Assembly: GCF_000709795.1 (NCBI RefSeq)
Contig: NZ_KL503804.1
Span: 124,001 to 188,000, forward strand
DNA from: Bartonella bacilliformis Ver097
Lineage (GTDB): Bacteria; Pseudomonadota; Alphaproteobacteria; Rhizobiales; Rhizobiaceae
Direction of reading: 5' to 3'
Length of the DNA: 64,000 bases
How positions within the stretch are numbered: position 1 is the first letter of the stretch; the number at the start of each line of letters is the position of its first letter. Under the pieces are notes generated by a model. That model did no database searches. It was not told the origin of the DNA and was given only the letters and a program-made list of their open reading frames with translations. A program made the translations under genes and the position numbers. Positions 1 to 64,000 of this stretch are shown here, one piece after another.

Positions 1-153
1 CCAGTTGAGGCTATTGTAGAAGGACCAAATTTTGAATTTGCGACAGAGATGCGCGAAGAGCTTTATTATGATAAAGAAAAGCTTTTACTTAATGGAGATC
101 GCTGGGAGCGAGAAATTGCTCGTAATATATTGATGGATGCGCCTTATCGTTAG
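1..153 (+). CDS. nuoI: NADH-quinone oxidoreductase subunit I, C-terminal end
   Basis: The window opens inside a reading frame that runs 50 codons to a TAG at 151-153. The visible residues include [20 protein letters not shown] and end in ILMDAPYR, the usual tail of NuoI, the ferredoxin-like subunit carrying two 4Fe-4S clusters in the peripheral arm of complex I. The cluster-binding cysteines lie upstream of the window, so identity rests on this tail and on the nuoJKLMN genes that follow. The next gene starts 91 bases later, an unusually long gap for this operon, and the gap holds two hairpins. Confidence 0.9.
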
Positions 154-174
154 GTGTATTATAAAATAAATGGT

Positions 175-222
175 CGGATGATTCTATCCGGTAAATGTAA
201 ATATGGTGTGAAAATTCACACC
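175..222. repeat. Two adjacent inverted repeats in the nuoI-nuoJ gap
   Basis: CGGAT-GATTCT-ATCCG occupies 175-190. GGTGTGAA-AA-TTCACACC, a perfect 8+2+8 dyad, occupies 205-222. Neither is followed by a T-run, so they do not look like intrinsic terminators. The second ends about 10 bases before the nuoJ ribosome binding site (GAGGGG near 233). An RNA processing or stability element, or an attenuating hairpin, is inference. Confidence 0.5.
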
Positions 223-244
223 CATCTTTATTGAGGGGAAGCCC

Positions 245-865
245 ATGCTAACAGGTCTAGCGGCGGCATTTTTCTACCTGTTTTCTTTTATTATGCTGAT
301 GAGCGCAATCATTGTTATTGCAGCACGTAATCCAGTGCACTCAGTATTATTTCTAATATTGGCATTTTTTAATGCAGCAGCTTTATTTTTGCTTGCAGGA
401 GCAGAATTTTTAGGACTTCTTTTATTGGTTGTTTATGTTGGTGCTGTCGCAGTGTTGTTTTTGTTTGTGGTTATGATGCTTGATGTTGATTTTGCTGAAT
501 TGAAAAGAAATGCTTTTCAGTATGTTCCTGTTGGTGCATTGGTTGGTATTATTATTGCTGTGGAACTTATCATTGTGTTTTTTAGTAATGATTTTTCTTT
601 AATTTTAGGAACTCATACTACACAGCCAATGCCAAATTTAGAACATCGAACAAATACACAGGCATTAGGCGATATTCTCTATACAGATTATGTTTTTTAT
701 TTTCAAATTGCTGGGATGATTTTATTGGTTGCAATGATTGGTGCTATTGTTTTAACGCTTCGCCATAAAGCAGGTGTTAAACGGCAATCGATTGGTATAC
801 AAGTAGCTAGGAACCCAGAAACTGCAATTGAAATTAAAAAAGTTGAGTCAGGAAAAGGCATCTAG
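245..865 (+). CDS. nuoJ: NADH-quinone oxidoreductase subunit J
   Basis: This 206-residue, very hydrophobic protein has about five membrane segments, matching NuoJ (ND6), an integral subunit of the complex I membrane arm next to the quinone site. The N-terminal half carries the conserved [20 protein letters not shown] and [20 protein letters not shown] stretches; the latter is the third helix, whose pi-bulge is important for coupling in this family. The C-terminal tail (about residues 175-206) is polar. ATG at 245 follows a GAGGGG box at good spacing. nuoK begins 13 bases after the stop. Confidence 0.96.
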
Positions 866-878
866 CGGGAAGATTATT

Positions 879-1187
879 ATGTACATTGGTATTGCTCATT
901 ACCTTACTGTTTCTGCAATAATGTTTACGGTTGGAATTTTCGGTATTTTTTTAAATAGAAAGAATGTGATTATTATTCTTATGTCAATCGAGCTTATATT
1001 ACTTTCAGTTAATCTCAACTTTGTTGCATTTTCAGCATTTCTTCATGATCTTATTGGTCAAATATTCGCTTTATTTATTTTGACAGTGGCGGCTGCTGAA
1101 GCAGCAATTGGTTTAGCAATACTTGTTGTTTTTTTCCGTAACCGTGGTTCTATTGCGGTTGAAGATGTTAATGTAATGAAAGGCTAA
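879..1187 (+). CDS. nuoK: NADH-quinone oxidoreductase subunit K
   Basis: NuoK (ND4L) is a small proton-channel subunit of complex I with three membrane helices. The frame is open from 828, but the start at 879 ([12 protein letters not shown]) is chosen. It gives 102 residues, the normal NuoK length, avoids overlap with nuoJ, and follows a GCGGGAAG stretch. The conserved membrane-embedded glutamates are visible in the second and third helices ([18 protein letters not shown] and [19 protein letters not shown]). nuoL starts 6 bases after the stop. Confidence 0.96.
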
Positions 1188-1193
1188 TGAGAG

Positions 1194-3158
1194 ATGTATT
1201 ATACGATCGTCTTTCTTCCGCTTTTAGGTTTTTTAATTGCTGCTGTAGGTGGAAAAACTATAGGAGCCCGCGCTAGTGAGCTGATAACATGTAGTTTTAT
1301 GGTTGTTGTTGCTGCATTATCATGGGTCTCTTTTTTTAATATTGCTCTTGGTAATACTCCAGCAATTGACATTTTGGTATTACATTGGACAACAATTGGT
1401 GAATTGGTATTTAACTGGGCATTACATATTGATACGCTGACATCTGTTATGCTTGTTGTGGTGAATAGTGTTTCAGCATTAGTACATATTTATTCAATTG
1501 GCTATATGCATCACGATCCTTCAAGGCCTCGTTTTTTTGCTTATCTTTCTTTATTTACATTTATGATGCTTATGTTGGTGACGGCTAATAATTTAATCCA
1601 AATGTTTTTTGGGTGGGAAGGTGTTGGACTTGCATCTTATTTATTGATTGGTTTTTGGTTCCAAAAAAATTCTGCTAATAAAGCAGCAATGAAAGCTTTT
1701 ATCGTTAATCGTGTTGGCGATTTTGGTTTTCTTTTAGGGATTTTTAGTATTTTTATTTTATTTCAGTCAGTTAATTTTTCATCTATTTTTGCAAAGGTTT
1801 CAGATAATAGTTTCACGCAAAATTTAGTGTTTTTAGGCTGGCAGCTTGATGAGCAAATGATGATTACTGTTACGTGCCTTCTTTTGTTTATTGGAGCCAT
1901 GGGAAAATCAGCTCAATTTCTTTTACATACATGGCTTCCTGATGCAATGGAGGGGCCCACGCCTGTTTCTGCACTTATTCATGCAGCAACAATGGTAACT
2001 GCTGGTGTGTTTATGGTTGCACGTATGTCACCAATTTTTGAACTTTCTTCGAATGCTTTAACAGTGATTATTGTTATTGGAGCGACGACCGCATTTTTTG
2101 CAGCAACTGTAGGATTGGTGCAGAATGACATTAAGCGCGTTATTGCTTATTCCACATGTTCACAACTTGGTTATATGTTCGTTGCTTTAGGTGTTGGAGC
2201 TTATGGGGCAGCTGTTTTTCATCTTTTTACCCATGCTTTTTTTAAAGCTTTATTATTTCTCGGTGCGGGTTCTGTGATTCATGCAGTATCTGATGAACAA
2301 GATATGCGAAAAATGGGAGGATTGCGTAAACATATAAACGTGACTTATTGGATGATGATTGTGGGAACAATTGCATTAACGGGTGTTGGAATTCCAGGAA
2401 CAATTTTTGGTACAGCAGGTTTTTTCTCAAAGGATGCCATTATAGAGTCTGCTTTTGCATCGCATAATATTGCTTCAGGATATGCTTTTGGGTTGCTTGT
2501 TATTTCTGCTTTATTGACGAGTTTTTATTCATGGCGGCTAATTTTTATGACATTTCATGGTAAACCGCGTGCAACTGTTGATGTTATGCATCATGTTCAT
2601 GAATCAGCACCAATTATGTTAATTCCGTTGTATATTCTATCTATTGGAGCACTATTTGCTGGTGCAATTTTTCAACCTTATTTCTTTGGTAATTTATATG
2701 ATGCGTTTTGGAAGGGAGCATTGTTTACAGGTCACCAGAATCACATCCTTCATGAGGCGCATGATGTATTAACTTGGGTAAAATGGTCTCCGTTTACGGC
2801 AATGCTTCTTGGGCTTATTTTGGCGTATTTATTTTACATTCTTTTTCCGTCAATTCCTAAGAAACTTGCTAATTTGATGCCTGTATTATATCGTTTTCTT
2901 TATAATAAATGGTATTTTGATGAATTATATAATTTTTTATTTATCCGTCCTGCTTTAAAAATCGGCTGCTTTCTTTGGAAAGTAGGGGATATTAAGATTA
3001 TTGATGGTCTTGGTCCGAATGGAATTGCAGCACGCATCGTTGATATTACAAATAGAGTCATTCGAGTTCAAACAGGTTATCTTTATCACTATGCGTTTGC
3101 GATGCTTATTGGTGTTGCAGCATTAATTACGTGGATGATGATCGGGAGTGTAAAATAA
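1194..3158 (+). CDS. nuoL: NADH-quinone oxidoreductase subunit L
   Basis: NuoL (ND5) is the distal antiporter-like proton-pumping subunit of complex I. At 654 residues it has normal length. Family motifs visible include the helix with [22 protein letters not shown] (key glutamate in GWEGVG), the [26 protein letters not shown] block, and the [14 protein letters not shown] block. The C-terminal part carries the long lateral helix and an extra anchor helix. Its TAA overlaps the nuoM ATG by one base (TAATG), consistent with translational coupling. Confidence 0.97.
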
Positions 3159-4627
3159 TGACCGATTGGCCTATTCTTTCTACGGTTACATTTTTGCCAC
3201 TTGTTGGTGTGATTTTGATTTTATTTATCAAAGATAACAGCGAAGCAGAAAAACGTAATATACGTAATGTAGCATTTTTCACAACTGTATTTGTTTTCTT
3301 TATTTCTTTAATTATTTGGGTAAGTTTTGATAATACAAATTCCAATTTCCAAATGGTTGAAAAGTTTGACTGGTTAGGTGGCGATATTAGCTATCATATG
3401 GGAATTGATGGTATTTCTATACTTTTTGTTGTTCTTTCAGCTTTTTTGTTACCTTTTTGTGTTTTGGCAAGCTGGGAAACCGTTAAAGATAGATTAAAGG
3501 CTTATATGATCGCTTTTCTCTTGCTTGAAGTTGCGATTATTGGGGTTTTTTGTTCTCTCGATGCAGTATTATTTTATATCTTTTTTGAAGGTAGCCTCAT
3601 TCCGATGTTTATTATTATTGGTGTTTGGGGTGGAGCACGTCGTGTTTATGCAAGTATGAAATTTTTCTTATACACTTTGCTTGGATCTGTACTCATGCTT
3701 GTTGCTATTATGGCTATGTATTGGGAAGCAGGAACACTCGATATACCAACTTTATTAAGCTATCAGTTTCCTATATCTATGCAAATGTGGTTGTGGCTCG
3801 CATTTTTTGCGTCTTTTTCAGTTAAAATGCCAATGTGGCCAGTCCATACATGGTTACCTGACGCTCACGTAGAAGCACCAACAGCAGGATCTGTTATTTT
3901 AGCTGGTGTATTACTCAAATTGGGTGGTTATGGTTTTCTTCGTTTTTCATTACCAATGTTTCCTGTTGCTTCTGCTGACTTTTCTCCCTTTGTTCTTGTG
4001 TTATCGCTTATTGCAATCATTTATACGTCATTGGTTGCACTCGTTCAAAATGATATGAAGAAACTTATTGCTTATTCATCAGTAGCTCATATGGGATACG
4101 TAACAATGGGTATTTTTTCTGCCAATGAACAAGGTATTCAAGGAGCTATTTACCAGATGCTGTCACATGGAATTGTATCAGCGGCTTTGTTTCTTTGTGT
4201 TGGGGTTATCTATGATCGTTTACATACGCGTGAAATTTCAGCATTTGGTGGTTTAGTGAATAACATGCCAAAATACGCTGTTGTTTTTTTGATCCTTACT
4301 ATGGCAAATGTTGGATTGCCTGGAACTTCAGGATTCTTAGGTGAATTTTTAACTTTAATAGGTGTTTTTCAAATTAATAAACTCGTTGCAATTTTTACAA
4401 CAACTGGTGTTATTTTATCAGCTGCTTACGCACTTTATCTTTACCGACGTGTTATTTTTGGTACCTTAGATAAAGAAAATTTAAAAATACTTTGTGATTT
4501 ATCTCAAAGAGAAAAATTTATTCTTTATCCAATGGTCATTCTTACAATATTTTTTGGTATATATCCTACACCAATTTTTCAAACAACTGTGTTTTCGGTA
4601 AAAGCGCTTACCAATCAGCTACACTAA
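3158..4627 (+). CDS. nuoM: NADH-quinone oxidoreductase subunit M
   Basis: NuoM (ND4) is the second antiporter-like subunit of the complex I membrane arm. The frame is open from 3131, but ATG 3158 ([17 protein letters not shown]) is taken because it sits at the TAATG junction with nuoL and matches the usual NuoM amino terminus, giving 489 residues. The conserved [45 protein letters not shown] and [15 protein letters not shown] blocks are all present, including the essential glutamate of the first block. nuoN follows after 11 bases. Confidence 0.97.
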
Positions 4628-4638
4628 AATAGAGATAA

Positions 4639-6102
4639 ATGCTTATGCAAACTGAAATAATCGCTCAATTGGTGTTAATCCTTCCAGAAATTTTAATAGC
4701 ATTAGGGATAATGGCATTACTTTTAATCGGTGTTTATTCTGGTGCTCATTCATATTTAACTGTTACAGGTTTAACGATTGCTCTTCTTTTTGCGACTATT
4801 GTTCTTATCGTTCTTTTTCCAAAAGATGGTTTTTTTTACACAAATGCCCTCATTATTGATGCTTTCAGTCGTTATATGAAGATTTTAACGCTTATTGGTG
4901 CATCATTTTCTCTTATTTTGTCTGTTGGTTTTTTCTCGTCTCAAAAATTTGACATATTTGAGTTTCCGATATTAGTTCTTTTGGCAACCCTTGGCATGAT
5001 GTTAATGATTTCATCTGGTAATATGTTATCACTTTATATGGGATTGGAATTACAATCTTTAGCTTTGTACGTTTTAGCTGCAATTCATCGTGATAATGTA
5101 AAATCTTCTGAAGCAGGCATAAAATATTTTGTTTTAGGCGCATTATCTTCTGGGTTATTACTATACGGTATTTCATTACTTTATGGATTTACCGGTCAGA
5201 TTGGTTTCCGTGAAATATCTTCTGCTTTAAGTGGTAATATTTTGCATTTGGGAGTTATTTTTGGCATTGTGTTTATTTTAGCTGGTTTGGCTTTTAAAAT
5301 TTCTGCAGTTCCATTTCATATGTGGACTCCTGATGTTTATGAAGGAGCACCAACACCTATTACAGCATTTTTTGCTGGTGCTCCTAAAATTGCGGCAATG
5401 GCGTTAATTATTCGTGTTATTGTATTTGCTTTTATTCCATTAGAAAGCTCTGATAATTTTATGCCTTCGTGGCAACAAATCTTGGTTTTTATAGCCATTT
5501 CATCAATGGCGCTGGGTGCATTTGCAGCAATTGGTCAAACTAATATTAAGCGTTTAATGGCTTATTCATCGATTGGTCATATGGGATATGCTCTTGTTGG
5601 TTTAGCCGCTGGAAATATATTGGGAGTCAAAGGTATTCTTATCTATATGACTATTTATCTTTGCATGACGATTGGTTCGTTTTCTTTTATCCTTGGGATG
5701 CGATTTAGTAATAGATATGTTGAAAACATTTATGATCTAGCAGGATTGATAAAAACTAACCCATTTATGGCTATTATGATGACGATACAGCTTTTTTCTT
5801 TAGCAAGTATACCACCTATGGCAGGATTTTTTGGTAAATGGTATACATTTTCTGCAGCTGTTCATGCAGGGCTTACTCCGCTTGCTATTGTGGGTATGGT
5901 ACTTTCTGTTATCGGTGCTTTTTATTATTTACGAATAATTAAAATTATGTGGTTTGATGATGCAAAAGATAGTTTTGTTATTTTATCAAATGAGATTAAG
6001 CTATGTCTTTGCTTTTCTTCATTGTTTGTTTTATTTTATGTGTTTTTTGGCTTTTGGTTTTCTGAAATTGCAGAAAAAGCAGCAATATCATTGTTTCAAT
6101 AA
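4639..6102 (+). CDS. nuoN: NADH-quinone oxidoreductase subunit N
   Basis: NuoN (ND2) is the third antiporter-like subunit, closest to NuoK in the assembled complex I. The protein has 487 residues and around 14 membrane segments. Visible signatures are MYMGLELQSLALYVLAA, AFKISAVPFHMWTPDVYEGAPTPITAFF and IKRLMAYSSIGHMGYALVGL. ATG 4639 follows GAGA; a second ATG lies two codons later (4645) and cannot be excluded. It is the last nuo gene, and birA starts 3 bases after its stop, so the two are probably cotranscribed. Confidence 0.96.
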   Translation: MLMQTEIIAQLVLILPEILIALGIMALLLIGVYSGAHSYLTVTGLTIALLFATIVLIVLFPKDGFFYTNALIIDAFSRYMKILTLIGASFSLILSVGFFSSQKFDIFEFPILVLLATLGMMLMISSGNMLSLYMGLELQSLALYVLAAIHRDNVKSSEAGIKYFVLGALSSGLLLYGISLLYGFTGQIGFREISSALSGNILHLGVIFGIVFILAGLAFKISAVPFHMWTPDVYEGAPTPITAFFAGAPKIAAMALIIRVIVFAFIPLESSDNFMPSWQQILVFIAISSMALGAFAAIGQTNIKRLMAYSSIGHMGYALVGLAAGNILGVKGILIYMTIYLCMTIGSFSFILGMRFSNRYVENIYDLAGLIKTNPFMAIMMTIQLFSLASIPPMAGFFGKWYTFSAAVHAGLTPLAIVGMVLSVIGAFYYLRIIKIMWFDDAKDSFVILSNEIKLCLCFSSLFVLFYVFFGFWFSEIAEKAAISLFQ

Positions 6103-6105
6103 ACA

Positions 6106-6909
6106 ATGATGTACGTATTATCAAATTTTGCACAAAAACAGGGATATGGTGTTGAGTCATATGAAAGTGTTGATTCAACAAACCTTGTTGCTCAACGAAA
6201 AGCTAAAGCTGGTCATTTTGGCTATCTTTGGATAGTTGCAGAGGAACAAATACAAGGACGAGCTAGAAGAGGAAGATCATGGAGCAGTCCAAAAGGAAAT
6301 TTATATACTAGTCTTTTGCTTATTGATAATATTACCCATCAAACAGCTGCTCATCTCGGTTTTGTTGCTGGAGTCAGTATGGTAGAAGCAGTAAAAGAAT
6401 TTATAAAAGATCAATACAAATTCAAGGATATTATCAGTTTAAAATGGCCAAATGATATTCTACTTGAAGGAGCTAAAAGTTCTGGAATTTTGCTTGAATT
6501 GTTTGAATTATTTCCTCAAAAATATGCATTGGTTATTGGTATTGGCATGAATGTGGAGTCTCATTATAAGGACGCTCCATATCCAACATCAAGCATGAAG
6601 AAAATTGGTTTACATATTGATAAAAAACAATTATTTAAGGTTTTAACAAAATATTTTGCTAAAAATTATCTCCTTTGGAAACAACCAAAAGGTTATGATG
6701 TCATTCGTAAAAAGTGGCTTTTATATTCTGCTCATTTTGGACAACATATCAAAGTAACAGATGGATCAAAGATCATTGAAGGCATTTTTGATGGTCTTGA
6801 TTGTAATTTCAATTGTATTGTAAAACAAAAAAATGGTCAAGAAGCGATTATAACAGCTGGAGATGTTCACTTTGGTTCGGCTGGTTCTGTTCATATAGAT
6901 CGTGGTTAA
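6106..6909 (+). CDS. birA: Biotin--[acetyl-CoA-carboxylase] ligase
   Basis: This ligase activates biotin to biotinyl-AMP and transfers it to the biotin carboxyl carrier protein of acetyl-CoA and related carboxylases. It has 267 residues. The biotin/ATP loop is GRARRGR at 51-57, a variant of the usual GRGRRGR. The KWPND motif is at about 113-117 with the conserved Lys after it (SSGILLE block), followed by a short C-terminal domain. There is no N-terminal helix-turn-helix, so this is a monofunctional ligase rather than a BirA repressor. The position between nuoN and RNase J is the usual rhizobial arrangement. Two consecutive ATGs make the exact start uncertain by one codon. Confidence 0.93.
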   Translation: MMYVLSNFAQKQGYGVESYESVDSTNLVAQRKAKAGHFGYLWIVAEEQIQGRARRGRSWSSPKGNLYTSLLLIDNITHQTAAHLGFVAGVSMVEAVKEFIKDQYKFKDIISLKWPNDILLEGAKSSGILLELFELFPQKYALVIGIGMNVESHYKDAPYPTSSMKKIGLHIDKKQLFKVLTKYFAKNYLLWKQPKGYDVIRKKWLLYSAHFGQHIKVTDGSKIIEGIFDGLDCNFNCIVKQKNGQEAIITAGDVHFGSAGSVHIDRG

Positions 6910-6957
6910 TTTACCAAATCTTATCTTACCATGAAATTATCTAAAAGGGAAATATTT

Positions 6958-8634
6958 ATGGCTTCTGCCGATGAGAATGAATTGGTTTTTCTTCCTTTAG
7001 GAGGGGTAGGCGAAATAGGAATGAATCTTGCCGTTTATGGATTTGGTTCAAAGAATTCTCGTGAATGGTTACTTGTTGATATGGGGGTTAGTTTTGCTGG
7101 TCCTGAATTGCCAGGAGCAAATCTTATTTTACCAGATATTCGTTTTTTAGAAAATGAAAAACATAATATATGTGGTCTTGTTTTGACACATGCTCATGAA
7201 GATCATTATGGTGCTGTTCTTGATTTATGGCCAAAACTTCAAATTCCGGTTTATTGTACTCCTTTTACAGCAGGGTTATTAGAGAAAAAAAGGCAATCGG
7301 ATTTTAAATTTCGTCAAATTCCATTAAATATTTTTCAAGTTGGTGATTGCTTTCAGGTTGGTTCATTCTCAATTGAAGCGATTGCTGTCAACCATTCGAT
7401 ACCAGAAGCAGTGTCTTTAGCAATTACAACGTCTTTAGGAAATTTAATCCATACTGGTGATTGGAAAATTGATCATACTCCTTCGCTCGGAACTATCACA
7501 GATGAAAAACGGCTACGTACTCTAGGAAAGAGGGGGGTCTTAGCATTGCTATGTGATTCTACTAATGCTTTTCAGGATGGTATATCTCCATCAGAGCAAG
7601 ACGTTCAGGAGAGTCTTATTGAAATTATTTCAAACGCTGAAGGCCGAGTTGCGATTGTAACTTTTTCTTCTAATATTGGTCGGGTACATTCTATTGCTCT
7701 TGCAGCTGAAGCTGTTGGCCGTAAAGTTCTTTTGGTGGGGCGCTCTCTAAAGCGCAGTTTTTTGGTAGCACAAGAGCTTGGTTATATGAATGGTTTAATG
7801 CCATTTATATCGGAAGAGGAATATAGTGACACTCGACGGAAAGATGTGGTTTTGATTGTCACAGGTAGTCAAGGTGAACCCTGCGCTGCACTAGCAAAAA
7901 TCTCACACAATGCAATGAAAAACATTGCGCTTTCTCCTGGTGATACAGTTGTTTATTCATCACGTAGTATTCCAGGAAATGAAAAGGCTATTATTGAGAT
8001 ACAAAACCGTTTCATTGATCAGGGAATTAAAATTATTACAAATGACGATGCTCTTGTTCATGTTTCGGGTCATCCTCGCCGTTCAGAGCTTTTGCAGATG
8101 TATGATTGGATAAAACCACAGATACTGGTTCCTGTACATGGTGAAGCTATGCATCTTTCTGCTCAAGCAGCTTTGGTGCGTCAAGCTGGTATAAAAACTG
8201 TTGCTGAGATTAGAAATGGCAATATTCTACGTCTTGCACCAGGACCGGTAGAAGTGATTGATCAAGCATTTGTTGGAAGAATTTATAAAGATGGCCGGTT
8301 ACTTGGTGATGAAGACGAGCTAGGAATTAGTGAGCGTCGTAAATTGAGTTACGTAGGTCATGTTTCAGTTTCTCTTCATATGAACAGTAAGCATGATTTA
8401 CTTGATGATATTGGTCTTATTACATATGGTGTACCCGAAAGAGATGAAGAAGGAATATTATTAGAAGATATTCTTTTAGATGTTGTTGAAAATGCTATTA
8501 ATAATATTCCACGAATTAAAAGAAAGGATAATGACCTTATTCGGAAAGCAACACGTCGTGCAGTTAGGTCAGCTATTAACGAAATTTGGGGAAAAAAGCC
8601 TATTTGTGCAGTTTTTTTACATAGATCGAAATAA
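6958..8634 (+). CDS. rnj: Ribonuclease J
   Basis: RNase J is a metallo-beta-lactamase/beta-CASP nuclease with endonuclease and 5'-3' exonuclease activity on mRNA and rRNA. The metal-binding motif HAHEDH lies at about residues 78-83 of the 558-residue product. The beta-CASP region includes LLCDSTNAF, VTFSSNIGRVHSIA and SRSIPGNE; HVSGHPRR and LVPVHGEAMH supply later conserved histidines. The frame is open from 6931, but ATG 6958 (MASADENELVFLPLGG) is preferred because an AAAGGGAAA box precedes it and because family members start just before this block. RNase J coexists with RNase E (18875-21421), as is normal in alphaproteobacteria. Confidence 0.94.
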   Translation: MASADENELVFLPLGGVGEIGMNLAVYGFGSKNSREWLLVDMGVSFAGPELPGANLILPDIRFLENEKHNICGLVLTHAHEDHYGAVLDLWPKLQIPVYCTPFTAGLLEKKRQSDFKFRQIPLNIFQVGDCFQVGSFSIEAIAVNHSIPEAVSLAITTSLGNLIHTGDWKIDHTPSLGTITDEKRLRTLGKRGVLALLCDSTNAFQDGISPSEQDVQESLIEIISNAEGRVAIVTFSSNIGRVHSIALAAEAVGRKVLLVGRSLKRSFLVAQELGYMNGLMPFISEEEYSDTRRKDVVLIVTGSQGEPCAALAKISHNAMKNIALSPGDTVVYSSRSIPGNEKAIIEIQNRFIDQGIKIITNDDALVHVSGHPRRSELLQMYDWIKPQILVPVHGEAMHLSAQAALVRQAGIKTVAEIRNGNILRLAPGPVEVIDQAFVGRIYKDGRLLGDEDELGISERRKLSYVGHVSVSLHMNSKHDLLDDIGLITYGVPERDEEGILLEDILLDVVENAINNIPRIKRKDNDLIRKATRRAVRSAINEIWGKKPICAVFLHRSK

Positions 8635-8873
8635 AAGCACATGTGTATCAAGTTATTTTTTGTGATTTAAAATAAAAAAGAAGAATTTTCAGATCATTTT
8701 CATTGTTAAAGTATGTATCTAATATTTTTTTATAAGAAACATAGAAATAAGATTGATAAATTTTAATAGTTATGGTTCGTTAATTTGCAAGTATTCAGAA
8801 TGTAACGATGATACAGATATAATTATTTGAACTGCTCCGCTTCGACGAGCCTGATTAGGAGTTAATAGTTTCG

Positions 8874-10199
8874 ATGCGTTTTTCTCAATATTTTCTTCCT
8901 ATTTTAAAAGAAAATCCTAAAGAAGCAGAAATTATTTCGCATTGCTTTATGTTGCGTGCAGGTATGGTCCGTCAACAAACATCAGGGATTTATTCTTGGT
9001 TGCCCTTAGGTAAAAAAGTACTTGATAAAGTTTGTACGATCATTCGTGAAGAACAAGAACGGGCTGGTGCTTTAGAAATATCGATGCCTACAATTCAATC
9101 TGCTGATCTTTGGCGTGAAAGTGGCCGTTATGATGACTATGGCTTGGAAATGTTACGCATTAAAGATCGTCAAGAACGTGATTTGCTTTATGGGCCAACT
9201 AATGAAGAGATGGTTACGGATATTTTTCGCTCATATGTGCGTTCTTATAAAGATCTTCCGCTCAACCTTTATCAGATTCAATGGAAATTTCGGGACGAAA
9301 TTCGTCCACGTTTTGGTGTGATGCGCTCACGAGAATTTTTAATGAAAGATGGCTATTCTTTTGATCTTGATTATGAAAGTGCAAAAACATCGTATAATCG
9401 CATGTTCATTGCTTATTTACGGACTTTTTCTCGTATTGGTTTAAAAGTTATTCCTGTTCGTTCTGATACAGGCCCTATTGGTGGTGAACTCAGTCATGAA
9501 TTTATTATTTTAGCTAAGACAGGTGAAAGTGCCATATTCTGTGATAAGCAGTTTCTGGGAATGACTGCACCGCTTGTTTCGGTTGATTTCACAGATAACG
9601 TTGTTTTAACTGATATCGTTAAACAGTGGACAACTCTTTATGCAGCAACAGAGGAAATGCACAATGCAGAGGAGTGGGCTCAAGTTTGCGAAAGTAAACA
9701 ACTTTCAGCGCGTGGTATTGAAGTAGGGCATATTTTTTATTTTGGTACGAAATACTCTGAGCCAATGGGGGCAAAAATTATGGAACGAGATGGAAAAGCA
9801 TATCCTGTTTTTATGGGATCCTATGGAATTGGACCTTCGCGTCTTGTTGCTGCAGCAATTGAAGCTTCTCACGATGAAAATGGTATTATTTGGCCAAAGC
9901 CGATAACGCCATTCGATTTTGGTATCATTAATACGAAATCAGATGATGCAAAATGTTATAATATGTGTGAAACTCTTTATCAAGGACTTGTTAATGCTGG
10001 TTTTGATCCATTATTAGATGACAGAAATGAGCGTCCTGGAGTGAAATTTGCAACAATGGATTTAATTGGTTTGCCAACACAAATAATCGTTGGCCCCAAA
10101 AATGCAGCACAAGATGAGGTTGAAATTAAAGATCGAAAAACAGGTATTAAAGAAGTTTTAACGGTTGAAGCTGCGCTCAATCGACTTGCTGCGATGTGA
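8874..10199 (+). CDS. proS: Prolyl-tRNA synthetase (short alphaproteobacterial type)
   Basis: This class II synthetase charges tRNA-Pro. The 441-residue length is far below the roughly 570 of the E. coli enzyme because the editing (INS) domain between motifs 2 and 3 is absent, as in other Rhizobiales. The class II core is visible: [18 protein letters not shown], the motif 2 region [30 protein letters not shown], and motif 3 [16 protein letters not shown]. The anticodon-binding domain follows. The gene has its own 239-base upstream gap, suggesting a separate promoter. Its TGA overlaps the ATG of the downstream lol permease. Confidence 0.95.
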
Positions 10200-11479
10200 T
10201 GAGCAATTCTATGAAGAGTTTAAGCAGTAAAGGATTTTCATCTTATCAATGGATGATCGCTTTACGATATATGATTCCTAATAAAAAACATATATTTACA
10301 TCTATTATTTCAATTATTTCTTTAATTGGAATTATGTTGGGAGTTTTTGCTTTAATTGTTGTTATGGCTGTTATGAATGGTTTTCGTACGGAGCTTCTCA
10401 ATCGCATTCTTGGCATGAATGGGCACCTTATTATTCAAACAATGGATTCTGATTTTTCTGATTATAATACCCTTATTCATTCTCTAGAATCTTTAAACGG
10501 TGTGCAATTTGTTTTGCCCATCATTGAAGGTCAAGCATTTGTTCAGGGTAATATTGGAGGAGGAACTGGTGCTCTAATTCGTGGCACACGCAAAGAGGAT
10601 TTGGAAAAACTAAAAACAGTTTCCCAAAATATCAAATCAGGTTCTCTTGCTCAATTTGATCAAGAAGAAGGTGTTGCAATTGGTAGTGGTCTAGCAGAAA
10701 AGTTAGGACTTACAATTGGAAGCGATCTTCGTATGATTACACCAGATGGCGATGAGACGCCCTTTGGTGTTATGCCACGTGTTAGGGCCTATAAAGTGAT
10801 TGCTATTTTTGAAGTTGGTATGTCTGAGTATGACTCGATTTTTATTTTTATGCCTCTTCATGAAGCACAAGCGTTTTTTAATCTTGGGACAACAACTCAA
10901 TCTTTAGAGTTATTTCTTCATGATCCTGATATTATTGATCAGGTAAAACCAGTCATCATGAAAGAAATTGATCAACCAGTTTATTTAGTTGACTGGCGTA
11001 TGAGAAATCAGGCGTTTTTTTCAGCTTTACAGGTTGAAAGAAATGTCATGTTTTTTATTCTTTCTCTTATTATTCTCGTTGCTACTTTAAATATTGTTTC
11101 AGGGTTAATTATGTTTGTAAAAGATAAAAGTCACGATATTGCAATTTTGCGCACGATGGGAGCACGTCGAAACGAAATTATGTGCATATTTATTGCTACT
11201 GGTATGGTGATTGGATTTATTGGAACAGCATTAGGTTTGGTTTTGGGTATTATAACTATCGTAAATATTAATCATATTCAAGATTTTATATCTTGGCTAT
11301 TTAATGTTGATGTTTTTAATCCTCAACTTTATTTTTTAGCAAAATTACCAGCACGGATCGAATGGGATCAAACTCTTATGGTAGCCGTGATGGCTCTATT
11401 TTTGTCATTTCTTGCAACACTCATTCCAGCATGGCGAGCTGCTAAGTTAGACCCCGTACAGATTTTGAGGTATGAGTAA
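10199..11479 (+). CDS. lolC: Lipoprotein-releasing ABC transporter permease (LolC/LolE family)
   Basis: This is the inner-membrane permease of the Lol system, which extracts outer-membrane lipoproteins for handover to LolA. It has 426 residues: a first membrane helix at about 27-50, a large periplasmic MacB-like domain, and three membrane helices at the carboxyl end. The C-terminal ending [17 protein letters not shown] is diagnostic. Only one permease gene is present, so the transporter is presumably a homodimer with LolD (inference). A GTG three bases upstream is in frame, but ATG 10199 overlaps the proS TGA and is preferred. lolD overlaps its stop by one base. Confidence 0.93.
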
Positions 11480-12159
11480 TGTCTGTTGTCTTAGAGCTTA
11501 TTGAGATTGAGCGACATTTTTTTGATAATGACAAACCTTTGATTGTTTTAGATAAAGCTAATTTTCGTCTTCATCAAGGAGAGCTTGTAGCACTTGTTGC
11601 ACCTTCTGGTGCTGGAAAATCAACACTTCTTCATATTGCTGGATTATTAGAAAAACCAACAGCTGGTGATGTTTTATTACGGGGTGTTTCTTGCACAAAA
11701 TGCTCAGATAATGAGAGAACAGCGATTAGGCGAAATGATATCGGTTTTATTTATCAATTCCACCATTTACTTCCAGAATTTACAGCATTAGAAAATGTAA
11801 TGATACCACAAATGATAGCAGGGTTAAAAAAATCAGTAGCAGAAGATCGTGCATTTAAATTATTGCAATATTTGCGAGTGTCTCATCGCGCTAAGCATCG
11901 TCCTTCAGAATTATCAGGAGGTGAACAACAACGTGTTGCAATAGCACGTGCAGTAGCAAATGCACCTTCTGTATTGTTGGCTGATGAACCTACTGGAAAT
12001 CTTGATCCTGTAACTTCAGCTTATGTATTTCAGGCTTTATCGGCACTTGTTCGTCAAGCTGGGCTTTCTGCTCTTATTGCAACACATAATTACGCTTTGG
12101 CTAAACAGATGCACCGTAGAATTACGCTGAAAGGAAGAAAAATTATTGAACTTCCTTAA
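11479..12159 (+). CDS. lolD: Lipoprotein-releasing ABC transporter ATP-binding protein
   Basis: LolD is the ATPase driving lipoprotein release by the adjacent permease. The 226-residue protein has a Walker A of the form APSGAGKST (41-49, with Ala where Gly is usual at the first position), a Q-loop in [18 protein letters not shown], the ABC signature LSGGEQQR (145-152) and Walker [13 protein letters not shown]. The Leu-rich Q-loop context is typical of LolD/MacB-type ATPases. Start ATG 11479 shares a base with the lolC TAA. Confidence 0.95.
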
Positions 12160-12237
12160 AAAATGAAATCCAAAGTTATTCTAAAAAATTAAACACTACA
12201 CTTTTATGCCTATTTTCGCTGATTAGGAAGGGTTTTT

Positions 12238-12531
12238 ATGACAGATTTTGTAGTTGATAAAAATCAGCAACTAGATATACGTCGTCGTCGGTTGATTTTT
12301 CGTGCATGGCATCGGGGTACTCGTGAAATGGATTTGGTTTTTGGGCCGTATGTTGATGCTCATCTTTCTAAGATGAGTGATGAAACAATTTCTGAGCTTG
12401 AATATATTATGTCTTTTGAAGATCGCGATTTACTCACATGGATTACTGGAGAAGCTATTACACCACCTAAGGTGGATAGTCCGCTTTTTCATGACATCAT
12501 AAATTATCGTGTTTGTATAAATTGTAATTGA
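12238..12531 (+). CDS. sdhE: Succinate dehydrogenase assembly factor SdhE (DUF339)
   Basis: SdhE/SDHAF2 promotes covalent attachment of FAD to the flavoprotein subunit of succinate dehydrogenase. The 97-residue product shows the hallmark RGxxE motif (R26-G27-T-R-E30) within FRAWHRGTREMD, and the later EYIMSFEDRDLLTWITG block. An AGGAAGGG stretch upstream of ATG 12238 is a good ribosome binding site. It sits directly before mfd, a common alphaproteobacterial arrangement. Confidence 0.92.
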   Translation: MTDFVVDKNQQLDIRRRRLIFRAWHRGTREMDLVFGPYVDAHLSKMSDETISELEYIMSFEDRDLLTWITGEAITPPKVDSPLFHDIINYRVCINCN

Positions 12532-12536
12532 TCAAG

Positions 12537-15500
12537 ATGCCTATATTTGAAAAAATTATTTTTCCCAAAAATCAACGTGATTCAATGGTTATTGATGGGG
12601 TTATTGATGGAGTTGAGGCTTTTGCTCTCGCTCAATTAAGTGCAAAAATTGCTCAAGGTAAGCCACTTGTTTATATCGTTCGTGATGAAACAAAAATTGC
12701 TTATTTGCAGCAAGCTTTAAGTTTTGTTGAGCCTCATTTGCCTATTCTTCATTTTCCTGCGTGGGATTGTTTACCTTATGATCGTGTATCACCTACAATA
12801 ACTATTACTGCACGTAGGCTTTCAGTTCTGGCACATATATCGACTTTACGTAATAATCCACATCCTGCTATTATAGTGACAACAGCAAACGCAATCATTC
12901 AAAAATTGCCACCATGCGCAATGATTGATAGTCAGATTCTTCATGTACGTGTCGGTCAGCGTGTTGATATGGATCATTTGATCCATTACTTAGAACGTAA
13001 TAGCTTTGAACGTGTTGGAATTGTGCGTGATATTGGTGAATATGCTGTAAGAGGAGGAATTATTGATATTTTTTCTCCAAGCGAGGTTGAACCTTCACGT
13101 CTTGATTTTTTTGGCAATACCTTAGAGACAATCCGTGTATTTGATACAGAAACGCAACGGACAATAAAAAATAAAACTGAGTTTTTTCTGCAATCAATGA
13201 GCGAGGTTATCCTCACACCGGAGCTCATCAGTCGATTTAAAAGAAATTATATCAGTACATTTGGTGTACCACAAAAAAATGATACACTCTATGAAGCCAT
13301 TTCTCAAGGAAGACGTGTTGCTGGCATGGAGCATTGGTTGCCATTTTTTTATGAAAAGCTCGACAGTTTTTTTGATTATTGTGGTAATTTTCCTATTATT
13401 TTTGAAAATCTTATACAAGAAGCTCTGATTGAACGTTATCGTCTTATTAAAGATTATTATGCTGCTCGCAAAGAGCACGAAAATGATAAAGAAAGTGATG
13501 TTTCTTATCATCCAGTAGAACCACATCTACTGTATATGAGGCTAGAGGAAGTTTTAGAATGTGTACAACAATCAGCTCAACGTATTGATTTTACGCCTTT
13601 TAATGTCCCTAAAACTTCTGAACAGATAACGGTTTTTCATGTGAATGTTATTCCAGGATATGATTTCGTAAAAGAGCGTAATGCGCAAGATAAAAATATT
13701 TTTTTAAGTGTGGTTGATCATATTTCTTCATTGCAATCTGCTGGTAAAAAAATTCTTCTAGCCTGTTGGAGCGAAGGATCTATGGATCGCTTATTGCAAG
13801 TGCTCGATGAATATGGATTAAAAAAAGTAGAAATTGCAAAATCATTAAGCACTGTAAAAACAAGTTCATCTCATTCTATATTTGCAGCTGTTATAATGAT
13901 TGATCATGGTTTTGAATCTGAAGATTTCGTTATTATAACAGAACAAGATATTTTTGGTGATCGATTAGTAAAATCTTCGAAACAGCGTAGACGCAATGCG
14001 AATTTTATTTCTGAAATTTCTACATTAAATTCTGGTGATTTTGTTGTTCATATTGATCACGGTGTTGGGCAATTTATTGGTCTCAAAACTATTATGACAG
14101 GCGGAATTTTACGTGATTGTCTTGAAATCAGTTATGCTGGAGATGATCGATTATTTTTGCCTGTTGAAAATGTAGAACTTCTATCACGTTATGGATCAGA
14201 AGATACAGATGTAACATTAGATAAATTAGGTGGTGTTGCTTGGCAAGCACGTAAAACACGGCTTAAAAAGCATTTATTGCAGATTGCTGGGCAATTAATC
14301 TCTATAGCTGCAGAGCGCTCTATGCGTTCTGCTCCTGTTTTGACTCCACCAGTTAGCCTATTTGATGAATTTGTTGCACGCTTTCCTTATGAAGAAACAG
14401 AAGATCAGATGAATGCAATTGATGCGGTTTTGGATGACTTAGAAGCAGGAAAACCAATGGATCGTCTCATATGTGGTGATGTTGGTTTTGGCAAAACAGA
14501 AGTCGCTATTCGAAGTGCTTTCGTTTCTGCGTTGAATGGTTACCAAACTGCCGTTGTTGTGCCAACAACTTTACTATCACGGCAGCATTACAAGACGTTT
14601 ATTGCACGTTTTCAAGGATTACCTGTTAAAATTGGTCATGTTTCAAGACTTGTAAAAGCTGCAGAATTGACCAAAGTAAAAAAGGGGATCTCAGATGGTA
14701 CAATCGATATTGTTATTGGAACGCATGCGTTATTGAGCGGATCAGTTAATTTTTCACGATTAGGGTTATTGATCATCGATGAAGAGCAGCACTTTGGTGT
14801 AAAGCACAAAGAACATCTCAAAGAGCTTAAAAATGATATTCATGTTCTTACACTTTCAGCAACCCCTATACCAAGAACTTTAGGACTTGCTTTATCAGGG
14901 GTGCGTGAACTCTCATTAATTACGACTCCACCTATTGATAGAATGGCAGTTCGTACTTTTATTTCACCTTTTGATGCACTTGTTATACGCGAAACATTGC
15001 TGCGTGAGTATTATCGTGGAGGACAGAGTTTTTATGTTTGTCCTCGTGTTTCTGATCTTTCTTACGTGGAAGAATATCTTAAAAAGTACGTACCTGAGCT
15101 CAAATTTGTTATAGCCCATGGAAAAATGCCAGCTGGACAGCTTGATGATATTATGAATGCATTTTATGATGGAAAATACAATGTACTGCTTTCCACGACT
15201 ATCATTGAATCAGGTCTTGATATTCCAACTGCTAATACATTAATTGTGCATCGTGCTGAGATGTTTGGTCTCTCTGCACTTTATCAATTACGGGGAAGAG
15301 TGGGGCGTTCCAAACAACGCGCTTATACACTTTTTACTTTTCCATCTAATAAAGTTTTAACGCCTGCTGCTCAGCGTCGTCTTAAAGTTTTGCAGTCTCT
15401 TGATACTTTAGGAGCGGGTTTTCAATTGGCTAGTCATGACATGGATATTCGTGGTTCAGGTAATTTTTTAGGCGAAGAACAGTCAGGACATATTAAAGAA

Positions 15501-16028
15501 GTTGGATTTGAGCTTTATCAAAAAATGCTTGAAGAGGCCATTTCTGAGTTAAAAGAAGGAAAACATAATGAAGATCTTCAATGGTCACCTCAAATTTCAA
15601 TAGGTGCAACAGTTTTAATACCAGAAAATTTTATCCCTGATTTATCATTACGTATGAGTCTTTATCGCCGTTTAATGGCTCTTGAGAATTTAGAGGAAAT
15701 TAATGAATTAGGAGCTGAATTGATCGATCGTTTTGGTCCTCTTCCATTAGAAGTTCAACATCTACTTAAGATTGTTTATATCAAAGCTTTATGTCGAAAA
15801 GCACGCGTAGAAAAATTGGATGTTGGACCCAAAGGTGTTATTATTCAGTTTCGCAATAATCATTTTAGCAACAGTACTGCTCTTGTTCAATGGATTGAAG
15901 AACAAGGTTCAATGGCAAAAATCCGACCAGACCAAACTATTGTGTTTATTCGTGATTGGCAAACAGCAGATAAAAGACTACTGGGAGCAGAAATCATTAT
16001 GACAAAACTTACAGAAATGATACAGTGA
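12537..16028 (+). CDS. mfd: Transcription-repair coupling factor
   Basis: Mfd recognises RNA polymerase stalled at lesions, pushes it off the template by DNA translocation and recruits UvrA. The 1163-residue product has the full family length: a UvrB-like N-terminal module (VGIVRDIGEYAVRGGIIDIFSP), the RNA polymerase interacting domain (SGDFVVHIDHGVGQFIGL), a RecG-like helicase core with Walker A GDVGFGKTE (about 646-654), DEEQ (about 748) and RGRVGRS, and the C-terminal TRCF domain. ATG 12537 is chosen; an in-frame TTG at 12528 overlapping the sdhE stop is an alternative. Likely cotranscribed with sdhE. Confidence 0.97.
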   Translation: MPIFEKIIFPKNQRDSMVIDGVIDGVEAFALAQLSAKIAQGKPLVYIVRDETKIAYLQQALSFVEPHLPILHFPAWDCLPYDRVSPTITITARRLSVLAHISTLRNNPHPAIIVTTANAIIQKLPPCAMIDSQILHVRVGQRVDMDHLIHYLERNSFERVGIVRDIGEYAVRGGIIDIFSPSEVEPSRLDFFGNTLETIRVFDTETQRTIKNKTEFFLQSMSEVILTPELISRFKRNYISTFGVPQKNDTLYEAISQGRRVAGMEHWLPFFYEKLDSFFDYCGNFPIIFENLIQEALIERYRLIKDYYAARKEHENDKESDVSYHPVEPHLLYMRLEEVLECVQQSAQRIDFTPFNVPKTSEQITVFHVNVIPGYDFVKERNAQDKNIFLSVVDHISSLQSAGKKILLACWSEGSMDRLLQVLDEYGLKKVEIAKSLSTVKTSSSHSIFAAVIMIDHGFESEDFVIITEQDIFGDRLVKSSKQRRRNANFISEISTLNSGDFVVHIDHGVGQFIGLKTIMTGGILRDCLEISYAGDDRLFLPVENVELLSRYGSEDTDVTLDKLGGVAWQARKTRLKKHLLQIAGQLISIAAERSMRSAPVLTPPVSLFDEFVARFPYEETEDQMNAIDAVLDDLEAGKPMDRLICGDVGFGKTEVAIRSAFVSALNGYQTAVVVPTTLLSRQHYKTFIARFQGLPVKIGHVSRLVKAAELTKVKKGISDGTIDIVIGTHALLSGSVNFSRLGLLIIDEEQHFGVKHKEHLKELKNDIHVLTLSATPIPRTLGLALSGVRELSLITTPPIDRMAVRTFISPFDALVIRETLLREYYRGGQSFYVCPRVSDLSYVEEYLKKYVPELKFVIAHGKMPAGQLDDIMNAFYDGKYNVLLSTTIIESGLDIPTANTLIVHRAEMFGLSALYQLRGRVGRSKQRAYTLFTFPSNKVLTPAAQRRLKVLQSLDTLGAGFQLASHDMDIRGSGNFLGEEQSGHIKEVGFELYQKMLEEAISELKEGKHNEDLQWSPQISIGATVLIPENFIPDLSLRMSLYRRLMALENLEEINELGAELIDRFGPLPLEVQHLLKIVYIKALCRKARVEKLDVGPKGVIIQFRNNHFSNSTALVQWIEEQGSMAKIRPDQTIVFIRDWQTADKRLLGAEIIMTKLTEMIQ

Positions 16029-16113
16029 TCTCCTTTTAGAAATCTATAATTCATTTTGTAGCTGTTTTAAATTGTGAGTTTTATAAGATATATAAATTAT
16101 AAATAATTTTTCT

Positions 16114-17931
16114 TCATTCACGCCACCAAGTTGGAAGACGATATCCGTATAGTGGTGTGTAAGAGGGATGTTTAATATATGACCAACGAGCTATCCATTG
16201 TTCAGGTACATGATAAAGCGGTATATAGTAACTACCAGAAATAAGGATTCTATCTAAAGCACGAACTGCTGAAATAAAATCAACACTTGAGCGTGCATCA
16301 AGCATCGCTTTTATCATTGCATCTATCGCAGGATCAGCTGTTCCGGCGAAATTAAAACTTCCTTTCAAATTTCGAGAATCTGAACCCCAACGATTTATTT
16401 GTTCGTTCCCTGGTGATAAAGAGTTTTTTAATTTTCCAATAATCATATCATAATCAAACGTTCCTAAGCGGTTTTGATATTGGGTATCATCAACAGTTCT
16501 TATTTCAACATCAATACCAAGACGTGACAAACTACTCTGAAATGCAAGAGCAACCTTTTCTTCGTCAAATGTTTGAGTCATAATTTCAAATTGCAAAGGT
16601 AAGCCATTAGGAGCAATAGCTTTGTTATTTTTTCTAGTAAAACCTGCTTCTTGTAAGAGTTTCCAGGCTTTCTGAGCAATTTTTCGCTCCATACCTGAAC
16701 CATCTGTTTTTGGCATACGCCAGCTTCCATCCATAACCTCAGGAAGAACTGAATCAGGATAAGGTGCTAAAAGAGCTTTTTCTTCTGCACTAGCAGGTTT
16801 ACCAACGGACGAAAGAATAGAACCTGCCCAATAACCTTCTATTCTTTTATAAACATTATCAAAAAAATGATGATTGACCCATTCAAAGTCGACAAGCATT
16901 GATAATGCTTGTCGTACTTTTCTGTCTTTAAAAACAGCACGACGCGTATTAAAAACAAAACCAATCATGTCAGCGGGTGTACTTTTTGAAAATTCTTCTT
17001 TGATAACTCGCCCTTCACGAACAGCTGGAAAATTATAAGAAAGACGCCAGCGATTTGAATTAGCAGACCCTTCAATGAAGATATCAATAATTCCCTTTTT
17101 AAAAGCTTCAAAACGTGCCGTATCATTTCGAAAATATTCGATTTGGATGGTATCAAAATTGTTCAATCCTTTGTTAACAGGAAGATCTTTACCCCAATAA
17201 TTGGGATCGCGCTTATAAATAATTCTTTCACCAGGATCCACGTGATGGATAATATAAGGTCCGCTTCCTGGCATTTTAACAAGACCGTTCTTTTCAAAAT
17301 CATCAACATTAATAGCATGTTTTGGCAAAATTGGCATGGCACTAGCCAAAAGAAGTGGAAACTCACGATCTTTTGAGTGTGGAAAATTCATTCTAATACC
17401 GTGGTTGCCAATTATTTCAATAGATTCTATGTTTTTTATATATCGATTAAATGGAGGTCTTCCTTTTTCTTTAAGCAGCTCGATTGTAAATAAAACATCT
17501 TCGATTTTTATAGGCTCTCCATCTGAAAAACGTGCTTTGGGATTAAGAAAAAAAGTAATTTTTGTGCGTTCTTCATTAAGTTCAACTTTTTCTGCTAAAA
17601 GGCTGTAAAGCGTAAAAGGTTCATCACGGGAACGTACCATCATTGTTTCATAAACAAGACCAGAAAACTGCTCATCCGCAAAAAGCCCTCTTGCTGTTGT
17701 TCGAAAACTACGTATGACAAACGGATTTAATCCATCAAACGTTCCAACAACACCGTAGGTTATTTTACCCTCTTGATTTGCATTAGGAGAAGCATAAGGA
17801 AAATGATCAAAATTATCTGGTAGTTTTGGTGTTCCATGCATTGCAATACCAATTGCTGAAACCTCATGACAAAAAAGGAGAGTGATAAAAATAAGGAATA
17901 GTTTAAGATAATGAGAACTGTAAGGTATCAT
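16114..17931 (-). CDS. Extracellular solute-binding protein family 5 (peptide-type ABC transporter)
   Basis: The 605-residue protein has an N-terminal signal peptide (about residues 1-26, hydrophobic core LKLFLIFITLLF, ending near VSA). A SBP_bac_5 fold follows, recognisable from FDGLNPFVIRSF, FSDGEPIKIEDVLFTIELLK, GSGPYIIHHVDPGERIIYKRDPNYWG and VRQALSMLVDFEWVN. It resembles the YejA-type peptide binders of Rhizobiales. No permease or ATPase genes lie next to it, so it is either an orphan or works with a transporter encoded elsewhere. It is convergent with mfd and divergent from the IalB-like gene. The substrate cannot be told from sequence. Confidence 0.85.
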   Translation of the reverse strand: MIPYSSHYLKLFLIFITLLFCHEVSAIGIAMHGTPKLPDNFDHFPYASPNANQEGKITYGVVGTFDGLNPFVIRSFRTTARGLFADEQFSGLVYETMMVRSRDEPFTLYSLLAEKVELNEERTKITFFLNPKARFSDGEPIKIEDVLFTIELLKEKGRPPFNRYIKNIESIEIIGNHGIRMNFPHSKDREFPLLLASAMPILPKHAINVDDFEKNGLVKMPGSGPYIIHHVDPGERIIYKRDPNYWGKDLPVNKGLNNFDTIQIEYFRNDTARFEAFKKGIIDIFIEGSANSNRWRLSYNFPAVREGRVIKEEFSKSTPADMIGFVFNTRRAVFKDRKVRQALSMLVDFEWVNHHFFDNVYKRIEGYWAGSILSSVGKPASAEEKALLAPYPDSVLPEVMDGSWRMPKTDGSGMERKIAQKAWKLLQEAGFTRKNNKAIAPNGLPLQFEIMTQTFDEEKVALAFQSSLSRLGIDVEIRTVDDTQYQNRLGTFDYDMIIGKLKNSLSPGNEQINRWGSDSRNLKGSFNFAGTADPAIDAMIKAMLDARSSVDFISAVRALDRILISGSYYIPLYHVPEQWIARWSYIKHPSYTPLYGYRLPTWWRE

Positions 17932-18104
17932 GAAGATTCACTTTGATCATTTGATAAAATTGATTCATTTTGACAATATACTTTATTTCATGATTCTAAG
18001 GTATTTTTAGAGTCAATTTATGAGATTTTTATCTTTGGTTTAATTAAATAATACAAAAAGATCTCATTTTATTAATTAATTTTATAAACCTGATTGAAAA
18101 TGAT

Positions 18105-18126
18105 ACTTAATATCCCTATGTTAAGT
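18105..18126. repeat. Inverted repeat upstream of the IalB-like gene
   Basis: ACTTAA at 18105-18110 and TTAAGT at 18121-18126 form a perfect 6-base dyad with a 10-base spacer, about 40 bases before the start codon. The position fits an operator or a leader hairpin, but the arms are AT-rich and short, so chance is possible. Confidence 0.3.
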
Positions 18127-18163
18127 CTAATTATGAAAGCGCGTTGAAAGGATTAACTTGATC

Positions 18164-18778
18164 ATGTCGCATAAAAATGCCTATACTGCTATTTCGGTAT
18201 TAGCTGGAATTTCTACTCTTTTTTTTGCATTCTCTATTCCAGCAAGTGCACAGACTCTGTCTCAAGGCTGGTATAAAATTTGCAGTAAACAGGGTGATGT
18301 CGATGTCTGTAACACGATGAATAGTGTTGTGTCGAATACTGGACAACCCTTAACAGTTATTAATTTAGTTGAAGTAAAGGGAGCGCAAAATGAAAAGCGT
18401 ATAGGTGTTCAGGTACCTACAGGTCGTTTTATACCAGAAGGTGTCCATGTAAAAATTGGAGATAGCTTTTCTGAAAAGATTCCTTATGTTCTTTGTAATG
18501 GAGCAAGCTGTATTGCTAATGATGTTTTAAGTGATAAACTCATTTCTGCTATGAAAGCTGGCTCAAAAATGGTTATTACTACAATTAATTTTCGAGGTTC
18601 AGAGAATCCTATAGAGCTTTCCCTTAATGGTTTCACTACTGCATACACAGGCCCTGGTGTAGATGAGAAGACTTTTCAACAAGAACAAATGAAATTGCAG
18701 AAAGCTGTTCAATTAAAGCAAAAAGAAATTGAAGATCGTATGCGTGCTGAACAAGAAAAAGCTAAACAGGAGAAATAA
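18164..18778 (+). CDS. Invasion-associated locus B (IalB) family periplasmic protein
   Basis: The 204-residue protein has a signal peptide (hydrophobic core near residues 10-25, cleavage near PASAQT) and then an IalB-like domain: QGWYKICSKQ, a C-x-x-x-x-x-x-C spacing, and GVQVPTGRFIPEGVHVKIGD. Four cysteines in the mature part could form two disulfides. IalB proteins are exported and associated with erythrocyte invasion in Bartonella; this one is a paralogue-type member rather than certainly IalB. The last 35 residues are a charged, Gln/Glu/Lys-rich helix, probably coiled coil. ATG 18164 is taken; an in-frame TTG at 18158 has better spacing from AAGGA and is an alternative. Confidence 0.85.
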   Translation: MSHKNAYTAISVLAGISTLFFAFSIPASAQTLSQGWYKICSKQGDVDVCNTMNSVVSNTGQPLTVINLVEVKGAQNEKRIGVQVPTGRFIPEGVHVKIGDSFSEKIPYVLCNGASCIANDVLSDKLISAMKAGSKMVITTINFRGSENPIELSLNGFTTAYTGPGVDEKTFQQEQMKLQKAVQLKQKEIEDRMRAEQEKAKQEK

Positions 18779-18803
18779 AAGGGAAGGAATTATACATCCC
18801 TTT
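18778..18803 (+). terminator. Hairpin after the IalB-like gene
   Basis: AAAGGGA (18778-18784) pairs with TCCCTTT (18797-18803) immediately at the stop codon of the IalB-like gene, followed by the pyrimidine stretch CTTCT. It is a candidate intrinsic terminator on the plus strand. Confidence 0.5.
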
Positions 18804-18847
18804 CTTCTATTTCAAAATTTCTTTTTTATAGGTAATTGAGTTAGAAT

Positions 18848-18873
18848 CGCTACAGAATATGTAGCGGTTTTAT
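18848..18873 (+). terminator. Second hairpin with T-run between the IalB-like gene and rne
   Basis: CGCTACA (18848-18854) and TGTAGCG (18860-18866) form a perfect 7-bp stem with a GAATA loop, followed by GTTTTAT. This is a typical intrinsic terminator for plus-strand transcription. It lies 8 bases beyond the rne stop, so it may also mark the end of the minus-strand rne transcript. Confidence 0.6.
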
Positions 18874-18874
18874 A

Positions 18875-21421
18875 TTATTCAGTTTTAAGGAAAGTTTTGC
18901 GTTTCCACCAACCAACACGCTTAGTTTGTTGAAACGTTTCAGAAGTTGATGAGGTAATAGTCATTTTAGTTGAATCTTTTTCAACTATTGCTTCTGGTTC
19001 AAGCTTTTCTTTTGAGATTGCTGATTCCTTAATGGAATTTTTTTGCTTTTGACGTGTTGATTTTCTTGTTTTTATAGTTTCTTCTTTAACAATTATCTCA
19101 GAAATTGGTTCACTAATTTTTTTTCCTTTAGTTATTAAATTATTTTCGAAAACTTCTGTTGTTATTTGTTTATCATTTTCAAGAATTTTCTGAGAAACCT
19201 TTCTAGGGTGTGTTTTATGCTTTTTAGACTTATGATTTACATTAGCTTTTGAAACACTATTTTGTGTTTTCATAAGGTGTCTTTTATTATTTTGGGGTTG
19301 ACTAAATCCAACAGGCTCAGCATTTGGAACATAAGATTTGCGACGTTCTGCTTTAATTTCTGCTAATGCTTGTTGAGCAAAATTTCCAACTGGTTCTGCG
19401 TAAGGAGTGCGGAACTGATAAAAATTGTTACCTTGGTTACGACGATTTCCACGGCGTCCACGACAACGCCCACGATGACGAGTCTCTTCACCATTTTGAA
19501 CATCATTTTCATGAGAAGCATGAAGAGAATTATCTGTGGATTCAGTTATCTTATGCGAACGTTGTTTGTTATTTTTAATAAGCATCGAATCTTCAATAGA
19601 TTCAACTTTTACTGAGAGTATATTGTTGACTTTTTTCTTGCTTTCATTTTCAGAAGTGGTTGGAGATAGGTTATCTTCTTTTGCTGAAGTTCCTTTTAAA
19701 ATGAGGAGGTGTTGCATTCCAATGCTATCATCTGCTTCAATGCTAATATTGAGTTTAAAGCGTGTCTCCAAATCAACAAGAATATTGCGTTTATAATTTA
19801 ACACATAAAATGCTGTTGCTGTAGGGGTTCGTACAATAATGTTATGCTGCGAATTATGTAGAAGATATTCTTCAATTGAACGCATAACATGTAAAGCAAT
19901 TGATGATTCAGAGCGTATATTTCCGGTTCCAGAGCAATTCGGGCAGGGCTGTGTTGTGCTTTCTAAAACCGATACACGAATACGTTGACGACTCATTTCC
20001 AGGAGGCCAAAATTTGAAATACGCCCTACTTGAATACGAGCACGGTCACTTTTTAAACAATCTTTTAATTTTTTTTCAACAAGCTTAATGTTGCGCTTTT
20101 CAAGCATATCAATGAAATCAATCACAATCAAACCAGCCAAGTCACGTAAGCGTAATTGACGAGCTATTTCTTCAGCTGCTTCAAGATTTGTTTGTAACGC
20201 CGTTTTTTCAACAGAATGTTCTTTAGTAGATCGACCTGAATTTATATCAATAGCAACAAGTGCTTCTGTCTGATTAATAACAAGATAACCACCAGATTTT
20301 AAAGAAACTTGCGGATGCAACATCTTGTCAAGTTGAGTTTCAATACCATTGCGTGTAAAAATAGGTATTGAATCTCGGTAAGGTTGAACAGCTTTTGCAT
20401 GGCTAGGCATAAGCATGCGCATAAAATCTTTAGCTTCACGATATCCTTGGTCACCAGAAACAAGAATTTCAGTAACATTTTTATTATAAAGATCGCGTAT
20501 AGAGCGTTTTATAAGACTGCTTTCTTCATAAACTAAACAGGGAGCTATTGATTTAAGTGTCAAATTACGAACAGTTTCCCATAATCTTATAAGATATTCA
20601 TAATCGCGTTTAACTTCAGCTTTTGTTCTATTTTCTCCAGCTGTTCTCAGGATTACTCCCATACCTTTCGGAACTGCTAATCCTTTTACAATTTCTTTGA
20701 GACGTTTGCGATCTTGCGTATTAGTAATTTTTCGTGAAATACCACCGCCGCGTGCTGTATTTGGCATTAAAACAGAATAGCGACCCGCTAATGATAAATA
20801 AGTTGTTAGTGCTGCACCTTTATTACCACGCTCCTCCTTAATTACTTGAACTAATAAAATTTGACGCCGTTTAATAACTTCTTGAATTTTATATTGACGC
20901 TCTTGTTTGGAGTAATCAGTAGGCCTTTCTTCAAAGGAATCTTGTGAATTAATCACTCCATTATCATTATCAGAAGTAAGTACATCAAACGATTCATCAT
21001 CCATTGTTATTGATTCAGAGAGAATATCATTCTCAATACCTTCTGCTATAGTACAAGAATTCTTTTGTTTCTTTGAGTTTCTTTTACCTTGATTTGTTTC
21101 TTCAATGAGATCATCATCATTTTCAAAGGAAACCGCTTCCTCTTCTTTTTCAAGGAGGGCAAGACGATCAGCAACAGGAATTTGATAATAATCAGGGTGA
21201 ATCTCTGAAAATGTTAAAAATCCATGACGGCCACTCCCATACTCTACAAAGGCTGCTTGAAGAGAAGGTTCTACACGTGTTACACGTGCTAAATAAATAT
21301 TTCCTTTGAGCTGCTTTTTGTGTTCTGATTCGAAGTCAAATTCTTCAATTTTGTTGCCTTGAACAACAACAACACGTGTTTCCTCCGGGTGGGAGGCATC
21401 GATAAGCATTTTGTTTGACAT
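18875..21421 (-). CDS. rne: Ribonuclease E/G
   Basis: RNase E is the endonuclease and scaffold of the RNA degradosome. The 848-residue protein has an N-terminal S1 domain (GNIYLARVTRVEPSLQAAFVEYG) interrupted by a long acidic insert at about residues 92-170, a common alphaproteobacterial feature. The RNase H/DNase I-like catalytic core contains VAIDINSGR and LAGLIVIDFIDM, and the zinc-link CPNCSGTG contains the two cysteines. The C-terminal third is low-complexity, basic and Glu/Lys-rich (RGRCRGRRGNRRNQ), expected to be disordered and to bind RNA and partners. It has a 547-base upstream gap containing palindromes. Confidence 0.96.
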   Translation of the reverse strand: MSNKMLIDASHPEETRVVVVQGNKIEEFDFESEHKKQLKGNIYLARVTRVEPSLQAAFVEYGSGRHGFLTFSEIHPDYYQIPVADRLALLEKEEEAVSFENDDDLIEETNQGKRNSKKQKNSCTIAEGIENDILSESITMDDESFDVLTSDNDNGVINSQDSFEERPTDYSKQERQYKIQEVIKRRQILLVQVIKEERGNKGAALTTYLSLAGRYSVLMPNTARGGGISRKITNTQDRKRLKEIVKGLAVPKGMGVILRTAGENRTKAEVKRDYEYLIRLWETVRNLTLKSIAPCLVYEESSLIKRSIRDLYNKNVTEILVSGDQGYREAKDFMRMLMPSHAKAVQPYRDSIPIFTRNGIETQLDKMLHPQVSLKSGGYLVINQTEALVAIDINSGRSTKEHSVEKTALQTNLEAAEEIARQLRLRDLAGLIVIDFIDMLEKRNIKLVEKKLKDCLKSDRARIQVGRISNFGLLEMSRQRIRVSVLESTTQPCPNCSGTGNIRSESSIALHVMRSIEEYLLHNSQHNIIVRTPTATAFYVLNYKRNILVDLETRFKLNISIEADDSIGMQHLLILKGTSAKEDNLSPTTSENESKKKVNNILSVKVESIEDSMLIKNNKQRSHKITESTDNSLHASHENDVQNGEETRHRGRCRGRRGNRRNQGNNFYQFRTPYAEPVGNFAQQALAEIKAERRKSYVPNAEPVGFSQPQNNKRHLMKTQNSVSKANVNHKSKKHKTHPRKVSQKILENDKQITTEVFENNLITKGKKISEPISEIIVKEETIKTRKSTRQKQKNSIKESAISKEKLEPEAIVEKDSTKMTITSSTSETFQQTKRVGWWKRKTFLKTE

Positions 21422-21720
21422 AAGTTAAAATCCTGAAGACGCTATGCGCAATTTTATTTAAACAAACAGCGTAACTATTTATAAATGTAAATGACTGTTT
21501 GTTATAAAGGGGGAGTGCAGACATAATGTGATGGGATACCGTACGTAAACATATTATAGTATTTACAGTATCTTCAATCATCATTCCCATCTGTTTTATA
21601 TGACTCATATTTTACAAGTCTCCGGCAAAACAATTCCGAAAATGGTCAGAATATCCGAACCAGCGAATCTTAAACGCATCCTGTTCTTAGGATATGAAGA
21701 TTTTCTTATAAAATCCTGAA

Positions 21721-21734
21721 CCTATAGCTATAGG
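21721..21734. repeat. Perfect 14-bp palindrome CCTATAGCTATAGG
   Basis: The sequence equals its own reverse complement over 14 bases. It is 300 bases upstream of the rne start and 235 bases upstream of the amidase start. It shares CCTATAG with the palindrome at 21802-21813. Confidence 0.55.
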
Positions 21735-21755
21735 AACAACCTTCTAAAAACGATT

Positions 21756-21770
21756 CAATGAATTTCATTG
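21756..21770. repeat. Inverted repeat CAATGAA-T-TTCATTG
   Basis: A 7-base perfect dyad around one central base lies between the two CTATAG palindromes upstream of rne. It is AT-rich and could be an operator half-site pair, a cruciform or chance. Confidence 0.35.
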
Positions 21771-21801
21771 ATAACTCTTAAGTCAATACTAGATGGTTAT
21801 G

Positions 21802-21813
21802 ATCCTATAGGAT
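21802..21813. repeat. Perfect 12-bp palindrome ATCCTATAGGAT
   Basis: A self-complementary 12-mer whose centre is exactly 80 bases from that of the 14-bp palindrome at 21721-21734, with the same CCTATAG half. The pair could be a two-site operator. Confidence 0.5.
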
Positions 21814-21968
21814 GCGCAAATGTTCTTTTATGTTGATATCATACTTTTGGCAAGTAACAATTCAGTGTACCTTACGATAATGACTTGATTTAGCATTCCA
21901 TTAAAACATGATTATATTCCATACACGATAAAGTAAGTTATAAATGTAAAATAGAGTTTCTGATTGTA

Positions 21969-23207
21969 ATGATATTTTCACTAAAGTTCTGTATTAAAAA
22001 GCTACAAACAGCTTTTGGGGATGTTATTAGGCATTTCTTATGCTGTTTATTATTTTTTATGATATGCCAAACACATATTCAAGCTGCAGAAGCACTAAAA
22101 CTCATTAGTTTGCGTGCTATTGGCGATAATATGTATACACGTATTATTGTAGTTTTTAATGTTGAACCAAATTTCCATTTACAAATTTTAGATACGCCTG
22201 CACGTTTAATTATCAATTTGCCTTTAACTGATTTTTCTTCACAAAATGTGTCATTAAATAAAAAGAATACATTATCAAGTATGTTATCAGATGTGCGTTA
22301 TGGTTTTTCTGATACACAAACCTCACGCATTATTTTAACGAGTAATGTCGTTTTTTCTGTTGAAAAAACTACAGTGCAAAAATTAGATAATGGTTCATGG
22401 CAAATGTTGATTGATATTGCACTCAGTACACAACAAAAATTTAATGAAACATTTAAAAAACAACAGTTAGTTAACAATACTATAAAAACACAACAACCAA
22501 ATTTAAAATATCCTTTTTGTGTTACTATTGATCCTGGTCATGGTGGAATTGATAGTGGTGCGCAAGGTATTACTGGTATTTTAGAAAAAGATATAACTCT
22601 AGCCTTCGCACGTGCATTGCGAGATGAGTTAGAAAAATATACTGATATTGATGTTATGCTAACACGCGATTCTGATGTATTTTTAAGATTAAACGAGAGA
22701 ATTAAAAAAGCACAAAAATTTTGTGCTGATCTTTTTATATCAATTCACGCGGATACTATTAATACTCCCTCTCTGCGTGGTGCTACAGTGTATACTATCT
22801 CTGATAAAGCATCTGATGCAATAGCAAAAACTTTAGCTGAGAGTGAAAACAAAGTTGATCTTCTTGATGGACTACCTGCGGAGGAACTTCCTGAAGTTGC
22901 AGATATTTTGATTGATCTTACTCAACGTGAAACTCATGCATTTTCAGTTAATTTTGCTGATCGTGTTATTTTAAATCTATCAAACAGTAATATTCATTTG
23001 ATTAATAATCCTCATCGATATGCTAATTTTCAAGTTTTAAAAGCCCCCAATGTACCTTCTGTGTTGATAGAAATAGGTTATTTATCTAATAAAGAGGATG
23101 AAGAATTATTGAATAATCCTCAATGGAGAAAAAAAATGGCGGCTTCTATTGCTCATGCTATTTTTCAGTTTTTTCAATATCAACAAAAGATTATGCAATC
23201 TCTTTAA
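21969..23207 (+). CDS. amiC: N-acetylmuramoyl-L-alanine amidase (AMIN plus Amidase_3)
   Basis: This enzyme cleaves the amide bond between MurNAc and the stem peptide and acts in septal peptidoglycan splitting. The 412-residue protein begins with a hydrophobic export segment (FLCCLLFFMICQTHIQAAEA, about residues 23-42). An AMIN domain follows to about 150, and a zinc amidase domain runs from about 180 (VTIDPGHGGIDSGA, EKDITLAFA, LFISIHADT, VLIEIGYLSNKEDE). The two His, the Glu ligand and the catalytic Glu are visible. The AmiC symbol is by architecture; the precise paralogue is not certain. mrcA follows, a functional cell-wall pair. Confidence 0.9.
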   Translation: MIFSLKFCIKKLQTAFGDVIRHFLCCLLFFMICQTHIQAAEALKLISLRAIGDNMYTRIIVVFNVEPNFHLQILDTPARLIINLPLTDFSSQNVSLNKKNTLSSMLSDVRYGFSDTQTSRIILTSNVVFSVEKTTVQKLDNGSWQMLIDIALSTQQKFNETFKKQQLVNNTIKTQQPNLKYPFCVTIDPGHGGIDSGAQGITGILEKDITLAFARALRDELEKYTDIDVMLTRDSDVFLRLNERIKKAQKFCADLFISIHADTINTPSLRGATVYTISDKASDAIAKTLAESENKVDLLDGLPAEELPEVADILIDLTQRETHAFSVNFADRVILNLSNSNIHLINNPHRYANFQVLKAPNVPSVLIEIGYLSNKEDEELLNNPQWRKKMAASIAHAIFQFFQYQQKIMQSL

Positions 23208-23370
23208 AGTAAATAAAAATAAAGTATTAATGTTAAATCTAAATATAAAAGAGTAAAATAACAAAAAATAGTCTTGCATTTATATTAATTCAGTCACAAT
23301 TATGCTCTATGAATAACAGAGCATAGTAGGTTTCACTTACCATACACATAACAAAGCGATACCCATTTTA

Positions 23371-25842
23371 ATGATGATTTTTTTTAGATATTTTTTTCGT
23401 TCTTTTATTACTATTGGATTTTATAAAACTGTATTGTTGTTAATAATGACAAATAGTCAAGCTAATGGGCTTCCTGATTATAAGGCTCTTTCGCTTTATG
23501 AACCGCCTGTGGTAACGCGTGTACATGCGACTGATGGCAATCTTATGGCAGAGTTTGCAACAAAAAATCGCCTTTATTTACCAATTCAATTAATTCCAAA
23601 TATTCTTAAAGAAGCTTTTATTTCAGCTGAAGATAAGAATTTTTATAATCATTTTGGTTTAGATCCTGAGGGGATTTCTAGAGCTTTAATCAGTAATATC
23701 ATTCATATGGGTTCTGGTCGACGTCCAGAGGGGGCATCAACCATTACACAGCAAGTTGCTAAAAACTTTTTATTAAATTCAGATCCAACATTTGAACGTA
23801 AATTAAAAGAAGCTATTCTTGCGATGCGTATTGAAAGAACTTATTCAAAAGATCACATTCTGGAATTGTATCTTAATGAAATTTATCTTGGTCGTGGCAC
23901 ATATGGTGTTGCATCAGCTTCATTAACTTATTTTAATAAATCTGTCGATGAACTTACTTTGGAGGAATGCGCTTATCTTGCTGCTCTTCCTAAAGCTCCT
24001 GCAAATTACGATCCGTTCAGACATACACAACGGGCTATTGAGCGGCGTAATTGGGTTATAGATCGGATGGTTGTTAATAGATACATAACATTAGAACAAG
24101 GTGAACAAGCTAAAGAAAAACCTTTAGGAGTAGTCTTACGTGGACGTGATAGTTACGTTTTTGCTGCTGATTATTTTACTGAGGAAGTTCGCCGTGATTT
24201 AATGAATCGTTATGGGGCTGAAGCACTGTATAAGGGCGGGTTTTCAGTGCGTACAACGCTTGATCCGCATTTGCAGCTTATTGCACGGCATGCTTTGCAA
24301 AATGGCTTAATTAAATTTGATCACACACAAGGATGGCGTGGAGCCTATAAACATATTGATAATCAAAAAGAAAAAGATTGGGGTATAGCGCTTGCAGATA
24401 TTCCTAAGTTAAGTGATGTGCCCGAATGGGATTTAGCAGTTGTTCTTTCTGCAGACGCTAACAAAATAGAGATTGGTTTACAACCAAAACTTGAAGAGTC
24501 AGGTTTATTATCAAAAAAACGAGAAATTTCTCAATTGTCTACAGAACAATCAAAATGGGCATTAAAGGTTATTAATAAAAATGGTCATTTCAAAACTGTC
24601 AAAAATTTATCTGATGTTTTGCATATTGGAGATGTTATTTTCGTTAAAAAATTATCCGATGCAGACAATATGTATAGCTTACAACAAATACCTAAAGTTG
24701 AAGGTGCAATTGTTGTAATGGACCCTCATACAGGTCGAGTTCTTGCAATGATAGGTGGTTTTTCTTTCGCTGTATCTGAATTTAACCGTGCAACACAAGC
24801 TTACCGTCAGACTGGTTCTGCTTTTAAACCGTTCGTTTATGCAGCAGCTCTTGATAATGGATATACACCAGCATCAGTCATATTAGATGCTCCTGTTGAA
24901 ATTCGCCAAAGTAATGGCACAGTTTGGCAACCTAAAAATTATGGTGATACATTTGCAGGACCTTCAACGTTACGTTATGGTATTGAGTATTCTCGTAATT
25001 TGATGACTGTTCGTCTCGCTAATGATATGGGAATGAATCTGGTTTCCGAATATGCAGAGCGTTTTGGCGTTGCAAGTAAATTACCGCCTTATCTTCCTAT
25101 GGCTTTAGGAGCTGGTGAAACAACAGTTTTAAAAATGGTAACAGCTTATTCAGTTATTGCAAATGGAGGGCGCTCTCTTCAACCTTCCCTTATAGATCGT
25201 ATTCAAGATCGTTATGGAAGAACGATATACCGTCATGATAACCGCCTATGTGAAAATTGTAATGCTCAATCATGGGATTATCAGAGTGAACCCAAATTGA
25301 TTGATGAACGAGATCAAGTTCTTGATCCTATGACAGCTTATCAGATTACTTCAATGATGGAAGGAGCTGTTAAGCGTGGTACAGCTGCAAGTTTGCGTTA
25401 CCTTAATCAGCACATTGCTGGCAAAACAGGCACAACTAATGACTCTAAAGACGCGTGGTTTATAGGATTTACGCCTGATCTTGTAGTTGGTGTTTTTTTA
25501 GGATACGACCAACCAGCTTCACTAGGACATAAAGGAACAGGAAGTGCGTTAGTAGTACCTATTTTTGGTGAGTTTATGAACAATGCCCTAAAAGACAAAC
25601 CGGATGTTCCGTTTAAAGTACCAGATGATATGATTTTAATGGCAATTAATCGTAAAACAGGCATGCTTGCTGTAGAAGGGGACACTGATGTTATCATAGA
25701 AGCATTCAAACCAGGAACTGGTCCTTCTGATATGTATCAGGTTATTGGTGGAACAAATTCTTTTCAAGAGGGCGTACCTACAGTAACAACGTCTCCGCAA
25801 GTTCATAAGGCTCTTGAAAGTGGTACTGGTGGATTGTATTGA
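23371..25842 (+). CDS. mrcA: Penicillin-binding protein 1A
   Basis: This bifunctional enzyme polymerises lipid II and crosslinks peptidoglycan. The 823-residue protein has one N-terminal membrane anchor (about 13-30). A glycosyltransferase family 51 domain follows, with catalytic Glu at about 87 in FISAEDKNFYNHFGLD and the RRPEGASTITQQVAKNF block. A PCB_OB-like insert separates it from the transpeptidase with SxxK at 483-486 (SAFK), SRN at 541-543 and KTG at 685-687. All catalytic motifs are intact. It is transcribed in the same direction as the amidase but separated by 163 bases. Confidence 0.96.
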   Translation: MMIFFRYFFRSFITIGFYKTVLLLIMTNSQANGLPDYKALSLYEPPVVTRVHATDGNLMAEFATKNRLYLPIQLIPNILKEAFISAEDKNFYNHFGLDPEGISRALISNIIHMGSGRRPEGASTITQQVAKNFLLNSDPTFERKLKEAILAMRIERTYSKDHILELYLNEIYLGRGTYGVASASLTYFNKSVDELTLEECAYLAALPKAPANYDPFRHTQRAIERRNWVIDRMVVNRYITLEQGEQAKEKPLGVVLRGRDSYVFAADYFTEEVRRDLMNRYGAEALYKGGFSVRTTLDPHLQLIARHALQNGLIKFDHTQGWRGAYKHIDNQKEKDWGIALADIPKLSDVPEWDLAVVLSADANKIEIGLQPKLEESGLLSKKREISQLSTEQSKWALKVINKNGHFKTVKNLSDVLHIGDVIFVKKLSDADNMYSLQQIPKVEGAIVVMDPHTGRVLAMIGGFSFAVSEFNRATQAYRQTGSAFKPFVYAAALDNGYTPASVILDAPVEIRQSNGTVWQPKNYGDTFAGPSTLRYGIEYSRNLMTVRLANDMGMNLVSEYAERFGVASKLPPYLPMALGAGETTVLKMVTAYSVIANGGRSLQPSLIDRIQDRYGRTIYRHDNRLCENCNAQSWDYQSEPKLIDERDQVLDPMTAYQITSMMEGAVKRGTAASLRYLNQHIAGKTGTTNDSKDAWFIGFTPDLVVGVFLGYDQPASLGHKGTGSALVVPIFGEFMNNALKDKPDVPFKVPDDMILMAINRKTGMLAVEGDTDVIIEAFKPGTGPSDMYQVIGGTNSFQEGVPTVTTSPQVHKALESGTGGLY

Positions 25843-26064
25843 AGTGAGTATACACGAAAATTAGTTACTTTAGATGGTCCTATAATAAAATATAGTAATA
25901 GTAGAAAATTTATGTAATCATAAGCTGTTATGGGTGATATTCACTTATTTCTGTAATTAAACTACGATCAGTAAATTGACGAAAGAGGACAACATCCTCT
26001 ATATAAGAAATGTAGAAAATAGAGATGTTGTGGCAGTAAAAATAAAGGCTGAGAGTGCTAAATT

Positions 26065-27196
26065 ATGCGAACAGAAATAGAAACATTAGTCGATGAAATT
26101 CAGCAGGCACTTCAATTGCTAAGGAGGCATCTTTGACTGGGATCAGTCGCTGAAACGTCTTAAATATCTTAATCAAAAGACAGAAGATCCATCACTTTGG
26201 AATAATGCACAACAAGCGCAAGATATGATGCGTGAGCGTCAATCCCTTGAAGATTCCATTAACAGCATTCAATTATTTACGCAAAAACTTGAAGAATCTA
26301 TTGAATTAATCGCAATGGGTGAAGAAGAACATGATGTAGATGTTATTGCTGACGCAGAAAACACAATACGTGAATTAAAAAATAAGATAGATAAACGTCA
26401 AATTGATATACTTCTTTCAGGAGAAGCAGATTCCAATGATACTTATTTAGAAATTCATGCTGGAGCTGGTGGCACAGAAAGCCAAGATTGGGCTGCCATG
26501 CTTCTACGCATGTATACTCGCTGGGCTGAACAGCATAAAATGAAGGTTGAAGTCTTAGAAATTCATGATGGAGAAGAAGCGGGTATAAAATCAGCAACCA
26601 TTCTCATAAAAGGGCATAATGCCTATGGTATGATAAAAACAGAGTCAGGAGTTCATCGTCTGGTGCGCATTTCACCATATGATTCAAATGCAAGACGTCA
26701 TACCTCTTTTGCAAGTGTTTGGGTTTATTCCGTTGTTGATGACAATATTGAAGTTGATGTATCAGAGTCCGATGTGCGTATTGATACATATCGTGCATCA
26801 GGAGCTGGAGGACAACATGTCAATACAACGGATTCTGCAGTTCGCATCACTCATATAAAAACAGGTATTGTTGTTCAATGTCAAACGGAGCGTTCTCAGC
26901 ATAAAAATAGAGCAACAGCTTGGTCTATGTTACGTGCGCGTCTTTATGAAGAAGAGCTTAAAAAGCGTGAAGAAGAGACCAATGCCGTTGAAGCTTCTAA
27001 AACAGAAATTGGATGGGGGCACCAAATTAGATCTTACGTTCTTCAACCCTATCAGCTTGTTAAAGATTTACGCACAGGCATTGAAAATACTGATCCGCAA
27101 TCTGTACTTAATGGTGATATAGATAGATTTATAGAAGCAGCACTTGCCCAGCGAGTTTATGGAAAAAAGCAGGTGATTGAAGATACTAATCTATAA
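26065..27196 (+). CDS. prfB: Peptide chain release factor 2, with programmed +1 frameshift
   Basis: RF2 terminates translation at UGA and UAA. The gene starts at ATG 26065 and runs 23 codons to an in-frame TGA at 26134-26136. A +1 shift on CTT resumes at GAC 26135 (FDWDQSLKRLKYL...) and reads to the TAA ending at 27196, giving 376 residues, the normal RF2 length. The recoding signal is textbook: AAGGAGG at 26121-26127, one CAT codon, then CTT TGA C, with the same spacing as in E. coli. GGQ is at about 248-250. The anticodon-mimic tripeptide is SPY, not SPF (LVRISPYDSNARRHTSF). An annotation beginning at 26225 would be an N-terminal truncation. Confidence 0.95.
26121..26137 (+). promoter_or_regulatory. 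RF2 autoregulatory +1 frameshift site
   Basis: AAGGAGG (internal Shine-Dalgarno), then CAT, then the slippery CTT and TGA C. In known RF2 genes, low RF2 leaves the UGA unread and favours the shift, which gives negative feedback. Every element of the signal is present here. Confidence 0.93.
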
Positions 27197-27312
27197 TATT
27201 TAAATTTTCTTGTTATGATCATTTACTTTATCGGTCTTATTTATGATGATTAATCTTATCAAAATTAAATTTACAAAAAAGCACCCATGCTCAATAATTG
27301 AATTATAGAATA

Positions 27313-27786
27313 TTATTTTACCATAGCGCGTGCAGCTGCTAAAACCTTTTCAGCATGTCCAGATATATTAACTTTACGCCATTCTTCTACTATCTTTCCA
27401 TTTGAATTGATAAGAAATGTGCTACGTTCAACACCCATATATTTACGCCCATACATGCTCTTTTCGATCCAAACATTATAATCTCTAAGAGCGGTTTTTT
27501 CTTCATCTGAAACAAGGATGATATCAAGTTTGTGTTTCGCTTTAAATTTATCGTGTTTTTCAATATTATCTGGAGATATACCAACAATAACGACTCCAAT
27601 TTTATCGAATTCTTCTTTTAATCCTGTAAAATCAATCGCTTCTCTTGTGCATCCACTTGTATCATCTTTGGGATAAAAATATAAAACAACTGGTGTTCCT
27701 CGAAGATCGGAAAAGCATAAATGACTGCCACCATCACGTGGTAACTTAAAATCAGGGGCAATATCACCTTTAGTTGGTTGTGTCAT
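27313..27786 (-). CDS. bcp: Thioredoxin-dependent peroxiredoxin (Bcp/PrxQ family)
   Basis: Peroxiredoxin that reduces hydroperoxides. The 157-residue protein has the thioredoxin-like core with VVLYFYPKDDTSGCTREAIDF; the peroxidatic cysteine is C46. The resolving cysteine found five residues later in two-cysteine Bcp proteins is replaced by Ile51, so this looks like a 1-Cys member unless C24 serves. It is convergent with prfB and shares direction with tyrS upstream. Confidence 0.92.
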   Translation of the reverse strand: MTQPTKGDIAPDFKLPRDGGSHLCFSDLRGTPVVLYFYPKDDTSGCTREAIDFTGLKEEFDKIGVVIVGISPDNIEKHDKFKAKHKLDIILVSDEEKTALRDYNVWIEKSMYGRKYMGVERSTFLINSNGKIVEEWRKVNISGHAEKVLAAARAMVK

Positions 27787-27867
27787 TGGCTTACCTTTCT
27801 CTTTGATATGATATTAATCAATCTAGCTTATAAGTCATTTAAGAAACTATAAAATGTAGATCATAGA

Positions 27868-29121
27868 TTATAGTCGTTTAATTAAAACGTGTTTTTTCTT
27901 TCCAAAGGAGATCTTAATGCTCTCTATTGTATTGATATCTTCTTCGGAAATTAAGCGAGTTTCATCTGTAACAATTTGATCATTTACACGCACACCTCCA
28001 CCTTGAATATGTCGACGTGCTTCACTGTTGGATTTAGCTAATCCTGCTTGGACTAAAAGAGAAAGCAATCCAATACCTTTTTTAAATTCTATAGCATTGA
28101 TTTCAATTGCTGGCAGATTATCTCCAAGAGTTTTTTCTTCAAAAGTTTTACGTGCAGTTTCTGCAGCCTCATTTGCAACAGTATATCCATGCAACATTGC
28201 TGTAATTTCTGTTGCAAGAATCTTTTTAGCTTCATTAATTTCAATGCCTTGTAATGCAGAAAGTTTAGAAATTTCATTCATTGGTAACGTGGTATAAAGT
28301 TTTAAAAATCGTGTTACATCAGCATCTTCTGTATTACGCCAATATTGCCAAAATTGGTAAGGTGAAAGCATATCTGCATTAAGCCATATGGCACCACTTA
28401 ATGATTTACCCATTTTTGCACCAGAAGACGTGGTCAGTAATGGCGAAGTTAATGCATATAACTGTGGTGTTCCTAAACGATGTCCTAATTCAATACCGTT
28501 AACAATATTGCCCCATTGGTCTGAACCACCCATTTGCAGGCGTAATCCATAGCGCTTATTGAGTTCAACAAAATCATAACTTTGTAAAATCATATAATTA
28601 AATTCAAGGAATGATAAAGAATACTCACGCTCAAGTCTAAGTTTAACAGAATCAAATGACAACATACGGTTCACTGAAAAGTGTTTTCCTACATCGCGCA
28701 AAAATTCTATATAATTTATATTGCATAGCCATTCAGCATTATTGATAATGTGTGCGTCAGTTTTTTTATCACCAAATGTCAAATAATTGGCAAAAACCTT
28801 TTTAATGCCAACGATATTTTTAGCGATATCATCTTGTGTTAAAAGCATCCGGGATTCCTCTTTAAAAGAGGGATCACCGATCATACCTGTACCACCACCC
28901 ATCAAAACAATAGGCCTATGACCAGTTTTTTGTAACCAGTAGAGCATCATGATTTGAAGAAGACTTCCAGCATGAAGACTTGAGGAGGTGGGATCAAATC
29001 CAATATAAGCAGTTACAATTTCTTTTAAGAAAAGATTATCTAGGCTTTTTTCATCTGAAATTTGATGTATAAAACCTCGCTCTTTCATAACATGTAAAAA
29101 TTCAGATTTAAAAGAAAACAT
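27868..29121 (-). CDS. tyrS: Tyrosyl-tRNA synthetase
   Basis: This class I synthetase charges tRNA-Tyr. The 417-residue protein shows the HIGH-like HAGSL in [17 protein letters not shown], the tyrosine pocket [13 protein letters not shown] and [15 protein letters not shown], the KMSKS-like KMGKS and a C-terminal S4-type RNA-binding domain ([17 protein letters not shown]). The start ATG at 29121 is preceded by AGGAAA. A 360-base gap lies upstream. Confidence 0.96.
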
Positions 29122-29330
29122 GGATTTATTTCCTGCATTTATAGGATTGGAAGCTAACGCGTTGTCTTTATCATAAATAATACAAAGCTCACAAGAATAT
29201 GAAAATGTTGATTATAATAAAGAGCGATTAATTTCATAATCGAATAAAATTTTGAAATTAATAGTATTTTTTTAAAAAATACGTTAGCAATAATATCGAG
29301 ATAATTAGAAGTTGCATTTTTTGTTTTAAG

Positions 29331-29345
29331 CATTCTCTTAGAATG
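29331..29345. repeat. Inverted repeat CATTCT-CTT-AGAATG
   Basis: A perfect 6+3+6 dyad, with outer arms TTAAGC (29327-29332) and GCTTAA (about 29351-29356) that could extend the stem around a bulge. It may be a terminator for the minus-strand hydrolase transcript, since on that strand the stem is followed by AACAAAAAA rather than U, which is against a classic intrinsic terminator. Confidence 0.35.
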
Positions 29346-29425
29346 AACAAGCTTAAGGAACGTGTGTTCATTGACTATATTGAATTATTTTTCAAAATTT
29401 ATCTAAAATACAAAAATCATCATCT

Positions 29426-29457
29426 AAGTGTCTTAATCTTCCTAGAAAAAGACACTT
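29426..29457. terminator. Hairpin 25 bases beyond the alpha/beta hydrolase stop
   Basis: AAGTGTCTT (29426-29434) and AAGACACTT (29449-29457) form a perfect 9-bp stem with a 14-base loop. On the minus strand it lies just after the hydrolase gene, a terminator-like location, but there is no clear U-tract on that strand; on the plus strand it is followed by TTG. Confidence 0.4.
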
Positions 29458-29481
29458 TTGAAGTATTTAAGAGTAATTTTT

Positions 29482-30189
29482 TTATTTCTTATAAGCTTTT
29501 TGACGTCCTAAGTAAGAAGAAGAGATTTCAAGTGGAGAAACCAATCTTTCATTTGCAATATGATTATCTAAATATCGCGCACATCGCTCAAGAAGTTTTT
29601 TGTTATACCCACTGAAAAAGTGATTAGCCCCCTCTAATATTTCTTGCGTAATGGTAATACCTTTTTGCATTTTTAATTTATCAACAAGAGCTTGAATATC
29701 TTTTGGAGGAGAAACTTTATCAGAGTCACCGTGAATTATAAGACCAGAGGAGGGGCAAGGAGCAAGAAATGAAAAATCATAAATATTGGGTTGAGGAGCA
29801 ATAGATATAAAACTTTCAATTTCTGGTCGACGCATTAAAAGTTGCATACCAATCCACGCACCAAATGAATATCCAGCTACCCAGCAATTTTGAGAATCAG
29901 GATGTTGTGTCTGCACCCAATCAAGTGCAGCGGCAGCATCTGACAGTTCACCTGTTCCGTAATCAAACTCACCTTGACTTCGACCAATTCCACGAAAATT
30001 GAAACGTAATGTGGTAAAACCACGTTGGTGAAACATGTAAAATAGGTCATAGACAATTCTATTATTCATTGTTCCACCGAATTGGGGATGAGGATGTAGA
30101 ACAATTGCAATTGGGGCATTTTTTTGTTGTGAGGGTTGATAACGCCCTTCAAGACGACCTGCAGGGCCATTAAAAATGATTTCTGGCAT
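29482..30189 (-). CDS. Alpha/beta hydrolase (conserved rhizobial family)
   Basis: The 235-residue protein has an alpha/beta-hydrolase fold. HPHPQFGGTMNN forms the oxyanion-side loop, and FNFRGIGRSQGEFDYG is followed by a GYSFGA nucleophile elbow (Ser). An acid in HGDSDKVSPP and a His in EGANHFFSG complete the triad. No signal peptide, so cytoplasmic. The family is found widely next to SUF genes in Rhizobiales and its substrate is unknown; serine esterase or peptidase-like activity is inference. It is divergent from the cysteine desulfurase gene, with a shared regulatory gap. Confidence 0.85.
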   Translation of the reverse strand: MPEIIFNGPAGRLEGRYQPSQQKNAPIAIVLHPHPQFGGTMNNRIVYDLFYMFHQRGFTTLRFNFRGIGRSQGEFDYGTGELSDAAAALDWVQTQHPDSQNCWVAGYSFGAWIGMQLLMRRPEIESFISIAPQPNIYDFSFLAPCPSSGLIIHGDSDKVSPPKDIQALVDKLKMQKGITITQEILEGANHFFSGYNKKLLERCARYLDNHIANERLVSPLEISSSYLGRQKAYKK

Positions 30190-30209
30190 TAAATGCTCCT
30201 TAAGTTATC

Positions 30210-30225
30210 ATTGACCATAGTCAAT
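30210..30225. promoter_or_regulatory. Dyad ATTGAC-CATA-GTCAAT, candidate operator of the SUF operon
   Basis: A perfect 6+4+6 inverted repeat lies in the divergent gap between the hydrolase and the first SUF gene. It covers the predicted -35 hexamer of the SUF promoter, so a bound protein would block RNA polymerase. An iron- or Fe-S-responsive Rrf2-type repressor (RirA/IscR) is plausible for a SUF operon, but the dyad is not a clear match to any operator I can recall. Confidence 0.5.
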
Positions 30226-30239
30226 TTTCACCGTAAAAT
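30211..30239 (+). promoter_or_regulatory. Predicted promoter of the SUF operon
   Basis: TTGACC at 30211-30216 and TAAAAT at 30234-30239 are separated by exactly 17 bases, a good housekeeping-type promoter. Transcription would start near 30246, giving a leader of about 120 bases before the ATG at 30368. Confidence 0.6.
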
Positions 30240-30367
30240 CTGCTTTGTATATGCATAATTTATTGTACTTTAATTAATCGCTAAATACTCTGTTTTATAG
30301 GAATTTTTCAAGAAAATTGCGTTGTTTTTTGAAAATCAATTCATAAAAATTATATTGGAATTTTAAA

Positions 30368-31519
30368 ATGGCTGTAAAACGCCGGTATTTTGATCATAAT
30401 GCAACAACACCACTCACAAAAATAGCACGAATGGCGTTACTAGAATCTTTAGAGATTTTTGGCAATCCATCATCTGTACATACTGAAGGACGTGCTGCTA
30501 AAGCTTTACTACAAAAAGCGCGTCGGCAAATTGCCGATAGACTTAATGCAAATCCAGAGCATATTGTATTTACATCTGGTGCAAGTGAAGCAGCAATGAC
30601 ATTACTTACACCTCTTTATAATATGGGATATTCTAAAAAAGTACGATTTTCTCACCTTTATATTGGTGCTAGTGAGCATCCATCTATTGCAGAGGGGGGG
30701 CGTTTTTCTAAAAAATCAATCAGTGTAATTCCGGTTGATCAAAATGGTCTCATTCAACAAGAAAAATTAAAAAGCTTATTATCTACACATGATAAAAGAA
30801 AAGGTTTACCTCTCATTGCTATTCAAGCAGCAAATGGTGAAACTGGCGTCATTCAACGCATAAGAGAGATCGCTGATATTGTCCGCAACGCTGGAGGTGT
30901 ATTCATTGTTGATTTGGTACAATATGTAGATAAAAATCTCATTGATATTAATCATTTTGGAGGGGATTTTTTTATACTTTCAGCTCATAAAGTTGGTGGT
31001 CCTAAGGGGGTTGGTGCTTTTGTTGCTAAAGGTCTTCTTATGCCACAACCTCTCATTGTCGCTGGTGGGCAAGAAAAAGGGTTCCGCGGGGGAACAGAAG
31101 CATTGCCTCTTATTGCTTCTTTTGGAGCCGCAATGACTGATTGCTTTACTCAAGAAGAGGTAAAACAATTAAGTTATTTGCGTGATAAATTAGAAGAAGG
31201 TTTACAAAAAATTAGCGATGAAATTGAAATTTTTTGCAAAAATGTCCAGCGTTTGCCGAATACTACTTATTTTTCTGTACGTAATATAAAAGCTGAAACA
31301 ATGCAAATTTCCTTTGATTTAGCAGGATTTTCTGTATCATCGGGTTCTGCTTGTTTTTCAGGAAAAGTGAAGCAAAGCAAAGTTTTAGAAGCCATGGGAT
31401 ACTATGTACCCCAAGGTGCAATCCGTGTTTCAATAGGACGATATACAACTCTTAAAGATATCGATGACTTTTTATTAATTTTTTCTCAAATTATCAATAA
31501 AAACAAAAAATCAAATTGA
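30368..31519 (+). CDS. Cysteine desulfurase (NifS/IscS-like, class V aminotransferase)
   Basis: This PLP enzyme releases sulfur from cysteine for cluster assembly. In the 383-residue protein the N-terminal block RRYFDHNATTPLT and FGNPSSVHTEGR are typical of the IscS/NifS branch. The PLP lysine is about K208 (SAHKVGGPKG). The catalytic cysteine is about C329 (SSGSACFSG). The usual NNETG is ANGETG here. It is the first gene of the SUF operon; sufS at 35297 is a second, group II enzyme, so the operon encodes two desulfurases of different types. A 158-base gap separates it from sufB. Confidence 0.92.
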   Translation: MAVKRRYFDHNATTPLTKIARMALLESLEIFGNPSSVHTEGRAAKALLQKARRQIADRLNANPEHIVFTSGASEAAMTLLTPLYNMGYSKKVRFSHLYIGASEHPSIAEGGRFSKKSISVIPVDQNGLIQQEKLKSLLSTHDKRKGLPLIAIQAANGETGVIQRIREIADIVRNAGGVFIVDLVQYVDKNLIDINHFGGDFFILSAHKVGGPKGVGAFVAKGLLMPQPLIVAGGQEKGFRGGTEALPLIASFGAAMTDCFTQEEVKQLSYLRDKLEEGLQKISDEIEIFCKNVQRLPNTTYFSVRNIKAETMQISFDLAGFSVSSGSACFSGKVKQSKVLEAMGYYVPQGAIRVSIGRYTTLKDIDDFLLIFSQIINKNKKSN

Positions 31520-31643
31520 TCACTGAAAAAATTTAATACGGTCTTTTAAAAATAGAATAAGCTTGATTGAAATTTTCCTATTTTACATATAACCTAAAAA
31601 CAGACTAATTGTTTTATTTCGAAAAAAGCAAGGTTTTTAGTCA

Positions 31644-31660
31644 CCGGTTTTAGGCACCGG
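31644..31660 (+). repeat. Small hairpin in the sufB leader
   Basis: CCGGT-TTTAGGC-ACCGG, a 5-bp GC-rich stem with a 7-base loop, lies 17 bases upstream of the sufB start in otherwise AT-rich sequence. It could be an mRNA structure or an operator. There is no T-run. Confidence 0.35.
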
Positions 31661-31677
31661 CAAAATGGAGAAGGTTG

Positions 31678-33189
31678 ATGCCGGCAGTACAAGAGACGAT
31701 ACGTCAAGTACGTGAAATAGATGTTGATCAGTATAAATATGGTTTTGAAACCAATATTGAAATGGATAAAGCTCCAAAAGGCTTAAATGAAGATATTATT
31801 CGATTTATTTCTGCTAAAAAAGGTGAACCTGAATGGATGTTGACGTGGCGTTTACAGGCTTTTCATCGTTGGTCGACAATGAAAGAGCCTAATTGGGCGC
31901 GTATTCAATATCCAAAAATTAATTTTCAAGATCTCTGTTATTATGCTGCTCCTAAAAATCATACTGGACCAAAATCTTTAGATGAAGTTGATCCTGAATT
32001 ATTGGCAACTTACGAAAAACTTGGCATTCCTCTTAAAGAGCAAGAAATTTTAGCTGGAGTAAAAAAACAAACTGAGAATTTTGCTTTTGATGATAATATT
32101 TATGGCTCCGGACGAGTGGCCGTTGATGCGGTTTTTGACTCTGTTTCTGTTGTGACAACATTTAAAGAAGAATTAGCGCGTGCTGGTGTCATTTTTTGTT
32201 CTATTTCAGAAGCAATTATTGAACATCCTGCCTTGATTAAAGAGTATTTAGGAACAGTGGTTCCAATCAGTGATAATTATTATGCCGCTTTAAATGCTGC
32301 TGTTTTTACAGATGGTTCATTTGTTTATATTCCTAAAGGCGTTCGTTGTCCTATGGAACTCTCAACTTATTTTAGAATTAATGAACGCAATACAGGTCAA
32401 TTTGAAAGAACATTGATCATTGCAGATGAAAATTCTTACGTGTCTTATCTTGAAGGATGTACAGCACCTCAACGTGATGAAAATCAACTCCATGCTGCTG
32501 TTGTTGAACTCGTTGCATTAAAAAATGCTGAAATTAAATACTCTACAGTACAAAATTGGTATCCTGGTGATAAAGAAGGTAAGGGTGGTATTTATAATTT
32601 TGTAACGAAACGTGGGGATTGCCGAGGCGACCACTCTAAAATTTCATGGACTCAAATTGAGACAGGTTCTGCAATTACTTGGAAATATCCCTCTTGTTTA
32701 CTCCGTGGTAATAATTCATCTGGAGAATTTTATTCTATAGCTATTGCAAATGGTTATCAACAAATCGATTCCGGTACAAAAATGATCCATTTAGGAAAAA
32801 ATACATCAAGTCGTATTATTTCTAAAGGAATTTCAGCAGGCTTTTCAAATAATACTTATCGTGGGCAAGTGACTGCACACCGAAAAGCGCAAAATGCTCG
32901 TAATTTTACTCAATGTGACAGTTTGTTAATTGGTAATAACTGTGGTGCTCATACAGTACCTTATATTGAAGCAAAAAATGCAACAGTCCAATTTGAACAT
33001 GAAGCAACGACATCAAAAATATCTGATGATCAGCTTTTTTATGTTATGCAAAGAGGGATTCCTGAAGAAGAAGCTATCGCGTTAATCGTTAATGGTTTTG
33101 TAAAAGAAGTGATTCAAAAGCTTCCCATGGAATTTGCGGTCGAAGCACAAAAGCTCATTGGTATTAGCCTCGAGGGTAGTGTAGGTTAA
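31678..33189 (+). CDS. sufB: Fe-S cluster assembly protein SufB
   Basis: SufB is the scaffold subunit of the SufBCD complex on which Fe-S clusters are built. The 503-residue protein carries the conserved [46 protein letters not shown] and [23 protein letters not shown] blocks. The C-terminal [28 protein letters not shown] block includes the conserved cysteine and histidine-containing strands. ATG 31678 follows GGAGAAGG; a TTG one codon upstream is the frame's first possible start. It is followed by sufC after 58 bases. Confidence 0.96.
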
Positions 33190-33247
33190 TTATTAATAAA
33201 ATAGAAATGCTCGTTGAATATTAAAGTAACGAAACCAGGATTAAATT

Positions 33248-34003
33248 ATGTTAGAAATCAAAAATTTACATGCTTGTATTTCTGAAACCAATACAGAGAT
33301 TATTTGTGATTTAAATTTAACTATTCAAAATGGTGAAGTTGCTGCCATTATGGGACAAAATGGAGCAGGGAAGTCTACTTTATCTTATTTGCTTGCTGGT
33401 CATGATGATTATAAAATAACAAAGGGAGATATTCTTTATAATGGACAATCCATTTTAGAGATGGATCCAGCAGAACGTGCAGCATTTGGTATTTTTCTTG
33501 CATTTCAATATCCGATGGAAATACCAGGTATTGCGACAATGGAATTTTTAAAGGTTGCTATGAATTCTCAACGTAAAGCCCGTAATGATGAAGAGCTTAA
33601 AATTCCTCAATTTATTAAACGTGTTAAAGAAATTGCTTCCAAACTTGAAATCGATATGGACATGCTTAAGCGCCCATTAAATGTTGGCTTTTCAGGTGGA
33701 GAAAAAAAACGAGCTGAAATTCTTCAAATGGCTCTACTTGAACCTACACTTTGTATTTTAGATGAGACAGATTCTGGCTTAGATATTGATGCATTAAAAA
33801 TTGTTGCTGATGGTGTTAACAGACTTCGTAGCTTGGAACGCTCATTTTTAATTATTACTCACTATCAGCGGTTGCTTGATTATATTGTACCAGATACGGT
33901 GCATATTCTCCATAAAGGTCATATCATAAAAAGTGGAGACAAATCATTAGCACTTTATTTAGAAAAAAATGGATATGCTGATATCATCGGTGAAGCAGCT
34001 TGA
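33248..34003 (+). CDS. sufC: Fe-S cluster assembly ATPase SufC
   Basis: SufC is the ABC-type ATPase of SufBCD. The 251-residue protein has Walker A GQNGAGKST (about 37-45) and the SufC-specific FQYPMEIPGIATMEFLK. The signature is FSGGEKKRAEILQMALLEP, with Walker B ILDETDSGLDIDAL and the H-loop in LIITHYQRLLDYI. It is soluble, with no membrane segment, as expected. Its TGA is 11 bases before the sufD ATG. Confidence 0.96.
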   Translation: MLEIKNLHACISETNTEIICDLNLTIQNGEVAAIMGQNGAGKSTLSYLLAGHDDYKITKGDILYNGQSILEMDPAERAAFGIFLAFQYPMEIPGIATMEFLKVAMNSQRKARNDEELKIPQFIKRVKEIASKLEIDMDMLKRPLNVGFSGGEKKRAEILQMALLEPTLCILDETDSGLDIDALKIVADGVNRLRSLERSFLIITHYQRLLDYIVPDTVHILHKGHIIKSGDKSLALYLEKNGYADIIGEAA

Positions 34004-34014
34004 GGTCATTAAAT

Positions 34015-35328
34015 ATGAGTATGAACTCGCAGCAAGAATTAATAGAAATTGAGACTAATATCATCAATTATTTTAATCAACGTGTCAACAATTTACCAGG
34101 CAATAAAGAAGTGCAGGCGATACGCAGAAGGGCTATTGAGTTATTTCAAAAAACAAAGTTGCCTTCACGCAAAATTGAAAATTGGCACTATACTAATCTA
34201 CGTACTTTATTGAAATCTGTTAGTGACTTTTCAGAAATAAATAATCAAGAATTTATCAATCCATTACTTTCGGAAAATATTATTTTTGCTATCCAAAATG
34301 GTAAAGTATTCACACAATCAAAAATAGCGAATATTATAGTAAAAAAAATTGCAGATTTATTAGAAGAAAATGATACAAAAATAATAGATCAAGTGATTTC
34401 TGATGATGACTTTATTGGGCAATTAAATACAGCTTTTGTAACGGATGGTTGGATTTTTCAAATTCCTGAAAATACAAAATTAGATGTCCCAATCGAGTTA
34501 CAAAATATTCAAATGAGTGGGCAATCGCATATTTTTTCAGAGATTAAGGTTGGAAAAAAAAGTCAAGTTACAATGATTGAACGCCAAATTGGTAACGACC
34601 AAAATAGCCTTGTCAGTTCTATATGTTTACTGCATGTTGCAGCGCATAGTGATGTTACATGGATCCTTATCCAAGATCGAGGAGTGAATTCTACACAATT
34701 TGGTCGATTTCGTGCTGTGCTTGGTGAAAATGCTAAATTATCACTTTATATAATTAACATAGGTAGCCAGCTTAATCGTCAAGAAATTGATATAGAATTA
34801 CAGGAAAAAGAAGCTAATTTTCAATTGCGCGTGATCAATTTATTATCTGGGCAAACACATAGTGATATTACAATGAATGTTCTCCACGCTGAAGAAGCAT
34901 CAACCTCAACGGAGATCATACGCAATGTGATTACGGATAAGGCTCATGGTGTTTTTCAAGGAATGATACGTGTTGCAAAAAAAGCTCAAAAAACAGATGC
35001 ACGTATGGCTTGTAATAGTCTTATCCTTTCAGATGATGCAGAATTTGACGCAAAACCTGAGTTAGAGATTTTTGCTGATGATGTTTCTTGTGGTCATGGT
35101 GCAACGGTTACTAAAATTAACCGTGACCATCTTTTTTATCTAATGGCACGTGGTATTTCCTTTAAAATGGCTCGTGCACTTATAATCAAGGGGTTTGTTT
35201 CAGAATTAATTGATGACATCAATCAAGATGATGTCCAAATTATTTTGGATAATATCCTTGGTAACTGGTTAAACAAAAATATCTCTAAGGAAAAAAATGG
35301 AAAATCACACACAAACATTGAATTATAA
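34015..35328 (+). CDS. sufD: Fe-S cluster assembly protein SufD
   Basis: SufD pairs with SufB in the SufBC2D scaffold complex and is needed for iron acquisition. The product is 437 residues. The N-terminal region is helical with KLPSRKIENWHYTNLRTLL, and the beta-helix C-terminal core ends in FDAKPELEIFADDVSCGHGATVTKINRDHLFYLMARGIS, the SufB/D family signature. ATG 34015 follows GAGGT at good spacing; ATG 34021 is a close alternative. The 3' end overlaps sufS by 32 bases. Confidence 0.93.
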   Translation: MSMNSQQELIEIETNIINYFNQRVNNLPGNKEVQAIRRRAIELFQKTKLPSRKIENWHYTNLRTLLKSVSDFSEINNQEFINPLLSENIIFAIQNGKVFTQSKIANIIVKKIADLLEENDTKIIDQVISDDDFIGQLNTAFVTDGWIFQIPENTKLDVPIELQNIQMSGQSHIFSEIKVGKKSQVTMIERQIGNDQNSLVSSICLLHVAAHSDVTWILIQDRGVNSTQFGRFRAVLGENAKLSLYIINIGSQLNRQEIDIELQEKEANFQLRVINLLSGQTHSDITMNVLHAEEASTSTEIIRNVITDKAHGVFQGMIRVAKKAQKTDARMACNSLILSDDAEFDAKPELEIFADDVSCGHGATVTKINRDHLFYLMARGISFKMARALIIKGFVSELIDDINQDDVQIILDNILGNWLNKNISKEKNGKSHTNIEL

Positions 35329-36541
35329 TGTAGAAGAAATTCGACGTGATTTTCCTATTTTGCACCATACTGTTTATGGTAAGCGATTAGCTTATCTTGA
35401 CAACGGAGCTTCTTCTCAAAAGCCACAACCAGTTCTCGAGGCAATGAATAATATTCATCAAAGCAGTTATGCTAATGTCCATCGAGGAATACATTTTTTA
35501 TCAAATTCAGCAACACAATTTTATGAAAATTCTCGTGAAACGGTTCGTTCTTTTTTAAATGCACAAACAGTTGAAGAGGTTATTTTTACTAAAAATGCAA
35601 CAGAAGCTATCAATACTGTAGCTTATGGTTGGGGAATGTCTAGTTTGAATGAAGGTGACGAAATCATTCTCACGATCATGGAGCATCATTCAAATATTGT
35701 TCCCTGGCATTTTATCCGTGAACGCAAAGGTGTTAAGCTTGTTTTTGTGCCCGTTGATGAAGATGGTATTTTACACATTGAAGATGTTCAAAAAGCTTTT
35801 AGTAATAAAACTCGGCTTGTTGCTATTACTCATATGTCAAATGTATTGGGAACTGTTCCCCCTGTTAAAGAGATAGTAAAGCTAGCGCACCAAAATGCTG
35901 TTCCCGTTCTTATCGATGGTTCTCAGGGAATTGTGCATTTAACAGTTGACATGCAAGACCTTGATTGTGATTGGTATGTTTTTACCGGTCATAAGATTTA
36001 TGGTCCTACAGGTATTGGTGTTCTTTATGGAAAAAAATCTCGCTTAGAAGAGATGAATCCTTTTCAAGGAGGAGGGGAGATGATTGAGGAGATAACTGTC
36101 GATCAGGTTTCCTACAACTCTCTTCCATATCGTTTTGAAGCTGGAACTCCTCCTATAGTCGAGGCTGTTGGATTGGCTACTGCTATTAATTACATAGATG
36201 AAAAAAATAAAAATTCTATTCATGCACATGAACTGGAACTTTTGGCTTATATGCATGAAAGGCTTGAAACAGTTAAATCATTGCGTATTTATGGTCGTGC
36301 CCCTAACAAGGGACCTATCGTATCTTTTACAATTGAAGGCATTCATCCACATGATATCGCAATGTTTATTGATCGGGAAGGGATTGCTATACGTGCAGGA
36401 ACACATTGTGCACAGCCTCTGTTGCAACATTTTAGCTCAACATCAACTTGTCGTGCATCATTAGCCATGTATAATAATCACGAAGATGTTGACCAACTAG
36501 TTAAAGCATTAGAAAAAGCAAGGACATTTTTTAATGGATAA
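35297..36541 (+). CDS. sufS: SufS cysteine desulfurase
   Basis: This group II PLP cysteine desulfurase feeds sulfur to the SUF scaffold. The 414-residue protein begins with the typical VEEIRRDFPILHHTVYGKRLAYLDNGASSQKPQ, has the PLP lysine at about K233 (FTGHKIYGPTGIG) and the catalytic cysteine at about C371 (RAGTHCAQP). An AAGGA box precedes ATG 35297, which lies inside the sufD 3' end. It overlaps the next gene by 8 bases. No sufE is visible in the window. Confidence 0.96.
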   Translation: MENHTQTLNYNVEEIRRDFPILHHTVYGKRLAYLDNGASSQKPQPVLEAMNNIHQSSYANVHRGIHFLSNSATQFYENSRETVRSFLNAQTVEEVIFTKNATEAINTVAYGWGMSSLNEGDEIILTIMEHHSNIVPWHFIRERKGVKLVFVPVDEDGILHIEDVQKAFSNKTRLVAITHMSNVLGTVPPVKEIVKLAHQNAVPVLIDGSQGIVHLTVDMQDLDCDWYVFTGHKIYGPTGIGVLYGKKSRLEEMNPFQGGGEMIEEITVDQVSYNSLPYRFEAGTPPIVEAVGLATAINYIDEKNKNSIHAHELELLAYMHERLETVKSLRIYGRAPNKGPIVSFTIEGIHPHDIAMFIDREGIAIRAGTHCAQPLLQHFSSTSTCRASLAMYNNHEDVDQLVKALEKARTFFNG

Positions 36542-36938
36542 ATCAACTGAAGCATCATGTCATTCTGCTCAATCAGTTGATAGAGAAGATGGAAAAGAAA
36601 AAGCTTATATATCAGCAATTCCAGCAGCTGAAATTGATCGTATGACGAATGATATCGTTGCTGCTCTTAAAACCATTTATGATCCAGAAATTCCTGCTGA
36701 TATCTATGAACTAGGGTTGATTTATCGTATTGATATTGAAGATGATCGTTCAGTAAAAATTGAAATGACACTTACAGCACCTGGTTGTCCTGTTGCAGGT
36801 GAAATGCCAGGCTGGGTAGAAAATGCTGTGAGTGCAGTTGAGGGTGTTTTAGGAGTTGAAGTGGCCATGACATTTGACCCACCATGGACACCCGATCTCA
36901 TGTCAGAAGAAGCGCAAATCGCTACCGGATTATACTAA
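36534..36938 (+). CDS. sufT: SUF-associated Fe-S assembly protein (SufT/MIP18, DUF59)
   Basis: The 134-residue protein is a DUF59/MIP18 domain protein: IVAALKTIYDPEIPADIYELGLIYRIDI and LTAPGCPVAGEMPGWVENAV with the conserved cysteine in APGCP. In other bacteria SufT-type proteins aid Fe-S maturation of client enzymes. About 35 polar residues precede the domain. It is the last gene of the SUF operon, translationally overlapping sufS. The A-type carrier (SufA/HesB) that often follows is not here; tRNA-Ser comes next on the opposite strand. Confidence 0.9.
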   Translation: MDKSTEASCHSAQSVDREDGKEKAYISAIPAAEIDRMTNDIVAALKTIYDPEIPADIYELGLIYRIDIEDDRSVKIEMTLTAPGCPVAGEMPGWVENAVSAVEGVLGVEVAMTFDPPWTPDLMSEEAQIATGLY

Positions 36939-36991
36939 AATTTTCTAAATAAAGACTCTTTAAGAAAACCCCTTGAAGACCCTTTTGAGTG

Positions 36992-37081
36992 TGGCGGAGG
37001 GGGTGGGATTCGAACCCACGGTACAGTTTCTTGCACGCCGGTTTTCAAGACCGGTGCCTTAAACCGCTCGGCCACCCCTCC
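36992..37081 (-). tRNA. tRNA-Ser (anticodon UGA)
   Basis: On the minus strand a 90-base class II tRNA runs from GGAGGGG to encoded CCA. The anticodon stem-loop CCGGT-CTTGAAA-ACCGG places TGA in the loop, and the T-arm is GTGGGTTCGAATCCCAC. The long variable arm is typical of tRNA-Ser. It reads UCN codons, mainly UCA. Confidence 0.95.
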
Positions 37082-37104
37082 AAACCATTTTAAAGATATA
37101 CGCT

Positions 37105-37132
37105 TTTCTACAGGGTTCCTGCCAAAGGTCAA
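37105..37132 (-). promoter_or_regulatory. Predicted promoter of tRNA-Ser
   Basis: On the minus strand TTGACC (37127-37132) and TAGAAA (37105-37110) are 16 bases apart, with the -10 box 23 bases before the mature 5' end. The -35 box is identical to that found upstream of tRNA-Lys. Confidence 0.45.
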
Positions 37133-37235
37133 CCACCCAAATACGGTTCTAAACATTTTTAATGTAATTATTTTTGTCCTTTGATCAATATTTATTTTAA
37201 ATCGCGTATTTTTTGTAAAATATTTTAATTACAAC

Positions 37236-38444
37236 CTAAGAGAGTATTCTTTTGATTATCAATTCCTTTAATCCATAACCGGGATGTATTCCTTCTCGCA
37301 TAAAAAAATTACGTAACGGCGAAAAATTACGTAATAATTCAAATCCAATACTTCGCATAATATGAATAGGAAACATATTAGAAAGCAGAGCACAATTTAG
37401 TGCATGAATAGATGCTGTATGAATGAATATATCAGGTTTACGATATCGATTATAATAGGAAATAATCGTCTTAGGATTAAAATCAGAGATTTTATTAGAT
37501 AAAATATCAATTAAAGTTTGAACATCACGAAATCCCAAATTTAATCCCTGTGCTCCAATAGGAGGAAAAACATGAGCGGCTTCTCCTACTAAAATTGTTC
37601 GATTAGCAGCAAAGCAACTAGAAATAAGACCTGAGAGAGGGTACGCTTGAACTGCTGTGTCTACTGTTATCTTACCGAGCATTGATTGCATTTTATCTTC
37701 AATAATTTTAGCAATCACTTCAGACTTCATATTCAATAATTCTTTAGCATGCATGAGATTAGAAACCCATACAAGACTAGATTTATTTCCTGGTAAAGGA
37801 ACTTGTGTAAAAGGACCATCCTTTGTATGAAATTCATTTGATATGTTATTATGAGGTAAAGTATGTAAAAAATTTAAGATAAGAGCTGTCTGTGGATAGT
37901 TCCATTGTTTCACATTAATTCCAGCTGCTTGCCGTGCTAAAGAGTTCCGCCCATCGGCTGCAATAATAAGTGATGCTTGAATTAACTGACCATCTGAAAG
38001 AGTGATACATACATGATCTTGTTGATGATGAAAGAATTTTGCTAAAGAAGGAAACTTTGCAATACCTGGTGTATGCGTGATGGCATGCATTAAAGCATTG
38101 TTCAGTGTGGAATTAGGTATATTATAACCGAAAAATTCTTCATTAATCTCAGAAGAATAAAAACTTATAGTAGGAGAGCGTATAATTCTAGATGTTGCAT
38201 CAATAATTCTTATTGAGGATAAAGCTGCAGCATGACATTTGATAATATCCCAAATGTTAAGCTTTTGAAGCATACGAATTGCTGGCATCATAAGAGCAGA
38301 TGTCCGTAGCTCACTCGTATGGGGAGGCAAACCAATAAGAGAAACGGAATAACCTTCGTGCACAAGATTAAGTGCTGTTAGCATACCAATTGGACCTGTA
38401 CCAATAACAGCTATATCGCTATGTCCGTTTTTTTTAGATATCAC
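37236..38444 (-). CDS. FAD-dependent monooxygenase, UbiH/UbiF/VisC family
   Basis: This flavin hydroxylase is likely to act on the ring of the ubiquinone precursor. The 402-residue protein has the N-terminal dinucleotide motif DIAVIGTGPIGMLTALNL, a second FAD motif near IIAADGRNSLAR (DG region), and LVGEAAHVFPPIGAQGLNLGFRD, in which the usual GDAAH is GEAAH. This matches the UbiH-type family. Which ring position it hydroxylates cannot be told from sequence. It is divergent from pcs across 120 bases. Confidence 0.85.
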   Translation of the reverse strand: MISKKNGHSDIAVIGTGPIGMLTALNLVHEGYSVSLIGLPPHTSELRTSALMMPAIRMLQKLNIWDIIKCHAAALSSIRIIDATSRIIRSPTISFYSSEINEEFFGYNIPNSTLNNALMHAITHTPGIAKFPSLAKFFHHQQDHVCITLSDGQLIQASLIIAADGRNSLARQAAGINVKQWNYPQTALILNFLHTLPHNNISNEFHTKDGPFTQVPLPGNKSSLVWVSNLMHAKELLNMKSEVIAKIIEDKMQSMLGKITVDTAVQAYPLSGLISSCFAANRTILVGEAAHVFPPIGAQGLNLGFRDVQTLIDILSNKISDFNPKTIISYYNRYRKPDIFIHTASIHALNCALLSNMFPIHIMRSIGFELLRNFSPLRNFFMREGIHPGYGLKELIIKRILS

Positions 38445-38564
38445 AATATTAATTTATCTTATTTTCTAAATTATAATAAAATACTTTTTCTTATTGCATA
38501 ACCTAATAAATATTACGATACAAACATAAAAAAAATAATCGAGTTGGGAAACGAGGATAAAAAA

Positions 38565-39311
38565 TTGAAACTTAAACCAAACTGTTTGTGCAAAAAAACA
38601 ATAATAGTACCACAAGCAAGGGCTTTTTCTGTCCACTTGCTAACAGCTTCAGGTTCATTTTTAGCATTTCTTTCTTTGATATCTGCATCTGAAAAAGAGT
38701 GGATTACTATGTTTTGTTGGCTTGGACTTGCTCTTCTTGTTGATGGAATCGATGGGCCAATTGCACGCAAACTTGATGTTAAATCTGTACTGCCAACGTG
38801 GTCTGGTGAATTATTAGACAACATTATTGATTATGTAACTTATGTTTTAATCCCAACTTTTGCTTTTTATCAAAGCGGTTTTATGAGACCAGGATTATCG
38901 TTTTTATTAAGTGCTATTGTTGTTATCTCGTCAGCTATCTACTATGCAGATACTGGAATGAAAACAAAAGAGAATTTTTTTAAAGGATTTCCTGTAGTTT
39001 GGAATATGATTCTTTTCATGCTTTTTGTGGTAAAGCCAGGAGAATGGATTGCGTTTATCACTGTTTTGCTTTCAGCAATTCTTTCTTTCTTACCTATTTA
39101 TTTTATTCACCCAGTAAGAGTTATTCGTTTACGCATGCTTAATCTTCCAATTTTTCTTATATGGTGTGCTTTCGGTGCTGCTGCACTTTATTATCAGCTT
39201 AATACCCCATATTGGGTTAAGGTTGGAATTTCAATTACTGGCATTTATATTTACTGTATTGGAGCTATCATGCAATTATTCCCCCAATTAGGTGCACAAA
39301 AGAATAATTAG
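38565..39311 (+). CDS. pcs: Phosphatidylcholine synthase
   Basis: Pcs condenses CDP-diacylglycerol with choline, typically host-derived, to give phosphatidylcholine. It is an integral membrane CDP-alcohol phosphatidyltransferase. The motif DGIDGPIARKLDVKSVLPTW then SGELLDNIID fits the family, and several hydrophobic helices follow. No ATG is available near the amino terminus. TTG 38565 is chosen because GAGGA sits 7 bases upstream and the product is 248 residues, near the rhizobial Pcs length. A TTG at 38544 is possible but lacks a ribosome binding site. Confidence 0.9.
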   Translation: MKLKPNCLCKKTIIVPQARAFSVHLLTASGSFLAFLSLISASEKEWITMFCWLGLALLVDGIDGPIARKLDVKSVLPTWSGELLDNIIDYVTYVLIPTFAFYQSGFMRPGLSFLLSAIVVISSAIYYADTGMKTKENFFKGFPVVWNMILFMLFVVKPGEWIAFITVLLSAILSFLPIYFIHPVRVIRLRMLNLPIFLIWCAFGAAALYYQLNTPYWVKVGISITGIYIYCIGAIMQLFPQLGAQKNN

Positions 39312-39428
39312 ATAAATATTTTAAGCATATGTTTATCCTACTATTGTATGTATTCATCTTACGATTGCATAATATATATTATGGAACTTTTTAATAAACA
39401 CACAAAAAATCAGTAATCTATGACAGCT

Positions 39429-40244
39429 TTAATCTTCAGCTTCAATTTCAAAGTTAAGTCCTTGATATGCTGGTTCAATATGTGGTGGAACGTATTTTAT
39501 AACATCGTTATAATCTAGCGAATTATCCATATGTGTTAATATAGCTCGTTTGGGCTTAAGATAATTTATCCAATACAATGCTTGATCAACCGAAAAATGA
39601 CTAGGATGAGGTTTAAATTGAAGAGCATCAATAATTAAAACATCCAAATTCATAAGACCTGGAAGTATTTTTTCAGGAAATTGGTTCACATCTGTGCAAT
39701 AAGCAACATTGCAAATACGAAAACCCAAAGAATGAATAGTACCATGAAGCTGTAAGTGCGTGTTAAAAGTAATTTCTCCACCCTGCCCGCTAATTGTGAA
39801 TTTACTCTCTTCATCTATAAGATGCGCTTTTAAAATTGGAGAATAACATGATCCCTTTGGTGTTTGAAAACAATAACCAAAAGCCTTATTAAGGTGCTTT
39901 AGCGTGAATGCATTTGCATAAATATCTATTAAACACTTTTGTGCGAGTGCATAGCTACGTAAATCGTTAATACCATGAGTGTGGTCTGCATGAGGATGCG
40001 TGTAAATAGCAGCATTAAGATGGCTAACACGCATATCTAACATTTGTGATCGAAAATCCGGACCAGTATCAATAATAACAGTTGTTTTTAAGCCTGATTT
40101 TTGAATTCTCTCAACTAATAAAGAAGTTCTATAACGTTTATTTTTAGGATTATTCGGATCACACGCTCCCCAAAAACCATTAGGACGCGGAACTCCTGGT
40201 GATGAACCACAACCCAATATCGTAAATCGGTAGCAATCAGACAT
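39429..40244 (-). CDS. MBL-fold metallo-hydrolase (PhnP-like)
   Basis: The 271-residue protein has the metallo-beta-lactamase metal motif HPHADH in AAIYTHPHADHTHGINDLR. Further conserved residues are in FTILGCGSSPGVPRPNG, IDTGPDFRSQML and RAILTHMDNSLDY. This resembles PhnP-type phosphodiesterases, but no phosphonate genes are near. In Rhizobiales it commonly follows tatD, as here, with 5 bases between genes. The function is likely hydrolysis of a phosphodiester or cyclic phosphate; the substrate is unknown. Confidence 0.85.
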   Translation of the reverse strand: MSDCYRFTILGCGSSPGVPRPNGFWGACDPNNPKNKRYRTSLLVERIQKSGLKTTVIIDTGPDFRSQMLDMRVSHLNAAIYTHPHADHTHGINDLRSYALAQKCLIDIYANAFTLKHLNKAFGYCFQTPKGSCYSPILKAHLIDEESKFTISGQGGEITFNTHLQLHGTIHSLGFRICNVAYCTDVNQFPEKILPGLMNLDVLIIDALQFKPHPSHFSVDQALYWINYLKPKRAILTHMDNSLDYNDVIKYVPPHIEPAYQGLNFEIEAED

Positions 40245-40249
40245 TCTCT

Positions 40250-41026
40250 TTATTTCATTTTACTAAACAAACGAAAGGCATTTTGTGTTGTAATCTGAGC
40301 TGTTTCTTCAATGCTTAAATCAAGAATTTCAGCTAGTATAGCTGCAGTATGACACACAAAAGATGGCTCATTTATTTCGCCACGATGAGGTATTGGTGCT
40401 AAAAATGGTGCATCTGTTTCAACTAATAAACGTTCATGAGGTACACTCTTTGCTATTTCACGAATTTTAAGTGCATTTTTAAATGTGAGAATACCTGAAA
40501 AAGATACATATCCACCAAGTTCAATACCAGCATGAGCAAGCCGCATTCCAGATGAATAGCAATGAAGAATAAAGGGGAAATCCCCCTCCTTCATTTGTTC
40601 ATATAATATTTTCTCCATATCTGTATCAGCATTGCGTGAATGAATAACAAGAGGCAGCTGTGTCTCTCGGGAAGCAATAACATGTTCTAGAAAGCTTTTT
40701 TTTTGCTCTTTCGGTGAAGAATAATCATAATGATAATCAAGCCCAGCTTCACCTAATGCAACAATTTTTGGATGCTTTGATAAATGAATAAGATCTTCAG
40801 CTTTAATATTTTGTTCTTCATGTGCATTATTGGGGTGTGTTCCAACAGAACAAAAAATTTGATCATAATTTTGTGCAATTACTAAAAGCTTATCCAATTT
40901 ATGAACATATGTTGAAATCGTTATCATACGTCCAATATCAGAAGTTAAAGCTCGTTGAATAACACCATCTAGATCTTGTGCAAAATCTTCAAAATCAAGA
41001 TGACAATGTGTATCAATTAGCATCAT
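40250..41026 (-). CDS. tatD: TatD family metal-dependent DNase
   Basis: TatD-family TIM-barrel hydrolase, with 3'-5' exonuclease or deoxyribonuclease activity in characterised members. The 258-residue product has the DTHCHLDF metal motif at the amino terminus, and [32 protein letters not shown] and [11 protein letters not shown] with the later ligands. The frame is open to 41035, but ATG 41026 is chosen because an AAAGGA box lies 8 bases upstream. It overlaps the metG 3' end, so translational coupling is likely. Confidence 0.92.
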
Positions 41027-42572
41027 GAACGTCATCCTTTTTAAGGATATATCGAGGGAAAATTGCTTCTGGTGGTGGAAGATCAGTCCCTTCCTTAATC
41101 CTTAAACTGCTTATATGCCGCAACAATCGATTGTCTTCAGGAATAGCAAGACTATCAAGAAGCTTAGCAGCGGATTGCGGAATGAATGGCAACAGCATGA
41201 TACCTATCCGCCGCAAACTTTCCACAGTTACATAAAGAACTGTACAAAATCTTTTTGGGTTATTTTTACGTAAACTCCAAGGCTCTTCACCAGCAAAATA
41301 GCGATTAGCATTTGCTATAACTGAAAAAATAGCTGAAAGTGCTAAATGTGGTGCCTGACATGACATGGTTTTGCGTGCTACTTCAAGTGCTTGAAGAGAT
41401 TGTTCTAAAAGTTGTTGATCCTGAGTTAAAAATGTATCCGGACTAGGGACTTTTGCATCGCAATTTTTTTGCAGCATAGACAAAGAGCGTTGTGCCAAAT
41501 TGCCAAGATCATTAGCAAGATCTGCATTGACACGGTTAACCAAACTATCATGGCTATAACTACCATCCTGCCCAAATGGCACTTCACGAAGAAAAAAATA
41601 ACGCACTTGATCAACACCATAATGATCAATCATTTTAAAAGGATCAACGATATTTCCAATAGACTTTGACATCTTTTCACCGCGGTTGAACAAAAAACCA
41701 TGTGCAAAAATACGCTTAGGCAATTCAATTCCCGCTGATAGTAAAAATGCTGGCCAATAAATTGCGTGAAAACGAATAATGTCTTTACCAATGACATGAA
41801 CATTGGTAGGCCAGTAATCACGTTTTTTCGAAGTGTTATCAAAAAAGCCAATAGCTGTGAGATAATTTGTCAGTGCATCAACCCAGACATACATCACATG
41901 CTTTGGATTATTCGGAACAGAGACTCCCCAATTAAAATTGGTCCGTGAAATAGAAATATCTTTCAAGCCTGATTTAACAAAACTTATAATCTCGTTACGT
42001 CGTTCATTGGGACCAATGAAATCAGGATATTTTTCATAATGTTCAAGCAGAGAATCTCCATAACGAGAAAGTTTAAAAAAATAACTTTCTTCTTCATTCC
42101 ATTCGACTGGAGATCCTAACTCTTTCTCACAACGGATTCCGTTTTCTCTAATTTCAGTATCCTTTTCCTCATAATAAGATTCTTGGCGAATTGAATACCA
42201 ACCAGCATAGCGATCAAGATAAATATCGCCATTAGCTTCCATTTTTTTCCACATCACTTGACAGGTTTTATGATGCCGCTCTTCCGTTGTGCGAATAAAA
42301 TCATTGTTAGAGCAATTTAATGCCGTTAGCATTTTTTGAAAAAGAGCACTATTACGATCGGCAAGTTGTTGAGGTGTTATATTTAACGCTTCTGCTGTTT
42401 TTTGCATCTTGAGACCGTGTTCATCTGTACCAGATAAAAAAAACACATTTTTGCTATCTAATCTATGAAAACGGGCTAATGCATCACTTGCAATAGCATT
42501 ATAAGCATGCCCAATATGTGGAGCGCCATTAGGATAAAAAATTGGAGTTGTTATATAATACGTATCAGACAT
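41013..42572 (-). CDS. metG: Methionyl-tRNA synthetase
   Basis: This class I synthetase charges elongator and initiator tRNA-Met. The 519-residue protein has the HIGH motif as HIGH in [32 protein letters not shown], and the KMSKS loop in EKMSKSIGN. It has the short length of the type lacking the C-terminal dimerisation domain and without the four-cysteine zinc knuckle. It lies between holB and tatD in the same direction. Confidence 0.96.
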
Positions 42573-42644
42573 GTTATTAACCCGCTTTAAAATGCAAGAA
42601 AAAATATAATGGCATAACGCTTGTCATATTGTCACGGAAAAAGC

Positions 42645-43688
42645 TTATATTTGTTGAATAATCTTACGAGTTTTCAAAAGAAGATTGATAACAAATTGTT
42701 TTTTATCAAGATTAAATGACTGCATTTCTAATATTTCTTGATGAACATTCTGCCATATTTGCGCATATTTCTTTGATAAAGTAAGAACTCCTCGCTCAGC
42801 GAAGAAGATAGCTTTTTTTTGAATCCTATCAAGAATTTCATCACAAAATTGTTGAAATTGGATATCCAAATCAAATGATGAAAGTGCTTGAGCAAAGTTA
42901 TGAACAATAGGTAGGTTACAAATAGATTGCTCGAAAAGATTATCAAGAGTTTTAGCAATTTCAAACCCACCATAGCTAATAAGTAATGCTGCTTTCCGAG
43001 GTCTGCCTTCAGATTTTTGAATAATCATTTTAACAGTTTCTTCATCGCTTAGCACTTGCTTGGGTATAATATGTGAAATTACTTGTTTCATTTCGTCATC
43101 ACGCAATGATCGTAACAAAACTCGTTGGCATCGTGAACGAATTGTTGAAAGCAATTTTCTTGAAGAATGCGTAATAATAATGAATAAAGTTTTTTCTGGA
43201 GGTTCTTCAAGTGTTTTAAGAAGTGCATTAGCGGCATTTCTATTCATATCATCTGCAGGATCAATGATAACGATACGCCACTCACCATTTTGAGATGTTT
43301 GATTTAAGAAATACATCATATTGCGAATGTCATCAATTGATATACCTGTTCTGAATTTTTTTATCTTTGAATCAAAACGACGTGCAACATATACAAGATT
43401 AGGATGACTCCCCTGTCCAATTTGGCGCCATATAACTGAATCATGCTCTGGTTGTAAAAATCCATTTTCTTGATTGCTTAAAATATTCCAAGCAAAGTGA
43501 AACGATAACGTTGCTTTGCCAATTCCTCGTTCTCCTTCAAATAATAATGCGTGGTGTAAACGTTTTTCTTTACGAAGCTGAGCTAAAAAATGACGAACCT
43601 CTTCATGACCAACGATAATATTATTTTGTAATGGTGATAAAATTCCTTCAATATCATCATGTTGGTGAAAAAAATTAATATCGTTCAT
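42645..43688 (-). CDS. holB: DNA polymerase III subunit delta'
   Basis: HolB is the clamp-loader subunit that, with tau/gamma and delta, opens the sliding clamp. The 347-residue product has a Walker A-like GERGIGKAT, the IDDIRNMMYFLNQTSQNGEWRIVIIDPADDMNRNAANALLKTLEEPP block and the sensor-like SRCQRV. The frame is open to 43736, but ATG 43688 (MNDINFFHQHD) is chosen because it forms an ATGA overlap with the tmk stop. Confidence 0.92.
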   Translation of the reverse strand: MNDINFFHQHDDIEGILSPLQNNIIVGHEEVRHFLAQLRKEKRLHHALLFEGERGIGKATLSFHFAWNILSNQENGFLQPEHDSVIWRQIGQGSHPNLVYVARRFDSKIKKFRTGISIDDIRNMMYFLNQTSQNGEWRIVIIDPADDMNRNAANALLKTLEEPPEKTLFIIITHSSRKLLSTIRSRCQRVLLRSLRDDEMKQVISHIIPKQVLSDEETVKMIIQKSEGRPRKAALLISYGGFEIAKTLDNLFEQSICNLPIVHNFAQALSSFDLDIQFQQFCDEILDRIQKKAIFFAERGVLTLSKKYAQIWQNVHQEILEMQSFNLDKKQFVINLLLKTRKIIQQI

Positions 43689-44326
43689 GAAGAATGATCC
43701 AGTATTATCTGATGACAAATATCTTTTATTTGGCAAGAAATTTCTTCTACTGTACCTGTTGCATCAATAACCTGAATCCTATTAGGTTCATTTTCTGCTA
43801 ATTGAAGGAAAGCTTGTCGTCTTTGTTCTTGAATCTTCAATTCATCTTTTTCAAAACGATCAATTATTCCAGATTCTTTTCTTCGCAATTTTACACGCTC
43901 CATACTAAATATTGCAGGTACATCTAATAAAAATGTTAAATTAGGCATCACCCCATTTATACCAATACATTCTAAAATAGAGAGAAGATAGGAATCTACT
44001 TTATTATTTAATCCTTGATAAACACGTGTAGAATCAATAAATCGATCACATAAAACAATCTTACCTGCTTGCAAAGCAGGTTTAATAGCTTCAGCAACGT
44101 GATCAGCTCGCGCTGCTGTAAACAAAACTGCTTCAATAAATGATCCATATTGGACTGCACTACCTGATAATAAAATATGGCGCATAATCTCTGCACCTGC
44201 AGTACCTCCAGGTTCTCTTGTTATAACAACTTCATATCCCTTACTATGGAAATAATGAGCAAGCAAAGAAATTTGAGTTGTTTTACCTACGCCTTCCCCT
44301 CCCTCGAATGTAATGAAATAACCCAA
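43685..44326 (-). CDS. tmk: Thymidylate kinase
   Basis: Tmk phosphorylates dTMP to dTDP. The 213-residue protein has the P-loop GGEGVGKTT near residue 9, ITREPGGTAGAE with the DR-like catalytic motif, and LCDRFIDSTRVYQG. It is the first gene of the tmk-holB-metG-tatD-MBL string, the normal rhizobial order, and overlaps holB by 4 bases. The 250-base gap upstream presumably carries the promoter. Confidence 0.95.
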   Translation of the reverse strand: MGYFITFEGGEGVGKTTQISLLAHYFHSKGYEVVITREPGGTAGAEIMRHILLSGSAVQYGSFIEAVLFTAARADHVAEAIKPALQAGKIVLCDRFIDSTRVYQGLNNKVDSYLLSILECIGINGVMPNLTFLLDVPAIFSMERVKLRRKESGIIDRFEKDELKIQEQRRQAFLQLAENEPNRIQVIDATGTVEEISCQIKDICHQIILDHSS

Positions 44327-44576
44327 TACGTATAAACCTTAATTCCTTATTTAGTGTAGATTATATTCGTAATTATTCAGTGATTATTTTATAAAATGTA
44401 TCTTTTCTCTTTGCAAAAAATCTTTCAAAAAACTAGAATTAAGAGAAACAGAATTTTGTAATCCACTGCAAATAATCGCATAACTAATTATATTCTTCTT
44501 TTCAAAAATCATTTAAAATCAAAAATTTAAAAATTAATCATTTTTTCTAAAATAATAAAAATTATGTCTGACTTAT

Positions 44577-45422
44577 TTACAGAAAAGCCTCAGTGTATGA
44601 TGATATAGGTTTATCAACTAAAATTGGACCAATTTCTGGCAATTTTATCCAAGAAGACTTCTTTTGATTAACAACAACCTTCGTTAATTTCTTTTGATTC
44701 TCTCCGTTCAATGCTAAAGACACGGTATCTTTCTTCTTTTCCTCAATATCTGTTAACGCTAATATCATAAGCGAAGTATAATTTCCAGGCGTATAAGAGG
44801 CCATTAAATAACTACCGTCATAATTATTAATGGGTGCTTCACTAACATACTCCACTTTAACATCTGCTATTCCATCATCTTCAAAGCCAAGCATTACTGC
44901 AGCTTGTTTTGATAAATCAATAATTCTATTTTTCATATAAGGGCCACGATCATTAACTCTAACAATGATAGAAGAAGCGTTTTTTAAATTAGTAACACGA
45001 ACATAGCTAGGTAAAGGCAGCGTAGTATGGGCTGCTGTTAAAAGATTCATATCGTAAATTTCACCATTTGCAGTTAAGCGTCCATGAAAACCTTCACCAT
45101 ACCACGATGCTTGCCCAACGCGTTTATAATTTGAATCAGCTTCTGGATAATACCATTTTCCTTTTATTTTATAGGGTTTACCAACAGAGATCTGTTTATT
45201 TTTGTTTTTTGATTCATTTTGTTGATTTAAAGGCTTCGGAGACACAGAAGATTTTTTTATTTTCATTATACCAGATATCTTGTTGTTTTTAGAGTCTTTC
45301 ACTGGAAGTTGTGTTGTTTTGCTTGCGCAGGCTGTCAATAATCCAGCAGTAGCTATTATAAAGAAAAATTGAAATGCCAACTTAATAACCGAGGTCAATT
45401 TCTTTTTACTCTTTAAAAACAT
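44577..45422 (-). CDS. rlpA: RlpA-family septal lipoprotein
   Basis: RlpA-type proteins are outer-membrane lipoproteins with a double-psi beta-barrel domain that act as lytic transglycosylases on denuded glycan at the septum. The 281-residue protein has a lipobox LTAC near residues 29-32 and a Lys-rich, low-complexity linker. The RlpA domain (GQASWYGEGFHGRLTANGEIYDM, LPLPSYVRVTNL, VRVNDRGPYMKNRIIDLSKQAA) contains the conserved Asp and His. The C-terminal SPOR domain of E. coli RlpA is not recognised. It precedes tRNA-Lys on the minus strand. Confidence 0.9.
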   Translation of the reverse strand: MFLKSKKKLTSVIKLAFQFFFIIATAGLLTACASKTTQLPVKDSKNNKISGIMKIKKSSVSPKPLNQQNESKNKNKQISVGKPYKIKGKWYYPEADSNYKRVGQASWYGEGFHGRLTANGEIYDMNLLTAAHTTLPLPSYVRVTNLKNASSIIVRVNDRGPYMKNRIIDLSKQAAVMLGFEDDGIADVKVEYVSEAPINNYDGSYLMASYTPGNYTSLMILALTDIEEKKKDTVSLALNGENQKKLTKVVVNQKKSSWIKLPEIGPILVDKPISSYTEAFL

Positions 45423-45826
45423 TTTTAGCCCACCTATTCTCTATTAACTTTTCTGATTGCGTTCACCGCATATGATTAAGAAAAATTTATTCTAGTAGAA
45501 GAAATACTTATATCCCCAATAGAACGGGGATTATTCTCAAAAGTATTTTTTATCAAGGGGCCAATATAATACGTTAATATAATATAAAAAATATTTATTA
45601 AGCACTGTAAAAATTTAGATATTATTTTAATACATTTTCAAAAATAAAATTAAAAAAAACAATGTATTAAGATATAGAATTACTAATAAAATATAACAAT
45701 CTAATACAGATAATAAAAAAATATTCTCTGTGAACAACAATTACACATTGTTTATTCATGAAAAAAAAAGATACATTTCAGCGAATCATCTTATTAATTT
45801 TTGATCAATTTTTATGGAATAGCAGA
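45423..45826. other. AT-rich gap between rlpA and tRNA-Lys
   Basis: 404 bases with poly-A/T-like composition, no credible ORF. A short dyad, ATCCCC (45512-45517) with GGGGAT (45526-45531), is the only GC-rich structure. The rlpA promoter is presumably inside. Confidence 0.5.
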
Positions 45827-45902
45827 TGGTGAGCGCGCAGGGATTCGAACCCTGGACCTACTGATTAAAAGTCAGTTGCTCTACCAGCTGAGCTACGCGC
45901 TC
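45827..45902 (-). tRNA. tRNA-Lys (anticodon UUU)
   Basis: A 76-base tRNA on the minus strand with encoded CCA. The acceptor pair is GAGCGCG with CGCGCTC, followed by A-CCA. The D-arm contains AGCTCAGCTGGTAGAGC. The anticodon stem CTGA-CTTTTAA-TCAG holds TTT, and the T-arm is CAGGGTTCGAATCCCTG. Confidence 0.96.
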
Positions 45903-46225
45903 CCAAACAAAACACTTTGTGTGCAGGAAGTAAATGGAACATAAGGTTGACTTTTCATTTGGTCAACACTTTTTATTCTTCTTCAATATATTTATCATGA
46001 AGAATTATTAATCTAAATATTGAAAATATGCTTTATAAATTCAAGAAAATGATAATATAGATATATCATAGTATACAAATAAATTAATTTTTACTTTCTG
46101 AATTAAAAAACAAAGTAAATATTTTTCTCTTTTGATTAAGTATATGAATCTATTTTGACTCATTCATAATCATATCAAAAAAACTTGTATTCTCTCTTTT
46201 TTAAAATGAAAATTATACATTAAAA
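45903..46225. other. Gap between tRNA-Lys and ttcA
   Basis: 323 bases. The tRNA-Lys promoter lies at its left end (45938-45966). The rest is AT-rich with no gene seen. Confidence 0.5.
45938..45966 (-). promoter_or_regulatory. Predicted promoter of tRNA-Lys
   Basis: On the minus strand TTGACC (45961-45966) and TATGTT (45938-45943) are exactly 17 bases apart. The predicted start is about 29 bases before the mature 5' end. The -35 box sits in a GTTGAC-N10-GTCAAC dyad (45946-45967). Confidence 0.6.
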
Positions 46226-47074
46226 TTACAATGGAATTTTAAAAGAAAAGAGTTTTTTATCAAGTAAATGGCTTGGACGCACATTTGTTAAAGCGCGTAT
46301 CATGGTATCTTTTCGTCCTGGCATTCTTTTTTCGATATCATTGAGCATTACCTTCATTGCATCGCGTTGTAGGCCGTCTTGACTGCCACAGAGATTACAA
46401 GGAATAATAGGAAACTGCATTGCTTGAGAAAATTTTTCCATATCTTCTTCAGCAGCATAAACAAGAGGACGCAAAACAAAAAGATCACCTTCATCATTGA
46501 TAAGTTTTCCAGGCATAGCTGCTAATCGGCCACCATGGAATAGATTCATAAAAAATGTTTCTAAAACATCATCACGATGGTGTCCAAGAACCAAAGCAGA
46601 ACATCTCTCTTCACGAGCAATACGGTATAGATGCCCACGTCGTAATCGAGAACAAAGTGAACAATATGTTTGCGTTTGTGCTAACTTATCTGTAACAATT
46701 GAATAAGTATCCTGATATTCAATACGGTGTGGAATTTTATAAGATTTCAAAAAATCAGAAAGAATATGCTTTGGAAAGCCTGGTTGCCCTTGATCAAGGT
46801 TACAAGCTAAAATTTCAACAGGTAACAAACCACGCCACTTTAAATCAAGGAGAAGTGCTAGTAAACCATAAGAATCTTTTCCTCCGGATAAAGCAACAAG
46901 CCATTTTTCTCCTGAGGATAACATAGAAAAATCATCGATTGCTTGCCGCATGTTGCGTAAAAGGCGTTTACGCAATTTATTAAATTCTACAGTTGAAGGA
47001 GCATTCCGAAAAATCGGATGGCAATCATCAACTTTTTCTTTTAAAAAATCATCTATATTTATGTTTTTTTCCAT
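46226..47074 (-). CDS. ttcA: tRNA 2-thiocytidine(32) biosynthesis protein TtcA
   Basis: TtcA thiolates cytidine 32 of certain tRNAs using ATP and an Fe-S cluster. The 282-residue protein has the PP-loop SGGKDS at 63-68 and the CxxC pair C138/C141 in [39 protein letters not shown] and a further cysteine in IIPCNLCGS are also present. The pattern is that of TtcA rather than the TilS family. The nearest upstream gene on the same strand is rpsD after 281 bases. Confidence 0.95.
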
Positions 47075-47268
47075 TGCTTAGTATTTAGTTGAAGCTTTAT
47101 CTACAAATAGCATATCTCCATCACTTTATAGGCAATGTATAAATCAGTAAAAATAGATTATTTCAATCTACGTTAAATTACAGTCTAAAATTGAATTAAA
47201 TAAGAGACGAACTATATACTCTGTATATCAAAAAATAACAAAGATTCTCTTCGTATAAAACATTCTGT

Positions 47269-47316
47269 CAAAGACATTACTCATCTGCTTACAAAGCAAA
47301 GAAAACAATGTCTTTG
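47269..47316 (-). terminator. Long-stem hairpin after rpsD
   Basis: CAAAGACATT (47269-47278) pairs perfectly with AATGTCTTTG (47307-47316) around a 28-base loop that itself contains a small hairpin, GCTT-ACA-AAGC. It lies about 40 bases beyond the rpsD stop on the minus strand, so it is a candidate terminator or processing site. The U-run is poor. Confidence 0.45.
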
Positions 47317-47355
47317 GCATAAATAAAACAAAAAATAATATCTCGTATAAGGTAA

Positions 47356-47973
47356 TTAACGAGAATAAAACTCAACAACCAAATTAGGTTCCATCTGAAC
47401 CGCATAAGGAACATCTGAAAAAGCAGGAATACGGACAAAAGTTGCCTTCATCTTGCTATGATCAACCTCAATATAATCAGGAACATCACGCTCATTTAGT
47501 TGCGTAGCCTCCAAAACCAAAAGAAGCTGCTTTGACTTTTCTCGTACTTCGATAACATCACCTGGTTTACAACAATACGATTGAATATTTGTGCGTCGAC
47601 CATTCACATTTATATGACCGTGATTAATAAATTGACGAGAAGCAAAAATAGTAGGTACAAATTTTGAACGATAAACAATCGCATCTAAACGTGATTCTAA
47701 AAGACCGATGAGATTTTCACCAGTATCCCCACGACGACGAACGGCTTCTTGATAAATTTTACGAAATTGTTTTTCTGAGATATCGCCATAAAAACCCTTC
47801 AACTTCTGCTTAGCACATAACTGCACACCATAATCAGAAAGTTTTCCTTTACGGCGTTGACCATGCTGACCAGGGCCATATTCACGGCGATTAACTGGAG
47901 ACTTCGGACGACCCCAGATATTTTCTCCCATACGGCGGTCAATTTTATATTTTGCTGATTCGCGCTTACTCAT
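47356..47973 (-). CDS. rpsD: 30S ribosomal protein S4
   Basis: S4 nucleates assembly of the 30S subunit and binds 16S rRNA through its S4 domain. The start at 47973 ([26 protein letters not shown]) gives 205 residues, the family length, and follows an AAAGGAAATGCG ribosome binding site. The open frame continues upstream to 48027 but with no family counterpart. The C-terminal S4 domain reads [33 protein letters not shown]. It stands apart from the main ribosomal operons, as is usual in Rhizobiales. Confidence 0.97.
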
Positions 47974-48110
47974 CGCATTTCCTTTAAATAAAAAGAAGAT
48001 TAAAAATTTAATCTTAAGGAAACGCACCCTCCTCTGCCTTCAAAAATGAAGACTGACAGAATAGCTTATTTCATAATTCAAAAAGCTATCCACGGGACAC
48101 GTTAGTGAAT

Positions 48111-48135
48111 GCTATTTTCTTAAAAGAAAAATAGC
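48111..48135. terminator. Hairpin between murI and rpsD
   Basis: GCTATTTTCTT (48111-48121) pairs with AAGAAAAATAGC (48124-48135) around AA, with one bulged base. It lies about 20 bases after the murI stop on the minus strand and could terminate trmJ-murI transcripts before rpsD. The flanking U-run is weak. Confidence 0.4.
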
Positions 48136-48154
48136 TATTTTCCTTCTATTCATC

Positions 48155-48970
48155 TCATACTTCAAAGTCAACTCCCTTCATTATATTGAGATTAAATCTT
48201 TGCAGTAAATGCTCAGTTACAAAGTCTATATTTTGTGATGTAAACAAAGCATAATTTTTAATATTCTTCTTTGAGCTTTTATTTTGCATTATTTCTAGCA
48301 ACAACGATCTTGTATGTTTAGCTATAGCTTTTGCTGGATCAATCCAATTGACTGACCATAAAGCCTGCTTATGAAATAAGTTGATCAAAAAAGGATAATG
48401 CGTACAAGCTAAAACAATAACGTCAGTATATTTTCCATTTTTCTCAATAAAGCACGGCAAAATTTCGTGACGCAATTCTTCGTAATCAATAGGATAACCA
48501 CGTAAATAATTTTCAGAAAATGTAGCAAGTTTTTTGCTTCCAATCAATTCTACATGGCATTGATTAGCAAAAGAACTAATTAATTCATGTGTATATGCTC
48601 GCTTAACTGTTCCAGGAGTTGCCAAAACTGAAATTAAACCAGATTTTGTTTGTGCAGCTGCAGATTTAATCGCAGGAACAGTTCCTACGAAAGGAATATG
48701 AGGAAATTCTTGTCGTAAATCTGATATCATGAGTGTAGAAGCTGTATTACAAGCAATCACACATAAAGCAGGAGTATACAATTTTAGAAGATTTGTAAAA
48801 ATTTTCAAAATACGACCTTTTAAGGCATCTTCTTTCCATGCACCATAAGGGAATCCTGCATCATCAGCAACATAAATAAATTGAAATTCAGGAATAAGGA
48901 TGCGTGCTTCTTTCAATACAGTTAATCCACCAATACCACTATCAAAAAAAATAACTGGTTTCTCACTCAT
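48155..48970 (-). CDS. murI: Glutamate racemase
   Basis: MurI supplies D-glutamate for peptidoglycan. In the 271-residue protein DSGIGGLTVL is at about 10-19, and the two catalytic cysteines are about C73 (ACNTAST) and C188 (ACTHYPF). The start ATG overlaps the trmJ TGA by one base (TGATG), so the two genes are translationally coupled. Confidence 0.95.
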   Translation of the reverse strand: MSEKPVIFFDSGIGGLTVLKEARILIPEFQFIYVADDAGFPYGAWKEDALKGRILKIFTNLLKLYTPALCVIACNTASTLMISDLRQEFPHIPFVGTVPAIKSAAAQTKSGLISVLATPGTVKRAYTHELISSFANQCHVELIGSKKLATFSENYLRGYPIDYEELRHEILPCFIEKNGKYTDVIVLACTHYPFLINLFHKQALWSVNWIDPAKAIAKHTRSLLLEIMQNKSSKKNIKNYALFTSQNIDFVTEHLLQRFNLNIMKGVDFEV

Positions 48971-49800
48971 CAGTATTCACATTTTTTTGATTTTTTACGA
49001 TCGCGCTCTACAGGTGCACCACTACCCCGTGGAAATTTAGGAGAAAAATGATTTAATGAAGATACAATTCCACGTAATAATCTAACCTCAGATTCACTAA
49101 AATTAGCGCGTATAAAAACAGAACGTATATTTGAAACCATTATCTCTTTACGCTCTTGCGGCCTAAAATATCCACGAACATCTAAAGCGTCCTCTAACTG
49201 AAATAAAAGACCATGAAGTGTTTCTCTATCAGCCAACTTCATCTCTTTTGCACGAAAAACTGTATCACTCACATTCTCTAAACCTGATTTCATCCACTCA
49301 TAAGACATTAATAAGACAGCTTGTGCAATATTGAGTGATGAAAAAGCAGGATTAACTGGAAAAGTAACAATTTCATTCACAAGGCTGATTTCATCATTTT
49401 TTAAGCCCCATCTTTCTCTTCCAAATAAAATACCTGTTTTATATCCGATGTTTTCATGCTGACGTAAAATACTTGCTGCTTCTACAGCACTTTTGATAGT
49501 TTTAAAGCCATATCTTTTACGCGCTGTTGTGCCAAAAATATAATGTAAATCTGCAATTGCATCATGTAATGTATTAAAAACCAAAGCATTATCTATTATG
49601 TGATCCGCTTTGCTAGCCGCAGCTTTAGCTTTATCATTTGGAAATGTTTCTCGAGGATTGATTAAACGCAAGTCAGATAGCCCAAAATTTGCCATTGCTC
49701 TTGCTACCATGCCAATGTTTTCAGGTAATTGCGGTTCAACTAAGACAATGACTGGAGCACCCATCATATTTTTACTATTTCTATTTGTTTCAGCCATCAT
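48970..49800 (-). CDS. trmJ: tRNA/rRNA methyltransferase, TrmJ type (SPOUT)
   Basis: This SPOUT methyltransferase is likely to 2'-O-methylate position 32 of tRNAs. The 276-residue protein has the knot motifs IVLVEPQLPENIGMVARAMANFGLSDLRLINPR, ILFGRERWGLKNDE and FPVNPAFSSLNIAQAVLLMSYEWM. The C-terminal extension matches TrmJ. Two consecutive ATGs at 49800/49797 leave the start uncertain by one codon. It is divergent from map. Confidence 0.9.
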   Translation of the reverse strand: MMAETNRNSKNMMGAPVIVLVEPQLPENIGMVARAMANFGLSDLRLINPRETFPNDKAKAAASKADHIIDNALVFNTLHDAIADLHYIFGTTARKRYGFKTIKSAVEAASILRQHENIGYKTGILFGRERWGLKNDEISLVNEIVTFPVNPAFSSLNIAQAVLLMSYEWMKSGLENVSDTVFRAKEMKLADRETLHGLLFQLEDALDVRGYFRPQERKEIMVSNIRSVFIRANFSESEVRLLRGIVSSLNHFSPKFPRGSGAPVERDRKKSKKCEY

Positions 49801-50136
49801 TTCACCAATTTTTGTACAGAATAATTTTTACCGTTATTTTTTTAAACTCAATCATATATTGATTTTCTTCTACGCAATGATATCCCTCCCTAATATTATC
49901 TGGAAATAAAAAATATTTATCTCATTTACCAAAAAGGACGAGCAAAATTTCCTGACATCAAAACAAACATAATTTAGCGAAAAAATCACTCAACACTTAT
50001 CTATTTGCTATAATTTTAATCCTATTTATAAATGTAAATCTGATAAAATCTTAAAATCAAGAGTGGAATTTTATGCTATAAAATGTCAGGTAAATGTAGA
50101 AAAGTATCTTTCTGATTCATTAAGCGAAAGCAAAAA
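49801..50136. other. Divergent gap between trmJ and map
   Basis: 336 AT-rich bases that should contain the promoters of both operons. No gene or clear repeat was seen. Confidence 0.45.
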
Positions 50137-50967
50137 ATGGTTGATTATATTGAATACAATGAAACACCTCTAAAATTTAATGGGAAAATTCGTATTTTTG
50201 ATGATTATGCTTTTGCTGAAATGCGTAAAGTGGGTCAGATTGCTGCAGAATGTCTTGATGAGCTCACAGATATCATAAAACCTGGTATTACAACACAAGA
50301 AATTGATGATTTTATTTTCATTTTTGGAGTGGAGCGAGGTGCCCTACCAGCAGACCTAAATTATCGCGGATATAGCCACTCATGCTGCACATCTATCAAT
50401 CATGTTGTCTGCCATGGTATACCAAATAAAAAATCTTTACAGGAAGGTGATATCGTCAATGTCGATGTAACATTCATTCTGAATGGTTGGCATGGAGATT
50501 CAAGCCGCATGTATCCTGTTGGAAAAGTTAAGCGCGCTGCAGAACGATTACTAGAAGTAACTCATGAATGCCTTATGAGAGGAATTGAAGCCGTAAAACC
50601 TGGAGCAACCACAGGTGATATTGGTGCAACCATTCAGCGTTACGCAGAATCTGAACGATGTTCAGTTGTAAGAGATTTTTGTGGTCATGGAATCGGTCAA
50701 CTTTTTCATGATGCACCTAATATTCTTCATTACGGAAATCCAGGAGAAGGCGAAGAGCTTAAACAAGGCATGATATTCACAATTGAACCCATGATTAACT
50801 TAGGTAAACCACAAGTTAAAATTTTATCTGATGGTTGGACTGCTGTTACACGTGATCGCTCTCTTAGTGCGCAATATGAACATACAATCGGTGTAACAGA
50901 TCAAGGATGCGAAATATTTACTCAATCTCCCAAAAATATTTTTTATGTTCCTAATTCATATGCCTAA
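50137..50967 (+). CDS. map: Methionine aminopeptidase
   Basis: Map removes the initiator methionine from nascent proteins. The 276-residue type I enzyme has all five metal ligands visible: two Asp in [22 protein letters not shown], His in [14 protein letters not shown], Glu in TIEPMINLG and Glu in QYEHTIGVT. The start [16 protein letters not shown] is the rhizobial form. radC follows 17 bases after the stop. Confidence 0.96.
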
Positions 50968-50984
50968 ATAAATGTAGAAATATC

Positions 50985-51782
50985 ATGGCCAAAAAAACAA
51001 ATAAAAATGAATCTGCTCAAAGCGATCATTTTGAACACATACCAAATGTTCTGCATGGCCCGACAACAAATACAAAAAACGAAAAACGTAAGAAAAAAAC
51101 TTTACCAATAAATAATCATTATCAAGGGCATCGTGAACGTCTTCGTAAACGATTTTTAAATACGAAAGGCAATGCAATCGAAGATTATGAGTATCTTGAA
51201 TTATTGCTTTTTCGTACTATTCCTCGTGCAGACACCAAACCAATTGCTAAAAACTTAATAGAGCGTTTTGGTTCGTTAGCCGATGTTTTGGGAGCTGATA
51301 TTCATAGACTTCAAGAAATTGAAGGATGTGGTCCAGCGTCTGCAATAGATTTAAAAATCATTTCAGCAGTTGCAGGACGTTTTGCTCGTGCACAATTATC
51401 TAAACGTGATATTTTTTCATCATGGGATAAAGTGTTAGCTTATTGCAAAGCTGTTATGGCTCATGAAACACGCGAACAATTTCGTATTTTATTTCTTGAT
51501 AAAAAGCATGGTCTTCTTTCCGATGAAGTGCAACAAACTGGAACTATTGACCGCACCCCTGTTTATCCCCGTGAGGTCGTATCTCGAGCTCTAGAATTAT
51601 CTGCATCAGGAATTATCTTAGTTCACAATCATCCTTCAGGTGATGCTTCTCCTTCCCAAGAAGACATATCAATGACGTATAGATTGAAGGATGTAGCCAA
51701 TGCATTAGATATCACTCTCCATGACCATCTCATTATCGCACGTAATGATTATATAAGCTTTAAAGCACTGAAACTTATATAA
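50985..51782 (+). CDS. radC: RadC/YeeS-family JAB domain protein
   Basis: RadC-family protein (DNA repair annotated; actual function uncertain). In 265 residues there is an N-terminal HhH-like region ([37 protein letters not shown]) and a JAMM/MPN+ metal motif [14 protein letters not shown] at the carboxyl side. The first 40 residues are low-complexity and polar. The gene is close behind map and probably in its operon. Confidence 0.92.
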
Positions 51783-51822
51783 AATTAAATAAAGAAAAAA
51801 GCTTTATCCAATTATACATACA

Positions 51823-52035
51823 TTAATTTTCTAAATCTACATCCAATATAGCCATCGAAAAATTGTAGGATAGTTCATCTTCATCCTCATCTCGATAAAT
51901 AATACCTAAAAACTCATCTCGGATATAAACTTCACAAGAATCATCTTTTTTCGGCCGCGCTTTTACCTGCAATGCTGAATTTTGGAAGATCGTTTTAAAA
52001 TAATTATCAAGTTTTTTTATTTCATCAGCATTCAC
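51823..52035 (-). CDS. DUF3126 family protein
   Basis: A 70-residue acidic, cytoplasmic protein (MNADEIKKLDNYFKTIF, YIRDEFLGIIYRDEDEDELSYNFSMAILD) that matches the short alphaproteobacterial DUF3126 family. The function is unknown. It is convergent with radC. Confidence 0.85.
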   Translation of the reverse strand: MNADEIKKLDNYFKTIFQNSALQVKARPKKDDSCEVYIRDEFLGIIYRDEDEDELSYNFSMAILDVDLEN

Positions 52036-52177
52036 CCGTGCTCTCCTGAATTTAAAGATTAATAACTAATTCCTTGTTGGCAGATAAGCTACTCCTATGA
52101 TTCTGTAAAGATTGGAAAAAATTTTTTCAAAGTCTGCAAAATTTAATTAAATATTTTTAGACTTTATAAATCACAGG

Positions 52178-52951
52178 TCAAATAATAGGAAAACGAGCAA
52201 GAAAATCGATAACGCTTTTTTTATACATCTTATCTCCCACAGCAAGCATATGATTTCGATTAGGAATTTGTAATGCTTCGCCATTTGGTAATAAAGCCGC
52301 TAATGGTTTCGCTTCACCACCAATTTCATCCAGTGAACCAACTGCAACGAGTGAGGGTTGTTTAATCTGAGAAATTTCACATTTTGTTAATTTTTGTTTT
52401 GATGTCATGATACATGCTGCCAAAGCATGTTTATCACTTTTATTTTTATCTGCAAATCTACGAAACATTAAACCACGCGAATTTGTAATAGTTGAAACAT
52501 CTTTTGCTAAAAGAGCTTCTGCAACAGGTTCCCAACTTCCTGCTCCTGTTACCATACCTATACCTAAGCCACCAAAAACAACACTATGCACATATGTTGG
52601 ATATAAAAGAGCCATAAATGCACTAATGCGCGCACCCATGGAGTATCCCATAACATGAGCTTTAGATAATTCTAAATGCTGAAGTAATTTAGCAGCATCA
52701 CTCGCCATCAATTGCGGCGTATAAAATGAAGGATTATAACTTTTGTCTGAATCACCATGTCCACGATTATCAAGAGCAATAACACGATAACCTGCTTCAA
52801 TAAGACAAGAAAACCAACCTGTTTCATACCAATTGATACGTGCAGAGGATCCAAAACCGTGAATCAATAAAATAGGTGCTCCTTGCCCTTCTTCATAGTA
52901 AGCAAACCGCAAACCATCATGTTCAAAAAAACGAATATTTTCTACTGCCAT
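52178..52951 (-). CDS. Alpha/beta hydrolase
   Basis: The 257-residue protein has a standard alpha/beta-hydrolase fold: LLIHGFGSSARINWYETGW (oxyanion loop), ALDNRGHGDSDKSY, nucleophile elbow GYSMGARISAFM (Ser), Asp in LVAVGSLDEIGG and His in NRNHMLAVGDKMY. No signal peptide. The substrate cannot be inferred. It runs 10 bases after the DUF192 gene in the same direction, so both are probably cotranscribed with the cold-shock gene. Confidence 0.86.
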   Translation of the reverse strand: MAVENIRFFEHDGLRFAYYEEGQGAPILLIHGFGSSARINWYETGWFSCLIEAGYRVIALDNRGHGDSDKSYNPSFYTPQLMASDAAKLLQHLELSKAHVMGYSMGARISAFMALLYPTYVHSVVFGGLGIGMVTGAGSWEPVAEALLAKDVSTITNSRGLMFRRFADKNKSDKHALAACIMTSKQKLTKCEISQIKQPSLVAVGSLDEIGGEAKPLAALLPNGEALQIPNRNHMLAVGDKMYKKSVIDFLARFPII

Positions 52952-52961
52952 CCTTTATCCT

Positions 52962-53462
52962 TTAATTACTTTCACATTTCCCACAAATAGCAGGATGAAT
53001 AACACGCTGTCCTTTTTGTATTTTTTTCTCAAAAACTTCACCAGCATTAATTTCAATAGCAAAAGTTGCAGGCACTTTTGATGAAATTATATCTGTTGAG
53101 AATGGAGAAAGTTTTTCAAAAATGGAAACAACACCCCCTTCAGAATTTAAAAAAATCATATCCAAAGATAAAGGCGTATTAGCCATCCACATAAAAATTT
53201 GCTCATTATTCATCAAATTTTTGAATAACATTGCACGGTTACGAGGAAAATGAGTACGATACATCAAACCCGCCTTTGATTGAACTGGAGAAAAGGCAAG
53301 CTCTACTTCATAAAAAATAGTCCCCTGCTCCGTCTTTATTTTTAAAGGAATCAAATCAATAGGAATCTGTATAGGCTTTTGTGCTAAAGCTGTATTTATT
53401 TCTATAAAAAAGACAAAAAAAATTATTTTTTTAAAAAATTTTAACATTTTACTCTTGATCAT
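52962..53462 (-). CDS. DUF192 family exported protein
   Basis: The 166-residue protein has an N-terminal export signal (FFKKIIFFVFFIEINTALA, about 9-27) and a DUF192 domain: VELAFSPVQSKAGLMYRTHFPRNRAMLF and MWMANTPLSLDMIFLN and FAIEINAGEVFEKK. The family function is unknown. Its place just downstream of the double cold-shock gene is conserved in Rhizobiales to my knowledge. Confidence 0.85.
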   Translation of the reverse strand: MIKSKMLKFFKKIIFFVFFIEINTALAQKPIQIPIDLIPLKIKTEQGTIFYEVELAFSPVQSKAGLMYRTHFPRNRAMLFKNLMNNEQIFMWMANTPLSLDMIFLNSEGGVVSIFEKLSPFSTDIISSKVPATFAIEINAGEVFEKKIQKGQRVIHPAICGKCESN

Positions 53463-53545
53463 TTAGGATTTTAAATTTTTCGTGAAACAATAAAAGAAAT
53501 AAAAATTAAAAATAACGATAAAATAGAAAGCTACCCTATAGTTTA

Positions 53546-54120
53546 TTAATGCGTAGAAAATGGAAGTACTATATCGGGATAAATTTCTGCTGTCATCAAC
53601 CCCTTTTTCCCTTTACCAAAACGCACAATAACAACTTGGCCAGCACGTAGTTCTGTTAAACCAAAACGACGCAATGTTTCCATATGAATAAAAATATCCT
53701 CTGTTCCCTGTCCTCGACTAAGGAAGCCAAATCCTTTATCGCGATAAACCACTTAACGATTGCACGCTCCAAACCACTTTCAGGAGCAACCGTAATATGT
53801 GTACGCACCGGAATTTCTGATGGATGAACAGCCGATGATAAATCAATAGACTTCACTTGGATACATTTTAATCCTCGTTTAGTTTTTTTTACAGAACAAA
53901 CAACCTTAGCACCCTCCAAAGTCGTTTGAAAACCGTCTCGCTGCAGCACACTAATATGTAATAATATATCGGGAAGTTTAGGAAAATCAGGTGTAACAAA
54001 CCCATATCCCTTACTGCTATCAAACCATTTAATGATACCAGAAATTTCAACAATCTCACGGTACCCCTCAAAATCGTCTTCCAACGGGGAATGATTCTTC
54101 AATGTATTCTTAATCATCAT
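53546..54120 (-). pseudogene. Two-domain cold-shock protein with a -1 frameshift in the second domain
   Basis: Rhizobial double cold-shock proteins are about 190 residues. Here domain 1 (ISGIIKWFDSSKGYGFVTPDFPKLPDILLHISVL) is intact, as is the linker with PVRTHITVAPESGLERAIVKWF. The frame then shifts at about 53745: frame 1 continues as unrelated residues to 53656. The family-like remainder (RDKGFGFLSRGQGTEDIFIHMETLRRFGLTELRAGQVVIVRFGKGKKGLMTAEIYPD) is in the -1 frame to 53546. TGGTTTATCGC stands where TGGTTTAATCGC (W-F-N-R) is expected, a one-base loss. If read as is, the product has 154 residues and a single domain. It could be a real mutation, an assembly error, or recoding at TTTA. Confidence 0.8.
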
Positions 54121-54564
54121 AACTAAACGTAACCCCGTGAATTTAAATTCTACAAATTAATTCTCTCAATGTTAAGTGAACATTGCTCTCATATTAACAG
54201 CAAGACCCAAGATAAAACTGTCCCTATATTGGTCATCCCACTTCATAATAATGCTTAATCATATGCTTTGTTTAATTCAAAGAAGACATAAAGAACTTCA
54301 TACAGTAACTGATTTATAGTATTTAACTCGCATAATAATGAAGTTCAAGACAAGCTCCTGAAGATTTCAGCTCTGCAATTGATAACACTTTTATCACAAA
54401 AGCTATGATAATTTACTTATAGAAAATCAAATTCTTCAGCAAATAATCCTATTAATTGATATTTGCCTCCGTTAATTAGTTAAATGCATTAAGGAAGCTC
54501 GAACTTAAAGATATACAGTTAGCATATAAAAAGATTTCCCAAATATTTTTTATAGGGTCTATCT
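54121..54564. other. Gap between gatA and the cold-shock gene
   Basis: 444 AT-rich bases. Near the cold-shock start lies a perfect inverted repeat (54167-54185). No ORF or other structure is credible. Long 5' leaders are typical of cold-shock genes in some bacteria. Confidence 0.5.
54167..54185. repeat. Inverted repeat CAATGTT-AAGTG-AACATTG
   Basis: A perfect 7+5+7 dyad, 47 bases upstream of the cold-shock start codon, flanked on the minus strand by GAGAG on both sides. It could be an operator or a leader-RNA hairpin. Confidence 0.5.
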
Positions 54565-56049
54565 TTATGGCCACCACTTTTCAGCACTGAATGTTCCTAC
54601 AGCCTGTTCTATAATATACGCTATCTGAAGAATGACTTCTTCAGTAAAAGGCTTTCCAATTAATTGCAATCCTAGCGGCAAACCACTTGATGATAAACCT
54701 GCAGGCACAGAAACTCCTGGCAAACCCACCATATTAACTGGTACGGTAAAAATGTCATTAAAATACATCGCTATAGAATCATTTTTTATTTTTTCATCAG
54801 CAAGGCCAAAAGCTGGTGTCGGTGTTGCAGGCGTAAGAATTGCATCAACACCAGTAGCAAAACATTGATCAAAATCATTCTTAATCAATGTTCTTGCTTT
54901 TTGAGCTTTAAGATAATAAGCATCGTAATATCCTGACGAAAGAACATAGGTTCCAATCAAAATACGCTGCTTAACTTCATCACCAAAACCAGCTGAGCGT
55001 GTCTTCTCATACATTTCAATAATGTCTTTCCCTGGTATACGAAGTCCAAAGCGAACACCATCATAGCGAGCTAAATTAGAAGATGCTTCTGCAGAAGCCA
55101 CAATGTAATAGGAAGGTAAGGCGTACTTTGCATGAGGCAACGAAATATTAACAATCTCTGCTCCTGCTTCTTTTAATAAATCCATTCCTTTTTGCCAAAG
55201 CTCAATAACTTCAGTAGATATCCCTTCAAGACAATATTCTTTTGGGATACCAACTTTCATTCCTTTGATTGATTGACCAATGTATTTTTCATAATCGGGT
55301 ATTGGTAAATCAACAGAAGTTGAATCTTTTTTATCAAAGGAAGCCATTGATCTGAGCATAATTGCGCAATCTCGAACATCCCGTCCAATAGGCCCTGCTT
55401 GATCTAATGATGAAGCATAAGCTATAGTTCCCCACCGTGAACAACGCCCATAAGTTGGTTTAATCCCTACCGTACCAGTAAAAGCTGCCGGTTGACGTAT
55501 TGATCCACCAGTATCGGTAGCTGTTGCGCCTGCGCAAAGTCGTGCTGCAACAGCAGCTGAAGAACCACCTGAAGAGCCACCAGGAACAAGCTTTTCATCC
55601 GATCCTTTTTTACGCCATGGATTGATAACTGGCCCATAATATGATGTCTCATTGGATGATCCCATAGCAAACTCATCCATATTAAGTTTGCCCAACATAA
55701 CCGCTCCATCTTTCCATAAATTAGCAGTTACTGTCGATTCATACTTTGGTTTAAAACCATCAAGGATATATGAACACCCCTGAGTATGTACATCATATGT
55801 TGCAAAAAGATCTTTAATTCCTAGTGGAATTCCTTCTAAAATACCAGCCTCTCCTTTAGCAAGACGATTATCTGATTCAGCAGCCATTCTCATTGCTTGT
55901 TCTGCTGTTACTGCTACATAAGCATTCAAAATTGGATTAGCTAACTCAATTGCTTGCAAATAAGCTTCTGTTAACTCAGTTGCCTTGAAATCGCCTTTTT
56001 TTAAGGAATCACGAGCCTGTGCAATTGTTAACATTGTTAAATCGGTCAT
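54565..56049 (-). CDS. gatA: Glutamyl/aspartyl-tRNA amidotransferase subunit A
   Basis: GatA is the amidase subunit of GatCAB, which converts Glu-tRNA-Gln (and Asp-tRNA-Asn) to the amide. The 494-residue protein has the Ser-cisSer-Lys triad regions: [10 protein letters not shown] with the Lys, and the Gly/Ser-rich signature [45 protein letters not shown]. It follows gatC after 23 bases. gatB is not in the window. Confidence 0.96.
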
Positions 56050-56072
56050 ATTGATTCTCAGTGTATAAAAAA

Positions 56073-56360
56073 TTATTCGACAATTTTTGAAACAAGAAAA
56101 AAATTTTCTTCTGTTACAGGTGCATTTGCCACAATATCCGCGGCCTTATTACCATCTGTGATACTATCTTCACGCATTCGTAAAGTCATTGGAACCACTG
56201 ATATTAATGGATCAACTCCTGTAACATCAATTTCATCAAGTTGTTTTGCTAAATCTAAAACAGCATTAAGCTTTTTTGTTATACGCTCTGTCTCATTGTC
56301 ATGGATAGCAATACGCGCTAAATGCGCTATCCGCTTAATCGTTTTATCATCTACAGACAT
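56073..56360 (-). CDS. gatC: Glutamyl/aspartyl-tRNA amidotransferase subunit C
   Basis: GatC is the small subunit that stabilises GatA. The 95-residue product has the typical [45 protein letters not shown] and LREDSITDG stretch. It is the first gene of the gatCA pair and divergent from ruvX over 166 bases. Confidence 0.93.
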
Positions 56361-56526
56361 ATTATTTCTCTATTCGAATTTCATTCTGATATTAATTTAT
56401 TCATATTTTCATTTAGTTATATCAAGTTCGCATCTATAAGCATAAAAATATTGATATTTGTATCAAAACTTCATTATAAATACGAATCTAAAATATTAAA
56501 GAACTACAAACATAAAATCAAATCAC

Positions 56527-57012
56527 ATGGCTATTATTACTATAGACAGAGTTATTTCACATCTCTTATCTAAGCAAACAATAGCAGGTTTGGATTTGGG
56601 AACCAAGACCATTGGAATCGCTATTTCTGATATCAGTTTAACCTTTTCAAATCCGCGTCCTGTTATTCAGCGAAAAAAATTTACGTTAGATGCCTTAACA
56701 CTTATAAAAATTTTTGATTATGAAAATGTAGGTGTTGTTATCATTGGTTTACCGATCAACATGGATGGAAGCAATGGTCCTCGTGCTCAAACTACTCGAA
56801 CTTTTGTCAGTAATATAGCAATGTACACAAAAATTCCATTTATTTTTTGGGATGAACGATTATCAACAATTGCAGCACAACGTCATCTTTTAGAAATGGA
56901 TGTATCACGCACTAAACGAGAAAACCGTATTGATTCAGCTGCCGCTGCTTTTATACTACAAGGTGCGCTCGACAGAATTCAAATACTCCGTCATAATCAT
57001 ACAGAAGGATAA
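56527..57012 (+). CDS. ruvX: Holliday junction resolvase-like protein RuvX/YqgF
   Basis: RNase H-fold protein involved in pre-16S rRNA 5' end processing in E. coli. In 161 residues the first acidic strand is [16 protein letters not shown], then [36 protein letters not shown] and [17 protein letters not shown] with the catalytic Asp residues. The gene is convergent with the acyl-CoA dehydrogenase gene and overlaps it by 16 bases at the 3' ends. Confidence 0.93.
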
Positions 57013-58625
57013 AGGATATTTAGTAGTTCTGATGGATTATATCGTGCAATCATCATACCATAAGATGATCTCCATTGCCCTCCAAGGCGGCTTTCCATAT
57101 AAGCATTAACAACATAATCCATTTCTTTGCGACGTAATGATGCAGCAGCTCCTGCGTATGCCACTTGCTCAACAAAAAATCTACCTGCTCCTTCATTTGT
57201 TGAAGCCATCTGTGCAGCAGATTTGATAATTTCAATAGCCTTTGGGCCTGCTGGACCAATATCCGTTGCAATTTTTTCTAATAATTTTTGAAATAATCCA
57301 GGTGCTTTATTAGCTATGAGAATTGCATCCTTCACTAATTGATTAGCATTATTATTCCTTAGCATCCTTGCAGATCCATCACGCAACATTTGTGATAATG
57401 GATTGCCTTCTATAAAGCTTTCTAAACCGAGCTGTGCAATAATTTCACCAATAATCGGAACAACCAATTGGCTTACATGATACGCAACAATGGGTGTCAT
57501 AATATGTGCAAAAGCTGCTTCAGAGCGATCATTAGCCGCATTATCAAACGCCCATGCTAAACGAAAAACCAAGGCTTGTGAGGCAGCAATATCAAGTGCG
57601 ATGTCAGAAAAAATACGCTCTGTTAATGGTGGTAAAGGTTGATTTGGCATTTTTTGTCGAAAAAAATCTATACCGAATTGAAGTGCTGCCCGCAAAACAC
57701 CTGCTGATATCACAGACTGATCGAAACGCATCATGGTTTCGACATCTTGGATTATTTTTGTGCCTTCTCCAATATTGCCTAAAAGCCAACCATAAGAATT
57801 TTGAAAATCAACACTTCCTTCTGGTACTGAATGCTCTCCAGAGCGCTGCATTAAATGACGGATTGATATGATACCGTTTAATTCACCATTTTCTTGTAAG
57901 CGAGGAACGAAAAAGCAATTCAAACGACCATCTATTTCTGCACTAACAAGATATCCGTCAACTATTGGATTAATAACATTGGTCTTTGTAAGATTTAAAT
58001 TGTATAAATCACAACCAATCTTTTCATCAAAAGAAATTTTTTGTGCCGTTGAAAAACTGGAAAAATGTTTTCTACTTTCTTCAATATCATCAAAAGCGCA
58101 GGTAAGAGAAGCTCCCTTTTTATGATGAATAGGCTTAGAAGAAAAATCACACTGACGTGATAAAAGAACATTTTGCCACCTTTTAAATAATTCAGAGTTA
58201 CCAACTAATACGGCAATAGCTGCACTTGTTATAACAACCTCATTTAAATGTCCGGTCTCCAAACCAGCAGATAAAGCTAAGCGAATAGCACGTGCTTGGT
58301 AACGCACACCATTCTCTACAGTTGTATTTTCCCAAAGTGAAGAAACCAACCCCATCTGCCTCGAATATCGTTGCAGAGTATAGTAAGATGGATGCATCTC
58401 CAATTGCTCTATTAGTTGACCCCACTCGTCATTACGGTGCAACACTGGCCGATAGCGATTTGCCAAACGAGAAAGATCCCATGCTTCACGGCTCGTTACA
58501 AAAGCCCCAACTTCTTGAAAATTCTCTAATAAAGATTCAGGAAGAGTAGATGCAACACGAAACATAAGTGTATCACTAAAAAATGCATTTTTTCGGCGAC
58601 CACTGTGCATAAATGGATCATTCAT
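56997..58625 (-). CDS. AidB-like acyl-CoA dehydrogenase family protein
   Basis: The 542-residue protein has the length and layout of AidB: an N-terminal segment similar to AidB ([24 protein letters not shown]), FAD-binding core remnants ([34 protein letters not shown]) and a C-terminal helical domain. In AidB-type proteins the segment after the Gly-rich turn includes a Glu in WEGSGN; here the aligned stretch is MLRNNNANQ, so the Glu is absent. The central region is also poorly conserved. It may be non-catalytic or substantially diverged. A role in alkylation response is only by family. Confidence 0.8.
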
Positions 58626-58749
58626 ATGTATTATTCCTTATTCGAATCATTTGCATCATAAACTATTTATCTTTTCGCAATTAAAAACATTTGTTACATT
58701 CAAAAAAATGCTTATTAACGCTCTTAAGAGAGTTATAGAAAAGAATACG

Positions 58750-59715
58750 ATGACTCAAAATACTCCATTTCCAATTTTTCTCCATCGACATCTCTTAGGT
58801 ATTAAGGGTTTAACTTTACAAGACCTTACTACATTACTTGATCGTGCAGATGCGAATGTTACTCTTTCCCCCAAAAATGATAAAAAGAAATCTACCTTGT
58901 ATGGACGTACTCAAATTAATCTCTTCTTTGAAGCTTCTACACGAACACAATCCTCATTTGAACTAGCCGGGAAGCGGTTAGGAGCAGATGTGATGAACAT
59001 GATCATCAGCAATTCATCTGTAAAAAAAGGAGAAACGTTAATTGATACAGCAACAACCCTTAACGCAATGAAGCCTGATATACTCGTTATTCGCCACAAT
59101 TGCGCTGGAGCTGCTTCCCTTTTAGCTCAAAAAATTGACTGTTGCGTAATTAATGCAGGTGACGGAGCACATGAACATCCAACACAAGCTTTATTAGATG
59201 CTCTTACTATTAGAAGAACAAAAGGTCGTATTGAAGGATTAACTGTTGCAATTTGTGGCGACATCTTGCATTCACGTGTTGCACGCTCCAATATCATTAG
59301 TCTTAATACTTTAGGGGCACGTGTCCGTGTTGTTGCACCCTCAACATTATTGCCTACCGGAATTGAAAATATGGGCGTGGAAGTTTTTCATACGATGCAA
59401 GAAGGTCTTAAAGATGTTGATGTTGTTATGATGTTACGTTTACAGCTTGAGCGTATGGCAGGTGCTTTTATTCCTTCCATCCGTGAATATTTTTATCATT
59501 TCGGCTTACATAAAGAAAATCTAATCCATGCTAAAAATGATTGCATTATCATGCATCCTGGCCCAATAAATCGTGGTATAGAAATTGCCTCTGATATAGC
59601 TGATGGAACACGCAGTATGATCCATACACAAGTAGAAATGGGAATAGCTGTACGCATGGCTATCATGGAAGCGTTGCTGGATCCGCGCCATGGCTGCAAT
59701 GGAGAAAAAAAATGA
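58750..59715 (+). CDS. pyrB: Aspartate carbamoyltransferase catalytic subunit
   Basis: PyrB condenses aspartate and carbamoyl phosphate in pyrimidine synthesis. The start ATG 58750 ([21 protein letters not shown]) gives 321 residues, near the family norm. In-frame upstream codons from 58651, including ATG 58708, have no counterpart. Carbamoyl-phosphate binding is at [36 protein letters not shown] and the later [13 protein letters not shown] are also conserved. The ATGA overlap with the next gene indicates an operon with the pyrC-like gene. Confidence 0.95.
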
Positions 59716-61007
59716 CAAGGTCAATAGTTTTCCAAAATGCCCGTATTATTGATCCCTCACGCGCGATCGATGAAATTGGCACAGTCATTATTGAAAATGG
59801 GCTCATTACGGTTTCTGGAAAAGAATCCCTCAACCAGGGAACACCTGAAGGCGCAGAAATCATTGATGCAAGCAATAAAGCAATTTTACCTGGACTTGTT
59901 GATGCTCGAGTTTTTATTGGTGAACCAGGAGCTGAACATCATGAAACAATGGCTTCGGCAAGTCAAGCAGCAGCAGCAGGAGGAATTACCTCTTTTTTGA
60001 TGATGCCAGACACACAACCAGTCATTGATAATGTAGCTCTTGTCGAATTCATTATACGGACAGCACGAGAAATGTCATTGGTCAATATTTACCCTGTGGC
60101 AGCTATCACTCAAGGGCTAAATGGACAAAAAATAGCTGAATTTGGCTTATTAAAAAATGCAGGTGTCATTGCCTTCAGTGAGGGGAAAAAAACTCTTCAG
60201 AATTCATCTGTTATGCGTCGTGCAATGACTTATGCTCGCGACTTTGATGTCGCTTTAATCCATGAAACGCAAGATAAAGACCTGACTGGCCAAGGTGTTA
60301 TGAATGAAGGCTTATTAGCAAGTTGGCTTGGTCTTTCTGGAGTACCTCGCGAAGCAGAAGTCATCCCTTTGGAAAGAGATTTGCGACTGGCTGCATTGAC
60401 AAAAGTAAAGTATCATGCTGCCCAAATATCAACAGCTATGTCTGCTGATGCTATTCGTTTAGCAAAACAACATAATACAAAAATTTCAGCGGGTGTATCA
60501 ATTAATCATTTATCTCTTAATGAAAATGATATTGGTGAATATCGTACTTTTTTTCGTTTAATACCTCCATTGCGTTCAGAAGAAGATCGCATCGCAATGA
60601 TTGAAGCAATAAACGATGGAACAATAGATGTTATTGTTTCTTCACATGATCCTCAAGATGTTGATACAAAACGTTTACCCTTTCAAGACGCTGCAGCAGG
60701 CGCTATTGGAATGGAAACTTTATTAAGTGCAGCTTTACGCTTGTACCACAATAAATCCGTATCTCTTTTACGTTTAATCGAACTCTTATCAACAGCACCG
60801 GCAAAACTTTTTGGTTTAAATGCTGGAACACTTATGAAAGGTGCTCCTGCAGATCTTATTTTGGTTGATCTTGATGAACCATGGGTATTATCTCCAGATA
60901 TATTGCACTCACGCTCAAAAAATACACCCTTTGAAAATACACGCTTTCAAGGACGTGTAATTCAAACCTTTGTTAAAGGTAAATCAGTGTTTAATCTTAA
61001 CCACTAA
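59712..61007 (+). CDS. pyrC: Dihydroorotase-like protein, probably non-catalytic
   Basis: The 431-residue protein is clearly of the dihydroorotase (class I) family ([57 protein letters not shown] region, [10 protein letters not shown]). However, the HxH metal motif normally seen as DxHxH near the start reads VDARVF. The later His-containing KYHxxH reads KYHAAQ, and the TDHAPH region reads SSHDPQ. Several metal ligands are therefore missing. Pseudo-dihydroorotases that stabilise aspartate transcarbamoylase are known in Pseudomonas (pyrC'/pyrX); this is most likely of that type, with the true PyrC elsewhere. Confidence 0.88.
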
Positions 61008-61024
61008 ATAGGATTAAATTCTCA

Positions 61025-61660
61025 ATGAATCAGATTGAAATATTCTTTCAGTTTTATGCATATTTTCTTCTTTTGATATCCTATTTTATAGGATCTATTC
61101 CATTTGGATTGCTTTTTACACGATTTGCTAAACTTGGTGATGTGAGAACCATTGGATCTGGAAATATTGGAACTACAAATGTTTTACGGACAGGACATAA
61201 AAAAATTGCTGCTCTAACTCTTCTTTGCGACACTTTAAAGGGAACTATTGTTATCTGGATTGCAAAATTTTTAATCTATCCAATAGATAACAATATTATT
61301 TCTGTTTTAGCGGGATTTTTTGCTTTTTGGGGTCATCTTTTCCCCATATGGCTCAAATTCAAAGGTGGTAAAGGCGTTGCAACTTATCTAGGTGTATGCT
61401 TAGGACTTTTTTGGCCAGCAGTAATTGTCTTTACCTTTGTCTGGATAATATCCTTTTTATTTAAGCGTTTGTCCTCATTATCAGCACTTTTTGCAGTCAC
61501 TGCTGTTCCAATTTTTGTCTATTTTTCTTCTCCTTGCTTCTATACTAATTGCACAATAATAATAATGAGCATACTTGTGATTATCAAACATCATGCAAAT
61601 ATTCGCAGATTATTAATTGGGGAAGAGAGAAAGGTTACCATCAAAAAAAGGAATGGATAA
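61025..61660 (+). CDS. plsY: Glycerol-3-phosphate acyltransferase
   Basis: PlsY acylates glycerol-3-phosphate from acyl-phosphate at the first step of phospholipid synthesis. The 211-residue membrane protein has five or so hydrophobic segments and the family motifs [28 protein letters not shown], and FKGGKGVAT. It follows the pyrC-like gene after 17 bases and overlaps the dprA start. Confidence 0.94.
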
Positions 61661-62843
61661 GGGGATCCAACTTACTGATCATCAACGTTTAAACTGGTTG
61701 CGGTTATTACGCAGTGAGAATATTGGAGCTGTTACTTTTCGCAATTTAATTGATCATTATCAAACAGCAGAAAATGCTTTAGCTGCACTTCCTGAACTTA
61801 GTCACAAGGGCGGCCTTGGTAAAGCTATCCGCATAGCAACACTAGAAGATGCTGAAAAAGAAATGAATAAAGCCGAAAAATTAGGCATTCGGTTTATCGG
61901 CTTGGATGAACCAGGTTATCCACCATTTCTCAGAGCCATGGAGGCATCACCGCCACTTATTACTATAAAAGGCAATGCTGCAGTTTTTTCTAAACCCTCT
62001 GTTGGGGTTGTTGGTTCTCGAAATGCTTCAGCTGCTGGTCAAAAACTAACAACTCAATTTTCTCATTTTCTTGGAAATACTGGTTTTGCAATTATTTCTG
62101 GCTTAGCACGTGGTATTGATAGCATTGCTCATCAAACAAGCTTATTAACAGGTACAGTTGCAGTTATGGCTGGCGGAATCGACCACATTTATCCTTCAGA
62201 AAATAAAAAACTTTATAATGATATTATCGATAATGGTGGCGCCATTATCAGTGAAATGCCAATTAGTTGGAAACCACGTGCTATCGATTTTCCAAGAAGA
62301 AACCGCATTATTGCAGGGTTATCACTGGGTCTTTTAGTGGTAGAAGCAGCTATGCGATCAGGATCTTTAATTACAGCTCGTCAAGCTGTTGAAATAGGAC
62401 GACTGATTTTTGCTATTCCCGGCTCTCCACTTGATCCGAGGTCAATTGGTACAAACAACCTTATCAAAGAAGGAGCCTTATTGATTACACATCCTTCTGA
62501 TATCATAGAGGCACTTACCCCCTTAATTCCAAACAATACTGGTTATCAGCTGAGTTTTTTTGAGGAATCATATCCAATTCAATTACAACAAGAAAATCAT
62601 AGCTTACCTAAACCTAATACAAAAGCTCCCTTTGCAGATGATGCAGAACGAGCAGCTATTCTTTCTGCTCTCTCAACAACTCCAATTGATTTAGACACAT
62701 TAAGCAGTCATTCAAGTGTTCCTTTACAAAACTTATATCTCTTATTGATTGAATTAGACTTGGCTGGAAAACTTACTCGGCACTCCGGCGGTTATGTGTC
62801 ACTGTCGACTGAGAATCCTCCCCAAGAGCTTCATTATTGTTAA
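61653..62843 (+). CDS. dprA: DNA processing protein DprA
   Basis: DprA loads RecA on incoming single-stranded DNA in transformation. ATG 61653 gives 396 residues; the open frame extends to a TTG at 61617. Rossmann motifs are [43 protein letters not shown] and the signature [31 protein letters not shown]-terminal winged-helix-like domain follows. It overlaps plsY by 8 bases. Its role here is unclear, as competence genes are not seen nearby. Confidence 0.9.
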
Positions 62844-62979
62844 TAATACTTTGCCCTTCTTTGGCTACCATATCCAAAAGCAATGCCAAAAGCGGACTAT
62901 GAGCTTGATATGCCATATGGCTCATTTGCTTTGACATATCTGTAATATAGCGGATAACTTTTAAATGATCTATTAACAT
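62773..62979 (-). CDS. Small conserved-looking protein of unknown function
   Basis: A 68-residue minus-strand ORF overlaps the 3' end of dprA by 71 bases (convergent). The N-terminal half (DHLKVIRYITDMSKQMSHMAYQ and LLALLLDMVAKEG) looks amphipathic and helical, similar in pattern to small rhizobial proteins with a YI-x-DM and LLxxLLDM pattern. An AAGGA box lies about 10 bases upstream of the start. The C-terminal part overlapping dprA is low in information. Confidence 0.55.
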   Translation of the reverse strand: MLIDHLKVIRYITDMSKQMSHMAYQAHSPLLALLLDMVAKEGQSIINNNEALGEDSQSTVTHNRRSAE

Positions 62980-63222
62980 AATTTTCTATCCTTGAGCATT
63001 ATCCCTATCTCTCAATAGATGTTATTTTAGTATTTTTCTGCATGTCTTTTTATCAACCGTGGAAAATAAGTTGTTAAAATTTCTTATAAAGTGTATTTAA
63101 AATAATAACAATCAAAAGTTGTATAATGTATTTTTTTTATGTACTCTTGATCAATTGCCATTGGCTATTCAGTTGAAAGAGAGTTATAGAGAGAATTTCT
63201 ATTTCAACATTCGGATAAAATT

Positions 63223-64000
63223 ATGGATATCGTTATTGTCGAATCTCCAGCCAAAGCAAAAACAATTAATAAATATCTTGGATCTCAATATAAGGTCATA
63301 GCATCATTTGGACATGTCCGTGATTTATCTGCCAAAGATGGCTCTGTTCTTCCTGATAAAGATTTTTCGATGAAATGGGATGTTGATACCGCTTCTGCAA
63401 AACGTTTAAATGAAATAGCAAAAGCTGTTAAAGAAGCGAATAGCCTTATTTTGGCAACTGACCCTGATCGTGAAGGGGAAGCTATTTCATGGCATATCCT
63501 TGATGTTCTTAACCAAAAAAAAATTTTAAATGATAAGCCTGTTAAACGGGTCGTTTTTAATGCAATTACAAAACAATCTGTACTTGACGCTATGAATAAT
63601 CCACGGGATATTGATGTATCTCTTGTCGATGCTTACCTTGCACGCCGTGCTCTTGATTATCTGGTTGGTTTTACACTTTCCCCTGTTTTATGGCGTAAAT
63701 TACCTGGTGCACGTTCAGCTGGACGTGTGCAATCAGTTGCCTTACGTATTATTTGTGATCGCGAATCAGAAAGAGAACATTTTGTTAAAGAAGATTATTG
63801 GTCAATCACAACATACTTAAAAACCCTCAGAAATGATGTATTTCAAGCACGGTTGATAGAATTTAATCAAAAAAAACTAAGCAAACTTGATATCCAATCT
63901 CAAGAACAAGCAAATCAGATCCGTCTTATGTTGGAAAAAGCGGAGTATCACACACGAAGTGTTGAGGCGAAACCAACAAAAAGAAATCCTTCTCCACCAT
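63223..64000 (+). CDS. topA: DNA topoisomerase I, N-terminal part
   Basis: Topoisomerase I relaxes negatively supercoiled DNA. The frame runs from ATG 63223 without a stop to the window edge (259 complete codons). The Toprim domain is visible: VIVESPAKAKTINKYLG with the catalytic Glu, and LATDPDREGEAISWH. DYLVGFTLSPVLWRKLPGARSAGRVQSVALR begins the next domain. The active-site Tyr and C-terminal zinc fingers are outside the window. Confidence 0.96.
   Translation, partial: MDIVIVESPAKAKTINKYLGSQYKVIASFGHVRDLSAKDGSVLPDKDFSMKWDVDTASAKRLNEIAKAVKEANSLILATDPDREGEAISWHILDVLNQKKILNDKPVKRVVFNAITKQSVLDAMNNPRDIDVSLVDAYLARRALDYLVGFTLSPVLWRKLPGARSAGRVQSVALRIICDRESEREHFVKEDYWSITTYLKTLRNDVFQARLIEFNQKKLSKLDIQSQEQANQIRLMLEKAEYHTRSVEAKPTKRNPSPP

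Follow-up and report, generated by a model that had tools for sequence, protein, structure and literature searches.

What is conserved in front of rne, the gene for RNase E, in Bartonella bacilliformis Ver097, and do the two palindromes that stand out there take part in the control of the gene? In the window, by which we mean the whole stretch of 64,000 nucleotides analysed here, the rne ATG lies at 21421 on the minus strand and that of a divergent gene, which, in line with the original prediction, we presume to encode an N-acetylmuramoyl-L-alanine amidase, at 21969 on the plus strand, and the gap between them measures 547 bp. The original prediction had proposed that two palindromes in this gap, palindrome 2 (CCTATAGCTATAGG) and palindrome 1 (ATCCTATAGGAT), form a two-site operator or belong to a structured leader of rne, possibly for autoregulation. 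Its letters and coordinates were confirmed: both palindromes are perfect and share CCTATAG, their centres (21727.5 and 21807.5) are separated by exactly 80 bp, and the third dyad that it had placed between them, TCAATGAA-T-TTCATTGA, is found there and was followed in the leader alignment only. The features of the locus are collected in Table 1.

Table 1. The rne locus: features with their positions in the window and the support for each (uORF, upstream open reading frame).
Feature	Position	Strand	Support
rne, RNase E, 848 aa	18875..21421	-	Pfam RNase_E_G (1.4e-100), RNase_E_G_Thio (2.5e-26), S1 (2.7e-5)
Overlap of uORF and rne, 77 nt, different frames	21345..21421	-	ORF coordinates
uORF, 87 codons (MSHIKQMG...), frame +1 relative to rne	21345..21608	-	open in 61/61 genomes
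AGGA, putative SD-like site of rne, inside the uORF	21431..21434	-	role suggested by position
CCGGAG, SD-like motif of the uORF, separated from the ATG by 11 nt	21620..21625	-	alignment
U-rich stretch separating the hairpin from the uORF SD, possible target of RNase E cleavage	21624..21642	-	conservation; cleavage role putative
Hairpin, consensus GGUUCGG-loop-CCGAACU, own copy GGTTCGGATATTCTGACC	21644..21661	-	35 nt before the uORF start
Palindrome 2, CCTATAGCTATAGG	21721..21734	neutral	1/61 genomes (its own); weaker dyad kept there in relatives
Third dyad, TCAATGAA-T-TTCATTGA	21755..21771	neutral	leader alignment only
Palindrome 1, ATCCTATAGGAT	21802..21813	neutral	feature of the original prediction; no conservation
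ATAAAA, -10-like, 17 nt from the -35-like hexamer	21826..21831	-	position and conservation; putative assignment
CTTGCC, -35-like, in the promoter-like block (21823-21866)	21849..21854	-	block conservation; putative promoter function
Divergent ORF, presumed N-acetylmuramoyl-L-alanine amidase	21969..23207	+	same neighbour matched in 59/60 Bartonella loci

The pair is unusual within the window. Perfect palindromes of at least 12 bp number 34 in the 64 kb, against a mean of 27.3 (sd 4.6) in 40 Markov-1 simulations, which is near background and not clearly an enrichment, and the rne-leader pair is the only one in which two palindromes with a common 7-mer lie no more than 150 bp apart. Two non-overlapping palindromes with a common 7-mer arose in about 0.2% of 4000 simulations of a 547-bp stretch of the same composition, a post hoc figure for a feature chosen because it looked odd. 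The window contains eight matches to CCTATAG, four of them within the pair; for the whole window 3.5 were expected, and 3 of 100 shuffles reached eight. In the 1.39-Mb genome CCTATAGCTATAGG occurs exactly once, and a further site differs from it by one mismatch. At the edge of palindrome 1, AGGATGCG (21809-21816) is perfectly complementary to CGCATCCT (21675-21682), 126 nt apart, and a single-sequence fold of this leader predicts long-range pairing in the region of these two segments.

Odd as it is, the pair fails the check that the original prediction had set for it, the conservation of sites and spacing across Bartonella. From a larger group we drew 61 Bartonella genomes evenly; the region upstream of rne was matched in 60 of them, and these 60 leaders were aligned, the leader of the 61st genome (G003) having been missed by blastn. 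In the closest relative (G050/L002, 87% identity) the two sites read GTCCTTTAGGAT and CGTATAGCTATAGG, both imperfect. Neither CCTATAG nor CTATAGG occurs between -440 and -190 from rne in the remaining 58 of the 60 aligned leaders, and any two perfect palindromes of at least 12 bp are present in that interval in 3 of the 60, this one included. Columns conserved in at least 90% of the 60 genomes amount to 1 of 12 in palindrome 1, 0 of 14 in palindrome 2, 12 of 152 in the variable leader and 60 of 187 in the part of the uORF before rne; the promoter-like block has 24 such columns out of 44, the hairpin-SD block 38 out of 62. The palindromes are thus conserved neither singly nor as a pair among the orthologous promoters, and since neither site is perfect in the closest relative and the 14-mer of palindrome 2 is confined to the window's own genome among the 61, a two-site operator is not supported.

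A dyad is nevertheless kept near palindrome 2 in relatives. Over 36 sequences its helix is 74.5% paired, with some two-sided changes in 4 of 4 pairs and a quarter of the cells unpaired, and the covariation score of both palindrome dyads taken jointly is 0.267 vs 0.199, above all 500 shuffles. This kept dyad counts against a reading of pure chance. The RNAalifold consensus of the same 36 leaders contains the downstream hairpin only. A stem between the palindromes (arms 21728-21738 and 21800-21810) was considered as well: over the 36 sequences the helix made of the CTATAG letters is 54.4% paired and an inner helix of four pairs 90.6%, the covariation score of the whole stem is reached by 14 of 500 shuffles, and such pairing is not supported as it stands. 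In three Bartonella genomes (G014, G005 and G053) parts of the rne leader have a second match of 29-43 bases elsewhere; these short matches are weak and possibly due to chance. To judge from these comparisons, the palindromes are probably incidental, a curiosity of one genome.

What the Bartonella genomes share is an rne leader of about 400 nt, counted from a presumed transcript start, which is composed of a promoter-like block, a hairpin-SD block and the uORF. Counted from a CATAAAAG-like motif up to and including the start codon of the uORF, the distance is 210-234 nt in all 60 leaders. The promoter-like block would place the start of the rne transcript near 21819; its CTTGCC-17-ATAAAA site was not among the promoters listed by a sigma-70 scan. 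As the palindromes lie downstream of this conserved block, they are probably inside the transcribed leader.

The hairpin is the only consensus structure that RNAalifold found in the leader, with 98.3% of the cells paired over 43 distinct sequences and two pairs changed on both sides, and its pairing drops when the tested structure is slid along the alignment; the copy in the window carries one C-U mismatch in the stem. Its covariation is modest, the score being reached by 2 of 500 shuffles and the count of doubly changed pairs by 30 of 500. The leader alignments used here, A1 and A2, hold 36 and 45 of the 60 leaders, near-identical rows having been dropped by eye. A covariance model of the hairpin-SD block matched 2 of 64 loci from other genera, so the block can be claimed for near relatives only. 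No intrinsic terminator, as a terminator-based attenuator would possess, is listed between 21300 and 22100 on either strand; Rfam gave no match at the gathering threshold in the window or in 20 family loci, rne5 is not among the six Rfam matches with E up to 5, so that the leader does not group with that type, and the region has no match in phage records. Of the original proposal, an rne leader with a regulatory role is supported: the conserved hairpin and the overlapping uORF, which the original prediction had not listed, speak for it, and the palindromes drop out as its elements.

The uORF runs out of frame through the SD-like site and the start codon of rne, and it is open in every one of the 61 Bartonella genomes compared, the 60 aligned ones as well as G003. 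Across the genus it has 81-89 codons, begins with ATG or GTG at -178 to -193 from rne and ends 68-77 nt inside the gene, in frame +1; a CCGGAG-like motif precedes the start codon at a long spacing. Over the 59-64 codons that lie before rne, the 60 rows contain no stop in the uORF frame vs 405 and 164 in the other two frames, and all 60 rows are open in the former vs none in either of the latter; none of 2000 column shuffles kept all 60 open (mean 1.7, maximum 43). Inside the uORF each of the 225 gap runs has a length divisible by three, whereas 163 of the 1201 runs found in the leader upstream of it do, these runs being counted per row of the 60 aligned genomes and not per event, so that related rows repeat events.

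Constraint on the peptide itself is not evident in Bartonella. There, the uORF has a pN/pS of 0.66 vs 0.70 +- 0.10 in shuffles, 38 of 100 of which were as low (24 of 48 rows, every second one, were used); since this lies within the shuffled null, the plain NG86 medians of 0.56-0.58, which come without a null, are not to be taken as constraint. An IQ-TREE codon model gave nearly equal likelihoods for a free run and for a run meant to fix omega at 1, and carries no weight here. GC content by codon position is flat in the uORF (0.42, 0.36, 0.39) vs 0.59, 0.31 and 0.28 in rne, and the rne-like pattern is missing from the uORF in all three lineages tested, which makes it unlike an ordinary protein gene. 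No Pfam or NCBIfam family was found for the peptide, and the motif [FLY]-[YIHN]-[GN]-[RK]-Q is present in 52 of the 60 Bartonella peptides. In this genus the reading frame is maintained, and selection appears to act on translation as such more than on the peptide.

The layout extends to other alphaproteobacteria. We counted ATG ORFs that start 90-260 nt upstream of rne and cross its start, and compared them with 40 rounds of dinucleotide shuffles, the in-frame ORFs serving as a built-in control for composition. Out-of-frame crossing ORFs were found in 60/60 Bartonella leaders (shuffle mean 3.9, maximum 8), 104/117 loci of other Rhizobiaceae (mean 32.4, maximum 42), 24/29 of the order sample (7.7, 12), 26/26 Rhodobacteraceae (8.7, 13), 48/53 other named loci (15.1, 23) and 20/29 of the class sample (7.1, 12), in every group above all 40 shuffles; loci that have none number 13 of 117 in the family, 5 of 29 in the order and 9 of 29 in the class. 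In-frame crossing ORFs are in no excess outside Bartonella, with 7/117 in the family, 2/29 in the order, 2/26 in Rhodobacteraceae, 2/53 in the other named loci and 3/29 in the class against shuffle means of 17.5, 4.7, 5.3, 8.1 and 4.1, respectively. Bartonella has 4/60 vs a mean of 1.9, so in-frame scarcity is unseen there. In the family loci (L062-L181) the in-frame count of 7 falls below the lowest of the 40 shuffles (10), as if an N-terminal extension of RNase E were avoided in them. When an SD-like 4-mer within about 15 nt of the ATG is required, 31/60 Bartonella (mean 0.4), 18/117 family (4.0) and 25/26 Rhodobacteraceae loci (1.6) are left, that is, the excess stays, but most family loci drop out. 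By the same measure the control genes rpsD and proS gave 3/30 and 7/30 vs 22/28 for rne, in best-scoring family loci, with two Bartonella loci in each control sample and none in the rne sample.

These groups were composed as follows. The family, Rhizobiaceae in the GTDB sense to judge from the named loci, was represented by 121 genomes, from which the window's own locus (L061), Bartonella L065 and L097 (contig ends at rne) were removed to leave 118, and one further locus was dropped for N or a short upstream stretch, leaving 117. Among 80 named loci, 26 were taken as Rhodobacteraceae by the genus in their record titles, and 53 of the other 54 were used. The order, class and control sets hold best-scoring loci only (29 of 61 order genomes, 29 of 67 class genomes and 30 of 111 per control gene), and for this reason they lean to close relatives; of the 29 order loci, 28 belong to other families and one, L203, to Rhizobiaceae. 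Some sets share genomes (for example, L211 is G010 and L203 is L171) and are therefore not independent. Because of this overlap and this leaning, the counts outside Bartonella are descriptive. A frame conserved beyond chance and an out-of-frame crossing of the gene start are both observed; Bartonella and Rhodobacteraceae provide the strongest case, the remainder of the class the weakest.

In Rhizobium-type leaders, chosen by a sequence motif and with some repeat records, the uORF start lies between -191 and -203; 22 of the 29 uORFs use frame +2 and 7 use frame +1, and in 28 of them no stop interrupts the frame before rne. No clear SD was seen by eye before the uORF in these leaders, an SD-like motif having been found in Bartonella and Rhodobacteraceae only. 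In Rhodobacteraceae, an SD-like motif and an ATG open an ORF that crosses into rne in 23 of 26 loci, 20 of them in frame +2, 3 in frame +1 and none in frame 0. Pro-Pro-Gly is known for EF-P-dependent ribosome pausing, and PPG is present in 20 of the 23 Rhodobacteraceae peptides (loci L228-L289), where it could be such a pause site near the rne start. A programmed frameshift giving an extended RNase E was also considered; it is unlikely, since the uORF frame differs between lineages, being either +1 or +2. That the layout survives this switch of frame among genera suggests that the overlap as such is selected, and not one peptide.

Since a uORF runs into the rne start in each Bartonella genome compared, and in many alphaproteobacteria beyond this genus, the amount of RNase E may be set by a translated switch. 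We propose that the conserved element is a translated, cis-regulatory rne leader that gates rne translation, possibly with feedback by RNase E, and that the palindromes are incidental to it; we give this reading a probability of roughly 60%. The uORF would be translated, and a ribosome on it would have to pass over the AGGA and the AUG of rne, so that the ribosomes crossing this region could set the frequency of initiation at rne, most likely with fewer initiations when traffic on the uORF is high. The uORF stop lies 68-77 nt inside rne, in our view too distant for reinitiation by a simple stop-start mechanism; interference with rne initiation is the most direct expectation. RNase E output would in this way follow ribosome availability. 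A more specific proposal, that the out-of-frame uORF senses translation capacity and that alphaproteobacteria make RNase E inversely to the availability of ribosomes, is put forward tentatively and may well prove wrong. The hairpin and the U-rich stretch beside the uORF start may allow RNase E to cut the leader of its own mRNA, which would take away or uncover that start, and by this feedback rne might be autoregulated.

Other readings were weighed against this one. Translation of the uORF might instead chiefly shield the long leader from Rho termination and RNase attack and so have a positive effect on rne, with expression only where the leader is translated, which we consider unlikely: the overlap would give unbroken ribosome cover up to rne, and uORF-dependent transcription attenuation is described for an S. 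meliloti DUF1127 gene in PMC12218461, but an ORF that abuts rne or reads in frame with it would provide such cover without an extended out-of-frame overlap, and in-frame ORFs lie below the shuffle means outside Bartonella.

Less probable still, and rather doubtful, is that the uORF encodes a functional small protein acting in trans, its overlap with rne being gene packing. The strictly held frame in Bartonella and the motif shared by most of its peptides fit such a protein, as do the PPG of the Rhodobacteraceae peptides and the pN/pS values outside Bartonella, which are 0.76 vs a null of 0.95 +- 0.07 in Rhodobacteraceae (0 of 100 as low), a mild peptide constraint, and 0.84 vs 0.94 +- 0.05 in Rhizobium-type uORFs (1 of 100 as low). 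Against it are the Bartonella pN/pS, equal to the shuffled null, a codon-position composition that is not protein-like, the lack of a Pfam or NCBIfam family, and peptides that diverge greatly between genera while position and overlap stay. These last features of Bartonella, the pN/pS at the null and the codon-position GC, would also suit an untranslated frame that stays open through base composition or through some other constraint, RNA structure for instance, the more so as stops are rarer in GC-rich genomes; that reading is very improbable in view of the stops that crowd the other two Bartonella frames, the gap lengths in multiples of three, the dinucleotide shuffles, the in-frame comparison and the control genes. 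Finally, repression of rne or of the amidase gene by a dimeric regulator bound to both CTATAG palindromes, with their spacing of 80 bp, is scarcely credible and appears largely refuted by non-conservation, for despite the rarity of a perfect pair in one such gap and the dyad kept at palindrome 2, the letters and the pair are unconserved in the other 59 aligned leaders, the 14-mer is absent from the other 60 genomes, column conservation at both palindromes is near zero, and the conserved promoter-like block is upstream of both.

RNase E starts much of the mRNA decay in these bacteria, and automatic annotation tends to omit ORFs of this kind because they overlap a longer gene. The widespread overlapping uORF offers a concrete way into RNase E homeostasis in a class to which rhizobia, marine roseobacters and pathogens belong, and it would exemplify an ORF whose frame and overlap seem to be under stronger selection than its peptide. 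The mechanisms that control RNase E beyond bacteria such as E. coli are described as largely unknown in PMC10989929. In openly licensed papers, judged by titles and the starts of abstracts, a uORF before rne is unreported, and a Ribo-seq table may contain a report of it. Neither rne nor RNase E is mentioned in the main text of PMC7717549, nor rne in PMC3616915; term searches of PMC10117765 and PMC12691583 gave nothing on the rne leader, and the passages on the rne gene found in PMC6238624 do not deal with its leader. In type, the element would be a cis-regulatory overlapping uORF, which is known, with a regulatory role that is proposed here.

How does this leader compare with known systems? 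The feedback element in the E. coli rne 5' UTR, which we take to be Rfam rne5 (RF00040), was reportedly described by Diwa et al. in 2000 and by Schuck et al. in 2009. It resembles the Bartonella leader in being a long rne leader with a hairpin and a proposed role in RNase E homeostasis, whereas the latter has no Rfam match and holds an overlapping uORF; the E. coli rne leader is not known to have such a uORF. That leader measures 361 nt according to the passages of PMC10989929 used here, in which Synechocystis RNase E is described as cleaving a U-rich site in its own rne 5' UTR, and in which, for other genes, hairpin binding by RNase E with cleavage in AU-rich RNA just downstream is cited. Bartonella has a similar order of parts, a hairpin followed by a U-rich stretch by the uORF SD, and this likeness makes self-cleavage feedback plausible there, cleavage being a candidate function; the Synechocystis passages describe cleavage and premature termination and mention no uORF. 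In S. meliloti, PMC12218461 describes attenuation by the uORF of the DUF1127 gene, for which the authors propose a monitoring of ribosome availability. Both are alphaproteobacterial uORFs in an mRNA leader; the S. meliloti one precedes another gene, with premature termination between uORF and gene, whereas the rne uORF overlaps the start of its gene and has no listed intrinsic terminator. The R. sphaeroides mraZ/dcw leader also has a possible ORF in an alphaproteobacterial 5' UTR, which, in the passages of PMC5089854 drawn on here, is confined to R. sphaeroides species and overlaps a terminator; the rne uORF, instead, is widespread.
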